A DNA stretch of 38,417 nt from Anaerostipes butyraticus. Lineage in GTDB: Bacteria > Bacillota > Clostridia > Lachnospirales > Lachnospiraceae. The stretch covers positions 1 to 38,417 of the forward strand of contig NZ_BLYI01000069.1 of NCBI RefSeq assembly GCF_016586355.1, read 5' to 3'. The stretch's first letter is position 1, and each line of letters opens with the position of its first letter. Below the pieces are notes generated by a model, which worked only from the letters and a program-made list of their open reading frames with translations, did not search any database and was not told the origin of the DNA. The translations under genes and the position numbers were made by a program. This document shows positions 1-38,417 of this stretch, piece by piece.

Positions 1-73
1 GCCGTTGTGGCTCAATTGGCAGAGCAGCTGATTTGTAATCAGCAGGTTACCGGTTCAAGTCCGGTCAACGGCT
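1..73 (+). tRNA. tRNA-Thr (TGT)
   Basis: Complete cloverleaf. The 7-bp acceptor stem pairs 1-7 with 66-72, the anticodon loop reads TGT and the T-loop is GGTTCAAGTCC. The window begins exactly at its first base, so its promoter and any upstream tRNA or rRNA genes are outside view. First member of a six-tRNA cluster. Confidence 0.96.
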
Positions 74-79
74 TAACGG

Positions 80-153
80 GGACCTTTAGCTCAGTTGGTT
101 AGAGCAATCGGCTCATAACCGATCGGTCCGGGGTTCGAGTCCCCGAGGGTCCA
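80..153 (+). tRNA. tRNA-Met (CAT)
   Basis: The acceptor stem 80-86 pairs with 146-152 (one G-U), the anticodon is CAT and the T-arm is CGGGG/CCCCG. The paired first base (G-C) argues for an elongator Met or an Ile2 (lysidine-modified CAT) rather than an initiator. The sequence alone does not settle elongator Met versus Ile2. Confidence 0.93.
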
Positions 154-178
154 TTGTGACAACCAAAATAAAATATCT

Positions 179-252
179 GGCCCGGTGGCTCAGCCGGTTA
201 GAGCGCCGCCCTGTCACGGCGGAGGTCGTGGGTTCGATTCCCATCCGGGTCG
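179..252 (+). tRNA. tRNA-Asp (GTC)
   Basis: The acceptor stem 179-185 pairs with 245-251, the anticodon is GTC in the loop CTGTCAC and the discriminator is G252, as expected for Asp. Same strand as its neighbours, with a short AT-rich spacer. Confidence 0.96.
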
Positions 253-281
253 TTTTACTATTTTCATAGTATATTTTTCAT

Positions 282-354
282 GGGATCATAGCTCAGCTGG
301 GAGAGCATCTGCCTTACAAGCAGAGGGTCACAGGTTCGAGCCCTGTTGGTCCCA
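282..354 (+). tRNA. tRNA-Val (TAC)
   Basis: The acceptor stem 282-288 pairs with 347-353 (one T-G wobble), the anticodon is TAC, the T-stem is ACAGG/CCTGT and the discriminator is A354. Confidence 0.96.
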
Positions 355-383
355 TTTATATGTCAGAATTTATTTTGGCATAT

Positions 384-469
384 GCCGCAGTGGCGGAACT
401 GGCAGACGCGCGGGACTTAAAATCCCGTTCGAGTTAAATCGAGTACCGGTTCGATTCCGGTCTGCGGCA
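384..469 (+). tRNA. tRNA-Leu (TAA)
   Basis: Class II tRNA with a long variable arm. The acceptor stem GCCGCAG 384-390 pairs with CTGCGGC 462-468, and the anticodon is TAA in the loop CTTAAAA. Its 86-nt length is normal for Leu. Confidence 0.96.
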
Positions 470-478
470 TTTTAGGTA

Positions 479-507
479 TTGACACCACGGACAGAATGTG
501 GTAATAT
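479..507 (+). promoter_or_regulatory. Promoter for tRNA-Arg
   Basis: TTGACA (479-484) and TAATAT (502-507) are separated by exactly 17 bp. This near-consensus housekeeping promoter lies just after tRNA-Leu, so tRNA-Arg can be transcribed independently of the upstream five. Confidence 0.85.
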
Positions 508-548
508 ATCTAATGTTGTCGGGTATGACAGCAGTTATAATTTGATAT

Positions 549-622
549 GTGGGCGTAGCTCAGCTGGATAGAGCGTCTGGCTACGGACCAGAAGGCCGGG
601 AGTTCGAATCTTCTCGCCCACG
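549..622 (+). tRNA. tRNA-Arg (ACG)
   Basis: The acceptor stem GTGGGCG 549-555 pairs with CGCCCAC 615-621. The anticodon is ACG (A34 normally edited to inosine by TadA) and the discriminator is G622. Last tRNA of the cluster; preceded by its own promoter and followed by an intrinsic terminator. Confidence 0.95.
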
Positions 623-626
623 CTGA

Positions 627-655
627 AAGGACTTGCAGAAGCAGGTCCTTTTTTT
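627..655 (+). terminator. Intrinsic terminator of the tRNA cluster
   Basis: The stem AGGACTTGC/GCAGGTCCT (two G-T wobbles) has a 4-nt loop and is followed by a run of seven T. It sits five bases past tRNA-Arg. Confidence 0.9.
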
Positions 656-727
656 ATTTCATAGGAACGGAAGATGCTGCTCATGGCCCTGCCGCAGGCG
701 GAGAATCCCGCTTTGCAGGCTTCTTTC
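651..727 (+). repeat. Dispersed intergenic repeat, copy A (internally deleted)
   Basis: It starts with TTTTTATTTCATAGG and continues into a module containing GCCGCAGGCGGAGAATCC and CTTTGCAGG followed by TTCTTT. The same two blocks occur at 22567-22699, where about 50 bases separate them, so this copy looks like an internally deleted version. It does not encode a protein I can recognise. Confidence 0.7.
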
Positions 728-782
728 CTGGTTTATGAATAAGAAATTTCATTCAGGTGAATATTCATCAATAAACTTCAGA

Positions 783-843
783 CAGAAATAATTATCACAA
801 TCCTGTGACAATTATTTCTGCTTTTTTTATTTTTCGGTATAAT
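783..843 (+). promoter_or_regulatory. Upstream region of the two-component operon: long inverted repeat and -10 box
   Basis: Arms 783-799 and 804-820 are complementary over 17 bp with one mismatch and are followed by seven T, so the element can act as an intrinsic terminator or attenuator. The apex holds TTGTGATA on the minus strand (793-800) opposite TGTGACAA (804-811). The same TTGTGATA word occurs twice before the ABC genes at 2474 and 2501. A TATAAT (838-843) follows about 45 bp before the GTG start; no clear -35 is visible, as expected for an activator-dependent promoter. Whether the palindrome is an operator, a terminator or both is inference. Confidence 0.55.
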
Positions 844-885
844 GATATAAGGCAGAAATTTCATAAGTATATATGGAGGTACCAT

Positions 886-1554
886 GTGAGAAAAATAATG
901 ATCGTGGAAGACGACAAAGAATTAAATAACGGGATCGCGTTTCATATAAGAAAAGCAGGATATGAACCGATACAGGCTTATATCTTAAAAACTGCGGCAG
1001 CCATGTATATAAACAGCAGACCGGATCTGATTCTTCTTGATGTGGGATTGCCGGATGGAGACGGATTTTCTTTCTGCCGGCAAATCAGAGAAAAGGAGGG
1101 AATTCCCATTTTGTTTATTACGGCAAGGGATTTAGAAGAAGATGCACTAAAAGGATACGAATCAGGAGCAGAAGATTATATCATAAAACCATTTTCTCTG
1201 CGGGTGCTGACCAAAAAGATTGATGTGATCTTGAAACGGAATCAGAAACGGGAAACCGAAGGCTTTTATGATGGCTTTTTATCTGTAGACTTTCGACAGA
1301 TGAAGGTAACAAAACAGGAAGAAGATTGTATGGTAACGCCCACAGAATTCAAACTGCTTCGCATCCTGATAGAGAACAGAGGTCAGCTGCTTACATATTC
1401 CCTGCTTCTGGATCGTCTGTGGGACAGCAACGGGCAGTTTGTAGATAAACATGCTCTTGCAGTTAACATTAATCGTTTGAGAAAAAAGATAGAAGATGAG
1501 GAACATAAGTATATTTCCAATGTATACGGAATGGGGTACCAATGGCTGAAATAG
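886..1554 (+). CDS. OmpR/PhoB-family response regulator
   Basis: A 222-aa two-component response regulator. The receiver domain (about 1-115) has the acidic pair at 9-10, the phospho-acceptor Asp52 in LLDVGLPDGDG and Lys101 in IIKPFS. A C-terminal winged helix (about 130-222) contains TPTEFKLLRIL and the DKHALAVNINRLRKKI recognition region. I start it at GTG 886, because GGAGG at 876-880 sits six bases upstream and family similarity begins at RKIMIVEDD; an earlier in-frame ATG at 805 lies inside the inverted repeat and would add a non-homologous leader. It overlaps the kinase gene by 13 bp, so they are translationally coupled. By analogy with BceR/VanR-type systems linked to FtsX exporters, it probably activates the ABC genes that follow. 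Confidence 0.93.
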   Translation: MRKIMIVEDDKELNNGIAFHIRKAGYEPIQAYILKTAAAMYINSRPDLILLDVGLPDGDGFSFCRQIREKEGIPILFITARDLEEDALKGYESGAEDYIIKPFSLRVLTKKIDVILKRNQKRETEGFYDGFLSVDFRQMKVTKQEEDCMVTPTEFKLLRILIENRGQLLTYSLLLDRLWDSNGQFVDKHALAVNINRLRKKIEDEEHKYISNVYGMGYQWLK

Positions 1555-2468
1555 TGATAATCGCAGTCCTTTTCACAGGGGCTGCGGCTCTCGGTATAAA
1601 ATATCTCCGGATGAAACAGGATATTTATGATTTTGGAACATATTTAGATGAATGTCTGGATCAAATGATTGCAGGAAAAGAAATGCGGCGGATGGATGAA
1701 TCAGAGGAATCTATGTGGGGAAGGACTTATGACAAACTGAAAAAATTGGATTATATATGGAAGAAACAGAATCAGAAAAATATAGAAGAAAAAAAGCAAA
1801 TGAAAGAACTGATTTCTGATATTTCCCATCAGACCAGAACACCGTCAGCCAATATGAAACTGTATCTGGAAATCCTTACCCGAGAAGATCTGACAGAAGA
1901 AGAGAGAAGACAGTTTCTCCGGAAAATTCAGCTTCAGGAAGAAAAACTGGAATTTTTGATGGAAAGTCTGGTAAAAATGTCCCGATTGGAAACAGGGGTT
2001 CTAACTCTTCATATGGAACTACAGCCTTTTTATGAAACTCTGGTCAGGGCTGTGGCAGCCATTGTGCCAAAGGCAGAAAAGAAAAAAATTATGATTTATG
2101 TGGATTGTGCAGAAACGCTGCTATTGTGCCATGACCGTAAGTGGACGGAAGAGGCGGTATTTAATCTGCTGGACAATGCAGTGAAATATACAGAGCCGGG
2201 CGGTGAAATCAACATTTCGGCAAAAGAACAGGAAATCTACACGAAAATCAGCATTCGGGATACAGGAAAAGGAATTGAGCAAAGCCGGCAGGCAGAAATA
2301 TTTCAGCGGTTTTATCGGGAGCCGGAAGTTTCACAAAAAGAAGGGATCGGAATCGGCCTGTATCTGACAAGAAAGATTATCACAGTGCAGAATGGATATA
2401 TCGAGGTGCATTCAGAACCGGGAAAAGGCGCAGAATTTCAGATTTATCTGCCGCGGAAAGAATTATAA
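1542..2468 (+). CDS. Sensor histidine kinase, small one-TM type
   Basis: A 308-aa kinase with a single predicted N-terminal membrane segment (about residues 4-22) and no extracellular sensor domain. The HisKA region has phospho-His96 in SDISHQTRTPSANM. The HATPase domain shows the N box (NLLDNAVKYT), G1 (DTGKGIE) and G2 (GIGIGLYLTRK). Such intramembrane-type kinases next to an FtsX-type exporter usually do not sense the ligand themselves but respond to the transporter (BceS-like logic); that coupling is inferred from context. The start ATG lies inside the last codons of the response regulator, and the ABC genes follow after 81 bp. Confidence 0.92.
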   Translation: MAEIVIIAVLFTGAAALGIKYLRMKQDIYDFGTYLDECLDQMIAGKEMRRMDESEESMWGRTYDKLKKLDYIWKKQNQKNIEEKKQMKELISDISHQTRTPSANMKLYLEILTREDLTEEERRQFLRKIQLQEEKLEFLMESLVKMSRLETGVLTLHMELQPFYETLVRAVAAIVPKAEKKKIMIYVDCAETLLLCHDRKWTEEAVFNLLDNAVKYTEPGGEINISAKEQEIYTKISIRDTGKGIEQSRQAEIFQRFYREPEVSQKEGIGIGLYLTRKIITVQNGYIEVHSEPGKGAEFQIYLPRKEL

Positions 2469-2473
2469 CAAAA

Positions 2474-2531
2474 TTGTGATAAAACGTAAAAGAGACTGTT
2501 TTGTGATAGTTGTCCGTTATGCTTGTAATAT
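2474..2531 (+). promoter_or_regulatory. Candidate response-regulator sites and promoter for the ABC genes
   Basis: Two exact direct copies of TTGTGATA start at 2474 and 2501, 27 bp apart. A TAATAT (2526-2531) lies downstream; TTGTGA 2501-2506 could double as a -35 with a long 19-bp spacer. The word also occurs in the palindrome before the regulator gene (793-800, minus strand). Shared use at both promoter regions suggests the cognate regulator binds it; this is inference. Confidence 0.5.
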
Positions 2532-2549
2532 AGAAGGAGGGAAAAGTAA

Positions 2550-3224
2550 ATGAAACAGTGGATGGTGAAAACAAGAAATTTGAAAAAATATTACAAGCAG
2601 GGAAATTATATAATAAAAGCTTTAGACGGCGTAGATTTTCAGGCGGAAGATGGAGAATTTGTTTCTATTATTGGAAAGTCAGGGAGCGGTAAGAGTACGC
2701 TTCTTTATATGATTGGCGGACTGGATATCCCTACAGAAGGGGATGTTTTCGTGGGAGGGAAAAACCTGGCAGGAATCAGCAGGGAAAAACTGGCAGTTTT
2801 TCGGAGAAGAAATGTAGGATTCATTTTTCAGAGTTATAATCTGGTACCAGATCTGAATGTATATGAAAATATCATACTTCCGATAGAATTGGACGGAGCG
2901 GCTGTTGATGAGGAACTGGTTGACGAACTGCTGGACAGCCTGCAGCTTTTAGATAAGAAGGAAGCAATGCCAAATACTCTTTCCGGAGGACAGCAGCAAA
3001 GAGCTGCAATTGCCAGGGCATTAGCCATAAAGCCTCTTCTGGTTCTGGCAGATGAACCAACTGGAAATCTGGACACAGGAACAAGTCACGATGTTATAGG
3101 TCTGCTTCGGACAATGGCAAAGCGTTTTCAGCAGACACTGGTTGTCATTACCCATGACCAGGATATTGCACAGATGGCAGACCGGATCGTTCATATGAAG
3201 GACGGGAAAATCGTGAGGGGGTGA
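2550..3224 (+). CDS. ABC transporter ATPase (LolD/MacB type)
   Basis: A 224-aa cytoplasmic ATPase that powers the permease encoded next. Walker A is GKSGSGKST (about 42-50), the signature is LSGGQQQR and Walker B is LVLADEPTGNLD, followed by the switch His in ITHDQD. The LADEPTGNLDT block is typical of the MacB/LolD/BceA group that pairs with FtsX permeases. The ribosome site AGGAGGG lies eight to nine bases before ATG 2550. Its last codons overlap the ribosome site of the permease gene. Likely role: export of, or resistance to, a peptide or lipid-targeting antimicrobial, inferred from the adjacent two-component system; the substrate cannot be read from sequence. Confidence 0.93.
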   Translation: MKQWMVKTRNLKKYYKQGNYIIKALDGVDFQAEDGEFVSIIGKSGSGKSTLLYMIGGLDIPTEGDVFVGGKNLAGISREKLAVFRRRNVGFIFQSYNLVPDLNVYENIILPIELDGAAVDEELVDELLDSLQLLDKKEAMPNTLSGGQQQRAAIARALAIKPLLVLADEPTGNLDTGTSHDVIGLLRTMAKRFQQTLVVITHDQDIAQMADRIVHMKDGKIVRG

Positions 3225-3229
3225 CGGCT

Positions 3230-5719
3230 GTGAAGAAATACAATAACAGGATCTTGTGGAAGATGGCGGTACGGTCTTTAAAACGCAATAAAGCAAAAAA
3301 CCGAATGCTTTTAACAGCAGTGATACTTTCTGTTTTTCTGATTTTTACAGTTCTGACAGTAGGCAGTACTTATATGGAAATGGAAAAAATACAAAATATC
3401 CGTCAGAAAGGAGCTCAATTTGACGCCGTGCTGGTCGGCGGAGTTACAAAGAAACAGCTGGAATGGTGCAGAGAAAGAAAGAACATCACGGCAGTAGGGC
3501 TGCAGGCGTACAGCGGGTATCCGGAAAAAACGAAAAAAGATAGTACTCTTCACAGTGGACTGATCTGGTGTGATGAAGTATTTTGGAAGAAGCAGATGGC
3601 GCCGGCCAGGGACATGGTCCAGGGAAGATATCCGCAGAAGGAAAACGAACTGATGGCTACCAGAAAGTCATTAAAAGACTGTGGAATGGAACATCTGGGG
3701 GTGGGGGATTCTTTTGAAATGACTTATACTGATCACAACGGATCGCATACAAAAAATTTTACGATATCCGGTATCTGGGATGGATATGGTGACCGGCAGG
3801 TGTTTTTTGTTTCAAAAAAATTTTTTGAGCATTCCGGCTATACACTGGACCAGACCAGATCCGGGATCATGTATCTGAATTTTGATGAGAAAGATTTAAG
3901 AGAAAATGAGCGGCAGGAAATCATGACACGGCTGAATCTGGGAGAACAGCAGTATTTTGAATTTAGTCAGGAAATGAGCAGCTGGATGGAAGTAATGACA
4001 GGCGCGGCCGGACTGGCAGCGGCGATCTGTCTGAGCGCCTATCTTTTGATTTACAATATTCTTAGTCTGTCAGTATCAGCCAATATCAGATATTATGGCC
4101 TTCTGGAGACCATAGGAATGACAAACTGGCAGATCAGAAAATTTCTAAGACGTCAGATGGCACTGCTGGGCGCAGCCGGAATCGCAGTGGGAATGAGCCT
4201 GGGAATCGTGGTTTCTTTTCGATTGATTCCATTTATTGTTACAGCCCTTGGAATCCATCAGGATGATATTCACGTGGTCTTTCATCCGGCAGTGTTCGTC
4301 CTGGCAGTGGGAGTTGCAGCGGCGACGATTTTTATGGGAAACCAGAATGCCATAAAAACTGCAGGATCCGTATCTCCGGTGGATGCCATGTGTTACCGCG
4401 GCAGTTCAGAAAACCGGAGACGGCATAAAATAAGAAGAGGACCGGTTTTATGGAAAATGGCTCTGGAGCAGATCGGGAAAAATAAGAAAAAATCGGCCGT
4501 TGTCATCCTGTCTCTTGCAGCCAGTCTGAGTATATTTTTATGTCTTACAACACTGATTCAAAGCCATGGGGCCAGAACTGTTTATACCAATTATATGAAT
4601 GAAGATCTGATCGTTCAGAATGATACCCTGCTGAAGGAAGAAAAATCCGACTGGAAGCAGATCATGGATGCAAAGTTCATTGATTCTGTCCGGAAATTAT
4701 CTGGAGTAGAAAGAGTTTCTTCTCTGAAGAGAGCAGAAATCGTTGTACCGTGGAGCGGTGAGATCACGGAAACGTGGCTGAAAAAATTTTATGAAAAATG
4801 GCAGGAGGAGCCTTTTGGTGAAAAAGAGCGGAATGAATATAAGGAGCATCCGGAACGATTTGATTCTTTTTGTTATGGTATCAGCCGTCAGGAATTTGAT
4901 TATCTGAAAGAAAATGAAAACCTTAAAACAGAATGGAAAGATTTTAGAGAAGGAAAAACCTGCCTGCTGTATGATGGAGCAATGAGTCTTCCAGAAAGTA
5001 CATTTTTGGGGAAAACACTGACTTTCTGGGAAGACAGGCAGGGATCGCCGGAAGAAAAGATAACAATCGGAGATTTGGTTTCTGAAGAATATTATGGGGC
5101 AGGTTCCGGAAAAGGACTGGTGATTCTGATCAGTCAGGATTATATGAAAGAGATGGCAGGAGCTCTTGTGTTTAGAATGAATATCAGCTATAAAGAACCT
5201 TATGATCAGGAAACAGAACAAAAAGTTCTGCAGAAAATCCAGGAAACTCCTGGACGAAAAGATTTTTCCTATACTTCAAAGATAGAGGATTTGAAAGAAG
5301 CGCGGAGAGCGCAGGGAAATATGATGGGAGTAGGAATTGGCCTGACCGTGATCATTGCGTGGATCGGTATTATGAATTATATCAATACCGTATCAGGAAA
5401 TATTTCCAGCCGGCAGTCGGAGCTGGCGCTCCTGGAAGGAATCGGTATGACAAAACGACAGATGAGAGGAATGCTGGTAAGAGAAGGAATCTTGTACGGG
5501 CTGTTTTCATGGCTGATTACAGCTGCCGCGGGGATTGGCATCACCTATGTGATCTATGAGAAAATGAACAGCAATCAGATACCGTTTGAGATACCGTGGA
5601 TATGGATATTAGGAATGGCAGCAATTATTTTGATGATATGCGCTCTGGTACCAGTGATTTTCTATCATATCATTGATAAAAAAAAGAGTATCATCGAACG
5701 TATCAGGGAGATACAATAA
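3230..5719 (+). CDS. FtsX-family ABC permease, duplicated architecture
   Basis: An 829-aa membrane protein with two FtsX-type halves. Each half has one leading TM helix, a large extracellular domain and three further TM helices. By eye the helices lie at about 25-47, 265-385 (three), 425-447 and 695-825 (three), with extracellular parts at about 50-260 and 450-690. This eight-TM, two-ectodomain plan differs from the ten-TM, single-ectodomain BceB plan. I start at GTG 3230 because AGGGGG at 3215-3220 is correctly spaced for it; the GTG at 3221 would abut the ribosome site. It is translationally coupled to the ATPase. The hairpin at 5738-5784 follows the gene. Confidence 0.88.
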   Translation: MKKYNNRILWKMAVRSLKRNKAKNRMLLTAVILSVFLIFTVLTVGSTYMEMEKIQNIRQKGAQFDAVLVGGVTKKQLEWCRERKNITAVGLQAYSGYPEKTKKDSTLHSGLIWCDEVFWKKQMAPARDMVQGRYPQKENELMATRKSLKDCGMEHLGVGDSFEMTYTDHNGSHTKNFTISGIWDGYGDRQVFFVSKKFFEHSGYTLDQTRSGIMYLNFDEKDLRENERQEIMTRLNLGEQQYFEFSQEMSSWMEVMTGAAGLAAAICLSAYLLIYNILSLSVSANIRYYGLLETIGMTNWQIRKFLRRQMALLGAAGIAVGMSLGIVVSFRLIPFIVTALGIHQDDIHVVFHPAVFVLAVGVAAATIFMGNQNAIKTAGSVSPVDAMCYRGSSENRRRHKIRRGPVLWKMALEQIGKNKKKSAVVILSLAASLSIFLCLTTLIQSHGARTVYTNYMNEDLIVQNDTLLKEEKSDWKQIMDAKFIDSVRKLSGVERVSSLKRAEIVVPWSGEITETWLKKFYEKWQEEPFGEKERNEYKEHPERFDSFCYGISRQEFDYLKENENLKTEWKDFREGKTCLLYDGAMSLPESTFLGKTLTFWEDRQGSPEEKITIGDLVSEEYYGAGSGKGLVILISQDYMKEMAGALVFRMNISYKEPYDQETEQKVLQKIQETPGRKDFSYTSKIEDLKEARRAQGNMMGVGIGLTVIIAWIGIMNYINTVSGNISSRQSELALLEGIGMTKRQMRGMLVREGILYGLFSWLITAAAGIGITYVIYEKMNSNQIPFEIPWIWILGMAAIILMICALVPVIFYHIIDKKKSIIERIREIQ

Positions 5720-5737
5720 GGAGAGATTCAAATAGGA

Positions 5738-5784
5738 TAACGGCAAAAGACTGACAGATTTTTGTCTGTCAGTCTTTGCCGTTA
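5738..5784. terminator. Long hairpin between convergent genes
   Basis: TAACGGCAAAAGACTGACAGA (5738-5758) pairs with 5765-5784 along about 20 bp with one bulged A, leaving a small T-rich loop. It lies between the convergent permease and mtlD genes. Neither flank has a clear T run, so efficiency as an intrinsic terminator is uncertain. Confidence 0.6.
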
Positions 5785-5844
5785 ACAACGCTAAATGAAG
5801 TAAGTGTATCATTAATGTATAAATAAATATTATTTATAATCTTT

Positions 5845-6987
5845 TTAGAGGATATTTGTATAAATCTCTGCAACCTGATCCAGGATGCTTTCATTTTCAA
5901 TTCCGGAAATTTCTTTTAATGCGTTTTTTACCCCAAGATTTTTGATCTTATCCTGCAGTTCTGCGCTCTGCGGATCATCCGGGTTATCATATTTCAATGC
6001 GGCAGCCATACCTGTCAGCAATGCGTCTACCGGAAGGTTATATTTCAAAGCAGTTGTTACCGGCTTCGCAAGACGATCCGCTGCGCTCAGTTTACGGAGA
6101 GGTTCTCTTCCTACACGAGCAGGATCATCTTCAAGATATGGATTTTTGAAACGATTGATGATCTTGTCAATGTATTTAAAATGAGCCTCCTTGTCGAAAC
6201 CATATTTTTTAACCAGAGCCATTCCGCTCTGCTGCATTGCTTTCTTCACGATGGTAAAGATTTCTTCATCTTTGATGCTCTCATCAATTGTCTTATATCC
6301 TTTGTAGTATCCAAGATATGCAGCGATGCAGTGTCCTGTGTTCAATGTAAATAATTTACGTTCAATATATGCCATCAGGTTATCAGCCAGGTTCATGCCG
6401 TCGATCTTAGGAACTTCTCCTTTAAAAGAAGCCTCTTCGACATTCCACTCATAGTAATTCTCTACAACGACATCGATTGGATTGTCAAGACGAACAGGAG
6501 GAACGATACGGTCAACGGAACAGTCTGGGAAGCCGACATACTGGTCAGCATAAGCTTTTTCTTCATCTGTGAAGTGACTGTAAACAGCCTCTTTTAACTG
6601 GGAACTGCCGCGGATTGCATTTTCACAGGCAATGATATTGAGATATTTTTCTGAACCATCTTTCATTCTTGCTTTGATTCCGTCTGCAACGGCTGGCGCA
6701 ATAATTGGAAGAACACGCAGCCCAACAGCGGTAGTAATGATTTCAGCATCCTTGATTTCCCCGATAACTTCTGGCTTTGTGGAATCCACTCCGCTGATAT
6801 CTGTAATGATCTGTTCACTGCTTTCCACGTCTTTTACATAGATGGTATATTTCTTGTCTGCATTGATCCGGTCAATGATTGTCATGTTTACGTCTGCAAA
6901 TACTACATGATATCCTGCGTTGGAGAGCAGTCCTCCAATAAATCCGCGTCCGATATTTCCAGCTCCAAACTGAATTGCTTTTTTCAT
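5845..6987 (-). CDS. mtlD: Mannitol-1-phosphate 5-dehydrogenase
   Basis: A 380-aa cytoplasmic NAD-dependent enzyme that oxidises mannitol-1-phosphate to fructose-6-phosphate. The N-terminal Rossmann signature FGAGNIGRGFIG is exact for the MtlD branch of the polyol-specific long-chain dehydrogenases. The catalytic region with ERKLFTLNTGHCIAAYLGYYKG carries the family Lys/Asn/His pattern. Full length for the family (about 380). The start ATG follows AAAGGAGGAGCAAA. It lies 107 bp after mtlA on the same strand, with a partly palindromic segment between them, and shares its promoter. Confidence 0.97.
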   Translation of the reverse strand: MKKAIQFGAGNIGRGFIGGLLSNAGYHVVFADVNMTIIDRINADKKYTIYVKDVESSEQIITDISGVDSTKPEVIGEIKDAEIITTAVGLRVLPIIAPAVADGIKARMKDGSEKYLNIIACENAIRGSSQLKEAVYSHFTDEEKAYADQYVGFPDCSVDRIVPPVRLDNPIDVVVENYYEWNVEEASFKGEVPKIDGMNLADNLMAYIERKLFTLNTGHCIAAYLGYYKGYKTIDESIKDEEIFTIVKKAMQQSGMALVKKYGFDKEAHFKYIDKIINRFKNPYLEDDPARVGREPLRKLSAADRLAKPVTTALKYNLPVDALLTGMAAALKYDNPDDPQSAELQDKIKNLGVKNALKEISGIENESILDQVAEIYTNIL

Positions 6988-7020
6988 TTTGCTCCTCCTT
7001 TGACAAAAAACGTCTGTTCT

Positions 7021-7075
7021 TATTTATTTTTACCTGTTTCGATAAAGGGTACACCGCATCTGATCCGATGCACCC
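7021..7075 (-). other. mtlA-mtlD intercistronic hairpin
   Basis: GCATC-TGATCC-GATGC, flanked by GGGT and CACCC, can form an imperfect stem-loop in the 107-bp gap between mtlA and mtlD. It may be an mRNA processing or stabilising element. No promoter is seen here. Confidence 0.35.
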
Positions 7076-7094
7076 TCTATCTGATGTTTACTTT

Positions 7095-8996
7095 TTAGCG
7101 GAATAAACTCATAATTTCGTCGATGTTCTTCGTTGTCTTCATCATTTCTAACTGTTCAGCATCATCAAGAACTTCTGTGATTCGTCCTAAGATTGCCAGA
7201 TGTTCATCACCTACTCCGGCGATACCGATGACTAATTCAGCTTTCTCTCCATCGAATTCTACACCTTCCGGATACTGGAGAATAACGATGCCGCTCTTCT
7301 TTACTCTGTTCTTGGCATCAACTGTTCCATGAGGAATCGCGATTCCCATTCCCATGTAAACAGAAGCTTCTTCATTACGTTTGATCATTGCAGGTATGTA
7401 TTCTTCATCTACATATCCTAATTCGTTCAAAAGTTTACCTGCTGCGGTGATTGCGTCATTCATTGGTACGGATTTCAGTCCGATTTTAATACCTTCTTCT
7501 ACCAGGATTTTTTCATTGACAGCGGAGGTTTCTGCTTCTGCGGCCGGTGCTGCTTCCGCTTCTGCTGCAGGAGCCTGTGCGCCAACAGATGTTACCTGAT
7601 TATATAACTGGTCTAATTTCGGATCTGCAAGGAAGTTTCCGATGGTTACCATCTGAGCCTGAGGTGCTGCTTTTACGGCACGATCGACTAAGATTTCCTG
7701 TACAACTGCGATATCACAGTCAGCCGGAATGTTATCTACAGAAGTATTTGCTACTGTAATGTCAGGACGAAGTTCCTTGATACGGTTACGGAATTTTGTA
7801 GCACCCATTGCGGATGATCCCATACCTGCGTCACAGGCGAAGATGATCTTCTTAACTTCGTCAGCTTTCTTAGGCTCTCCGTTTGCTGCAGGAACAGCTG
7901 CTGTGCCTTTTGCTTCTGCTTTTGCGGCTGCCATGTCGCCCTGTGCTTCTTCCAGACTCTTGCCGTTTGACATCTTAATGATCGGTGATGCAATCAGGAA
8001 GGATACTCCGGCTGCGATCACGACACCAATTAATGTAAGCAGAATCTGACTTCGCGGTGACATGGACAGGTAAGTGATGATAGAACCTGGGGAAGCAGGA
8101 CCTACAAGACCACATCCTGTGATTGAGAACCATAAGATTGCACAAATGTTACCTGCGATCGGAGCAACGATTACCAATGGATTCATCAATACATATGGGA
8201 AGTAAATTTCATGAATACCACCGAATAAGTGAATGATGATAGCTCCAGGTGCGGAATCTTTTGTTGTTTTGTCTTTACAGAAGATCCAGTATGCAAGCAG
8301 AACACCAAGACCAGGACCCGGGTTAGGCTCTAACATATACATGATGGATTTTCCGGCTTCTGCTGCCTGTTCAATTGCGATCGGTGTGAAAATACCATGG
8401 TTGATCGCGTTGTTCAGGAACAATACCTTCGCCGGCTCGATAAAGATAGCTGCCAGTGGAAGTAAGTTTGCGTTGATCAGTACGTTTACACCTGCTGTTA
8501 ATACTGCCAGGATAGCGCTCATAACTGGTCCGACTAAGTAGTAACCGATGATTGCAACGACCATACCGAGAATACCAACGGAAAAGTTGTTGATCAGCAT
8601 CTCGAATCCGGCCGGCATACGGGTTTCCATAAATTTGTCGAATTTCTTGATAACCCATCCGGCGAATGGTCCCATAACCATGGCACCCATTAACATTGGT
8701 GTACCTAAGATACCTGCATCGGATATTGTGGTACTTCCGGCGATACATCCCATAACGGCGATGGCACCCATAACTCCGCCGCGGTCTCCTCCAACCATTT
8801 TTCCGCCGGTGAAGGCGATCAGAGCTGGTAAGAGGAAATAGAGCATGTAAGGCTGAATGGAAGCAAGCTGTTCATTTGGAATCCAGCCGTCTGCGATAAA
8901 TAATGCGGTGATCAGTCCCCATGCGATGAATGCGCCGATGTTAGGCATGACCATAGCACTTAAGAACTTTCCGAATCTTTGTACTGCGTTTTTCAT
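7095..8996 (-). CDS. mtlA: PTS mannitol transporter EIICBA
   Basis: A 633-aa full-length mannitol permease fusing all three domains. The EIIC membrane domain (about 1-345) contains the family motif GGIHEIYFPYVLM, which includes residues used for mannitol recognition. The EIIB domain (about 380-470) has the phospho-Cys in FACDAGMGSSAMG. The EIIA domain (about 490-633) has the phospho-His in AIPHGTVD. Two Ala/Glu/Lys-rich linkers separate the domains. It imports mannitol as mannitol-1-phosphate for MtlD. The start is supported by AAAAGGAGG ten bases upstream. Transcription is from the minus-strand promoter at 9045-9073, with repeated GTGACAT sites behind it. Confidence 0.97.
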   Translation of the reverse strand: MKNAVQRFGKFLSAMVMPNIGAFIAWGLITALFIADGWIPNEQLASIQPYMLYFLLPALIAFTGGKMVGGDRGGVMGAIAVMGCIAGSTTISDAGILGTPMLMGAMVMGPFAGWVIKKFDKFMETRMPAGFEMLINNFSVGILGMVVAIIGYYLVGPVMSAILAVLTAGVNVLINANLLPLAAIFIEPAKVLFLNNAINHGIFTPIAIEQAAEAGKSIMYMLEPNPGPGLGVLLAYWIFCKDKTTKDSAPGAIIIHLFGGIHEIYFPYVLMNPLVIVAPIAGNICAILWFSITGCGLVGPASPGSIITYLSMSPRSQILLTLIGVVIAAGVSFLIASPIIKMSNGKSLEEAQGDMAAAKAEAKGTAAVPAANGEPKKADEVKKIIFACDAGMGSSAMGATKFRNRIKELRPDITVANTSVDNIPADCDIAVVQEILVDRAVKAAPQAQMVTIGNFLADPKLDQLYNQVTSVGAQAPAAEAEAAPAAEAETSAVNEKILVEEGIKIGLKSVPMNDAITAAGKLLNELGYVDEEYIPAMIKRNEEASVYMGMGIAIPHGTVDAKNRVKKSGIVILQYPEGVEFDGEKAELVIGIAGVGDEHLAILGRITEVLDDAEQLEMMKTTKNIDEIMSLFR

Positions 8997-9044
8997 GTTT
9001 CGCGTCCTCCTTTTAAAAGATTTGTTCTTTGTTTCTTTAGTTAT

Positions 9045-9073
9045 ATTATAGGTTCAAACATGGCAGGAAACAA
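9045..9073 (-). promoter_or_regulatory. mtlA promoter
   Basis: Read on the minus strand, TTGTTT (9073-9068) and TATAAT (9050-9045) are 17 bp apart and lie about 50 bp before mtlA. The weak -35 fits a promoter needing an activator. Confidence 0.75.
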
Positions 9074-9103
9074 GGAATTGATACGAGGGTAATGTCCCCA
9101 TTA

Positions 9104-9172
9104 AATAGTGACATTAAATCATGACATCATTCAATGGTGACATCAGCAAATGTCACTATTTGATGGTGACAT
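9104..9172. promoter_or_regulatory. Repeated GTGACAT operator array between mtlA and the PRD regulator
   Basis: GTGACAT occurs at 9109-9115, 9137-9143 and 9166-9172 (28- and 29-bp steps). A variant ATGACAT lies at 9121-9127 and an inverted copy ATGTCAC at 9150-9156. TGTCAC (9151-9156) and GTGACA (9166-9171) form an inverted repeat with a 9-bp centre. All copies lie just upstream of the mtlA -35, the usual place for an activator. MtlR-type regulators bind related GTG-CAA/TTG-CAC half sites, so this is probably where the neighbouring PRD regulator binds; that assignment is inference. Confidence 0.6.
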
Positions 9173-9254
9173 TTATACGGATGTTCTGTTTTTGCAATGA
9201 ATTATTTTGCACTAATTGTATCAATATCAGTACAAAATCCGATTTTATGACATA

Positions 9255-9284
9255 TGTACAAATGTAACAATCAATCGTTATAAT
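9255..9284 (+). promoter_or_regulatory. Promoter of the PRD regulator gene
   Basis: TGTACA (9255-9260), an 18-bp spacer and TATAAT (9279-9284), about 60 bp before the start codon. Similar GTACAAA words lie around the -35. Confidence 0.65.
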
Positions 9285-9347
9285 AGAACCATAAAGTAGT
9301 TAAAACATACAACTGCTTTTGGTTTTTATTCATTGAGGAGGCCTGTC

Positions 9348-11303
9348 ATGAATAACCTGCAAGAAAAAGTAATTCGCGCAATGGTGGATATGTATGGATT
9401 TTATTCCATAGAAGAACTTTCAGAGATGACAAACATATCGGTCAGCAGCATCAAGCATTCTCTGGGGGATATTGCAGAACAGATCGAAGAATACGGAGCC
9501 AGACTGCTTCGTGTCCCAAGAAAAGGAATCTGCATGGTGGCGTCGGATAAAGAAAGGGAAAAAATTGTAGAAGAACTGGATTCTTATGCAAACAGCAATC
9601 CGGAATCTTTCGTTTATCGAAAAAATTACATTCTGGACATTCTGTTTAATTTCCCGGCAAATTATACGATCGGATTGTTTTCAGAAGAATTATGTGTCAG
9701 CAGACAAGTGATTCAAAAAGATTTAAATGAGATAAAGGAATATCTGAAACAGTTTCACTTAAAACTGATAAAACGAAGAAACCGTGGGATTGAAATCCTG
9801 GGTCATGAATTCGATTTTCGTCAGGCACTGATTGATATAAGAAATGCAAAATACTGGAAACACGCCTACATTGAAGATCTTCCAGCGAAACTTGATTATC
9901 GGATCAGCAAGAGAGCGTATACATTTTTTTCACAATATTATTCAAAAAACGACATTATGATGGTGCAGGAATATCTGGCGCAGAGTGAAAAAAAGCTTGG
10001 TATCATTTTAATTGATATTTCTTTCTGCCGACTGACAGAATATCTGCTGATGTCTAAAAGCAGGATTGAGGAAGGGAAAAAAATTACCAATACTGCGGAC
10101 CGTAAAATGACAGAACTGGAGAAATCTTATCTCGAAGCCGCAAAAGGGATCCTGGATAAAATGTTTCCGATGGAGACAGAAATGGATCTGGAATACAGAT
10201 TTCTGGCAGCCAAATTGTTTGTTGCCAAGACCTGTGATCCGGCGGGAAAGGTGCAGGATGAAAAGCTGATGGATTTAGCGGAAGATTATATCTTTATTGT
10301 CCTGAAGGCCATACAGAAAGAAAACGCCATTCGCCTGAGGGAACTGGAAAAACAAATTGCTGTTTTTTTACAAACAATAAAAATCAAACGGGATTATATG
10401 CTGGCAGAATGGGACGATCTCCATAAAGATGTCCAGCAGCAGCTTCACAGTATTTATGCGGTATGTCTTGCATATGCGGCAAGGCTGGAAGAAGAACTGG
10501 GATTTGTATTGACGCAGGATGAGATTGCATGGATCACACTGCTGATTCATCAGACAGCAGTCATAAGTTACGGCAGCAGGCAGGGTATTTTTGTTACAGC
10601 CACAGATCCGTATACAACAGCATATGACGCAATGAAAATTGAAAATGAAATTGATAATCTGGAAATTGTAAAAATGCTTCATATTTATCAATATGATCCT
10701 GACAGGGCAAAAGGGAAGATTGTAATATCAACGGTGCCCCTGAAACAGAAACGGGAAAATGAAATTGAAATTACAAAGCATGTCAGTCCGATGGATCTGA
10801 ATAAGATCAGAAATTGCATTGATAAATATGAGAAACAGAGACAAAACCAGAAAGTCATAGACACCATACGTCATACCTTTCAAAAAGAACTGATCATGAC
10901 AGATGTGTCAGTTAATACAAAGAAAGAGGCGATACAGGAAGCCAGCAGACTGCTGATGGAGCAGGGATGTCTGGAACAGGATGTAACAGGAAAAGTTTAT
11001 GATCTGGAAGAAAAACGTCCGACAACAATAGGAAGCCAGATTGCCATGGTTCATATTTACAAGGAAAGTGTAAAGAAAAGCGGCATAGCGATTCTTAGAA
11101 TGAAGTATCCTGTCCGATGGTCAGAAAATTCCAAAGTGAAACTTGTGTTCTTTCTCGCCATCAATTATGAGCAGTCCAATGAAATTCTGATGCTGTTTAA
11201 ATTTCTGTACAGCCTGATTGACCATAAAGATATGATCAACAAAATGATTGAAGCAAAAGATCCTGAAACGATTTATGATTTCCTGATGAAGGAAATTGGA
11301 TGA
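9348..11303 (+). CDS. PRD-domain transcription regulator (MtlR/BglG type)
   Basis: A 651-aa PTS-controlled regulator. Two N-terminal helix-turn-helix segments (YSIEELSEMTNISVSSIKH and FSEELCVSRQVIQKDLNEI) precede two PRDs (about 190-400), an EIIB-like segment and a C-terminal EIIA domain (about 505-651). PRD2 keeps a His in ITLLIHQTA and the EIIA keeps one in AMVHIYKES. The EIIB-like region reads GIFVTATDPYT where a phospho-Cys would be expected, so that site seems lost. The start is ATG 9348, 6 bases after GAGGAGG; an in-frame TTG at 9333 lies before this site and is unlikely. It diverges from mtlA and lies 43 bp before the aldolase gene, so it could control either or both units. Confidence 0.9.
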   Translation: MNNLQEKVIRAMVDMYGFYSIEELSEMTNISVSSIKHSLGDIAEQIEEYGARLLRVPRKGICMVASDKEREKIVEELDSYANSNPESFVYRKNYILDILFNFPANYTIGLFSEELCVSRQVIQKDLNEIKEYLKQFHLKLIKRRNRGIEILGHEFDFRQALIDIRNAKYWKHAYIEDLPAKLDYRISKRAYTFFSQYYSKNDIMMVQEYLAQSEKKLGIILIDISFCRLTEYLLMSKSRIEEGKKITNTADRKMTELEKSYLEAAKGILDKMFPMETEMDLEYRFLAAKLFVAKTCDPAGKVQDEKLMDLAEDYIFIVLKAIQKENAIRLRELEKQIAVFLQTIKIKRDYMLAEWDDLHKDVQQQLHSIYAVCLAYAARLEEELGFVLTQDEIAWITLLIHQTAVISYGSRQGIFVTATDPYTTAYDAMKIENEIDNLEIVKMLHIYQYDPDRAKGKIVISTVPLKQKRENEIEITKHVSPMDLNKIRNCIDKYEKQRQNQKVIDTIRHTFQKELIMTDVSVNTKKEAIQEASRLLMEQGCLEQDVTGKVYDLEEKRPTTIGSQIAMVHIYKESVKKSGIAILRMKYPVRWSENSKVKLVFFLAINYEQSNEILMLFKFLYSLIDHKDMINKMIEAKDPETIYDFLMKEIG

Positions 11304-11346
11304 CGCAGCGTAATGAATACGACAAATAATTTAGGAGGGAAAAGAA

Positions 11347-12231
11347 ATGCTGGTAAATTTGAAAAAAATCTTGGAAACTGCAGAATCAGAAGGATATGCG
11401 ATCCCATGTATTAACACACCAAACGAAGAAACAGTCCGTGCAGTGATTGGAGCGGCAGAGGAACTGAACACACCAATTATCATTGACCATGCACAGGTGC
11501 ATGATTCTCTGATTCCAATCGAGAGAATCGGACCGGTTATGCTGAAATATGCAAGAGAAGCAAGAGTTCCGGTATGCGTTCATCTGGATCATGGCAGTGA
11601 TTATGAATTCCTTATGCGAGCTGTAAAAATCGGATTCCCATCTATTATGTATGACTGCAGCGCGCTTCCTTTTGAGGAAAATGTCGAAAAAGTGAAAAAG
11701 TTCGTACAGTTTGCTCATGCTGCAGGAATCACGGTAGAAGCAGAACTCGGGGTTATGGCATCTACAGCAGAGGATACCCATGGAGAGGAAGACCCGGAAA
11801 GCAGAGTCCTTACAAATGAAGACATCAAAGAGTTCTTTACAAAACCGGATGAAGCTAAAAAGTTTGCGGAAGAGACCGGATGCGATGCACTGGCTGTATG
11901 TTTCGGAACCATGCATGGAATTTACGCAGAACCTCCGGTACTGGATATTGACAGAGTAAAAGCTCTTCGAAAAGAAATTCCGGACAGCTGCCGTATTGTA
12001 ATGCATGGAGCTTCCGGAGTCGCATTTGATCAAGTGCAGACAGCGATTTCTGCCGGATGCTCAAAAATCAATTATTATTCGTATATGGCAAAGGCGGCAA
12101 CAAAGTTTGTGGCGGATAAAGTAGAAGAGACCAAAGGAACGATCGCATACCATGAATTACAGGAAGCGGCCTATGAGTTTATGAAAGATTATGCAAAAGA
12201 TGTTATTTCAGCATTTAGGAATGGAAAATAA
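11347..12231 (+). CDS. Class II (zinc) fructose/tagatose-bisphosphate-type aldolase
   Basis: A 294-aa cytoplasmic aldolase of the FbaA/GatY/KbaY superfamily, which makes DHAP plus an aldehyde from a ketose phosphate. Visible active-site elements are VHLDHG with Asp81 and zinc ligand His82, EAELG (Glu131/133), GTMHGIY (His190) and VMHGASG (His220). Overall length matches the family. Because it sits with a fructose-type PTS rather than in glycolysis, its substrate is more likely a ketose-1-phosphate or ketose-1,6-bisphosphate specific to this operon than FBP. The ribosome site AGGAGGG lies eight bases upstream. It begins the enzyme part of the operon, 43 bp after the regulator gene. Confidence 0.92.
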   Translation: MLVNLKKILETAESEGYAIPCINTPNEETVRAVIGAAEELNTPIIIDHAQVHDSLIPIERIGPVMLKYAREARVPVCVHLDHGSDYEFLMRAVKIGFPSIMYDCSALPFEENVEKVKKFVQFAHAAGITVEAELGVMASTAEDTHGEEDPESRVLTNEDIKEFFTKPDEAKKFAEETGCDALAVCFGTMHGIYAEPPVLDIDRVKALRKEIPDSCRIVMHGASGVAFDQVQTAISAGCSKINYYSYMAKAATKFVADKVEETKGTIAYHELQEAAYEFMKDYAKDVISAFRNGK

Positions 12232-12253
12232 AACAGGATAAAGGAGGCATTTC

Positions 12254-12724
12254 ATGGGAGATGTAAATTTAGCGGAAGTGCTGCTCCCGGAAATGGTAAT
12301 CCTTGATTGTGAGCCTTTTAAAGATAAGGAAGATATGTTTGATACAATGACCCGCAGATTTGAAGAGGCAGGTTTTGTATCAGATGCAAAAGCCTATAAA
12401 GAAGCGTTAGAGTACAGAGAAAGCCTGGGACCTACATATATGGGAAATTATGTTGCAATTCCTCATGGAAAATGCAGTGAAGTCCTGAAACCGGGCGTTG
12501 GATTTGTAAGATGCAGAAAACCTTTTATTTATGAGTCAGCCGGAGAATCCGGCGAGGTAAAATTCATCTTTGTACTGGCAATATCTGACAATCAAGATAA
12601 TAATTACCATTTAAGAGTGCTGGCAGCACTGGCAGGAATGCTGGCGCATGATCAGTTTCTTGAACTTCTGGGAAAGGCGGAAAATTATGAGGAACTGATC
12701 CGGGGAATCAAAGAATTATCTTAG
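12254..12724 (+). CDS. PTS EIIA component, mannitol/fructose type
   Basis: A 156-aa cytoplasmic phosphocarrier that takes phosphate from HPr and passes it to EIIB. The phospho-His is His71 in NYVAIPHGK, the hallmark of PTS_EIIA_2. Single-domain and full length. It precedes the separate EIIB and EIIC genes in the same operon, so the three form one permease; it might also serve the orphan EIICB at 30212. AAGGAGG is correctly placed before ATG 12254. Confidence 0.93.
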   Translation: MGDVNLAEVLLPEMVILDCEPFKDKEDMFDTMTRRFEEAGFVSDAKAYKEALEYRESLGPTYMGNYVAIPHGKCSEVLKPGVGFVRCRKPFIYESAGESGEVKFIFVLAISDNQDNNYHLRVLAALAGMLAHDQFLELLGKAENYEELIRGIKELS

Positions 12725-12762
12725 GAATCCGGAAATATACAGAAAGCAGGGAGGTGAAATCC

Positions 12763-13062
12763 ATGAAGGTAATTGCAATTACATCATGTGCTACAGGAAT
12801 TGCGCATACCTATATGGCAGCAGAGGCGATTATGAAAATCTGCAAAGAAAAAGGATACGACTGTAAGGTTGAAAAACAAGGTGCGCTTGGGATTGAAGAC
12901 AAGCTGAGAAGCAGGGATATTAAGGAAGCTGACCTGATCGTCTTTGCAAACGATGTAGGAATCACAAAGGCTGAAAGATTTAAAGGGTACGAGGACAAGA
13001 TCCTTCATACAAAACCGCACGAGGTAATCAAGAACCCTGAGATTATTTTTCAGGGAAAATAG
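12763..13062 (+). CDS. PTS EIIB component, fructose type
   Basis: A 99-aa phosphocarrier with phospho-Cys9 in TSCATGIAHTYMAAEAI, the signature of fructose-family EIIB. I start at ATG 12763, seven bases after GGGAGGTG; the in-frame GTG at 12754 is part of that ribosome site. It receives phosphate from the EIIA just upstream and phosphorylates the sugar bound by the EIIC just downstream. Confidence 0.94.
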   Translation: MKVIAITSCATGIAHTYMAAEAIMKICKEKGYDCKVEKQGALGIEDKLRSRDIKEADLIVFANDVGITKAERFKGYEDKILHTKPHEVIKNPEIIFQGK

Positions 13063-13114
13063 CAAATTCAAAAAAGAGGAAAACAGAAAATATTTATGAA
13101 AGGATGGGTAACAA

Positions 13115-14149
13115 ATGAGAGATGTGATTGATGATATCAAAGAAGCGTTTTTGACCGGTGTATCCTATATGCTGCCATTTGTCGTAGCTGGAGGAATTCT
13201 GGTAGCTCTGGGATTTTTGCTGGGCGGATATAATATTCCAAATGAAGTAGACCCTGGAACGACATTTGCATCTACGATCTTCTGGATTGGGGAAATCGGT
13301 CTGGATAATCTGATGGTTCCTGTGCTGGGAGCTTATGTAGCATATTCCATCGCCGATAAACCAGGAATCTGCGTCGGAATGTTCGGCGGATGGATTGCAA
13401 ATGACCCCTGGGGGATCGGATATAAGTCAGGATTTCTTGGAGCCCTGGTAGCAGGAATCATAGCAGGCTATCTGGTAAATCTGCTGAAAAAGATTCCACT
13501 TCCTAATTCATTGAAATCCCTGCTTCCGACCCTGCTGGTACCGGTCATCGGATGTGCAGGCATCGGTCTGATCATGCATTATGTGATTGGAACACCTCTG
13601 GGAGCTCTGACACAGGCTCTGACGAATATGTTAAATAACCTGGGGACAGGAAATCTGGTACTCCTGGGTATTATACAAGGATGTATGCTTGCCTTTGATA
13701 TGGGAGGACCGTGCAATAAAGTTGCCTATGCGTTTGCCCTGGCCTGTATGGAAACCGGAAACTATGCGCCTATGGCTGCGAACTTTGTGGCAAGCTGTGC
13801 GCCGCCGCTGGCTCTGGCTCTGGCAATGCTGGCCGCGCCGAAAAAATTTACCAAAGAAGACAGAGCCAATATACCGGGATTTTTTGCAGGAGCTCTTTGC
13901 ATGATCACAGAATTTGCGATCCCTTATGCAGCAAAGAATCTGAAATATATCCCATGTTTCATGGCAGGTTCTGCAGTGGGAGCAGTCATTTCCTATTTGT
14001 GGGGAATTACGATCCGGGCACCGCATGGAGGAGTGTTTGTTGTCTTTGCGATGAACAAGGTGCTTCCATTCTTTGTAACCCTGCTGATTGCGGGAGTTGT
14101 ATCTGCGGCTCTTATTGTTCTTGTGACAAAGGCGCCTGAAAAAGAATAA
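13115..14149 (+). CDS. PTS EIIC component, fructose type
   Basis: A 344-aa integral membrane permease subunit with eight or more hydrophobic segments. It contains DMGGPCNKVAYAFA, the fructose-family motif (usually GGPMNKAA), and IRAPHGGVFV near the C-terminus. It forms the channel of the EIIABC complex encoded by 12254-14149. Fructose-family EIIs phosphorylate at C1 or C6 depending on subgroup, so neither sugar nor phosphate position can be read from sequence. AAAGGATGG lies before the start. Confidence 0.93.
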   Translation: MRDVIDDIKEAFLTGVSYMLPFVVAGGILVALGFLLGGYNIPNEVDPGTTFASTIFWIGEIGLDNLMVPVLGAYVAYSIADKPGICVGMFGGWIANDPWGIGYKSGFLGALVAGIIAGYLVNLLKKIPLPNSLKSLLPTLLVPVIGCAGIGLIMHYVIGTPLGALTQALTNMLNNLGTGNLVLLGIIQGCMLAFDMGGPCNKVAYAFALACMETGNYAPMAANFVASCAPPLALALAMLAAPKKFTKEDRANIPGFFAGALCMITEFAIPYAAKNLKYIPCFMAGSAVGAVISYLWGITIRAPHGGVFVVFAMNKVLPFFVTLLIAGVVSAALIVLVTKAPEKE

Positions 14150-14199
14150 CTGAAAGACAGCTGGGATTTTACCAGCAGATAAAAGACAGGAGAGAAAAA

Positions 14200-15114
14200 A
14201 TGGCAAAATTAATGGAAATTATGGGACATTTCCCTTTTGAACCAGATGAAAAAAAACCGATGCTGATCCGGAAACAGGATTATTCTACTGCTTTATATCC
14301 GCCGGATAACGCATTTACATCGGACAATACATTTACAATGATTACGACAGATACGTTTATGCTTGGAATTTATGAATTAGGACCGGGAGGTGTGTTTGCG
14401 CCGCTTGATATCCATCCAGGGGATGAGTCGTATTATATCCTAAACGGACCGGTTGTACAAAGAAGCGGCAATGGACAGTTTGCATATCTGGAAACGGGAG
14501 AAGGACTGTTTATGCCGGAAGGAGCATGGCACTGCTGCCATAATTTCTCAGATCAGAAAGCAAGAATTTTATATTTTATCACTCCAAAGGCATGGAGTGA
14601 ATCTATTCCGCCGGCGGTGATTCCAACAGAGGAAGAGACAAAGTTCTACAAAGGACCGAACAATGACAATCTTCCGGACATGAGAGGCGCCATTAAAGAT
14701 ATTTCAAGACAGGGGTGTACTGATGATATCGGACACTGGCCGGTGGATGCGAAAGAAGCAAGAGAGACCGGAGCTGTTTATGCGGTGCGTGATTTCGAAA
14801 AGCTGAATAATGTGCATGGAACTACACATCCAATGCTGATGCGTTTTATTACGAGCAATGATTATGGACATTTTGGAGAGATGATCGTGCCGGCAGGCGG
14901 ATATGGGCCGAGATGTTCGGATCCGGACAGTCACAAGGGAGACGGAGCATTATATTGTGTTGACGGACCGGTAACCGTGAATCTAACGGACGCTCAGGAA
15001 AGTTTTGTAATGGAACCGGAAGATACATTCTTCCTTCCTGCGGGAACAAAATATCAGCTGGTCAATTTTGAAAATAAACCAGTGAAAGTAGTCTTTGCGA
15101 TTACAGAGCTGTAA
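14200..15114 (+). CDS. Bicupin protein, possible sugar isomerase or mutase
   Basis: A 304-aa protein with two cupin barrels. Barrel 1 (about 60-130) has IHPGDESYYILNG and PEGAWHCCHN, matching the two cupin motifs with metal-binding His and Glu. Barrel 2 (about 215-300) has SHKGDGALYCVDG and PAGTKYQLVN and appears to lack part of the metal set. Bicupins of this type occur in sugar operons and some cupins isomerise sugars (for example lyxose isomerase), but I do not recognise a characterised member. Its place between PTS and phosphosugar enzymes suggests action on the imported sugar phosphate. The ribosome site AGGAGAG is 7 bases upstream. Confidence 0.8.
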   Translation: MAKLMEIMGHFPFEPDEKKPMLIRKQDYSTALYPPDNAFTSDNTFTMITTDTFMLGIYELGPGGVFAPLDIHPGDESYYILNGPVVQRSGNGQFAYLETGEGLFMPEGAWHCCHNFSDQKARILYFITPKAWSESIPPAVIPTEEETKFYKGPNNDNLPDMRGAIKDISRQGCTDDIGHWPVDAKEARETGAVYAVRDFEKLNNVHGTTHPMLMRFITSNDYGHFGEMIVPAGGYGPRCSDPDSHKGDGALYCVDGPVTVNLTDAQESFVMEPEDTFFLPAGTKYQLVNFENKPVKVVFAITEL

Positions 15115-15122
15115 AGAAGAAA

Positions 15123-15146
15123 CGGCAGGGTCAGAAGGCCCTGCCG
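15123..15146 (+). other. Hairpin between bicupin and HAD genes
   Basis: CGGCAGGG (15123-15130) pairs with CCCTGCCG (15139-15146) with an 8-nt loop and no T run. It may stabilise or pause the operon mRNA. A TATAAT at 15174-15179 lies downstream without a convincing -35. Confidence 0.5.
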
Positions 15147-15225
15147 GGACTATGCGAAGGGCATCAGATAAGATATAATAAAAAGACAGATGCCCAAGGA
15201 TAAGCAAACGGAAAGGAAGACTATT

Positions 15226-15879
15226 ATGAAGAAGTACAAAGGAATTATTTTTGATCTGGATGGAACGCTGTTAAATACGGTATATGATCTGGCAGACAGT
15301 GTAAACGAGGTTCTGACACACATGGGATTTCCATGTCACGATGAAGAGGAATATAAGCTGAAGATCGGACATGGTTTTCGCAACCTGATTGAAGTAAGCC
15401 TTCCGGAAGACCAGAGAACGGAAGAAAATATTGAAAAAGGACTAGATATGTTCGTGAAGGCATATGATCAAAAATACAAGAACAGGACGGTGCCTTATAA
15501 TGGGATTCCTGAACTAATGGAACAGCTGCATGACAGGCATATTTGTTTTGCGGTTAACTCAAACAAAAGGATGGACTACACAAATGCTTTAGTGGACAAG
15601 TTTTTCTCCCATCTTCCATTTACCGCGGTTTTTGGAGAAAGAGAAGGTGTGCCGAAAAAACCGGATCCGGCTTCTGCGCTGGAAATTGCAGGAATGATGG
15701 GACTGAAACCGGAAGAAATCCTGTATATTGGAGACTCCAGTACTGATATGGCAACGGGGAAAAATGCAGGAATGGATACGGTTGGAGTTGCCTGGGGATT
15801 TCGAGGCAGGGAAGAACTGGAAGCCAGTGGGGGCACATACATTGTAGATCGTCCGGAAGAGATACTAGATATCATCTGA
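15226..15879 (+). CDS. HAD-superfamily phosphatase (phosphoglycolate phosphatase-like)
   Basis: A 217-aa hydrolase that removes phosphate from a small phosphorylated metabolite. HAD motifs are I FDLDGTLLNT, II VNSNK, III KKPDP and IV YIGDSSTDM. A helical cap (about 16-80) marks subfamily IA, like Gph and PgmB. I start at ATG 15226; the in-frame ATG at 15190 lacks a ribosome site and family similarity begins at KKYKGIIFDLDG. In this operon it may recycle a dead-end sugar phosphate or release phosphate from a pathway intermediate; a beta-phosphoglucomutase-like mutase is a less likely alternative. Confidence 0.88.
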   Translation: MKKYKGIIFDLDGTLLNTVYDLADSVNEVLTHMGFPCHDEEEYKLKIGHGFRNLIEVSLPEDQRTEENIEKGLDMFVKAYDQKYKNRTVPYNGIPELMEQLHDRHICFAVNSNKRMDYTNALVDKFFSHLPFTAVFGEREGVPKKPDPASALEIAGMMGLKPEEILYIGDSSTDMATGKNAGMDTVGVAWGFRGREELEASGGTYIVDRPEEILDII

Positions 15880-15969
15880 TTCAGAAGAAGTCTTTTGGAA
15901 CAAAGATGGAAGACTGGGATTTATAAAAATCTGCTTTGATTCTGGATCAGGATTCAGAAGGAGAAGCGT

Positions 15970-16446
15970 ATGAAATTATCATTGGGATGTGACGAAGCGG
16001 CATATGATCTGAAAGAAAAATTAAAACAGCATCTTCTGGAAGAAGGACATGAGGTAATAGATAACGGCGTAGGGCAGGGGGAGACAGCCCTCTATCCGGA
16101 TATTGCCGTAAAAACCTGTAAAAAGGTGACGGACGGCACCTGTGACCGGGGAATTCTTGTGTGCGGTACAGGAATCGGAATGGCAATGACAGCCAATAAA
16201 GTACCGGGAATCCGGGCAGCTGTATGTCATGATCCGTATTCAGCGGAAAGATCAATTCTGAGCAATAACGGAAATGTAATGTGCATGGGAGCAAGGGTGA
16301 TCGCGCCACAGCTTGCTTTATATCTTCTGGATATCTGGATGGGACTGGAATTTAAAGACAGTCCGTCCACGGAAAAAGTAGAACGCATGACATATTATGA
16401 AAATCAGTTTTGTGGGAAACAGGAGGTGCCGGAACATGAAATTTAA
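15970..16446 (+). CDS. RpiB/LacA/LacB-family sugar-phosphate isomerase
   Basis: A 158-aa aldose-ketose phosphate isomerase. Family elements are LGCDEAAYDLK, catalytic Cys65 in VCGTGIGM, CHDPYSAERS (His87) and NNGNVMCMGARVI. The usual Asp-His pair near the N-terminus is Asp8-Glu9 here, a change in the phosphate- or ring-binding position. That suggests a substrate other than ribose-5-phosphate; relatives act on galactose-6-P, allose-6-P and erythrose-4-P. It overlaps the next gene by 11 bp, so the two products are made together. AGAAGGAG precedes the start. Confidence 0.88.
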   Translation: MKLSLGCDEAAYDLKEKLKQHLLEEGHEVIDNGVGQGETALYPDIAVKTCKKVTDGTCDRGILVCGTGIGMAMTANKVPGIRAAVCHDPYSAERSILSNNGNVMCMGARVIAPQLALYLLDIWMGLEFKDSPSTEKVERMTYYENQFCGKQEVPEHEI

Positions 16447-17293
16447 ATTTGGAGTGGATACATTCATCTGGTCGGAGAACTATGGAAAGGATGATCTCTG
16501 GATCATTCCGAAGGCAAAAGAACTGGGATTTGAGGTGATCGACTTTGCGATTTCCGATCCATATGGGTTCCCTGTCAAAGAAGTAAAAGACGAACTGGAC
16601 AGGGTGGGGATTGACTGTGTATGTACCACCACCCTGACGGAAGAAACCAATCCGATTTCTCCGGATCCGGATATCCGAAAAGCGGCGGTGAGGGCAGTGA
16701 AAAAATGCATTGATATCTGCAATGAACTGGGAGCGCCGATTTTAGGCGGTGTAAATTATGCGGCATGGGGATATCTTACGAAAAAGCCGAGGACTCAGGA
16801 AGAGTGGAAGCATGGCGTTGAGTGCATGAGGGAATCTGCAGAGTATGCAAAAGCAACAGGAAATGTAAATATCTGTGTGGAATGTGTGAACCGCTTTGAA
16901 ACCCACTTTTTGAATATTGCGGAAGACGCAGTACAATTCTGCAGGGATGTCGGAACAGATAATATGAAGGTCCACCTGGATTGTTTTCATATGATACGGG
17001 AAGAAAAAAGCTTTTCCGGAGCAGTGAAAACCTGTGGGAAAAAATATCTGGGATATGTTCATGTCAATGAAAATGACAGAGGGATTCCGGGAACCGGTCT
17101 GGTTCCATTTCGGGAATTTTTTACGGCATTAAAGGAAATCGGGTACGATGGTCCTCTGGTCATTGAATCTTTTGACCCAAGTTTTGAAGAATTAAGCGGG
17201 AACTGCGCAATCTGGAGAAAATTTGCGGATACAGGGGAAGAACTGGCGGTAGAAGGACTGAAGAATCTGAAGGCAATTGCAGAAACTGTATAG
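16436..17293 (+). CDS. Ketose 3-epimerase-like TIM-barrel protein
   Basis: A 285-aa member of the D-tagatose 3-epimerase/D-psicose (allulose) 3-epimerase group of xylose-isomerase-like TIM barrels. The four metal ligands line up with those of known epimerases: Glu149 (ICVECVNRFE), Asp182 (HLDCFH), His209 (GYVHVNEND) and Glu244 (VIESFD). His185 and Arg215 match the substrate O-binding residues. I start at ATG 16436, eight bases after AGGAGG; the longer frame from 16397 is inside rpiB-like coding sequence. Expected reaction: C3 epimerisation of a ketose or ketose phosphate. Overlap with the isomerase gene and a 12-bp gap to dhaK show tight coupling. Confidence 0.9.
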   Translation: MKFKFGVDTFIWSENYGKDDLWIIPKAKELGFEVIDFAISDPYGFPVKEVKDELDRVGIDCVCTTTLTEETNPISPDPDIRKAAVRAVKKCIDICNELGAPILGGVNYAAWGYLTKKPRTQEEWKHGVECMRESAEYAKATGNVNICVECVNRFETHFLNIAEDAVQFCRDVGTDNMKVHLDCFHMIREEKSFSGAVKTCGKKYLGYVHVNENDRGIPGTGLVPFREFFTALKEIGYDGPLVIESFDPSFEELSGNCAIWRKFADTGEELAVEGLKNLKAIAETV

Positions 17294-17305
17294 GAGGAAC
17301 CGCTT

Positions 17306-18304
17306 ATGAATCGTATTGTAAATGATCCAAATTATGTTGTGGAAGATATGCTCAAAGGTTTTGTAAAAAACCATAAAGATCTGGTGGAAAAAACAGAAAA
17401 TGACAGAGTTTTAAAGTATAAGAAGGCGCCGGTGGAAGGAAAAGTAGGGATCGTAACGGGCGGCGGTTCCGGGCATAAGCCGGCTTTTATCGGATACATA
17501 GGAGAAAATTTGTGTGATGCAGTGGCAGTAGGGGAAATTTTTTCTTCTCCGACGGCAAAAGCATTCCTGGATGCTATCAAGGCAGCAGATTCCGGAAAAG
17601 GAGTTGCGTGTCTGTATGGAAATTATGCGGGAGATAATATGAATGTAAAGATGGCAGTCCGCAAGGCAAAAAAACTGGGGATTGAAGTAAAAACCGTAGT
17701 AGCAAATGATGACTGCGCCTCAGCTCCAAAAGATGAATTGGAAAAACGCAGAGGAGTGGCAGGGGAAGTTCTTATGTGGAAAGTCGGCGGAGCGAAAGCG
17801 GCTATGGGGGCAGATCTGGATGAAGTCATTGCCGCAGCACAGAAAGCCATCGATTATACCAGGTCCGTGGGAATCGGGACAGCACCCTGCACGATTCCAG
17901 CTGTGGGACATCCTAATTTTCAGATTGAAGACGGAATGATGGAAGTAGGCATTGGCCATCATGGGGAACCGGGAATCAATGTACAGCCGTTAAAGACAGC
18001 CAGGGAAATTGCAGATGAAATGCTGGATCTGATTCTTCCGGATCTACCTTTTGAAGCAGGAGATGAAGTTGTTGTTTTACTGTCCGGTCTGGGCGCGACA
18101 CCGGTTATGGAACAGTATATTGTATATGACCGGGTAGAAGAAGTCCTGGAGGAAAAAGGAATCAGCGTTTACCGGTCTTATGTGGGCAATTACTTCACAT
18201 CTCTGGAAATGATGGGAGTAACTCTGACGGTCATGAAACTGGATGAAGAATTAAAAGAATGTATGGATCTGCCGGTGAATTCTGCAGGCCTGAAACAGTT
18301 TTAG
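17306..18304 (+). CDS. dhaK: Dihydroxyacetone kinase subunit DhaK (or tetrulose kinase relative)
   Basis: A 332-aa substrate-binding subunit. It has GGGSGHKPAF (His57), YAGDNMN (Asp110, general base position) and IGHHGEPG, whose second His (219) corresponds to the His that forms a hemiaminal with the ketone carbonyl. It works with DhaL (18451), which carries the nucleotide. No DhaM is present, so the phosphate source (PTS via a distant DhaM, or ATP) is open. Relatives phosphorylate dihydroxyacetone, D-glyceraldehyde or erythrulose, all possible products of this pathway. GGAGGAACC precedes the start, 12 bp after the epimerase gene. Confidence 0.9.
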   Translation: MNRIVNDPNYVVEDMLKGFVKNHKDLVEKTENDRVLKYKKAPVEGKVGIVTGGGSGHKPAFIGYIGENLCDAVAVGEIFSSPTAKAFLDAIKAADSGKGVACLYGNYAGDNMNVKMAVRKAKKLGIEVKTVVANDDCASAPKDELEKRRGVAGEVLMWKVGGAKAAMGADLDEVIAAAQKAIDYTRSVGIGTAPCTIPAVGHPNFQIEDGMMEVGIGHHGEPGINVQPLKTAREIADEMLDLILPDLPFEAGDEVVVLLSGLGATPVMEQYIVYDRVEEVLEEKGISVYRSYVGNYFTSLEMMGVTLTVMKLDEELKECMDLPVNSAGLKQF

Positions 18305-18329
18305 GCAAAGACTGGGGCAAAGTGAAATG

Positions 18330-18349
18330 TGGCACAATTCTTTGTGCCA
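18330..18349 (+). terminator. Hairpin after dhaK (weak or attenuating)
   Basis: TGGCACAA (18330-18337) pairs with TTGTGCCA (18342-18349) around a 4-nt loop. The T run after it is poor, so partial read-through into dhaL is likely. Confidence 0.5.
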
Positions 18350-18368
18350 TATTTGTACTTAAATCTGA

Positions 18369-18397
18369 TTGGGATTCAAAAACTGCTGTGATAAAAT
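18369..18397 (+). promoter_or_regulatory. Candidate promoter for dhaL
   Basis: TTGGGA (18369-18374), 17-bp spacer, TAAAAT (18392-18397), 53 bp before the dhaL start. It would let dhaL be expressed apart from dhaK. Confidence 0.55.
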
Positions 18398-18450
18398 AAG
18401 ATTAGATCAAGAGAAAAAACAAATAATCGAAATAGTACGAGGTGAAGAAG

Positions 18451-19089
18451 ATGGAAAGTTTCAAGAATGCAGATGCAGGCGTGATCGTAGAACAGCTGAT
18501 CCGGACAATCCAGGAACAGAGAGATTACTTAAGTGAGATTGATGGAAAAATTGGTGACGGAGATCATGGGATCAACATGAACAAAGGATTTACCATGTGT
18601 GAAGAAAAACTGAAGGGACAGACCTATAATCTGTCAGAAGGGCTGTCAATTCTTGGAGAAACCCTGCTGGATGACATTGGAGGTTCCATGGGACCTCTTT
18701 ACGGCATGCTGTTTGATGAGATGTCTATGGCATGTGAAGATGCGGAAGAGATCAATGCCGATGTTTTCGGTGAGATGATCACCGGAGCAGTGGAAGGAAT
18801 CCAGGAAATCAGTCCTGCAAAGGTAGGAGATAAGTCTCTTCTTGACACGCTGGTTCCGGCCAAAGAGGCTTTTGTACAGGCCAAAGAAGAAGGAAAAGGG
18901 TTTGGAGAATGTCTGGACGCAATGAATGAAGCGGCTGAAAAAGGATGGCAGTCTACGAAAGATCTGGTTGCCAGGATCGGAAGAGCAAGCCGTCTGGGAG
19001 AGCGTTCCAGAGGAGTTCTGGATGCAGGAGCCACCAGCTGCTATTTTATCATCACAACGATTGGAAAAGGGGCAAAGAGTCTTTTATAA
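18451..19089 (+). CDS. dhaL: Dihydroxyacetone kinase subunit DhaL
   Basis: A 212-aa nucleotide-binding subunit. IDGKIGDGDHG holds the three Asp residues that bind two Mg ions and ADP, and GGSMGPLYGML is the phosphate-binding loop. Length matches E. coli DhaL (about 210). I start at ATG 18451 with GAGGTGAAG upstream; the in-frame GTG at 18442 is inside that ribosome site. It partners DhaK but is separated from it by 146 bp that hold a hairpin and a possible promoter, unusual for subunits needed in equal amounts. A strong terminator follows. Confidence 0.92.
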   Translation: MESFKNADAGVIVEQLIRTIQEQRDYLSEIDGKIGDGDHGINMNKGFTMCEEKLKGQTYNLSEGLSILGETLLDDIGGSMGPLYGMLFDEMSMACEDAEEINADVFGEMITGAVEGIQEISPAKVGDKSLLDTLVPAKEAFVQAKEEGKGFGECLDAMNEAAEKGWQSTKDLVARIGRASRLGERSRGVLDAGATSCYFIITTIGKGAKSLL

Positions 19090-19141
19090 AAACCATGCAG
19101 TACGGGCGTCCGCCCTCATATATCATACAATTCAAAAAAAG

Positions 19142-19173
19142 ACATCAGAAAAGGATTCTGATGTTCTTTTTTT
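19142..19173 (+). terminator. Terminator of dhaL and of the ketose operon
   Basis: ACATCAGAA and TTCTGATGT form a 9-bp stem with a short loop, followed by seven or more T. Confidence 0.88.
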
Positions 19174-19212
19174 ATTTCACAGGAAACATCGTTTCTATGA
19201 AATAAAAACGGA
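19173..19212. repeat. Dispersed palindromic repeat, copy C
   Basis: Contains ATTTCACAGGAAAC and GTTTCTATGAAAT, an imperfect palindrome, then AAAAACGGAAG. The same palindrome is seen at 22572-22601 and 35556-35583 and its first arm at 655. Confidence 0.65.
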
Positions 19213-19237
19213 AGAAACTTTTTGTAAAAGGAAATAA

Positions 19238-19266
19238 TTGACAATTAAATAAAAATATGGTAAATT
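19238..19266 (+). promoter_or_regulatory. Promoter of the 6S-like RNA
   Basis: TTGACA (19238-19243), 17-bp spacer, TAAATT (19261-19266). The predicted start at about 19273 falls one base before the long closing stem. Confidence 0.8.
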
Positions 19267-19272
19267 AAAGGT

Positions 19273-19438
19273 AGAAAGTGCTTGTACGGCAGCACAATTT
19301 TAAATCCCCTATTTTAAGATCTTGGTTTCCTTTTGGCGGTTCAGCCAATCATACCCCGATAATTTCTTAAAAATCATCATCAATCATTAGGCTTTTATCC
19401 TCTATCTTTTTTTCGCTGCTGTATGGGCGCTTTCTTTG
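19273..19438 (+). ncRNA. ssrS: Structured non-coding RNA, probable 6S RNA
   Basis: Bases 19274-19293 pair with 19415-19434 along 20 uninterrupted base pairs, five of them G-U wobbles, so the pairing is conserved at the RNA rather than DNA level. Inside is a large, mostly unpaired bubble. Next come TTTTAAGA/TCTTAAAA (8 bp), GGT/ACC and an apical TTGGC/GCCAA hairpin. A closing stem, wide bubble and terminal hairpin of about 165 nt is the 6S RNA plan, an RNA that mimics an open promoter and binds RNA polymerase. A consensus promoter fires just before the stem and a T-rich stretch follows it. No conserved riboswitch core was recognised. The 6S name is inference; a structured RNA is well supported. 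Confidence 0.6.
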
Positions 19439-19491
19439 ATACAGGACATGACAGCCGAAAAATTTTGTACAAAAACTATTCAGAAATGTCA

Positions 19492-19520
19492 ATGACAAAC
19501 ACGGGAGAATATGTTATGAT
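19492..19520 (+). promoter_or_regulatory. pyrG promoter
   Basis: ATGACA (19492-19497), 17-bp spacer and TATGAT (19515-19520), with an extended -10 TG at 19512-19513. It lies 56 bp before pyrG. The predicted start region lacks the GGG tract used for reiterative-transcription control of pyrG in Bacillus. Confidence 0.7.
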
Positions 19521-19575
19521 AGTACTTTAGTTAGGATAAAATAAGAGAAAGATTCACATATTAGGAGGAAATATC

Positions 19576-21183
19576 ATGCCAGTAAAATACGTATTTGTTA
19601 CCGGTGGAGTTGTATCCGGACTTGGAAAGGGAATTACAGCAGCTTCTCTGGGACGATTACTGAAAGCAAGAGGGTATTATGTAACAAGCCAGAAGTTTGA
19701 CCCGTATATCAATATCGATCCGGGGACGATGAACCCAATCCAGCACGGAGAGGTGTTTGTAACAGACGATGGAGCAGAGACTGACCTGGATCTGGGACAT
19801 TATGAAAGATTTATTGATGAGGGACTGAATAAAAAATCAAATGTTACGACAGGAAAGGTTTACTGGAGTATATTGTCCAAGGAAAGACGTGGAGATTATG
19901 GAGGAAATACTGTTCAGGTAATTCCTCATGTAACCAACGAGATCAAAAGCCGTTTTTACCGCAGCGATGATACCAGCCGTCAGGAAGTAGCGATCATCGA
20001 GATCGGAGGTACGGTAGGAGATATCGAAAGCCAGCCGTTTTTAGAGGCATTAAGACAGTTCCAGCATGAAGTGGGACATGAAAACTGCATTTTGATCCAT
20101 GTAACTTTGATTCCTTATCTGAAGAGCTCAGGAGAGCTGAAGACAAAACCGACGCAGGCAAGTGTAAAAGATCTGCAGGGAATGGGAATTCAGCCGGATA
20201 TTCTGGTCTGCCGTTCAGATTATCCGTTAAATGACGGAATCAAGAGAAAGATCGCGCAGTTCTGTAATGTGGAGAAAGATCGTGTTATCCAGAATCTGGA
20301 TGCAGAGATCTTGTATGAAGTACCGCTGATGATGGAAAAAGAGCGTCTTGCTCATGAAGTATGTGCCTGTCTGCATATGTCCTGTCCGGATCCGGATCTG
20401 GATGAATGGAAGAAGATGATCGAGAACTGGAAACATCCAAAACACAAAGTAGAGGTTGCTCTGGTTGGAAAATATGTTTCTCTGCACGATGCTTATATCA
20501 GCGTTGTGGAATCTTTGCAGCACGCAGGGGTTGCTAATTCCGCGGATGTTTCAATCCGCTGGGTGGATTCTGAGAGAGTCAGCTCTTATAATGTAGAGGA
20601 AATGCTGGGCGGAGTCCATGGAATCATCGTTCCGGGAGGATTTGGAGACCGCGGAATCGAAGGAATGATCTGCGCCATCCAGTATGCAAGGGAAAAACAG
20701 ATTCCTTATCTCGGATTATGTCTGGGAATGCAGCTTACCATCGTGGAATTCGCGAGAAACGTACTGGGATACGCAGATGCTCACAGCAAAGAGTTTAATG
20801 AAGAAACGACACATCCGATGATCCATATTATGCCGGATCAGGATGGAGTTACGGATCTTGGAGGAACCCTGAGACTTGGATCTTATCCATGTGTGCTGGC
20901 GGATGGATCTAAGGCAGCAGAGCTTTATGGGGAAAAAGAAATCCATGAGAGACATCGTCACAGATATGAGGTCAATAACAAGTATCGAGATGTTCTCCAG
21001 GAGAACGGAATGATGCTTTCCGGATGTTCTCCGGATGGAAGAATCGTAGAGATGATCGAGATTCCTTCTCATCCATGGTTTATAGCAACACAGGCTCATC
21101 CGGAATTTAAATCAAGACCGAATAAAGCTCATCCGCTGTTCAGAGGATTTATTGAAGCGGCTTTAAAACATCAGGAGAAATAA
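19576..21183 (+). CDS. pyrG: CTP synthase
   Basis: A 535-aa cytoplasmic enzyme making CTP from UTP, ATP and glutamine. The N-terminal synthetase domain (about 1-270) begins with the P-loop-like [20 protein letters not shown]. The C-terminal class I glutamine amidotransferase domain (about 290-535) has the catalytic Cys in LGLCLGMQ and a His/Glu pair in AHPEF. Full length for the family. The start follows TTAGGAGGAAATATC. Monocistronic, with its own promoter and terminator. Confidence 0.98.
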
Positions 21184-21195
21184 AGTGATAAAAAA

Positions 21196-21229
21196 CCTTT
21201 GGCACAGATTACATGTGCCGAAGGTTTTT
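21196..21229 (+). terminator. pyrG terminator
   Basis: An 11-bp stem CCTTTGGCACA/TGTGCCGAAGG (one T-G) with a 7-nt loop and five T. Confidence 0.9.
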
Positions 21230-21230
21230 A

Positions 21231-21239
21231 TGTTATAAT
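21231..21239 (+). promoter_or_regulatory. Extended -10 promoter of the first SorE-like gene
   Basis: TGTTATAAT is a TGn-TATAAT extended -10, just downstream of the pyrG terminator. No -35 is obvious. The predicted start is near 21246. Confidence 0.6.
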
Positions 21240-21278
21240 GAAAAGGACAGGTTGAATGCAGAATGGGAGGTGCGGGTT

Positions 21279-22535
21279 ATAAAAGTTAAAGGCGTAAGAC
21301 TCTACGGAGTAAAAGATATCAGACTGGAAGAGTTTGAACTCCCTGAGATTGAAGAAGATCAGATATTATTGAAGATAATATGCAATGGGATTGCGATGTC
21401 GACGTTAAAGGAAATTACACTGGCACAGAGACATCTGAGAGTGCCAAAGAATATACGAAGAAAACCGGTTCTGATCGGACATGAGTTTTCCGGTGTGATC
21501 GAGAAGGTCGGAAGCCGCTGGAAGGATGAGTACAAAGAAGGAGATACTTTTGTTGTGGTACCGGAAGTGCCCAATCAGATTGAATCTCCAGGATATTCCT
21601 ACCAGTATTTTGGAGGCGCGGCGACATACTGTATCATACCGGGAGATGTGATTGAGAAAGGATGTCTGCTGCGTTATGACGGTGATACATTTTATGAACC
21701 GGCGATGGCACAGGCATTGTACAGTATTGTGGGAAGCTTTCATTCCAATTATCACAGCATGCCGGGATCTCATGAACACATTTCCGGAATTAAGGAAGGG
21801 GGCAACACGATCATTCTGGGAGGCTGCGGTCCTATGGGGGTTATGGCGATCCGTTATGTACTCCAGATGGAAAAGAAACCAAAACGTCTTGTGATCACAG
21901 ACACCAATGCCGTAAGGATAGAGCGGGCAAGAAAGCTGATTACGGTACAGGAAGCTGAACGATGCGGTGTGGATCTGTATTATATTAATCCGGAGATGTT
22001 TCCGGATCCGGCGCCGGTTCTGCTGGCGATCACCAATGAAAAAGGCTATGATGATGTGTTTGTTTATGCGCCGCCGAAAAATGTCGCGGAATTGGGAAAC
22101 CGGATCATGGCAATGGATGGATGCATGAATATTTATGCGGCAACTGCGGATAAAAAATACCGGGCAGGCATGAATATTTATGGCAGCCATTATTTGAAAA
22201 CGAAGCTGATCGGTTCTTCCGGCGGACTTCGGTCCGATATGGAGGAAGCCATTGATCTTATTTTAAGCGGCAGGATCAATATGGCAGAGAATATTACCCA
22301 TGTGGGAGGATTGGACGCAATCGTTGATACAACGCTGTATTTAAAGAAAATGGTAGGAGAGAAAAAGATTGTTTATAATCAAATCAATATGCCGCTGACA
22401 GCCATTGAAGATTTCAGAAAGCTTGGAAATGAGGATCCGGTTTTTGAAAAACTGGCGGATGCCTGTGACCGGCATGGAGGTTTCTGGAACAAAGAGGCCG
22501 AAGACATTTTACTGAATGAATACGGGAAAAAATAA
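21279..22535 (+). CDS. SorE-like zinc-type dehydrogenase paralog 1, apparent ATA start, zinc site degraded
   Basis: A 418-aa medium-chain dehydrogenase of the SorE (L-sorbose-1-phosphate reductase) group, full length and without frameshift. The codon aligned with the ATG of the paralog at 25596 is ATA (21279-21281), eight bases after GGGAGG; bases just after it are nearly identical in the two genes. Other in-frame starts (GTG 21270, TTG 21252) are poorly spaced. Residue 39, a Cys zinc ligand in both paralogs (SICMST), is Ala here (GIAMST). Residue 145, Glu in the EP motif of both paralogs, is Gln. His68 and the nucleotide motif LGGCGPMG remain. It is therefore either a degenerating gene or a protein with a changed role. 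No DeoR gene follows it, unlike the paralogs. Confidence 0.82.
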   Translation: MKVKGVRLYGVKDIRLEEFELPEIEEDQILLKIICNGIAMSTLKEITLAQRHLRVPKNIRRKPVLIGHEFSGVIEKVGSRWKDEYKEGDTFVVVPEVPNQIESPGYSYQYFGGAATYCIIPGDVIEKGCLLRYDGDTFYEPAMAQALYSIVGSFHSNYHSMPGSHEHISGIKEGGNTIILGGCGPMGVMAIRYVLQMEKKPKRLVITDTNAVRIERARKLITVQEAERCGVDLYYINPEMFPDPAPVLLAITNEKGYDDVFVYAPPKNVAELGNRIMAMDGCMNIYAATADKKYRAGMNIYGSHYLKTKLIGSSGGLRSDMEEAIDLILSGRINMAENITHVGGLDAIVDTTLYLKKMVGEKKIVYNQINMPLTAIEDFRKLGNEDPVFEKLADACDRHGGFWNKEAEDILLNEYGKK

Positions 22536-22539
22536 AGAA

Positions 22540-22571
22540 AGCCGGACAGATCGACTGTCCGGCTGATTTTT
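22540..22571 (+). terminator. Terminator after SorE-like paralog 1
   Basis: A perfect 10-bp stem AGCCGGACAG/CTGTCCGGCT with a 5-nt loop, followed by GATTTTTATTT. Confidence 0.9.
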
Positions 22572-22699
22572 ATTTCATAGAAAACTTCGTTCCTATGAAA
22601 TAAAAACGCTCCGCGAGAATCACACTGCGGCGGAACGGAAGATACCGCTCATGCGCCCCGCCGCAGGCGGAGAATCCTGCTTTGCAGGATTCTTTCTTA
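22567..22699. repeat. Dispersed intergenic repeat, copy B (longest)
   Basis: Begins with the palindrome ATTTCATAG ... CTATGAAAT (22572-22601). It continues through a GC-rich middle with GCGGCGGAACGG and ends with CCGCCGCAGGCGGAG and the hairpin AATCCTGCTTTGCAGGATT. Copies with parts of this order are at 651, 19173 and 35555. Here it separates the first SorE-like gene from the convergent ATPase gene. Confidence 0.75.
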
Positions 22700-25324
22700 T
22701 TCAGCTGTTTGTTTTGGAACCCGCATGGCACGAATGGAATTAATGATGCAGATCATAGCGACACCTGTATCTGCGAATACAGCCATCCACATGTTGGCAT
22801 AGCCAAGAAGACCCAGCACCATAACCAGGATTTTTACTGCCAGTGCAAATACTACATTCTGCCAGGCGATACGGCAGGATTTTTTTCCAATACGGATAGC
22901 TTCCGGAATGGCACTGACACTGGAACGCATAAATACTACATCGGCAGCTTCAATTGCGGCGTCGGCACCGCTTCCCATGGCAGCTCCGCAGTCGGCACCG
23001 GCCAGGACAGGAGCGTCATTGATACCGTCTCCAATAAACATAACAGCTCCGTTTTTGGACCGTTCTTCTTTTAACTTCTGAAGTTTCTCATCTGGAAGAA
23101 GATGAGAATAAACGGTATCGATTCCTGTTTCACGGGCAATGGCTTCTGCGCTGGCAGCAGAATCTCCTGTCAGCATAACGGTATGGAGTCCCTGGGCTTT
23201 TAATGCCTGGATTGCAGATTTGGCGTCTTCTTTCAAAGTATCAGAAATAATGATACAGCCTATTAGTTTTCCGTCCCGGGCAAGGAGCACTTCGGTTCCG
23301 TAATCAGAAGGAGAAGGATTCTCTCCGCTGATGTGATACCGTTTCATAAGTTTGCTGTTGCCGGCAAGAATCTGATGGTCTCCAATGGTAATCACAGATC
23401 CATGTCCGGCGATTTCTTTTACAGAATCTGCCGCAGGATAGGAAACTCCTTCTTCCCGGGCTGCCTCCAGGATACTCTTGCCGATCGGATGGGTGGAATC
23501 AGCCTCACAGGCAGCGGCAAGAGACAGGAGGTCCTGCCTGGATTCACTGCCAAAAGAACAGATCTTCTGCACCTGGAAGTTGCCTTTGGTAATTGTTCCA
23601 GTCTTATCCATAATTACAGATTTAATCTGTTTCAGAGTCTCCAGAGCGATACCGCCTTTAAACAGGATGCCTTGTTTAGAACCGGCTCCGATTCCTGAGA
23701 AAAATGCCAGAGGAACGCTTAAGACCAGAGCACAAGGACAGCTGATAACAAGGAAGGTGAGTGCGGTATAAATCCAGTGATTCCAGTTTCCGGTTACCAG
23801 AGATGGAATCACAGCAGTGGCCAGAGCAAGGAATACGACAAAAGGCGTATAAACCCTGGAGAATCTTGTGATGAAACGATCCATTTTTGGCTTGCTTGCA
23901 GCCGCGTTTTCCACAGAATCCATAATACGGGTTACCATAGACTCTTCCAGCGGTTTTTCCACTTTCATTTTAATCAGTCCGGAAGTATTGACACATCCGG
24001 AAATTACAGAGGATCCGGGAGATGCCGCAGCAGGTACCGGTTCTCCGGTTACAGGAGAAGTATCGATCATTGTTTCACCGCTTATGATAACGCCATCCAG
24101 AGGAATCCGGTCTCCGGGACGAACCTGAAGGATGTCGCCGACATCTGCGTCCTGGGCATTGATTTCTGTAATCGTACCATCTGTTTCTACATAATGTACA
24201 ACTTCTGGCCGCATATCGATAACATCCATGATCTGGGAACGGCTTCTCTCCACTGCTTTGCTCTCAAACAGTTCTCCGATTCGGTAGAAAAGCATAACTC
24301 CAACTGCTTCGGCAAAATCTCCAACGGCGAAAGCTCCGATCGTAGCAACGCTCATCAGGAAATTTTCATCGAATACCTGTCCTCTGGAAATATTTTTCAG
24401 GGCAGTCACAATGATCCTGATACCTAAAATCAGATATGCGGCAATAAAACAGATATCACCGGCAGAAGCCAGCGGAGATTCCAGAAGTTTTCCGGCGATG
24501 AAAAGCGCGATTCCCAGGATAATGCAGATCAGGGATTTGGTATCTTCTGTTATACCTGTACCAGACCTGGCCTTTTTGGTTTTTGAAGATCTGGAAGACC
24601 GGAGAGAAACGGTTACCTGCGGCTCAATGGAAGCACAGATTTCCTGAATCTGAGGCAGCAGAGAAGGAGCATCTTCAGCCCATACTCTTAGCTGGCTGGT
24701 TGCGTAAGTAAGATTCGCAGCTTCTACGCCGGGAAGACGGCTGATTTTTTCTTCCATTTTTCCGGCACAATGAGCACATCCAAGGTTTTCTAACAGAAAA
24801 ACAACAGCAGGGCCGCTGCCTTCCCGGACTGCGGCAGCCGGAGTATGATCATGGAAGTGTTCGTGCTCATGACCGCAGTCACAGTGCTCATGATCGTGGC
24901 CGCAGTGTTCATGATGATGTTCATGCTCACCGCAGTCACAGTGTTCATGGTGGTGTTCATGATCGTGGCCGCAGTGTTCATGATGGTGTTCATGCTCACC
25001 GCAGTCACAGTGTTCATGATGGTGTTCGTGCTCATGGCTGCAGTGTTCATGATGATGTTTGTGTTCGGAATGGGCATGCTGACGTCTGGCTTTTCTTTGT
25101 TCAGCAGCAGAATCCAATTCCAAAAGTTCAATGTCTGGCTCGATTCGGGAGCAGATTTCCTGTAAAGAAGAAAGAATATCTTCTTTCATAGTATCCACAT
25201 ACAGCCGTTTCATAGGATAGGAAATGACTGCATTGGTGATTTCAGGGAGACGGTTGATCCGTTCTTCCATTTTTGCGGCACAATGGGCGCAGTCAAGATG
25301 TTTTAGTTCATAAACTTTTTTCAT
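22697..25324 (-). CDS. P1B-type heavy-metal ATPase (Zn/Cd type) with a His-rich linker
   Basis: An 875-aa membrane pump. Two metal-binding HMA domains (Cys12/Cys15 in DCAHC; Cys183/Cys186 in GCAHC) flank a linker (about 82-160) with about 37 His plus Cys. The ATPase core has CPC at 529-531, DKTGT (Asp573 phosphorylated), TGDS and GDGINDAP. Lys in the seventh helix (AVKILVM) and FADTG in the last helix are features of the Zn/Cd/Pb subgroup rather than copper pumps. The linker contains a 23-aa tandem unit (69 bp, 24941-25009, then a shortened copy to 24884). The ATG follows AGGAGA. Monocistronic, from the promoter at 25393-25421. Confidence 0.94.
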   Translation of the reverse strand: MKKVYELKHLDCAHCAAKMEERINRLPEITNAVISYPMKRLYVDTMKEDILSSLQEICSRIEPDIELLELDSAAEQRKARRQHAHSEHKHHHEHCSHEHEHHHEHCDCGEHEHHHEHCGHDHEHHHEHCDCGEHEHHHEHCGHDHEHCDCGHEHEHFHDHTPAAAVREGSGPAVVFLLENLGCAHCAGKMEEKISRLPGVEAANLTYATSQLRVWAEDAPSLLPQIQEICASIEPQVTVSLRSSRSSKTKKARSGTGITEDTKSLICIILGIALFIAGKLLESPLASAGDICFIAAYLILGIRIIVTALKNISRGQVFDENFLMSVATIGAFAVGDFAEAVGVMLFYRIGELFESKAVERSRSQIMDVIDMRPEVVHYVETDGTITEINAQDADVGDILQVRPGDRIPLDGVIISGETMIDTSPVTGEPVPAAASPGSSVISGCVNTSGLIKMKVEKPLEESMVTRIMDSVENAAASKPKMDRFITRFSRVYTPFVVFLALATAVIPSLVTGNWNHWIYTALTFLVISCPCALVLSVPLAFFSGIGAGSKQGILFKGGIALETLKQIKSVIMDKTGTITKGNFQVQKICSFGSESRQDLLSLAAACEADSTHPIGKSILEAAREEGVSYPAADSVKEIAGHGSVITIGDHQILAGNSKLMKRYHISGENPSPSDYGTEVLLARDGKLIGCIIISDTLKEDAKSAIQALKAQGLHTVMLTGDSAASAEAIARETGIDTVYSHLLPDEKLQKLKEERSKNGAVMFIGDGINDAPVLAGADCGAAMGSGADAAIEAADVVFMRSSVSAIPEAIRIGKKSCRIAWQNVVFALAVKILVMVLGLLGYANMWMAVFADTGVAMICIINSIRAMRVPKQTAE
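24884..25009 (-). repeat. 69-bp coding tandem repeat in the metal ATPase
   Basis: Residues 106-128 (CDCGEHEHHHEHCGHDHEHH onward) are repeated at 129-147 in shortened form, followed by a third CDCG. Shorter EHEHHHEHC blocks flank it. This is an in-frame tandem array encoding extra His/Cys metal ligands. Confidence 0.85.
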
Positions 25325-25392
25325 ATATAAGATCTCCTGTTAAAATCATTGACAGAATATAATTAAAAGATTGTTTAATTGTTTACGCTTTA

Positions 25393-25421
25393 AATATAAT
25401 ACCTTAAAAAAGAAAAGTCAA
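25393..25421 (-). promoter_or_regulatory. Promoter of the metal ATPase gene
   Basis: On the minus strand, TTGACT (25421-25416), 17-bp spacer, TATATT (25398-25393). Between it and the gene lies an AT-rich stretch with repeated AAACAAT words, a possible site for a metal-sensing repressor encoded elsewhere. Confidence 0.75.
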
Positions 25422-25491
25422 TACAAGAAAAGAAAGAGATGAAAATATTATTTTGTCAATTGAAATAGTGAAAAGAAAACGAAGAAAAGGG

Positions 25492-25520
25492 TTGTCAAAT
25501 GAAAAAAATCGTGATACGAT
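25492..25520 (+). promoter_or_regulatory. Promoter of the second SorE-like/DeoR operon
   Basis: TTGTCA (25492-25497), 17-bp spacer, TACGAT (25515-25520). Downstream, AAATAAATGAAAG (25534-25546) resembles words before the third paralog (27836) and the EIICB gene (30031), possible DeoR operators. Confidence 0.65.
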
Positions 25521-25595
25521 ATTTTTATAATAAAAATAAATGAAAGAAAACAAAAAGAAACAATGTGCATTTATTTTCATTTTAGGAGGAACGCT

Positions 25596-26852
25596 ATGAA
25601 AGTTAAAGGTGTAAGATTGTACGGGAAAGACGATATCCGGCTGGAGGAATTTGAACTGCCGGAGATCAAGGATGATGAAATTCTGGTAAAAGTTATGAGT
25701 GACAGTATCTGCATGTCTACATGGAAGATGGTAAAACAGGGAGCAAACCATAAGAGAGTGCCGGCAGATGTTGCGGATCATCCGGTTATCATCGGACATG
25801 AATTTGCAGGAGACATTGTGAAGGTAGGAAAGAAATGGCAGGATCAGTTTAAGCCAGGACAGAAATTTGCTCAGCAGCCGGCAATTCCTGGTCAGGCAGA
25901 ATCACCAGGATATTCTTATACCCAGTGTGGAGGAGCAGCTACCTACTGTATTTTCCCGAATGATATCATTGAAGCGGGATGTTTATGGACTTATGAAGGA
26001 GATTCTTATTTTGAGTCTTCTGTAGCAGAGCCAATGTGCTGTGTCATCTGCGGATATAAGACCAATTATCATACAAAAGACAGATATGAACATGTAATGG
26101 GAACGAAAAAAGGCGGAAGCATTGCCATTCTTGGAGGATGCGGACCTATGGGGCTTGGAGCCGTAAGTTATGCGCTTGCTACGGATAATAAGCCGGCTAA
26201 AGTGGTTGTAACCGATGTGGATGATGCAAAACTTGCAAGAGCGAATGAAGTGATTTCTGTTGAAGAAGCAAAAGAAAAGGGTGTGGAACTGATCTATATC
26301 AATACGGCAGATATGAAAGATCCCGCAGAAGAATTGAAAGCATTGTCTGTGGACGGAAAAGGATTTGATGACGTATTTGTATATGTTCCAATTAAGAGCG
26401 TTGCAGAACTTGGAAATCAGATTCTGGGATATGATGGATGTATGAACCTGTTTGCAGGACCGACAGATCCTAATTTCTCAGCAGAGATCAATCTTTACGA
26501 CTGTCATTATAATTCTACAAGGATTCTTGGAAGCACAGGCGGAAGCATTGACGATATGAAAGAAGCAATCAACAGAGCAGCGAAAAAAGAGATCAAACCA
26601 TCTGTTATGATTACTCATGTTGGAGGAATTAACTCTATCGTTGACACAACTATGAATCTGCCGGATATTCCGGGTGGAAAGAAACTGACATATCTTCAGT
26701 TTGATATGCCAATGACGGCGATTGCGGATTTAAGGAATTTAGCAGATGAAGATCCATTCTTTAATGAACTGGCTGATATCTGTGACAGACATAATGGATT
26801 GTGGAGCGCAGAAGCAGAACAGGCATTGTTCGCACATTATGGAGTAAAATAG
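25596..26852 (+). CDS. SorE-like zinc-dependent sugar-phosphate dehydrogenase, paralog 2
   Basis: A 418-aa medium-chain dehydrogenase close to L-sorbose-1-phosphate reductase (SorE), which interconverts a ketose-1-phosphate and a hexitol phosphate with NAD(P)H. The catalytic zinc ligands Cys39 (SICMST), His68/Glu69 (IGHEF) and Glu145 (AEPM) are present, and ILGGCGPMGLGAV is the dinucleotide motif. It lacks the four-Cys structural zinc lobe, as SorE does. ATG follows TTTAGGAGGAACGCT; the longer frame from 25563 starts inside the promoter region. It forms a two-gene unit with the DeoR regulator 26 bp downstream. The exact sugar phosphate is not known. Confidence 0.9.
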   Translation: MKVKGVRLYGKDDIRLEEFELPEIKDDEILVKVMSDSICMSTWKMVKQGANHKRVPADVADHPVIIGHEFAGDIVKVGKKWQDQFKPGQKFAQQPAIPGQAESPGYSYTQCGGAATYCIFPNDIIEAGCLWTYEGDSYFESSVAEPMCCVICGYKTNYHTKDRYEHVMGTKKGGSIAILGGCGPMGLGAVSYALATDNKPAKVVVTDVDDAKLARANEVISVEEAKEKGVELIYINTADMKDPAEELKALSVDGKGFDDVFVYVPIKSVAELGNQILGYDGCMNLFAGPTDPNFSAEINLYDCHYNSTRILGSTGGSIDDMKEAINRAAKKEIKPSVMITHVGGINSIVDTTMNLPDIPGGKKLTYLQFDMPMTAIADLRNLADEDPFFNELADICDRHNGLWSAEAEQALFAHYGVK

Positions 26853-26878
26853 CAGGAAAAGAAGAAGGCAGGTGGAAT

Positions 26879-27652
26879 ATGTTCGCACAGGAAAGAAGAG
26901 AACAGATCATAAAATATTTAAAAGAAAAAAAAAGAGTCGAAGTGAAGGATCTGGAAAAGATATTCCAAGTCAGCGGAGCGACACTGCGGACTGATTTAAG
27001 AGAGCTGGAAAAAGAAGGACGGCTTGTGCGGACCCATGGAGGAGCACTGTACCGTGAGGAAGAGGTACAGAGAGAAGATCTTCCGAAGAGCAGGAAAAAT
27101 CAGGCAGAGAAACAACTGATTGCCAGGGAGGCAGTAAAGTATATCTGTGAAGGGGATGTGATTATCCTGGACAGCGGATCAACAACGCTGGAACTTGCGA
27201 GAGAATTAAAAGACGCAAGAAATTTAAAGATTATAACCAATGATCTTCAGATTGCTCTGGAACTGCAGGAGAATCTTTGGATTGACCTGTATCTTGTGGG
27301 AGGAAGAGTGAGAAACGGCTTTCGTCTGACTCACGGCTCCATTGGTATTGATTTCCTGAGAGGAATCTCAGCGCATAAAGTTTTTTCGTCACCGAACGCA
27401 TTGTCAGTCTATGACGGGCCGACGACCAGCAATGAAGAGATGAGAGCGGTTAAGCAGCAGATGATGAAAGCGGCGAGAGAAGCCTATATGCTGTGTGACA
27501 GCAGCAAGATCGGGAAAAAAGCATTCTGCAAATTTGCAGATATATCAGATTTCTGCCGGATTATCACAGATGACGGAATCAGCCAGAGAGACCGTGACAT
27601 ATTGGAACGAAAAGATACGATTCTAACTGTATGCAAAAAAGAGTCCGCCTGA
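26879..27652 (+). CDS. DeoR-family repressor 1
   Basis: A 257-aa regulator. The N-terminal helix-turn-helix (about 6-58) includes VSGATLRTDLRELEKEG and RTHGGAL, the DeoR signature. The C-terminal sugar-phosphate sensor domain (about 75-250) has DSGSTTLELA, TNDLQIA and CDSSKIGKKAFCKFA. Start ATG 26879 is chosen because MFAQERREQI aligns with the start of the second DeoR (MFARERKEAL). It is co-transcribed with SorE-like paralog 2 and probably represses that operon until a sugar phosphate binds. About half its residues match the DeoR at 29135, so the pair arose by duplication. Confidence 0.92.
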   Translation: MFAQERREQIIKYLKEKKRVEVKDLEKIFQVSGATLRTDLRELEKEGRLVRTHGGALYREEEVQREDLPKSRKNQAEKQLIAREAVKYICEGDVIILDSGSTTLELARELKDARNLKIITNDLQIALELQENLWIDLYLVGGRVRNGFRLTHGSIGIDFLRGISAHKVFSSPNALSVYDGPTTSNEEMRAVKQQMMKAAREAYMLCDSSKIGKKAFCKFADISDFCRIITDDGISQRDRDILERKDTILTVCKKESA

Positions 27653-27675
27653 AAATTTCAAGATCGTAAAACAGG

Positions 27676-27722
27676 AAGGAACTTATTCTATGGAAATAAG
27701 CCATAGGATAGGTTCCTTTTTA
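27676..27722 (+). terminator. Terminator of the paralog 2 operon
   Basis: AAGGAAC...TATGG pairs with CCATA...GGTTCCTT in an imperfect long stem with a 7-nt loop, followed by five T. Confidence 0.82.
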
Positions 27723-27782
27723 TGTCTCCTGATGTTTTTCGAGATATAATGTGGTATTTTTTTGGAAAATGTGATTTTCCTA

Positions 27783-27811
27783 TTGAAATAGACCACATAA
27801 AATGATAATAT
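27783..27811 (+). promoter_or_regulatory. Promoter of the third SorE-like/DeoR operon
   Basis: TTGAAA (27783-27788), 17-bp spacer, TAATAT (27806-27811). AAATAAAATGAAAG follows at 27836-27849, between promoter and ribosome site, a likely repressor position. Confidence 0.7.
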
Positions 27812-27867
27812 ATTTTCAAAATAAAAAAAATAAAAAATAAAATGAAAGAAACAGAAAGGAGAATGAG

Positions 27868-29121
27868 ATGAAAGCAGAAGGAGTCAGAATGTACGGAGCG
27901 CATGATATCCGCCTGGAAGAATTTGAACTTCCACAGATCAAAGAAGATGAGATTCAGCTGAAGATCATGAGCGACAGTATCTGTATGTCTACCTGGAAAG
28001 AAGTGAAATTGGGAGCCGGGCACATCCGCGTTCCGGACAGCATCAGAGAAAACCCTGTGATCATCGGACATGAGATGTCCGGAATGATCGAAAAAGTAGG
28101 GAAGAAATGGCAAAAGGAATATCAGGAAGGGGAACGTTTTGTTGTCCTGCCGGGAATTCCGGGACAGATGGGAGCTCCGGGTTATTCCTACGAATATTTC
28201 GGGGGAGCGGTTACCCGCTGCATTGTTCCGAATGATGTAATTGAAAAAGGATGCCTCCTGCATTATAACGGAGATTCTTTTTTTGAAGTTTCCGTATCTG
28301 AGCCAATGTACTGTATCATTGGGGGCTATCAGGCCAACTATCATACAAAGCCGGAAACACATGAACATTTTATCGGGGCGAAAGAAGGCGGAAATATTGC
28401 GATTCTCGGAGGCTGCGGACCAATGGGGTTAGGCGCTGTAAGCTATGCTCTTGCCATGGAGAAAAAACCGAAAATGATCGTAGTGACAGAAATCGATCAG
28501 GATCGCCTTGACAGGGCAAGGCAGGTGATTTCAGAAAAAGAAGCGGAAGAAAAAGGAATAGAGCTTCGCTATGTTAATACAGCCTGCATGAAAGACGAGG
28601 CAGAGGAGCTGATGGCGCTGACCGGAGGAGAAGGATATCATGATGTATTTGTATATGCTCCGGTGCAGCAGATTGCGGAAACGGGGAACCGGATCCTGGC
28701 ATTTGATGGATGTATGAATTTGTTTGCAGGTCCTGCGGACAGTGGGTTTTCTGCAGATATGAATCTGTATGACTGTCATTATCGGAACACAAAGATTGTA
28801 GGTTCGTCTGGAGGCATCAAGGCCGATCTTCTGGAAGCTCTGGACTTGATTTCAAAGAAAAAAGTCGAGCCGGCAGTGATGATAACTCATATTGGCGGTC
28901 TGGATGCCTATGCGGATACGACACTCCATCTGCCGGAGATCCCGGGAGGGAAAAAGCTTATTTATACCCAAATTCACATGCCGTTGACAGCAATTGAAGA
29001 TTTTCGTAAAATAGGGGAAACGAAGCCTTTGTTCCTGAAACTGGCAGATGCCTGCGACCGGCACAAAGGACTGTGGAATCAGGAAGCGGAAAAGATTCTG
29101 TTAGATTATTTTGGAGTATAG
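27868..29121 (+). CDS. SorE-like zinc-dependent sugar-phosphate dehydrogenase, paralog 3
   Basis: A 417-aa enzyme of the SorE group. Cys39 in SICMST, His68 in IGHEMSG and the EP glutamate are intact, and LGGCGPMGLGAVSYALA is shared almost exactly with paralog 2. It is clearly a tandem duplicate: gene order dehydrogenase-DeoR is repeated and ends match in length within one codon. Probable role: NAD(P)-linked reduction of a ketose-1-phosphate or oxidation of a polyol phosphate supplied by the EIICB at 30212. AAAGGAGA precedes ATG. The downstream DeoR gene starts after 13 bp. Confidence 0.9.
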   Translation: MKAEGVRMYGAHDIRLEEFELPQIKEDEIQLKIMSDSICMSTWKEVKLGAGHIRVPDSIRENPVIIGHEMSGMIEKVGKKWQKEYQEGERFVVLPGIPGQMGAPGYSYEYFGGAVTRCIVPNDVIEKGCLLHYNGDSFFEVSVSEPMYCIIGGYQANYHTKPETHEHFIGAKEGGNIAILGGCGPMGLGAVSYALAMEKKPKMIVVTEIDQDRLDRARQVISEKEAEEKGIELRYVNTACMKDEAEELMALTGGEGYHDVFVYAPVQQIAETGNRILAFDGCMNLFAGPADSGFSADMNLYDCHYRNTKIVGSSGGIKADLLEALDLISKKKVEPAVMITHIGGLDAYADTTLHLPEIPGGKKLIYTQIHMPLTAIEDFRKIGETKPLFLKLADACDRHKGLWNQEAEKILLDYFGV

Positions 29122-29134
29122 GAAGATAAAATCT

Positions 29135-29911
29135 ATGTTTGCACGAGAACGGAAAGAAGCTTTGCTGCTCTATATGAGGCAGCATAAAAAGGCCGGTATT
29201 CAGGAACTCTCAGCAGAATTTGGGGTAACGGGAGCCACGATCCGGACAGATTTAAGAGAGATGGAGAAACAGGGGATTTTGATCCGCACTCATGGAGGGG
29301 CTATTCTGAACCAGGAGGAAGTGGAAAAGGAGAGTCAGCTGCATCTTCGAAGAAGAATTTATTCAGAGCAAAAACGACAGATTGGCAGTCTGGCGAGGCA
29401 GTTTGTCAGGGAAGGCGACATCATTCTTGTAGACAGCGGTACGACGATGGTGGAATTTGCGTCCGGCCTGATCAATTTTGAGAAACTGAAGGTTGTGACC
29501 AATGATCTGACGATTGCGCTGGAACTGCAGAAAAGTCTGACCATAGAAGTGGTTCTGATTGGAGGCGATGTAAGAAATCGTTTTGAATGTACGATCGGCG
29601 CTTTTGGAACGGAATTTCTAAAACAGATTTCGGTGGATAAGATATTTTTGTCGCCGAATGCGTTGTCTTTGGAAAAGGGGCTGACAACTCCAAATGAGGA
29701 GACAGCAGCGATGAAGCGGGCAATGATACAGACGGCTTCTGAGGGATATATCCTGTGCGACAGTTCAAAGATTGGAAAGAAGAATTTTTGTAAGTTTGCA
29801 GATTTAAATGAGTTTTCTTATCTGATTACGGATTCCGGAATCAGCGGGCATGACAGGAAAGCTCTGGAGCAGGAAGGTTTGCATGTATTTGTATGTGAAG
29901 GGGAATACTGA
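29135..29911 (+). CDS. DeoR-family repressor 2
   Basis: A 258-aa paralog of the regulator at 26879, with the same layout: helix-turn-helix with VTGATIRTDLREMEKQG and RTHGGAI, then a sensor domain with DSGTTMVEFA, TNDLTIALELQ and CDSSKIGKKNFCKFA. I start at ATG 29135 to match the paralog; the longer frame begins inside the upstream dehydrogenase gene. No strong ribosome site is visible before it (GGAAGATAA), so it may depend on coupling to the gene 13 bp upstream. Its stop codon lies within the terminator stem. Confidence 0.91.
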   Translation: MFARERKEALLLYMRQHKKAGIQELSAEFGVTGATIRTDLREMEKQGILIRTHGGAILNQEEVEKESQLHLRRRIYSEQKRQIGSLARQFVREGDIILVDSGTTMVEFASGLINFEKLKVVTNDLTIALELQKSLTIEVVLIGGDVRNRFECTIGAFGTEFLKQISVDKIFLSPNALSLEKGLTTPNEETAAMKRAMIQTASEGYILCDSSKIGKKNFCKFADLNEFSYLITDSGISGHDRKALEQEGLHVFVCEGEY

Positions 29912-29936
29912 ATAAAATCAGTATTCCCTTTTTCTT
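29901..29936 (+). terminator. Terminator overlapping the end of DeoR 2
   Basis: A perfect 11-bp stem GGGAATACTGA/TCAGTATTCCC, 6-nt loop, then TTTTTCTTT. The left arm includes the stop codon. Confidence 0.92.
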
Positions 29937-30017
29937 TGAAAACCAGGAGAGGCATCTGTCAGGAACAGGATATACTATGTGATATTATATGGCAAAAAAT
30001 GTATTTACATTTTAATA

Positions 30018-30138
30018 TGAAAAAAACAGCAAATAAAATGAAAATTTTGTCAAAAATTTTTTTGAAAAACTTACCACTGCCTTTGGTGGACGATGGGCAA
30101 GACAGGGAATTATAATAGAGTCAAAGATAAACGTTTAT
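30018..30138 (+). promoter_or_regulatory. EIICB upstream region: DeoR-like word, -10 box and palindrome
   Basis: AAATAAAATGAAAA (30031-30044) resembles sites before SorE-like paralogs 2 and 3. TATAAT (30111-30116) has no good -35, suggesting activator dependence. A perfect 12-bp palindrome ATAAACGTTTAT (30127-30138) covers the expected start site and has a central CG like a CcpA (cre) or LacI-type operator. No ORF longer than a few codons is seen in the 300-bp gap. Confidence 0.5.
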
Positions 30139-30211
30139 TCTTAAGTCACTGTTTTTCTCTTGAAAATTTAGAGAAACAAAAGCAAAAAAGCAGAGGAAAA
30201 GGAGGAACATT

Positions 30212-31633
30212 ATGGCAAGTAACTGGAAAGCCAAAGTTCAAAAAATGGGCGGATTCCTTTCCGGCATGGTAATGCCAAATATCGGAGCCCTGATTGCCTG
30301 GGGAATTGTAACCGCGTTATTTCTGGAGACAGGATATTTTCCAAATGAAAAATTAGCAGAATTGATTACACCAACCCTTACATATCTGATTCCACTTCTG
30401 TTCGCATATACTGGTGGATACAATGTGTATGGAAGGCGGGGTGCTGTTGCCGGAACGATTGCGACGATTGGTGTGATCGTAGGATCCGGTGTAACAATGA
30501 TGATCGGTGGAATGGTTATGGGACCGCTTGGCGCATGGATCATCAAACAGGTGGACAAAGCTCTGGACGGACATGTAAAACCAGGTCTGGAGATGCTGGT
30601 AGATAACTTTTCATTAGGCATCATCGGAGCAGTCATGATGGTTGCCGGGTTTATGGCAATCTCACCGTTGTTTGCGGCAATTACAAACATCCTGACGGTG
30701 GGAGTGAATTTCCTGATTGATCACAATATTTTACCATTTGCCCCGATTTTTGTAGTTCCTGGACAGGTACTGTTCTTGAACAACGCAATTAACCATGGTA
30801 TTTTTACACCGCTGGCTGTAGAACAGGCGGCGCATACAGGAAAATCCATCCTGTATCTGGTAGAGGCAAACGGCGGCAACTGGGCCGGACTGGTATTGGC
30901 CTTTTGTGTATTTGGAAAAGGAATGTCAAAAAAATCTGCTCCGGGAGCAGCGATCATTCATATCATAGGAGGAATCGGAGAAGTATCTTTCCCTTATGCT
31001 CTGATCAAGCCAATTACGATTCTTGGACCAATCTGTGGATCCATCGCAGCCTTGTTCTGGCTTCAGATCATGGACGGCGGAGCGGTAGCGGCAGTTTCTC
31101 CGGGATCTATCATTGCCCTGATCATTATGTCGCCAAAAGGAAAACTGTTTGTGAATGTAATGGGATATGTAATTGCAGCGGCCGTATCCTTTGTGATCGT
31201 AGCCTTCTTCCTGAAACGAGATAAGTCGATCGATGAGGAAGAAGAGGTGCAGGGCATTGATATGAGTCAGTTTGTGGAAAGCCACAATGCTCCGGGTGAG
31301 GAAAAAGAAGAAACAGCAAAAACATCTGGAAATGTTCAGAAGAGAAAGATCAAAAAGATCGCTTTTGCCTGTGATGCAGGAATGGGATCATCTGCCATGG
31401 GAGCTTCCATGCTGAAAACACAGCTGAATAAAGCGGGACTGTTTTTGGATGTCAGCCATGTTTCTATTCATCAGATTCCGGAAGATATTGACGTGGTCGT
31501 AACCAATACGAATCTTCTGGAAGCGGCAAAGAAAGAAGCGCCGGAGGGAATTCCAATCATTGAAATAAAAGAATTCCTGAATGCCGATGAACACAAGGCT
31601 ATCGTGCAGCAGATCAAAGATATGATGGAATAA
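30212..31633 (+). CDS. Mannitol-family PTS EIICB (CmtA-like), no EIIA domain
   Basis: A 473-aa permease related to MtlA (7095) but ending after EIIB. EIIC spans about 1-345, then comes a Glu/Lys-rich linker, and EIIB has phospho-Cys in FACDAGMGSSAMG. The motif GGIHEIYFPY of MtlA is GGIGEVSFPY here: the His and a Tyr in the substrate region are replaced, so mannitol is probably not its sugar. EIIA must come from another protein, for instance MtlA or the EIIA at 12254. A SorE-like gene beside a CmtA-like EIICB recalls yggP-cmtA of E. coli. AAAAGGAGGAAC precedes ATG. Confidence 0.9.
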   Translation: MASNWKAKVQKMGGFLSGMVMPNIGALIAWGIVTALFLETGYFPNEKLAELITPTLTYLIPLLFAYTGGYNVYGRRGAVAGTIATIGVIVGSGVTMMIGGMVMGPLGAWIIKQVDKALDGHVKPGLEMLVDNFSLGIIGAVMMVAGFMAISPLFAAITNILTVGVNFLIDHNILPFAPIFVVPGQVLFLNNAINHGIFTPLAVEQAAHTGKSILYLVEANGGNWAGLVLAFCVFGKGMSKKSAPGAAIIHIIGGIGEVSFPYALIKPITILGPICGSIAALFWLQIMDGGAVAAVSPGSIIALIIMSPKGKLFVNVMGYVIAAAVSFVIVAFFLKRDKSIDEEEEVQGIDMSQFVESHNAPGEEKEETAKTSGNVQKRKIKKIAFACDAGMGSSAMGASMLKTQLNKAGLFLDVSHVSIHQIPEDIDVVVTNTNLLEAAKKEAPEGIPIIEIKEFLNADEHKAIVQQIKDMME

Positions 31634-31655
31634 GAAAAAATACAGAAGGAAAAGG

Positions 31656-31688
31656 AACTCAGGGAACTGATTTTTCGTTCCCTGAGTT
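31656..31688 (+). terminator. Perfect 12-bp hairpin after EIICB
   Basis: AACTCAGGGAAC (31656-31667) pairs with GTTCCCTGAGTT (31677-31688), with a T-rich loop. The T tail is absent, and the intron-maturase relic begins two to three bases later. Class C group II introns insert just after terminator stems, so the tail may have been lost with the insertion. Confidence 0.6.
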
Positions 31689-31690
31689 GT

Positions 31691-31975
31691 CAGTGCAAAA
31701 GTCGGAAGGGCGCAGAAAGAATGCTGAAACATATCATACCGTTTATCACAGAGAAGCTATACCTGAAAGTCAATCTTGAGAAAACGGCAGTATGCCATAT
31801 CAGTAAGGTAAAGTATCTGGGATACGGCTTTTATACGACTGGGTGGATAACTACTGCCGGTACGCGGACATGAAGAAGCTGATGGAGGACACGGACAAAT
31901 GGCTCCGCCACAGAATCTGTGCGGTGTACTGGAAACAATGGAAGAGAGTGCGGACCAGGAGCAAAGGAGCGAAAA
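31691..31975 (+). pseudogene. Relic of a group II intron reverse transcriptase/maturase (LtrA-like)
   Basis: Two pieces in different frames match the end of group II intron-encoded proteins. Piece 1 (31694 to about 31830) reads CKSRKGAERMLKHIIPF and later KVNLEKTAV and KVKYLGYGFY, from the end of the RT domain. Piece 2 (about 31836-31972) reads GWVDNYCRYADMKKLMED and RHRICAVYWKQWKRVRTR, from maturase domain X. The stretch normally between them and the whole N-terminal part are gone. The last bases of piece 2 carry the AAGGAG used by the regulator at 31979. No intron domain V or VI remains that I can see. Confidence 0.85.
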
Positions 31976-31978
31976 ATC

Positions 31979-34060
31979 ATGATGATGTCAGCAAGGACAA
32001 AAGAAATTATCCAGATGGTAATCGCAGAACGTGAATACATTACAATCAAAGAGATAGCAGCAGGAATGGGAATATCGGAGCGCACAGTTTACCGGGAAAT
32101 TCCAGAGGTAACCCGGGTGCTTGGAGAATATGAAATCACATTGGAGACGGTAAGCAAAAAGGGGATTCGAATCATTGGAAAAGGAAAAAATATTCAGAAA
32201 CTGCTTCAGGATCTGAACGATAAAATACGTGTCCAGGTTGTGGATCCGAAAGAGCGGCTGCATCTGATTGTGTTTCGGCTGCTGCATGAGAAAGAATTTA
32301 TAAAGACGGAGGCCCTGGCCATTGATCTGAAGACATCCCTGCCTACTATAAGAAATGATTTAAAAAAAGCAGGAAAAGCCGCCGGGGATTATCATTTGTC
32401 TCTGATTCAGAAAAAAGGGGAAGGAATCATGCTTCAGGGACCCCAGATAGAAAAAGATCATCTTTTGATCCATGCACTAATGCAGAGTGTTGAGATTCAG
32501 GATCTCTATTTGTGGCTGGAGGGAGAATTTGAAAAGTCAAATCTGCTTCTGGAAGAAATGGAAGCATATGGATACCGGGAAATCTTCATGGAATTTCATA
32601 AAATATTTCAAAATTTCGGGGGATGGCTGGAAAAGAAAAAGCTTTATCTGGAAGACATCAGTTATTTGGAAATGATTTTCTTTATGGCGCTGATGGTAAG
32701 ACATCATCAAGAAGGAAATGAGATGGAAGTCAGAGAATACCAGATGGAGGAAATAAAATCGGATGAACAAATCCTGGCAGGAGAAATCAGAGAAAAGATC
32801 CAAAGCCGCTTTCAGATAGAACTTACCGGAGGAGAAGAACGATATTTAAACTGGGTGGTGCACACCACAGTTGCGTCTCATCCTGAAGAAACCGCGCTGG
32901 AGGCCAATCCTGAGATGAGAATAAGGGTTTCTGAATTTGTAAAACGGGTAGAGGAATCCATGGGAATTTATCTGAGCCGGGATCAGAAATTAATGGACGG
33001 CTTGATCATTCATATTGATAAAGCTCTGAAAAGAACCAGGAGCGGCATGAGCATCTCGAATCCAATCATTCGTGAAATTGAGAAAGATTATGAACAGTTA
33101 TTTGATATTGTAAAAACCAGCGTCCGCGAGGCGTTCCCGGAAGACTATTTTCCAGAGGATGAAATCGGGTATCTGGTTTTATATTTTGCCGTGTCCCTGG
33201 ACAATATTACGAAAAAAACCTTTCGGATCCTGGTTGTCTGTTCCAGCGGCATGGGTTCTTCCAAAATGCTGGCCAGCCGGCTGGAAAGAGAAATACCGGA
33301 AATTTATGTAAGAAAAATCGTATCATTGATCGGTCTGGGGAAAGAGGATCTCAATGAATATGATCTTATTTTATCCACAGTTCCGCTGTATTTGGATTCC
33401 AGTGATTACCTGAAGGTATCTCCGCTGTTAAATCCGCAGGAACTGGAAATGGTAAAAGAGAAGATCCGGCGTCATAAACATAAAACATTAAAGAGGATCG
33501 GAGCCCGGGAGCGGCATGCCGGGAAATGGGAATCCATGGATGGAATGCTGGCGCTTTCCCAGCTAAACGAATTTACCCGCTATTCTCTTACGCTGCTGGA
33601 GGATTTTAGTGTGATCGATCTGGAGGCAGGTACCGATATGGAAACAACATATCAAAAGATTGGCCAGTGGTCCCGGGAAATTGATCTGAATCTGGATGGA
33701 GAAGAGCTGATCCGGTATTACAGGGAGAAAAAGGCAATGGAATGTTATTTTGTAATTCCCTCTACGAAAGTTGGATATTTCGAATGCTTTCTGGAAAAAA
33801 TCAGGAAACCGGCGCTGCTGGTCTGTCATTTTCAGGAGGAGAAGATCGAAGAAGAATATGCAGGGGACAGAATTTGCTCTATGGCAGCGATGTTTTATCC
33901 TAAAAAGCTTAATTTTCTGGAGCGGGAGTTTGTAGGTACGATTACAGATATGATCATTGACGATGCCAACGTGATCCAGATGATGGAACAGGGAGATGAG
34001 GAAGGAATCAAACGATGTTTAAGTTTCCGGTTCCTGGAGTATATCCGGAATATCGTATGA
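31979..34060 (+). CDS. PRD-domain transcription activator (MtlR/LicR-like)
   Basis: A 693-aa PTS-controlled regulator. The N-terminal HTH includes EYITIKEIAAGMGISERTVYRE and a second one near KTEALAIDLKTSLPTIRNDL. Two PRDs (about 185-405) keep His residues in NWVVHTTVAS and GLIIHIDKAL. The EIIB-like domain has an intact Cys in VVCSSGMGSSKM. The C-terminal EIIA-like domain (about 545-693) reads FVIPSTKVG where IPHT is usual, so its phospho-His is replaced by Ser. ATG 31979 is chosen because AAGGAG (31964-31969) is nine bases upstream; the longer frame from 31919 lies in the intron relic. Its position after the EIICB suggests control of that gene. Confidence 0.88.
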   Translation: MMMSARTKEIIQMVIAEREYITIKEIAAGMGISERTVYREIPEVTRVLGEYEITLETVSKKGIRIIGKGKNIQKLLQDLNDKIRVQVVDPKERLHLIVFRLLHEKEFIKTEALAIDLKTSLPTIRNDLKKAGKAAGDYHLSLIQKKGEGIMLQGPQIEKDHLLIHALMQSVEIQDLYLWLEGEFEKSNLLLEEMEAYGYREIFMEFHKIFQNFGGWLEKKKLYLEDISYLEMIFFMALMVRHHQEGNEMEVREYQMEEIKSDEQILAGEIREKIQSRFQIELTGGEERYLNWVVHTTVASHPEETALEANPEMRIRVSEFVKRVEESMGIYLSRDQKLMDGLIIHIDKALKRTRSGMSISNPIIREIEKDYEQLFDIVKTSVREAFPEDYFPEDEIGYLVLYFAVSLDNITKKTFRILVVCSSGMGSSKMLASRLEREIPEIYVRKIVSLIGLGKEDLNEYDLILSTVPLYLDSSDYLKVSPLLNPQELEMVKEKIRRHKHKTLKRIGARERHAGKWESMDGMLALSQLNEFTRYSLTLLEDFSVIDLEAGTDMETTYQKIGQWSREIDLNLDGEELIRYYREKKAMECYFVIPSTKVGYFECFLEKIRKPALLVCHFQEEKIEEEYAGDRICSMAAMFYPKKLNFLEREFVGTITDMIIDDANVIQMMEQGDEEGIKRCLSFRFLEYIRNIV

Positions 34061-34098
34061 GTTTTTTGAAAAAAAGAATAGGCGAAAATTTTAAATTA

Positions 34099-34107
34099 TG
34101 GTATACT
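34099..34107 (+). promoter_or_regulatory. Extended -10 promoter of hom
   Basis: TGG-TATACT is an extended -10 about 100 bp before hom. The -35 is unclear. The leader between it and hom contains a small imperfect inverted repeat (ATTTGAAGTGATTTCAAT) but no recognised riboswitch or T-box. Confidence 0.55.
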
Positions 34108-34203
34108 TAAACTTATCTATACAATGCGGACAAAGAATATCGTAGGATTTGAAGTGATTTCAATCTGATTTATCAGGAAAAACAATAGAAAAGGAAGTGT
34201 ATC

Positions 34204-35490
34204 ATGGCAGAATTAAACAAAGTAAAAGTCGCCCTTCTTGGTTCCGGAACGGTAGGAACCGGCGTATATAAACTGATCAACCGGCAGCGCAAAGAGATGC
34301 CTTATAAGGTAGGAGCAGATCTTGTAGTAGAAAAAGTTCTGGTCCGTGACAAGAATAAGAAAAGAGAGGGCATTGATTCTTCTCTTTTAACCGATCAATG
34401 GGAAGATATTATCCTGGATGATGATATTCAGATCGTTGTTGAGGTTATGGGAGGAATCGAGCCGGCCCATACATATATTAAAGAAGCCCTGCAGGCAGGC
34501 AAGAATGTGGTTACTGCCAACAAAGATCTGATCGCGGAATATGGAAAAGAACTTTTGGATACGGCAGAGGAGAATGGATGTGATCTGCTGTTTGAAGCTT
34601 CTGTTGCAGGAGGAATTCCTATCCTCAGACCATTAAAGCATTGTCTGGCGGGAAATTATCTGACAGAGGTAATGGGAATCGTTAATGGAACGACCAACTT
34701 TATTCTGACCAAGATGGCAGAAGAAGGAATGGAATTTAAAGAAGCCCTGGCGCTGGCAACTGAACTGGGATATGCAGAAGCAGATCCTACAGCGGACATC
34801 GAAGGGTATGATGCAGGAAGAAAGATGGCGATCATGGCATCCATCGCATTTAATTCCAGAGTGACATTTGATGATGTCTACACAGAAGGGATTACCAACA
34901 TTTCATCAAAAGATATTCAGTATGCCAAAGAGATGGGATGCGCAATCAAGCTTCTTGGAGTGGCAAGGAATACAGAAACCGGCATTGAAGTCCGGGTTCA
35001 TCCGATGCTGATTCCGCTGGATCATCCATTAGCCGGAGTTAATGATGCTTTTAATGCGGTTTTTGTTCATGGAGACGCAGTAGATGATGCGATGTTTTAC
35101 GGACGGGGAGCCGGAGAGATGCCGACAGCGAGTGCGGTTATGGGCGATATCATTGATGTTGCGAGAAATATCCAGTTCCACTGCTGTGGACGGATCCATT
35201 GTACCTGCTACAAAAATCTCCCGATCAAGAAGATCACAGAGATTGAAAGCAAATATTTCATGCGGATGCTGGTAGAAGATAAACCGGGAGTCCTTGCCAA
35301 GATAGCAGATACTCTTGGACGCAATAATGTAAGCATTGCGCAGGTGGTGCAGAAGAATAAGATCAATGATCTGGCAGAACTGGTTGTTATTACAGATTCT
35401 GTTTTGGAACAGAATTTTGCAGATGCGCTTACCAGTATCAAGGGAATGGATATTACAAAAGAAATTTCCACGGTGATCCGTGTTTACTAG
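34204..35490 (+). CDS. hom: Homoserine dehydrogenase with C-terminal ACT domain
   Basis: A 428-aa enzyme that reduces aspartate-semialdehyde to homoserine on the way to threonine and methionine. The NAD(P) motif LGSGTVGTGV (about 12-21) opens the Rossmann domain. The catalytic region has NGTTNFILTKM, LGYAEADPTADIEGYDAGRK and the catalytic Lys. The ACT domain (about 350-428) begins at MRMLVEDKPGVLAKIA and normally gives threonine feedback inhibition. Full length for the bacterial single-function enzyme. AAAGGAAGTG precedes ATG. Monocistronic and unrelated to the sugar genes. Confidence 0.97.
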   Translation: MAELNKVKVALLGSGTVGTGVYKLINRQRKEMPYKVGADLVVEKVLVRDKNKKREGIDSSLLTDQWEDIILDDDIQIVVEVMGGIEPAHTYIKEALQAGKNVVTANKDLIAEYGKELLDTAEENGCDLLFEASVAGGIPILRPLKHCLAGNYLTEVMGIVNGTTNFILTKMAEEGMEFKEALALATELGYAEADPTADIEGYDAGRKMAIMASIAFNSRVTFDDVYTEGITNISSKDIQYAKEMGCAIKLLGVARNTETGIEVRVHPMLIPLDHPLAGVNDAFNAVFVHGDAVDDAMFYGRGAGEMPTASAVMGDIIDVARNIQFHCCGRIHCTCYKNLPIKKITEIESKYFMRMLVEDKPGVLAKIADTLGRNNVSIAQVVQKNKINDLAELVVITDSVLEQNFADALTSIKGMDITKEISTVIRVY

Positions 35491-35516
35491 AGAATCATTC
35501 TTTTACATAATAAAAG

Positions 35517-35552
35517 GAGGACAGCACATGATTTGATGTGCTGTCCGTTTTT
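35517..35552 (+). terminator. hom terminator
   Basis: A perfect 11-bp stem GGACAGCACAT/ATGTGCTGTCC with a 6-nt loop, followed by GTTTTTGG. Confidence 0.9.
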
Positions 35553-35554
35553 GG

Positions 35555-35617
35555 TTTTACAGGCAGCTCCGTTCCTGTGAAATAAAAAAGAATTCTGCAA
35601 AGCAGGATTCTTTTTTA
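35555..35617. repeat. Dispersed repeat, copy D, doubling as bidirectional terminator
   Basis: TTTTACAGG ... CCTGTGAAAT is the palindromic block. It is followed by GAATTCTGC-AAA-GCAGGATTC flanked by A and T runs (35584-35616). In the minus direction this gives the merR-like gene a hairpin with six T; in the plus direction it backs up the hom terminator. The hairpin core equals the end of copy B. Confidence 0.75.
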
Positions 35618-36016
35618 TTCCCTGTTTGTTGGGATCAGGTTGCTGACATAAGGCCGTCTGCCGGAAAGAACTTCGTCATAAAACTGCTGTTTATGATCAA
35701 TGTAGCGGATCGAATCTTCCAGATTGTGAATCTGGGCTAACAGTTCCTGGCGTTTCTGGTCCAGGATTTTTTTGCGTTCCTGAATGGTAGAGGCGCCCTG
35801 CAGACATAAATCTAAGTACGCTTTCATATCTTTTATGCTCATGCCGCAGTTTTTCAGACAGGTAAGACTTTTGATCCATGCCACATCATGTTCGTCAAAA
35901 ACTCTTCGATTGTTTTTGTCACGCTTTACATTGGGAACCAGACCTTCGTTGCAGTAAAATTTTAATGTCTGATACGTGAGATTGGTTTCCCGGCATGTCT
36001 GCATCATCGTGTACAT
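35615..36016 (-). CDS. MerR-family regulator, AdhR/NmlR-like
   Basis: A 133-aa regulator. The N-terminal MerR winged helix (LTYQTLKFYCNEGLVPNVKR) is followed by a long dimerisation coiled coil (about 75-115) with no large effector domain. Cys53 in SLTCLKNCGM lies where AdhR/NmlR proteins carry the Cys that senses aldehydes or other electrophiles, and overall length fits that group. AAAGGAGA precedes ATG. It diverges from the ferredoxin-hydrolase operon, whose promoter has the overlong spacer that MerR proteins act on. The specific inducer is not known. Confidence 0.9.
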   Translation of the reverse strand: MYTMMQTCRETNLTYQTLKFYCNEGLVPNVKRDKNNRRVFDEHDVAWIKSLTCLKNCGMSIKDMKAYLDLCLQGASTIQERKKILDQKRQELLAQIHNLEDSIRYIDHKQQFYDEVLSGRRPYVSNLIPTNRE

Positions 36017-36066
36017 CGCATTCTCCTTTCAGTCTTTTGTTTTTATAAAAAATTTTCAGAAAGTTC

Positions 36067-36097
36067 TTGACCGATAGTAACAATCGGTTGATACAAT
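36067..36097 (+). promoter_or_regulatory. MerR-type promoter with operator in a 19-bp spacer
   Basis: TTGACC (36067-36072) and TACAAT (36092-36097) are 19 bp apart instead of 17. The inverted repeat ACCGAT-AGTAACA-ATCGGT (36070-36088) lies between them. This is the classic arrangement in which a MerR protein twists the DNA to align the two boxes. Confidence 0.82.
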
Positions 36098-36139
36098 TAC
36101 ATTATAAATGGGAAATAGAAGAAAGGCAAGGGATGAAAC

Positions 36140-36907
36140 ATGGTATTTTATTTTACTGGAACAGGAAATAGTCTTTATATAGCAAAACAAATCGAAGCAG
36201 AACCGGTCAGCATACCTCAGGTGATAAAAAGAGAAACACTGGATTTCAGCGATGACAGCATCGGGATTGTCTGTCCGGTATATGGACACGAAGTGCCGCC
36301 GATGGTGAAAGATTTTATGAAAAAAGCGGAATTTCATACGGATTATTTCTATATGATACTTACATATGGAAACCGTCACGGCGGTGCGGCGGAGCTGGCC
36401 AGAGATTTATGCCTGGAATGCGGGATTGAGCCCGATTATATCAATGTGGTTCTGATGATCGACAACTGGCTTCCGGGTTTTGATATGGAAGAACAGAAGC
36501 ATATGGATAAAAATATAGAGGGACAGATGGATAAAATTCTTGGCAGCCTGAAAAAACGGGAACATAAGATTTCAGATGTAACGGATCAGGACCGGGCGGC
36601 ACATATAGAGTTTCTGACCAGGATGAAAGGGCTTCCGGAAGACGCCTGGCAGCATCTGATCCGTGTGACAGACCGGTGCATCGGATGCGGTATCTGTGAA
36701 AAAGTCTGTCCATCTGGTTCCATTCATATGGAGAATGAAAAGGCGGTACATGTGCCGGGAAACTGCCAGACCTGCCTGGCTTGTGTTCATCACTGCCCAC
36801 AAAAAGTGATTGGGTTAAATGTGCCGGAGAAGAATCCGAACGCAAGGTACCGCAACGAACATATTTCACTGGAGGAGATTATAGAAGCAAATCAGCAGGT
36901 GCAGTAG
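36140..36907 (+). CDS. EFR1-family flavodoxin-ferredoxin fusion protein
   Basis: A 255-aa cytoplasmic electron carrier. The N-terminal flavodoxin-like domain has FYFTGTGNSLYIA (FMN phosphate loop, about 3-15), PVYGHEVPP and TYGNRHGGA. The C-terminal part has two 4Fe-4S binding sets, CIGCGICEKVCP and CQTCLACVHHCP (about 182-225). EFR1-family proteins are common in Clostridia; their partners are mostly unknown. First gene of a three-gene unit under the MerR-type promoter, so it is probably induced by the stress that the regulator senses and may supply electrons for detoxification. Confidence 0.92.
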   Translation: MVFYFTGTGNSLYIAKQIEAEPVSIPQVIKRETLDFSDDSIGIVCPVYGHEVPPMVKDFMKKAEFHTDYFYMILTYGNRHGGAAELARDLCLECGIEPDYINVVLMIDNWLPGFDMEEQKHMDKNIEGQMDKILGSLKKREHKISDVTDQDRAAHIEFLTRMKGLPEDAWQHLIRVTDRCIGCGICEKVCPSGSIHMENEKAVHVPGNCQTCLACVHHCPQKVIGLNVPEKNPNARYRNEHISLEEIIEANQQVQ

Positions 36908-36925
36908 CCGGGAAGGAGTGAGCGG

Positions 36926-37837
36926 ATGACCGGAAAGAAGTGGATGGTGTTTGGGATTGCCGCAGTTATTCTCATAGCGGCGTGTGCAGGCTGGATTGTA
37001 TTTCACTGGCAGACGCCGACTTCAACGACTGGACAAAACAGAGAAGAGGAAGAGCGTTCTCAGAATTCAGATCCATCGTATTCTTATGGCAAAAGAGAGA
37101 TTGATGTCACCAATAAAGGACAGAATATCTACGGAGTGGCATATGTCCCGAAAGGGAAAAGCGGGGAAATGCCTTTGGTTATCTGCTGCCATGGGCTGGG
37201 CGGTTCTTATATTAACAATGAAGATTACGCAGTATCCCTGGCGTCCAGGGGAATCGCGGCATACTGTTTTGATTTTCGCGGCGGCGGAGGCAGCCGGAGT
37301 GACGGGAAGACGACGGATATGTCGATCATGACGGAAGTTTCTGACATTGAGGCAGTTCTGGATGCCGCATCCCAATGGAAATTTGTGGACCCGGATCAGG
37401 TGGTGCTGCTGGGAACCAGCCAGGGAGGGGCTGCTTCGGCCATTGCCGCTGCCAGGCATAAAGATGAAATCGCGGGAGCGATCCTCCTCTATCCTGCATT
37501 TTTAATGCATGATGAGATCCACAGACAATTTGCCTCACTGGACGATGTTCCGGATAGTTTTTTCTTCCGGTGGATCACTTTGGGAAAAATTTACGCAGAG
37601 GATATATGGAATTATGACATTTATGACGAGATTGGAAATTATGATCAGAAAGTTTTGCTGATGCATGGGGATCAGGATGATATTGTGCCAATTCGTTATT
37701 CGGAAAGGGCGTCCAGAGTCTATCCGGACGCAGACTATTACGTAATCCCAGGTGCCGGCCATGGGTTTTACGGAGAGTCATTCCGCCAGGCAGAAAAGTA
37801 TATCATCGATTATTTGCAGGAAATTAAGGTTCTTTGA
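36926..37837 (+). CDS. Membrane-anchored or secreted alpha/beta hydrolase
   Basis: A 303-aa serine hydrolase. Lys-rich N-terminus, hydrophobic segment (about 7-26) with IAAC ending at Cys20, which could be a lipobox; otherwise a TM anchor. The hydrolase fold (about 55-303) has CCHGLGG (oxyanion region), the nucleophile in GTSQGGA, Asp in HGDQDDIVP and His in GAGHGFYG. It resembles prolyl-oligopeptidase-like and acyl esterase hydrolases; the substrate is unknown. GGAAGGAGTG precedes ATG 36926, 18 bp after the ferredoxin gene, so the two are co-expressed. Confidence 0.88.
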   Translation: MTGKKWMVFGIAAVILIAACAGWIVFHWQTPTSTTGQNREEEERSQNSDPSYSYGKREIDVTNKGQNIYGVAYVPKGKSGEMPLVICCHGLGGSYINNEDYAVSLASRGIAAYCFDFRGGGGSRSDGKTTDMSIMTEVSDIEAVLDAASQWKFVDPDQVVLLGTSQGGAASAIAAARHKDEIAGAILLYPAFLMHDEIHRQFASLDDVPDSFFFRWITLGKIYAEDIWNYDIYDEIGNYDQKVLLMHGDQDDIVPIRYSERASRVYPDADYYVIPGAGHGFYGESFRQAEKYIIDYLQEIKVL

Positions 37838-37855
37838 TGAGAAAGGAGAACGTAA

Positions 37856-37912
37856 ATGAAACACAAAAAAATAATTGCGCTTCTGATGATTGGTGTGCTC
37901 CCCGTCAAGTAG
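37856..37912 (+). pseudogene. Secreted-protein gene cut by an IS element after its signal peptide
   Basis: AAAGGAGAACGTAA precedes ATG 37856, 18 bp after the hydrolase stop, so this is a third operon gene. It reads MKHKKIIALLMIGVL, the start of a signal peptide, and then runs into the IS end and stops at 37910-37912. The remainder, if still present, would lie beyond the IS and outside the window. Confidence 0.75.
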
Positions 37913-37936
37913 ACAGTGAAAAAAATATAAGTTTTT

Positions 37937-37970
37937 CTGCCAGTTGGTTTTACCAGCTGGCAGTTTTTTT
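37937..37970 (+). terminator. Terminator inside the IS end
   Basis: CTGCCAGTTGGT pairs with ACCAGCTGGCAG (one T-G), 3-nt loop, then TTTTTTT; it stops transcription entering from the hydrolase operon. Confidence 0.85.
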
Positions 37971-38417
37971 ATGCTGCCTGTAAATAACTCTCATGCTTTT
38001 CCATTGGCGTCATGACTCCGAGATTCCGTTGTAACCGTCGTCCATTATAATACGCTATGTATTCTTCTATCATGGACACGAGCATCTCTCTGCTTGTAAA
38101 ACGCCTGCCATAATAACGTTCCCTTTTTATGATCCCCCAGAATCCTTCCATCGGACCATTATCGATACATTTTGCGACTCGTGACATGCTCTGTATCATC
38201 CCTGCTGCTTCCAGCCTTGCATGAAATGCTCTATTCGTATATTGGAAGCCCCTGTCACTATGGAAAAGCGGATGGGCATCAGGGTCTGCCTGGATCGCTG
38301 CATCAAAAGTACGGAATACCAGATCATTATTATTAGAGTCGCCTATGACGTAGGATACGATCCTCCTGTCGTATAAGTCGAGGATGGCGCTCAGATAAAC
38401 CTTGTGTTTCTCAAGAC
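37969..38417 (-). CDS. IS3-family transposase OrfB (partial, N-terminus beyond the window)
   Basis: About 149 residues of the DDE integrase core and C-terminus are visible, open to the window edge. Reading on the minus strand, it has YLSAILDLYDRRIVSY (first catalytic Asp), HSDRGFQYT (second Asp), CIDNGPMEGFWGIIKRE (catalytic Glu in the DNxxxE pattern) and IAYYNGRRLQRNLGVMTPME, all typical of IS3/IS150 OrfB. The stop codon lies next to the IS terminator. The usual orfA and frameshift site are outside the window. Confidence 0.93.
   Translation of the reverse strand, partial: LEKHKVYLSAILDLYDRRIVSYVIGDSNNNDLVFRTFDAAIQADPDAHPLFHSDRGFQYTNRAFHARLEAAGMIQSMSRVAKCIDNGPMEGFWGIIKRERYYGRRFTSREMLVSMIEEYIAYYNGRRLQRNLGVMTPMEKHESYLQAA

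Follow-up and report, generated by a model that had tools for sequence, protein, structure and literature searches.

Related systems

The catabolism of threitol and erythritol in Mycobacterium smegmatis was reportedly worked out by Huang in 2015, with DthD and DerK as part of the enzyme set. D-threitol, L-threitol and erythritol are there processed by an erythrulose kinase and an erythrulose-phosphate isomerase to erythrose-4-phosphate, as is proposed below for an operon of Anaerostipes butyraticus. LerK, LerI, DerI and EltD of this system are described in the available part of PMC10733421; the roles of LerI, DerI/EryI, EryH and DhaK are given there and in the available part of PMC5992420. The system is resembled by locus L103, where a DhaK of the operon's type (clade a, see below) and an RpiB lie beside a dehydrogenase of the GolD/DthD family. 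The operon differs in that profile scans found no tetritol or other polyol dehydrogenase among its eleven genes, and erythrulose would come instead via a PTS, an aldolase and a bicupin. With the erythritol pathway EryA-EryI (PMC5992420, available part; rhizobial locus L063) it shares an RpiB, 40% identical to that of pRL12, and five related bicupin loci have a TpiA-like partner, whereas EryA and EryB are absent and its epimerase is not EryC, an identification rejected on a single 69-residue match (E 2e-5).

The second-best PDB match of the operon aldolase is YdjI, the ketose-1-phosphate aldolase of E. coli, and in the alignment both are without the second-phosphate arginine; the product of YdjI is octuluronate-1-phosphate (PMC11194214, available part), whereas a heptulose is proposed here. 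A parallel cluster in genomes G485 and G049 (L138, L139) combines a PTS, an epimerase relative (34% and 33%), DhaKL, an aldolase (30% and 34%), a HAD protein, a PRD-like gene and a Fucose_iso_C-type isomerase, but has a GAT-type EIIC and a GH42 gene, with neither bicupin nor RpiB among the called ORFs (the family scan covers L138 only). No paper recognised as describing the gene set or a heptulose PTS came up among the open-licence papers searched, an absence of little weight. The proposed path of the four-carbon piece into central metabolism is the one established for four-carbon sugar alcohols.

Operon layout

The window, meaning the whole stretch analysed, comprises 38,417 nucleotides (positions 1 to 38,417 of contig NZ_BLYI01000069.1). 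Between 9348 and 19089, the ORFs and profile scans bear out the eleven co-directional genes reported in the first-pass annotation, all on the plus strand and of the families named there (Table 1), with RpiB and the epimerase overlapping by 17 bases and DhaK and DhaL lying 137 bases apart as the two extremes of spacing. The PRD regulator scored 99.9 bits for PTS_EIIA_2, 43.5 for Mga and 23.0 for PRD (cut-off 23) in Pfam. The operon had also been called complete; this wording goes too far, since completeness can be judged only against a substrate and the HAD gene is a variable accessory, present in 13 of 38 bicupin loci.

Table 1. Features of the operon and its flanks in the A. butyraticus window
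Feature	Coordinates	Strand	Remarks
Operator-like block of TGACAT/ATGTCA repeats	9091..9173	.	Between divergent mtlA and PRD gene
PRD-type transcriptional regulator	9348..11303	+	Mga/HTH_11, PRD and C-terminal EIIA domains
Class II aldolase of DHAP type, candidate for cleaving a ketose 1-phosphate	11347..12231	+	F_bP_aldolase 267 bits
PTS EIIA, fructose type	12254..12724	+	PTS_EIIA_2 114.8 bits; TIGR00848 96.9, just below 103.5
PTS EIIB, fructose type, GTG start	12754..13062	+	TIGR00829 90.7 bits, above cut-off 76.85
PTS EIIC, fructose type	13115..14149	+	TIGR01427 296.6 bits, above cut-off 157.55
Bicupin, candidate aldose-ketose isomerase acting on the aldehyde that the aldolase releases	14200..15114	+	Cupin_2, two stretches
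HAD phosphatase, phosphoglycolate-phosphatase-like, optional accessory	15190..15879	+	PRK13222 149.6 bits, below cut-off 225
RpiB-family isomerase, proposed D-erythrulose-4-P to D-erythrose-4-P	15970..16446	+	TIGR01120 rpiB 144.6, above 138.65
AP_endonuc_2 epimerase, D-tagatose/D-psicose 3-epimerase family, proposed erythrulose 3-epimerase	16430..17293	+	NF051856 182.8 bits, below 300
DhaK clade a, putative subunit of a D-erythrulose 4-kinase	17306..18304	+	Dak1 384.9 bits; tree
DhaL, proposed ATP-using partner of DhaK	18442..19089	+	TIGR02365 177.7, above 138.3
Terminator-like hairpin, both strands, 3' of DhaL	19141..19165	.	10-pair stem and T run

Conservation of the cluster and the bicupin

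Genome neighbourhood comparison of the bicupin, the check suggested alongside the original annotation, yielded 38 named loci in the Bacillota and Actinomycetota, the hosts being Lachnospiraceae, Erysipelotrichaceae and Coriobacteriia-type genomes. A class II aldolase accompanies the bicupin in 36 of the 38, and the other parts are swapped as units. The exceptions are L037, with a DhnA-type aldolase gene (134.1 bits, below the cut-off of 241) immediately 5' of the bicupin, and L045, on a contig of only 5.8 kb. Loci L019, L020 and L029 keep the identical eleven genes in identical order, and reshuffled sets are present in other families and in Actinomycetota; the operon is therefore not a chance grouping. 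It is rare and patchy, since a class-wide search found the cluster in 2 of 291 drawn genomes, the source genome counted. Among viral contigs, 61 stretches fit the bicupin pattern and none encodes a relative. RpiB was not found in 14 of the 38 stretches, some of which end at contig edges, and neither epimerase nor DhaK was seen within the fetched stretch of L036, L037, L046, L047 or L049 (in L047 a weak DhaK hit on the minus strand was discounted by hand). At least three module changes are required by well-supported branches of the bicupin tree, from which the frameshifted L056 copy, left unmended and also kept out of the alignment, was excluded; L041, truncated at a contig end, was excluded from both A2 and the tree, and L020, L023-L027, L052 and L055 were excluded from A2 and retained in the tree. 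Two transketolase-half genes adjoin the cluster in L028.

Residues D70, H72, E76 and H111 of the bicupin are invariant (29 rows). Against the NCBIfam models it scored near no cut-off, and its alignment, run as a profile against the PDB, gave a single weak match (E 1.6e-4). The predicted fold (pLDDT 76) is a generic bicupin whose matches in a fold search, namely quercetinase, oxalate decarboxylase, and DUF861-type and BacB-type bicupins, do not discriminate for isomerase activity; because these are generic and without functional hint, the fold was excluded as evidence for any reaction. Rhizobial split-cupin relatives adjoin AraB and AraD, with AraA missing from the gene tables, themselves incomplete, of the two 25-kb stretches; the rhizobial relatives also adjoin an M20 peptidase, for which the model below has no explanation. 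The bicupin and the phosphatase had been said to fit none of the suggested routes neatly. For the bicupin we would now disagree, a putative role as aldose-ketose isomerase fitting several of its contexts, while the phosphatase stays an optional accessory.

Aldolase and epimerase

The aldolase reaches neither the FBA nor the TBPA equivalog cut-off and exceeds that of the broad cbbA subfamily (221.2 versus 215.6). In FBP and tagatose-bisphosphate aldolases an arginine is the ligand of the second phosphate; operon-type aldolases lack it, the residue being replaced in 36 of 36 rows (Ala 29, Gly 5, Ser 2), three of the 39 matches having been dropped as two second, distant aldolases and one copy truncated by a contig end.

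With the D-psicose/D-tagatose 3-epimerases the operon epimerase has in common the fold family and seven active-site residues, but it lies under their cut-off (Table 1). E149, E155, D182, H185, H209, R215 and E244 are invariant in all 27 rows, one of them pRL12, the truncated L021 copy having been dropped; by residue equivalences taken from the alignment and the available part of PMC8167858, the residues that bind the metal and contact O1-O3 in free ketoses are retained. A close copy (81%) occurs in just one other genome of 295 in the order, within a bicupin cluster. The epimerase was also considered as an erythrulose-1-phosphate isomerase standing in one-for-one for the TpiA-like gene, a role dropped since a free C1 is to be expected from the conserved O1-binding Glu, His and Arg, and since epimerase and DhaK clade switch together.

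Kinase, isomerases and module exchange

Clade a of the DhaK tree, which was built without DerK or any M. smegmatis sequence, is a 38-row clade (SH-aLRT 99) with 26 primary DhaKs of epimerase loci, five further rows accompanied by a Zn-ADH (four with RpiB), three by a DthD-type SDR (one with RpiB), one FucI-type row and three others. DhaKs of this clade also adjoin RpiB and dehydrogenases without a bicupin, in the style of tetritol pathways. All four stretches L133-L136 combine one with RpiB and a zinc dehydrogenase (no model cut-off being reached in L134 and L135), and the dehydrogenases of L103, which has RpiB, and L105, in whose stretch RpiB was not seen, score 350.1 and 354.3 against the cut-off of 286 for GolD/DthD, a family that to our knowledge is not threitol-specific. 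The operon RpiB scores as an ordinary RpiB, reaching 138.3 of the 240 bits set for the DerI model, which carries a rhizobial name. DhaM, the component that marks PTS-dependent dihydroxyacetone kinase (DhaKLM), was sought with TIGR02364, giving no match in the source genome and positives in 3 of 14 genomes in the control search. That the operon pairs a PTS with an ATP kinase of its own is readily understood if what the PTS delivers is then split into a phosphorylated and a free piece.

Where epimerase and DhaK occur together, the DhaK is always of clade a (24 of 24), and all seven clade-b loci lack the epimerase. Five of these seven contain a distinct TpiA-like gene and the other two genomes carry one elsewhere (84-85% identity); the five genomes with a bicupin locus lacking DhaK showed ordinary TpiA only (31-40%), or none. 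Set apart from ordinary TpiAs, the TpiA-like genes group in a separate clade (SH-aLRT 99), which joins TpiB of the pRL12 erythritol locus with support of 84 and long branches. Three of the proteins are 38-44% identical to the pRL12 TpiA-type protein, against 28-41% for ordinary TpiAs; this contrast being weak, confidence in the main model was lowered and that in two rivals raised. The L023 protein exceeds ordinary TPI cut-offs (295.6 over 293; 143.5 over 130.6), so the gene could be a plain triose-phosphate isomerase and need not imply L-erythrulose. No DhaK was matched in two of nine bicupin genomes searched (those of L036 and L046, MAGs that may be incomplete), a point against the model below. 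The clades do not exclude one another within a genome, as extra clade-a DhaKs (72-74%) lie distant from the bicupin in the genomes of L034, L052 and L047. Nor need they differ in substrate, LerK alone making both L-erythrulose 1-phosphate and D-erythrulose 4-phosphate (PMC10733421, available part).

Proposed pathway and alternatives

The sequences themselves show which genes are present, how they are conserved, that modules are swapped and that the aldolase arginine is missing. From these we infer the substrate and every enzymatic step of a tentative model, to which we give a little less than an even chance, in which the operon takes up and splits a ketose with at least seven carbons, a heptulose being the likeliest. 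EIIABC would import the ketose as its 1-phosphate, which the class II aldolase would cleave to DHAP, bound for glycolysis, and an unphosphorylated aldotetrose. The bicupin would convert the aldotetrose to erythrulose, the epimerase L-erythrulose to D-erythrulose, DhaKL with ATP would phosphorylate the latter at C4, and RpiB would turn D-erythrulose-4-phosphate into D-erythrose-4-phosphate; transketolase and transaldolase are encoded in the source genome. The HAD phosphatase would have the optional task of clean-up, and the PRD protein would be the regulator, under control of the PTS. The least certain part is the L-series sugars at the bicupin and epimerase steps, which we hold to be doubtful; the best-known plant heptuloses yield D-erythrose, for which the epimerase would be superfluous, and this counts against the heptulose model.

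The D-series offers an unlikely alternative, in which sedoheptulose or mannoheptulose would give DHAP and D-erythrose, the epimerase-family protein would form D-erythrulose and the bicupin would be an anomerase or ring-opening helper. The superfamily member TM0416 isomerises D-erythrose to D-erythrulose and also acts on D-threose (PMC8167858, available part), so the operon epimerase could be a tetrose isomerase; the metalloprotein YhcH reportedly supplies open-form substrate to sialic-acid aldolase (PMC8141875, available part), the bicupin co-occurs with an aldolase in nearly all its loci, and the TPI-like scores do not call for L-erythrulose. The five loci with a TpiA-like gene and no epimerase would, however, be left without a recognised tetrose isomerase. 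Cleavage of a ketohexose (allulose, sorbose or fructose 1-phosphate) to DHAP and glyceraldehyde, with DhaKL as triokinase, appears decidedly improbable, even though the operon holds a fructose-type PTS, an aldolase, DhaKL and a relative of psicose epimerase, and the TpiA-like gene of five loci would suit it: RpiB and the tetritol-type contexts of clade-a DhaK are left without a role, and the epimerase keeps a free-C1 site whereas the PTS product is phosphorylated. Two such routes had been put forward in the first-pass annotation. The allose/allulose-like one is disfavoured by the epimerase score and gives no role to the exchange of epimerase plus clade-a DhaK for clade-b DhaK plus TpiA-like gene; the fructose-1-phosphate/triokinase one leaves RpiB and epimerase unexplained. 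The remaining suggestion of that annotation, a tetrulose route, is supported as regards DhaKL, RpiB and epimerase, the back half of the operon, whose DhaK clade recurs in bicupin-free tetritol-type operons, but does not account for the PTS, aldolase and bicupin; these suggest that DHAP and a tetrose arise by cleavage of a longer ketose. An octulose or other C8 sugar, giving DHAP and an aldopentose for a bicupin pentose isomerase and a ketopentose kinase, is very unlikely. A xylulokinase-equivalog (473.4, cut-off 380.25) lies 3' of the bicupin in L047, so a pentulose would fit there as well, and the rhizobial relatives adjoin ribulokinase and AraD; a DhaK-type kinase with RpiB is nevertheless the layout of C4, not C5, pathways.

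Within the heptulose model, L-galacto-heptulose (perseulose) is a quite unlikely but specific candidate. With fructose-type aldolase stereochemistry it would yield DHAP and L-threose, and through the bicupin isomerase eventually erythrose 4-phosphate. Its configuration makes it the ketose counterpart of L-glycero-D-manno-heptose, which is the heptose in the lipopolysaccharide cores of Gram-negatives, and also what oxidation of the avocado polyol perseitol gives. This would represent a C7 to C3 plus C4 catabolism in gut Gram-positives undescribed within the literature searched, with tetrose isomerase as the function of a bicupin family. Should the broader model be true, the catabolic logic would be that a ketose is split into triose and tetrose, the tetrose being rescued by a tetritol-type kinase and isomerases. 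The conserved bicupin family would gain a testable function, and the default annotations (psicose epimerase, RpiB, dihydroxyacetone kinase, FBP aldolase) would mislead toward an allulose or glycerol pathway.

Flanking genes and repeats

The neighbouring mannitol genes mtlA and mtlD were rejected as pathway members, since MtlD and whole MtlA exceed mannitol cut-offs, and are kept as neighbours only. Within the operator-like block are an inverted repeat of 41 nt with 80% complementarity and a family of direct repeats with four copies; the block may belong to mtlA or to the PRD gene. A further hairpin (18330-18349) lies inside the DhaK-DhaL gap.

Operon organization

The first-pass annotation had described eleven co-directional genes in the window, and all of them were found on the + strand by ORF and family-profile scans. 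Their order and surroundings are listed in the table together with features of the loci compared with the window (L-numbers). The dense TGACAT/ATGTCA repeats are likely operator sites for either mtlA or the PRD gene. Given the palindrome and promoter-like site between DhaK and DhaL, DhaL might be expressed apart from the rest of the operon.

Coordinates of the operon, its surroundings and related features in compared loci
Feature	Sequence	Position	Strand	Location or remark
PRD regulator, class II aldolase (ALD), fructose-type EIIA, EIIB, EIIC, bicupin (BICUP), HAD, RpiB, 3-epimerase (EPI), DhaK, DhaL	Window	9348-19089	+	Operon, in gene order
Promoter-like site	Window	9255-9284		Upstream of PRD regulator
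Terminator-like hairpin	Window			3' of DhaL
mtlA and mtlD	Window			Upstream, divergent from operon
CTP synthase	Window	begins 19576		Downstream of operon
TGACAT/ATGTCA repeats	Window	9091-9173		Between mtlA and PRD gene
Palindrome and promoter-like site	Window	18330-18397		Between DhaK and DhaL
Split cupin pair, M20 peptidases, ribose-type ABC importer	L057	10489-18939
Same	L058	10489-18936
Same	L017	8390-12249
Parallel operon	L138	1055-14881
Same	L139	63-13744
Additional clade-a DhaK gene	L131	6247-10236		Window's genome
Same	L132	3245-10420		Window's genome
Frameshifted bicupin copy	L056	9465-10375		Actinobacterial bin contig
400-aa conserved protein	L047	484-1701		Heads ABC-type bicupin operon
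Same	L049	1742-2947		Heads ABC-type bicupin operon

Aldolase, epimerase and bicupin

ALD is nearest to the fructose and tagatose bisphosphate aldolases and YdjI, and scores under their equivalog cut-offs. In such bisphosphate aldolases an arginine holds the second phosphate. It is replaced in 36/36 aligned rows, by alanine (29), glycine (5) or serine (2), and D47, H48, A49 and H52 are invariant; 3 of 39 hits were dropped for coverage below 90%, one of them a cut copy and the other two distant second aldolases. The arginine is likewise absent from YdjI in the alignment, and the YdjI reaction, in the available text of PMC11194214, is with a ketose 1-phosphate. If the PTS makes a ketose 1-phosphate and a DHAP-forming aldolase cleaves it, the other product is an unphosphorylated aldehyde, which accounts for the second, ATP-using kinase in the operon.

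The nearest solved relatives of EPI, an AP_endonuc_2 protein, are the D-psicose and D-tagatose 3-epimerases. Its four metal ligands and the residues holding O1 and O2 of free ketoses, as identified for a Methylomonas enzyme in the accessible part of PMC8167858, are invariant in 27/27 rows (the window and the bicupin loci supply 26 of them and pRL12, the Rhizobium erythritol-locus reference, one; one cut copy was dropped). The invariance of the O1/O2-holding residues implies that the substrate would have an unphosphorylated C1.

BICUP has two cupin domains, the first with D70, H72, E76 and H111 invariant in 29 rows, and its predicted fold is that of a generic bicupin. The isomerase role proposed for it rests on gene contexts. 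Twenty-four plasmid records match BICUP, 11 of them rhizobial, at 40-44%, and in two pieces; in annotated rhizobial records the match spans two genes. In the two rhizobial plasmid stretches that were read, the neighbours of the split cupin pair are AraD, ribulokinase and a ribose-type ABC importer; the gene tables of these stretches, which are incomplete, list no AraA. A fucose-isomerase-family gene precedes the clade-a DhaK gene in L102. A parallel PTS-EPI-DhaKL-aldolase-HAD cluster occurs in two genomes (L138, L139) with no bicupin called; a family scan of L138 revealed a Fucose_iso_C protein, a relative of sulfoquinovose isomerase (267 bits against a cut-off of 700). Two contexts count against an isomerase role: the rhizobial cupin genes have an M20 peptidase as neighbour, and in locus L047 a xylulokinase-equivalog follows BICUP.

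The split pairs with M20 peptidases are accompanied by AraB/AraD in L057 and L058, both rhizobial plasmids, and by a short-chain dehydrogenase in L017, from a Lachnospiraceae genome, where AraB/AraD were not recognised by eye. The L138/L139 operon comprises an EPI relative, DhaKL, aldolase, the sulfoquinovose-isomerase-like protein, GH42 and HAD, with a GAT-type EIIC in L138, and carries its own PtsI; HPr was also called in L139.

DhaK clades and tetritol pathways

In a DhaK tree of 56 rows, 26/26 primary DhaKs of EPI loci (24 loci, the window and L137) share a clade, DhaK-a, with dehydrogenase-context DhaKs (SH-aLRT 99), and 7/7 DhaKs of DhaK-b loci fall in a separate clade (SH-aLRT 100). DhaK-a lies without a bicupin beside RpiB, DhaL, an ABC importer and a zinc dehydrogenase in L133 (where DhaK was read from DNA-level matches), L134, L135 and L136, and with a zinc dehydrogenase in L104; the two zinc dehydrogenases scanned, those of L134 and L135, matched no model above cut-off. 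L103 has RpiB and a dehydrogenase of 350.1 bits against a GolD/DthD-family cut-off of 286, L105 one of 354.3 bits (same cut-off), and L112, which the family scan excluded, a similar one. RpiB was not called in L104, L105 or L112, and no EPI was among the ORFs called in these DhaK-a dehydrogenase stretches.

In the available text of PMC10733421, LerI converts L-erythrulose 1-phosphate to D-erythrulose 4-phosphate, DerI leads on to D-erythrose 4-phosphate, and LerK alone yields both tetrulose phosphates. An E. coli K-12 strain without tktA and tktB, which depends on a supply of erythrose-4-P products, was used in that work. For the erythritol pathway, the accessible portion of PMC5992420 has EryH (TpiA-type) and EryI (RpiB) catalysing steps that match those of LerI and DerI, and dihydroxyacetone kinase is said there to phosphorylate L-erythrulose. 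Turning the Fischer formula shows that what one naming calls D-3-tetrulose 4-phosphate is called L-erythrulose 1-phosphate in the other. The back half of the operon works like the tetrulose end of the tetritol pathways, the DhaK clade and its neighbours being common to both. These pathways, however, have a dehydrogenase, whereas the operon is without one and its RpiB is below the DerI cut-off; it was therefore not classed as a member. No description of this gene combination was recognised in searches of open-access papers.

No DhaM was found in the window's genome by a search that was positive in E. coli, Lactococcus and Haloferax. One of the two additional clade-a DhaK genes of this genome has as neighbours a 3-hexulose-6-phosphate synthase gene (252.6 bits, cut-off 200), a mannitol-dehydrogenase-family gene and, as judged by eye, HxlB-like genes. 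The other is accompanied by a further DhaKL, an Aldolase_II gene and genes that look PTS-like by eye.

Distribution and exchange of modules

BICUP was found at 91-96% identity in 8/10 other genomes of the genus. One of 26 other family genomes matched, with a split and distant pair (38% and 30%); the order-level search gave five weak matches (27-29%), and at class level 2/291 drawn genomes matched at E 1e-15, its own genome being one of them. No relatives were found in viral contigs. A scan of named genomes yielded 38 bicupin loci, from 50 stretches with a pattern match, spread over Lachnospiraceae, Erysipelotrichaceae, Propionispora, Pectinatus, Alkalibaculum, Oceanobacillus, Coriobacteriia-type genomes and others. 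The gene set is rare and patchy in distribution, and was probably gained by transfer. The frameshifted copy in L056 has a gene order similar to that of L053, and the L047 copy of the 400-aa protein matched neither a Pfam nor an NCBIfam model at the thresholds applied.

ALD is present in 36 of the 38 loci, EIIC in 33, RpiB of either kind and window-type DhaL in 24 each, window-type HAD in 13 and a different, Cof-type HAD in four. EPI and DhaK-a occur together in 24/38 (L022 and L039 carry an additional, different DhaK), and in L021 and L041 EPI is present and the stretch ends before any DhaK. A TPI-family (TpiA-like) gene accompanies DhaK-b, without EPI, in five loci; DhaK-b stands without EPI or a TpiA-like gene in two (L034, L052), and five (L036, L037, L046, L047, L049) have none of these four genes, a weak minus-strand DhaK-b match in L047 having been excluded by hand. 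The TpiA-like gene, which the model predicts, is present elsewhere in the genomes of L034 and L052 (85% and 84% identity); the genomes of the five DhaK-less loci gave only ordinary TpiA (31-40% identity), and one of them gave no match.

Modules appear to have been swapped more than once, because their labels require at least three changes on well-supported branches of the bicupin tree (37 rows; L041 and L056 omitted, L034 and L052 assigned to the TpiA-like group). EPI with DhaK-a and the TpiA-like enzyme with DhaK-b would be equivalent in function, acting after ALD and BICUP. Counting against exclusivity are clade-a DhaKs (72-74%) away from the bicupin in the genomes of L034, L052 and L047, and the genomes of L036 and L046, in which no DhaK matched. 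PtsI and HPr genes lie among the cluster genes in nine of the 38 loci (L022, L023, L024, L025, L034, L040, L051, L052 and L055), the L022 pair being confirmed by a further scan, as if the pathway were equipped with a phosphate relay of its own.

Proposed pathway

Since the products would be DHAP and a tetrose, the substrate would be a heptulose, delivered by the PTS as its 1-phosphate; we hold this scheme tentatively, at slightly under an even chance, and its L-series detail less firmly. BICUP would deliver L-erythrulose, so that EPI, on the simplest reading, would be needed to convert it to D-erythrulose for DhaK-a; DhaK-b and the TpiA-like enzyme would process L-erythrulose directly, without EPI. 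For an outlet, transketolase and transaldolase genes are present in the window's genome, and transketolase-half genes adjoin the cluster in L028. L-galacto-heptulose (perseulose), which is linked to perseitol and L-glycero-D-manno-heptose, would give L-threose on cleavage and has the C3/C4 configuration used by fructose-type aldolases.

Sedoheptulose and mannoheptulose would give D-erythrose on cleavage. With such a D-series heptulose, EPI would be a tetrose isomerase and BICUP an anomerase or ring-opening helper, an alternative opened by TM0416, a relative of EPI that isomerises D-erythrose and D-threose to D-erythrulose (available text of PMC8167858); this activity places tetroses within reach of the EPI superfamily. 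The weak point of the L-erythrulose reading is the TpiA-like gene, since three copies are little nearer to the TpiA-type isomerase of pRL12 (38-44% identity) than ordinary TpiAs are (28-41%), the clade that the TpiA-like genes form by themselves (support 99) groups with pRL12 over long branches and with a support of 84, and the L023 protein is above ordinary TPI cut-offs. In the window's genome there is one ordinary TpiA, 41% identical to the TpiA-like gene of L023, and a further RpiB in addition to that of the operon (38%).
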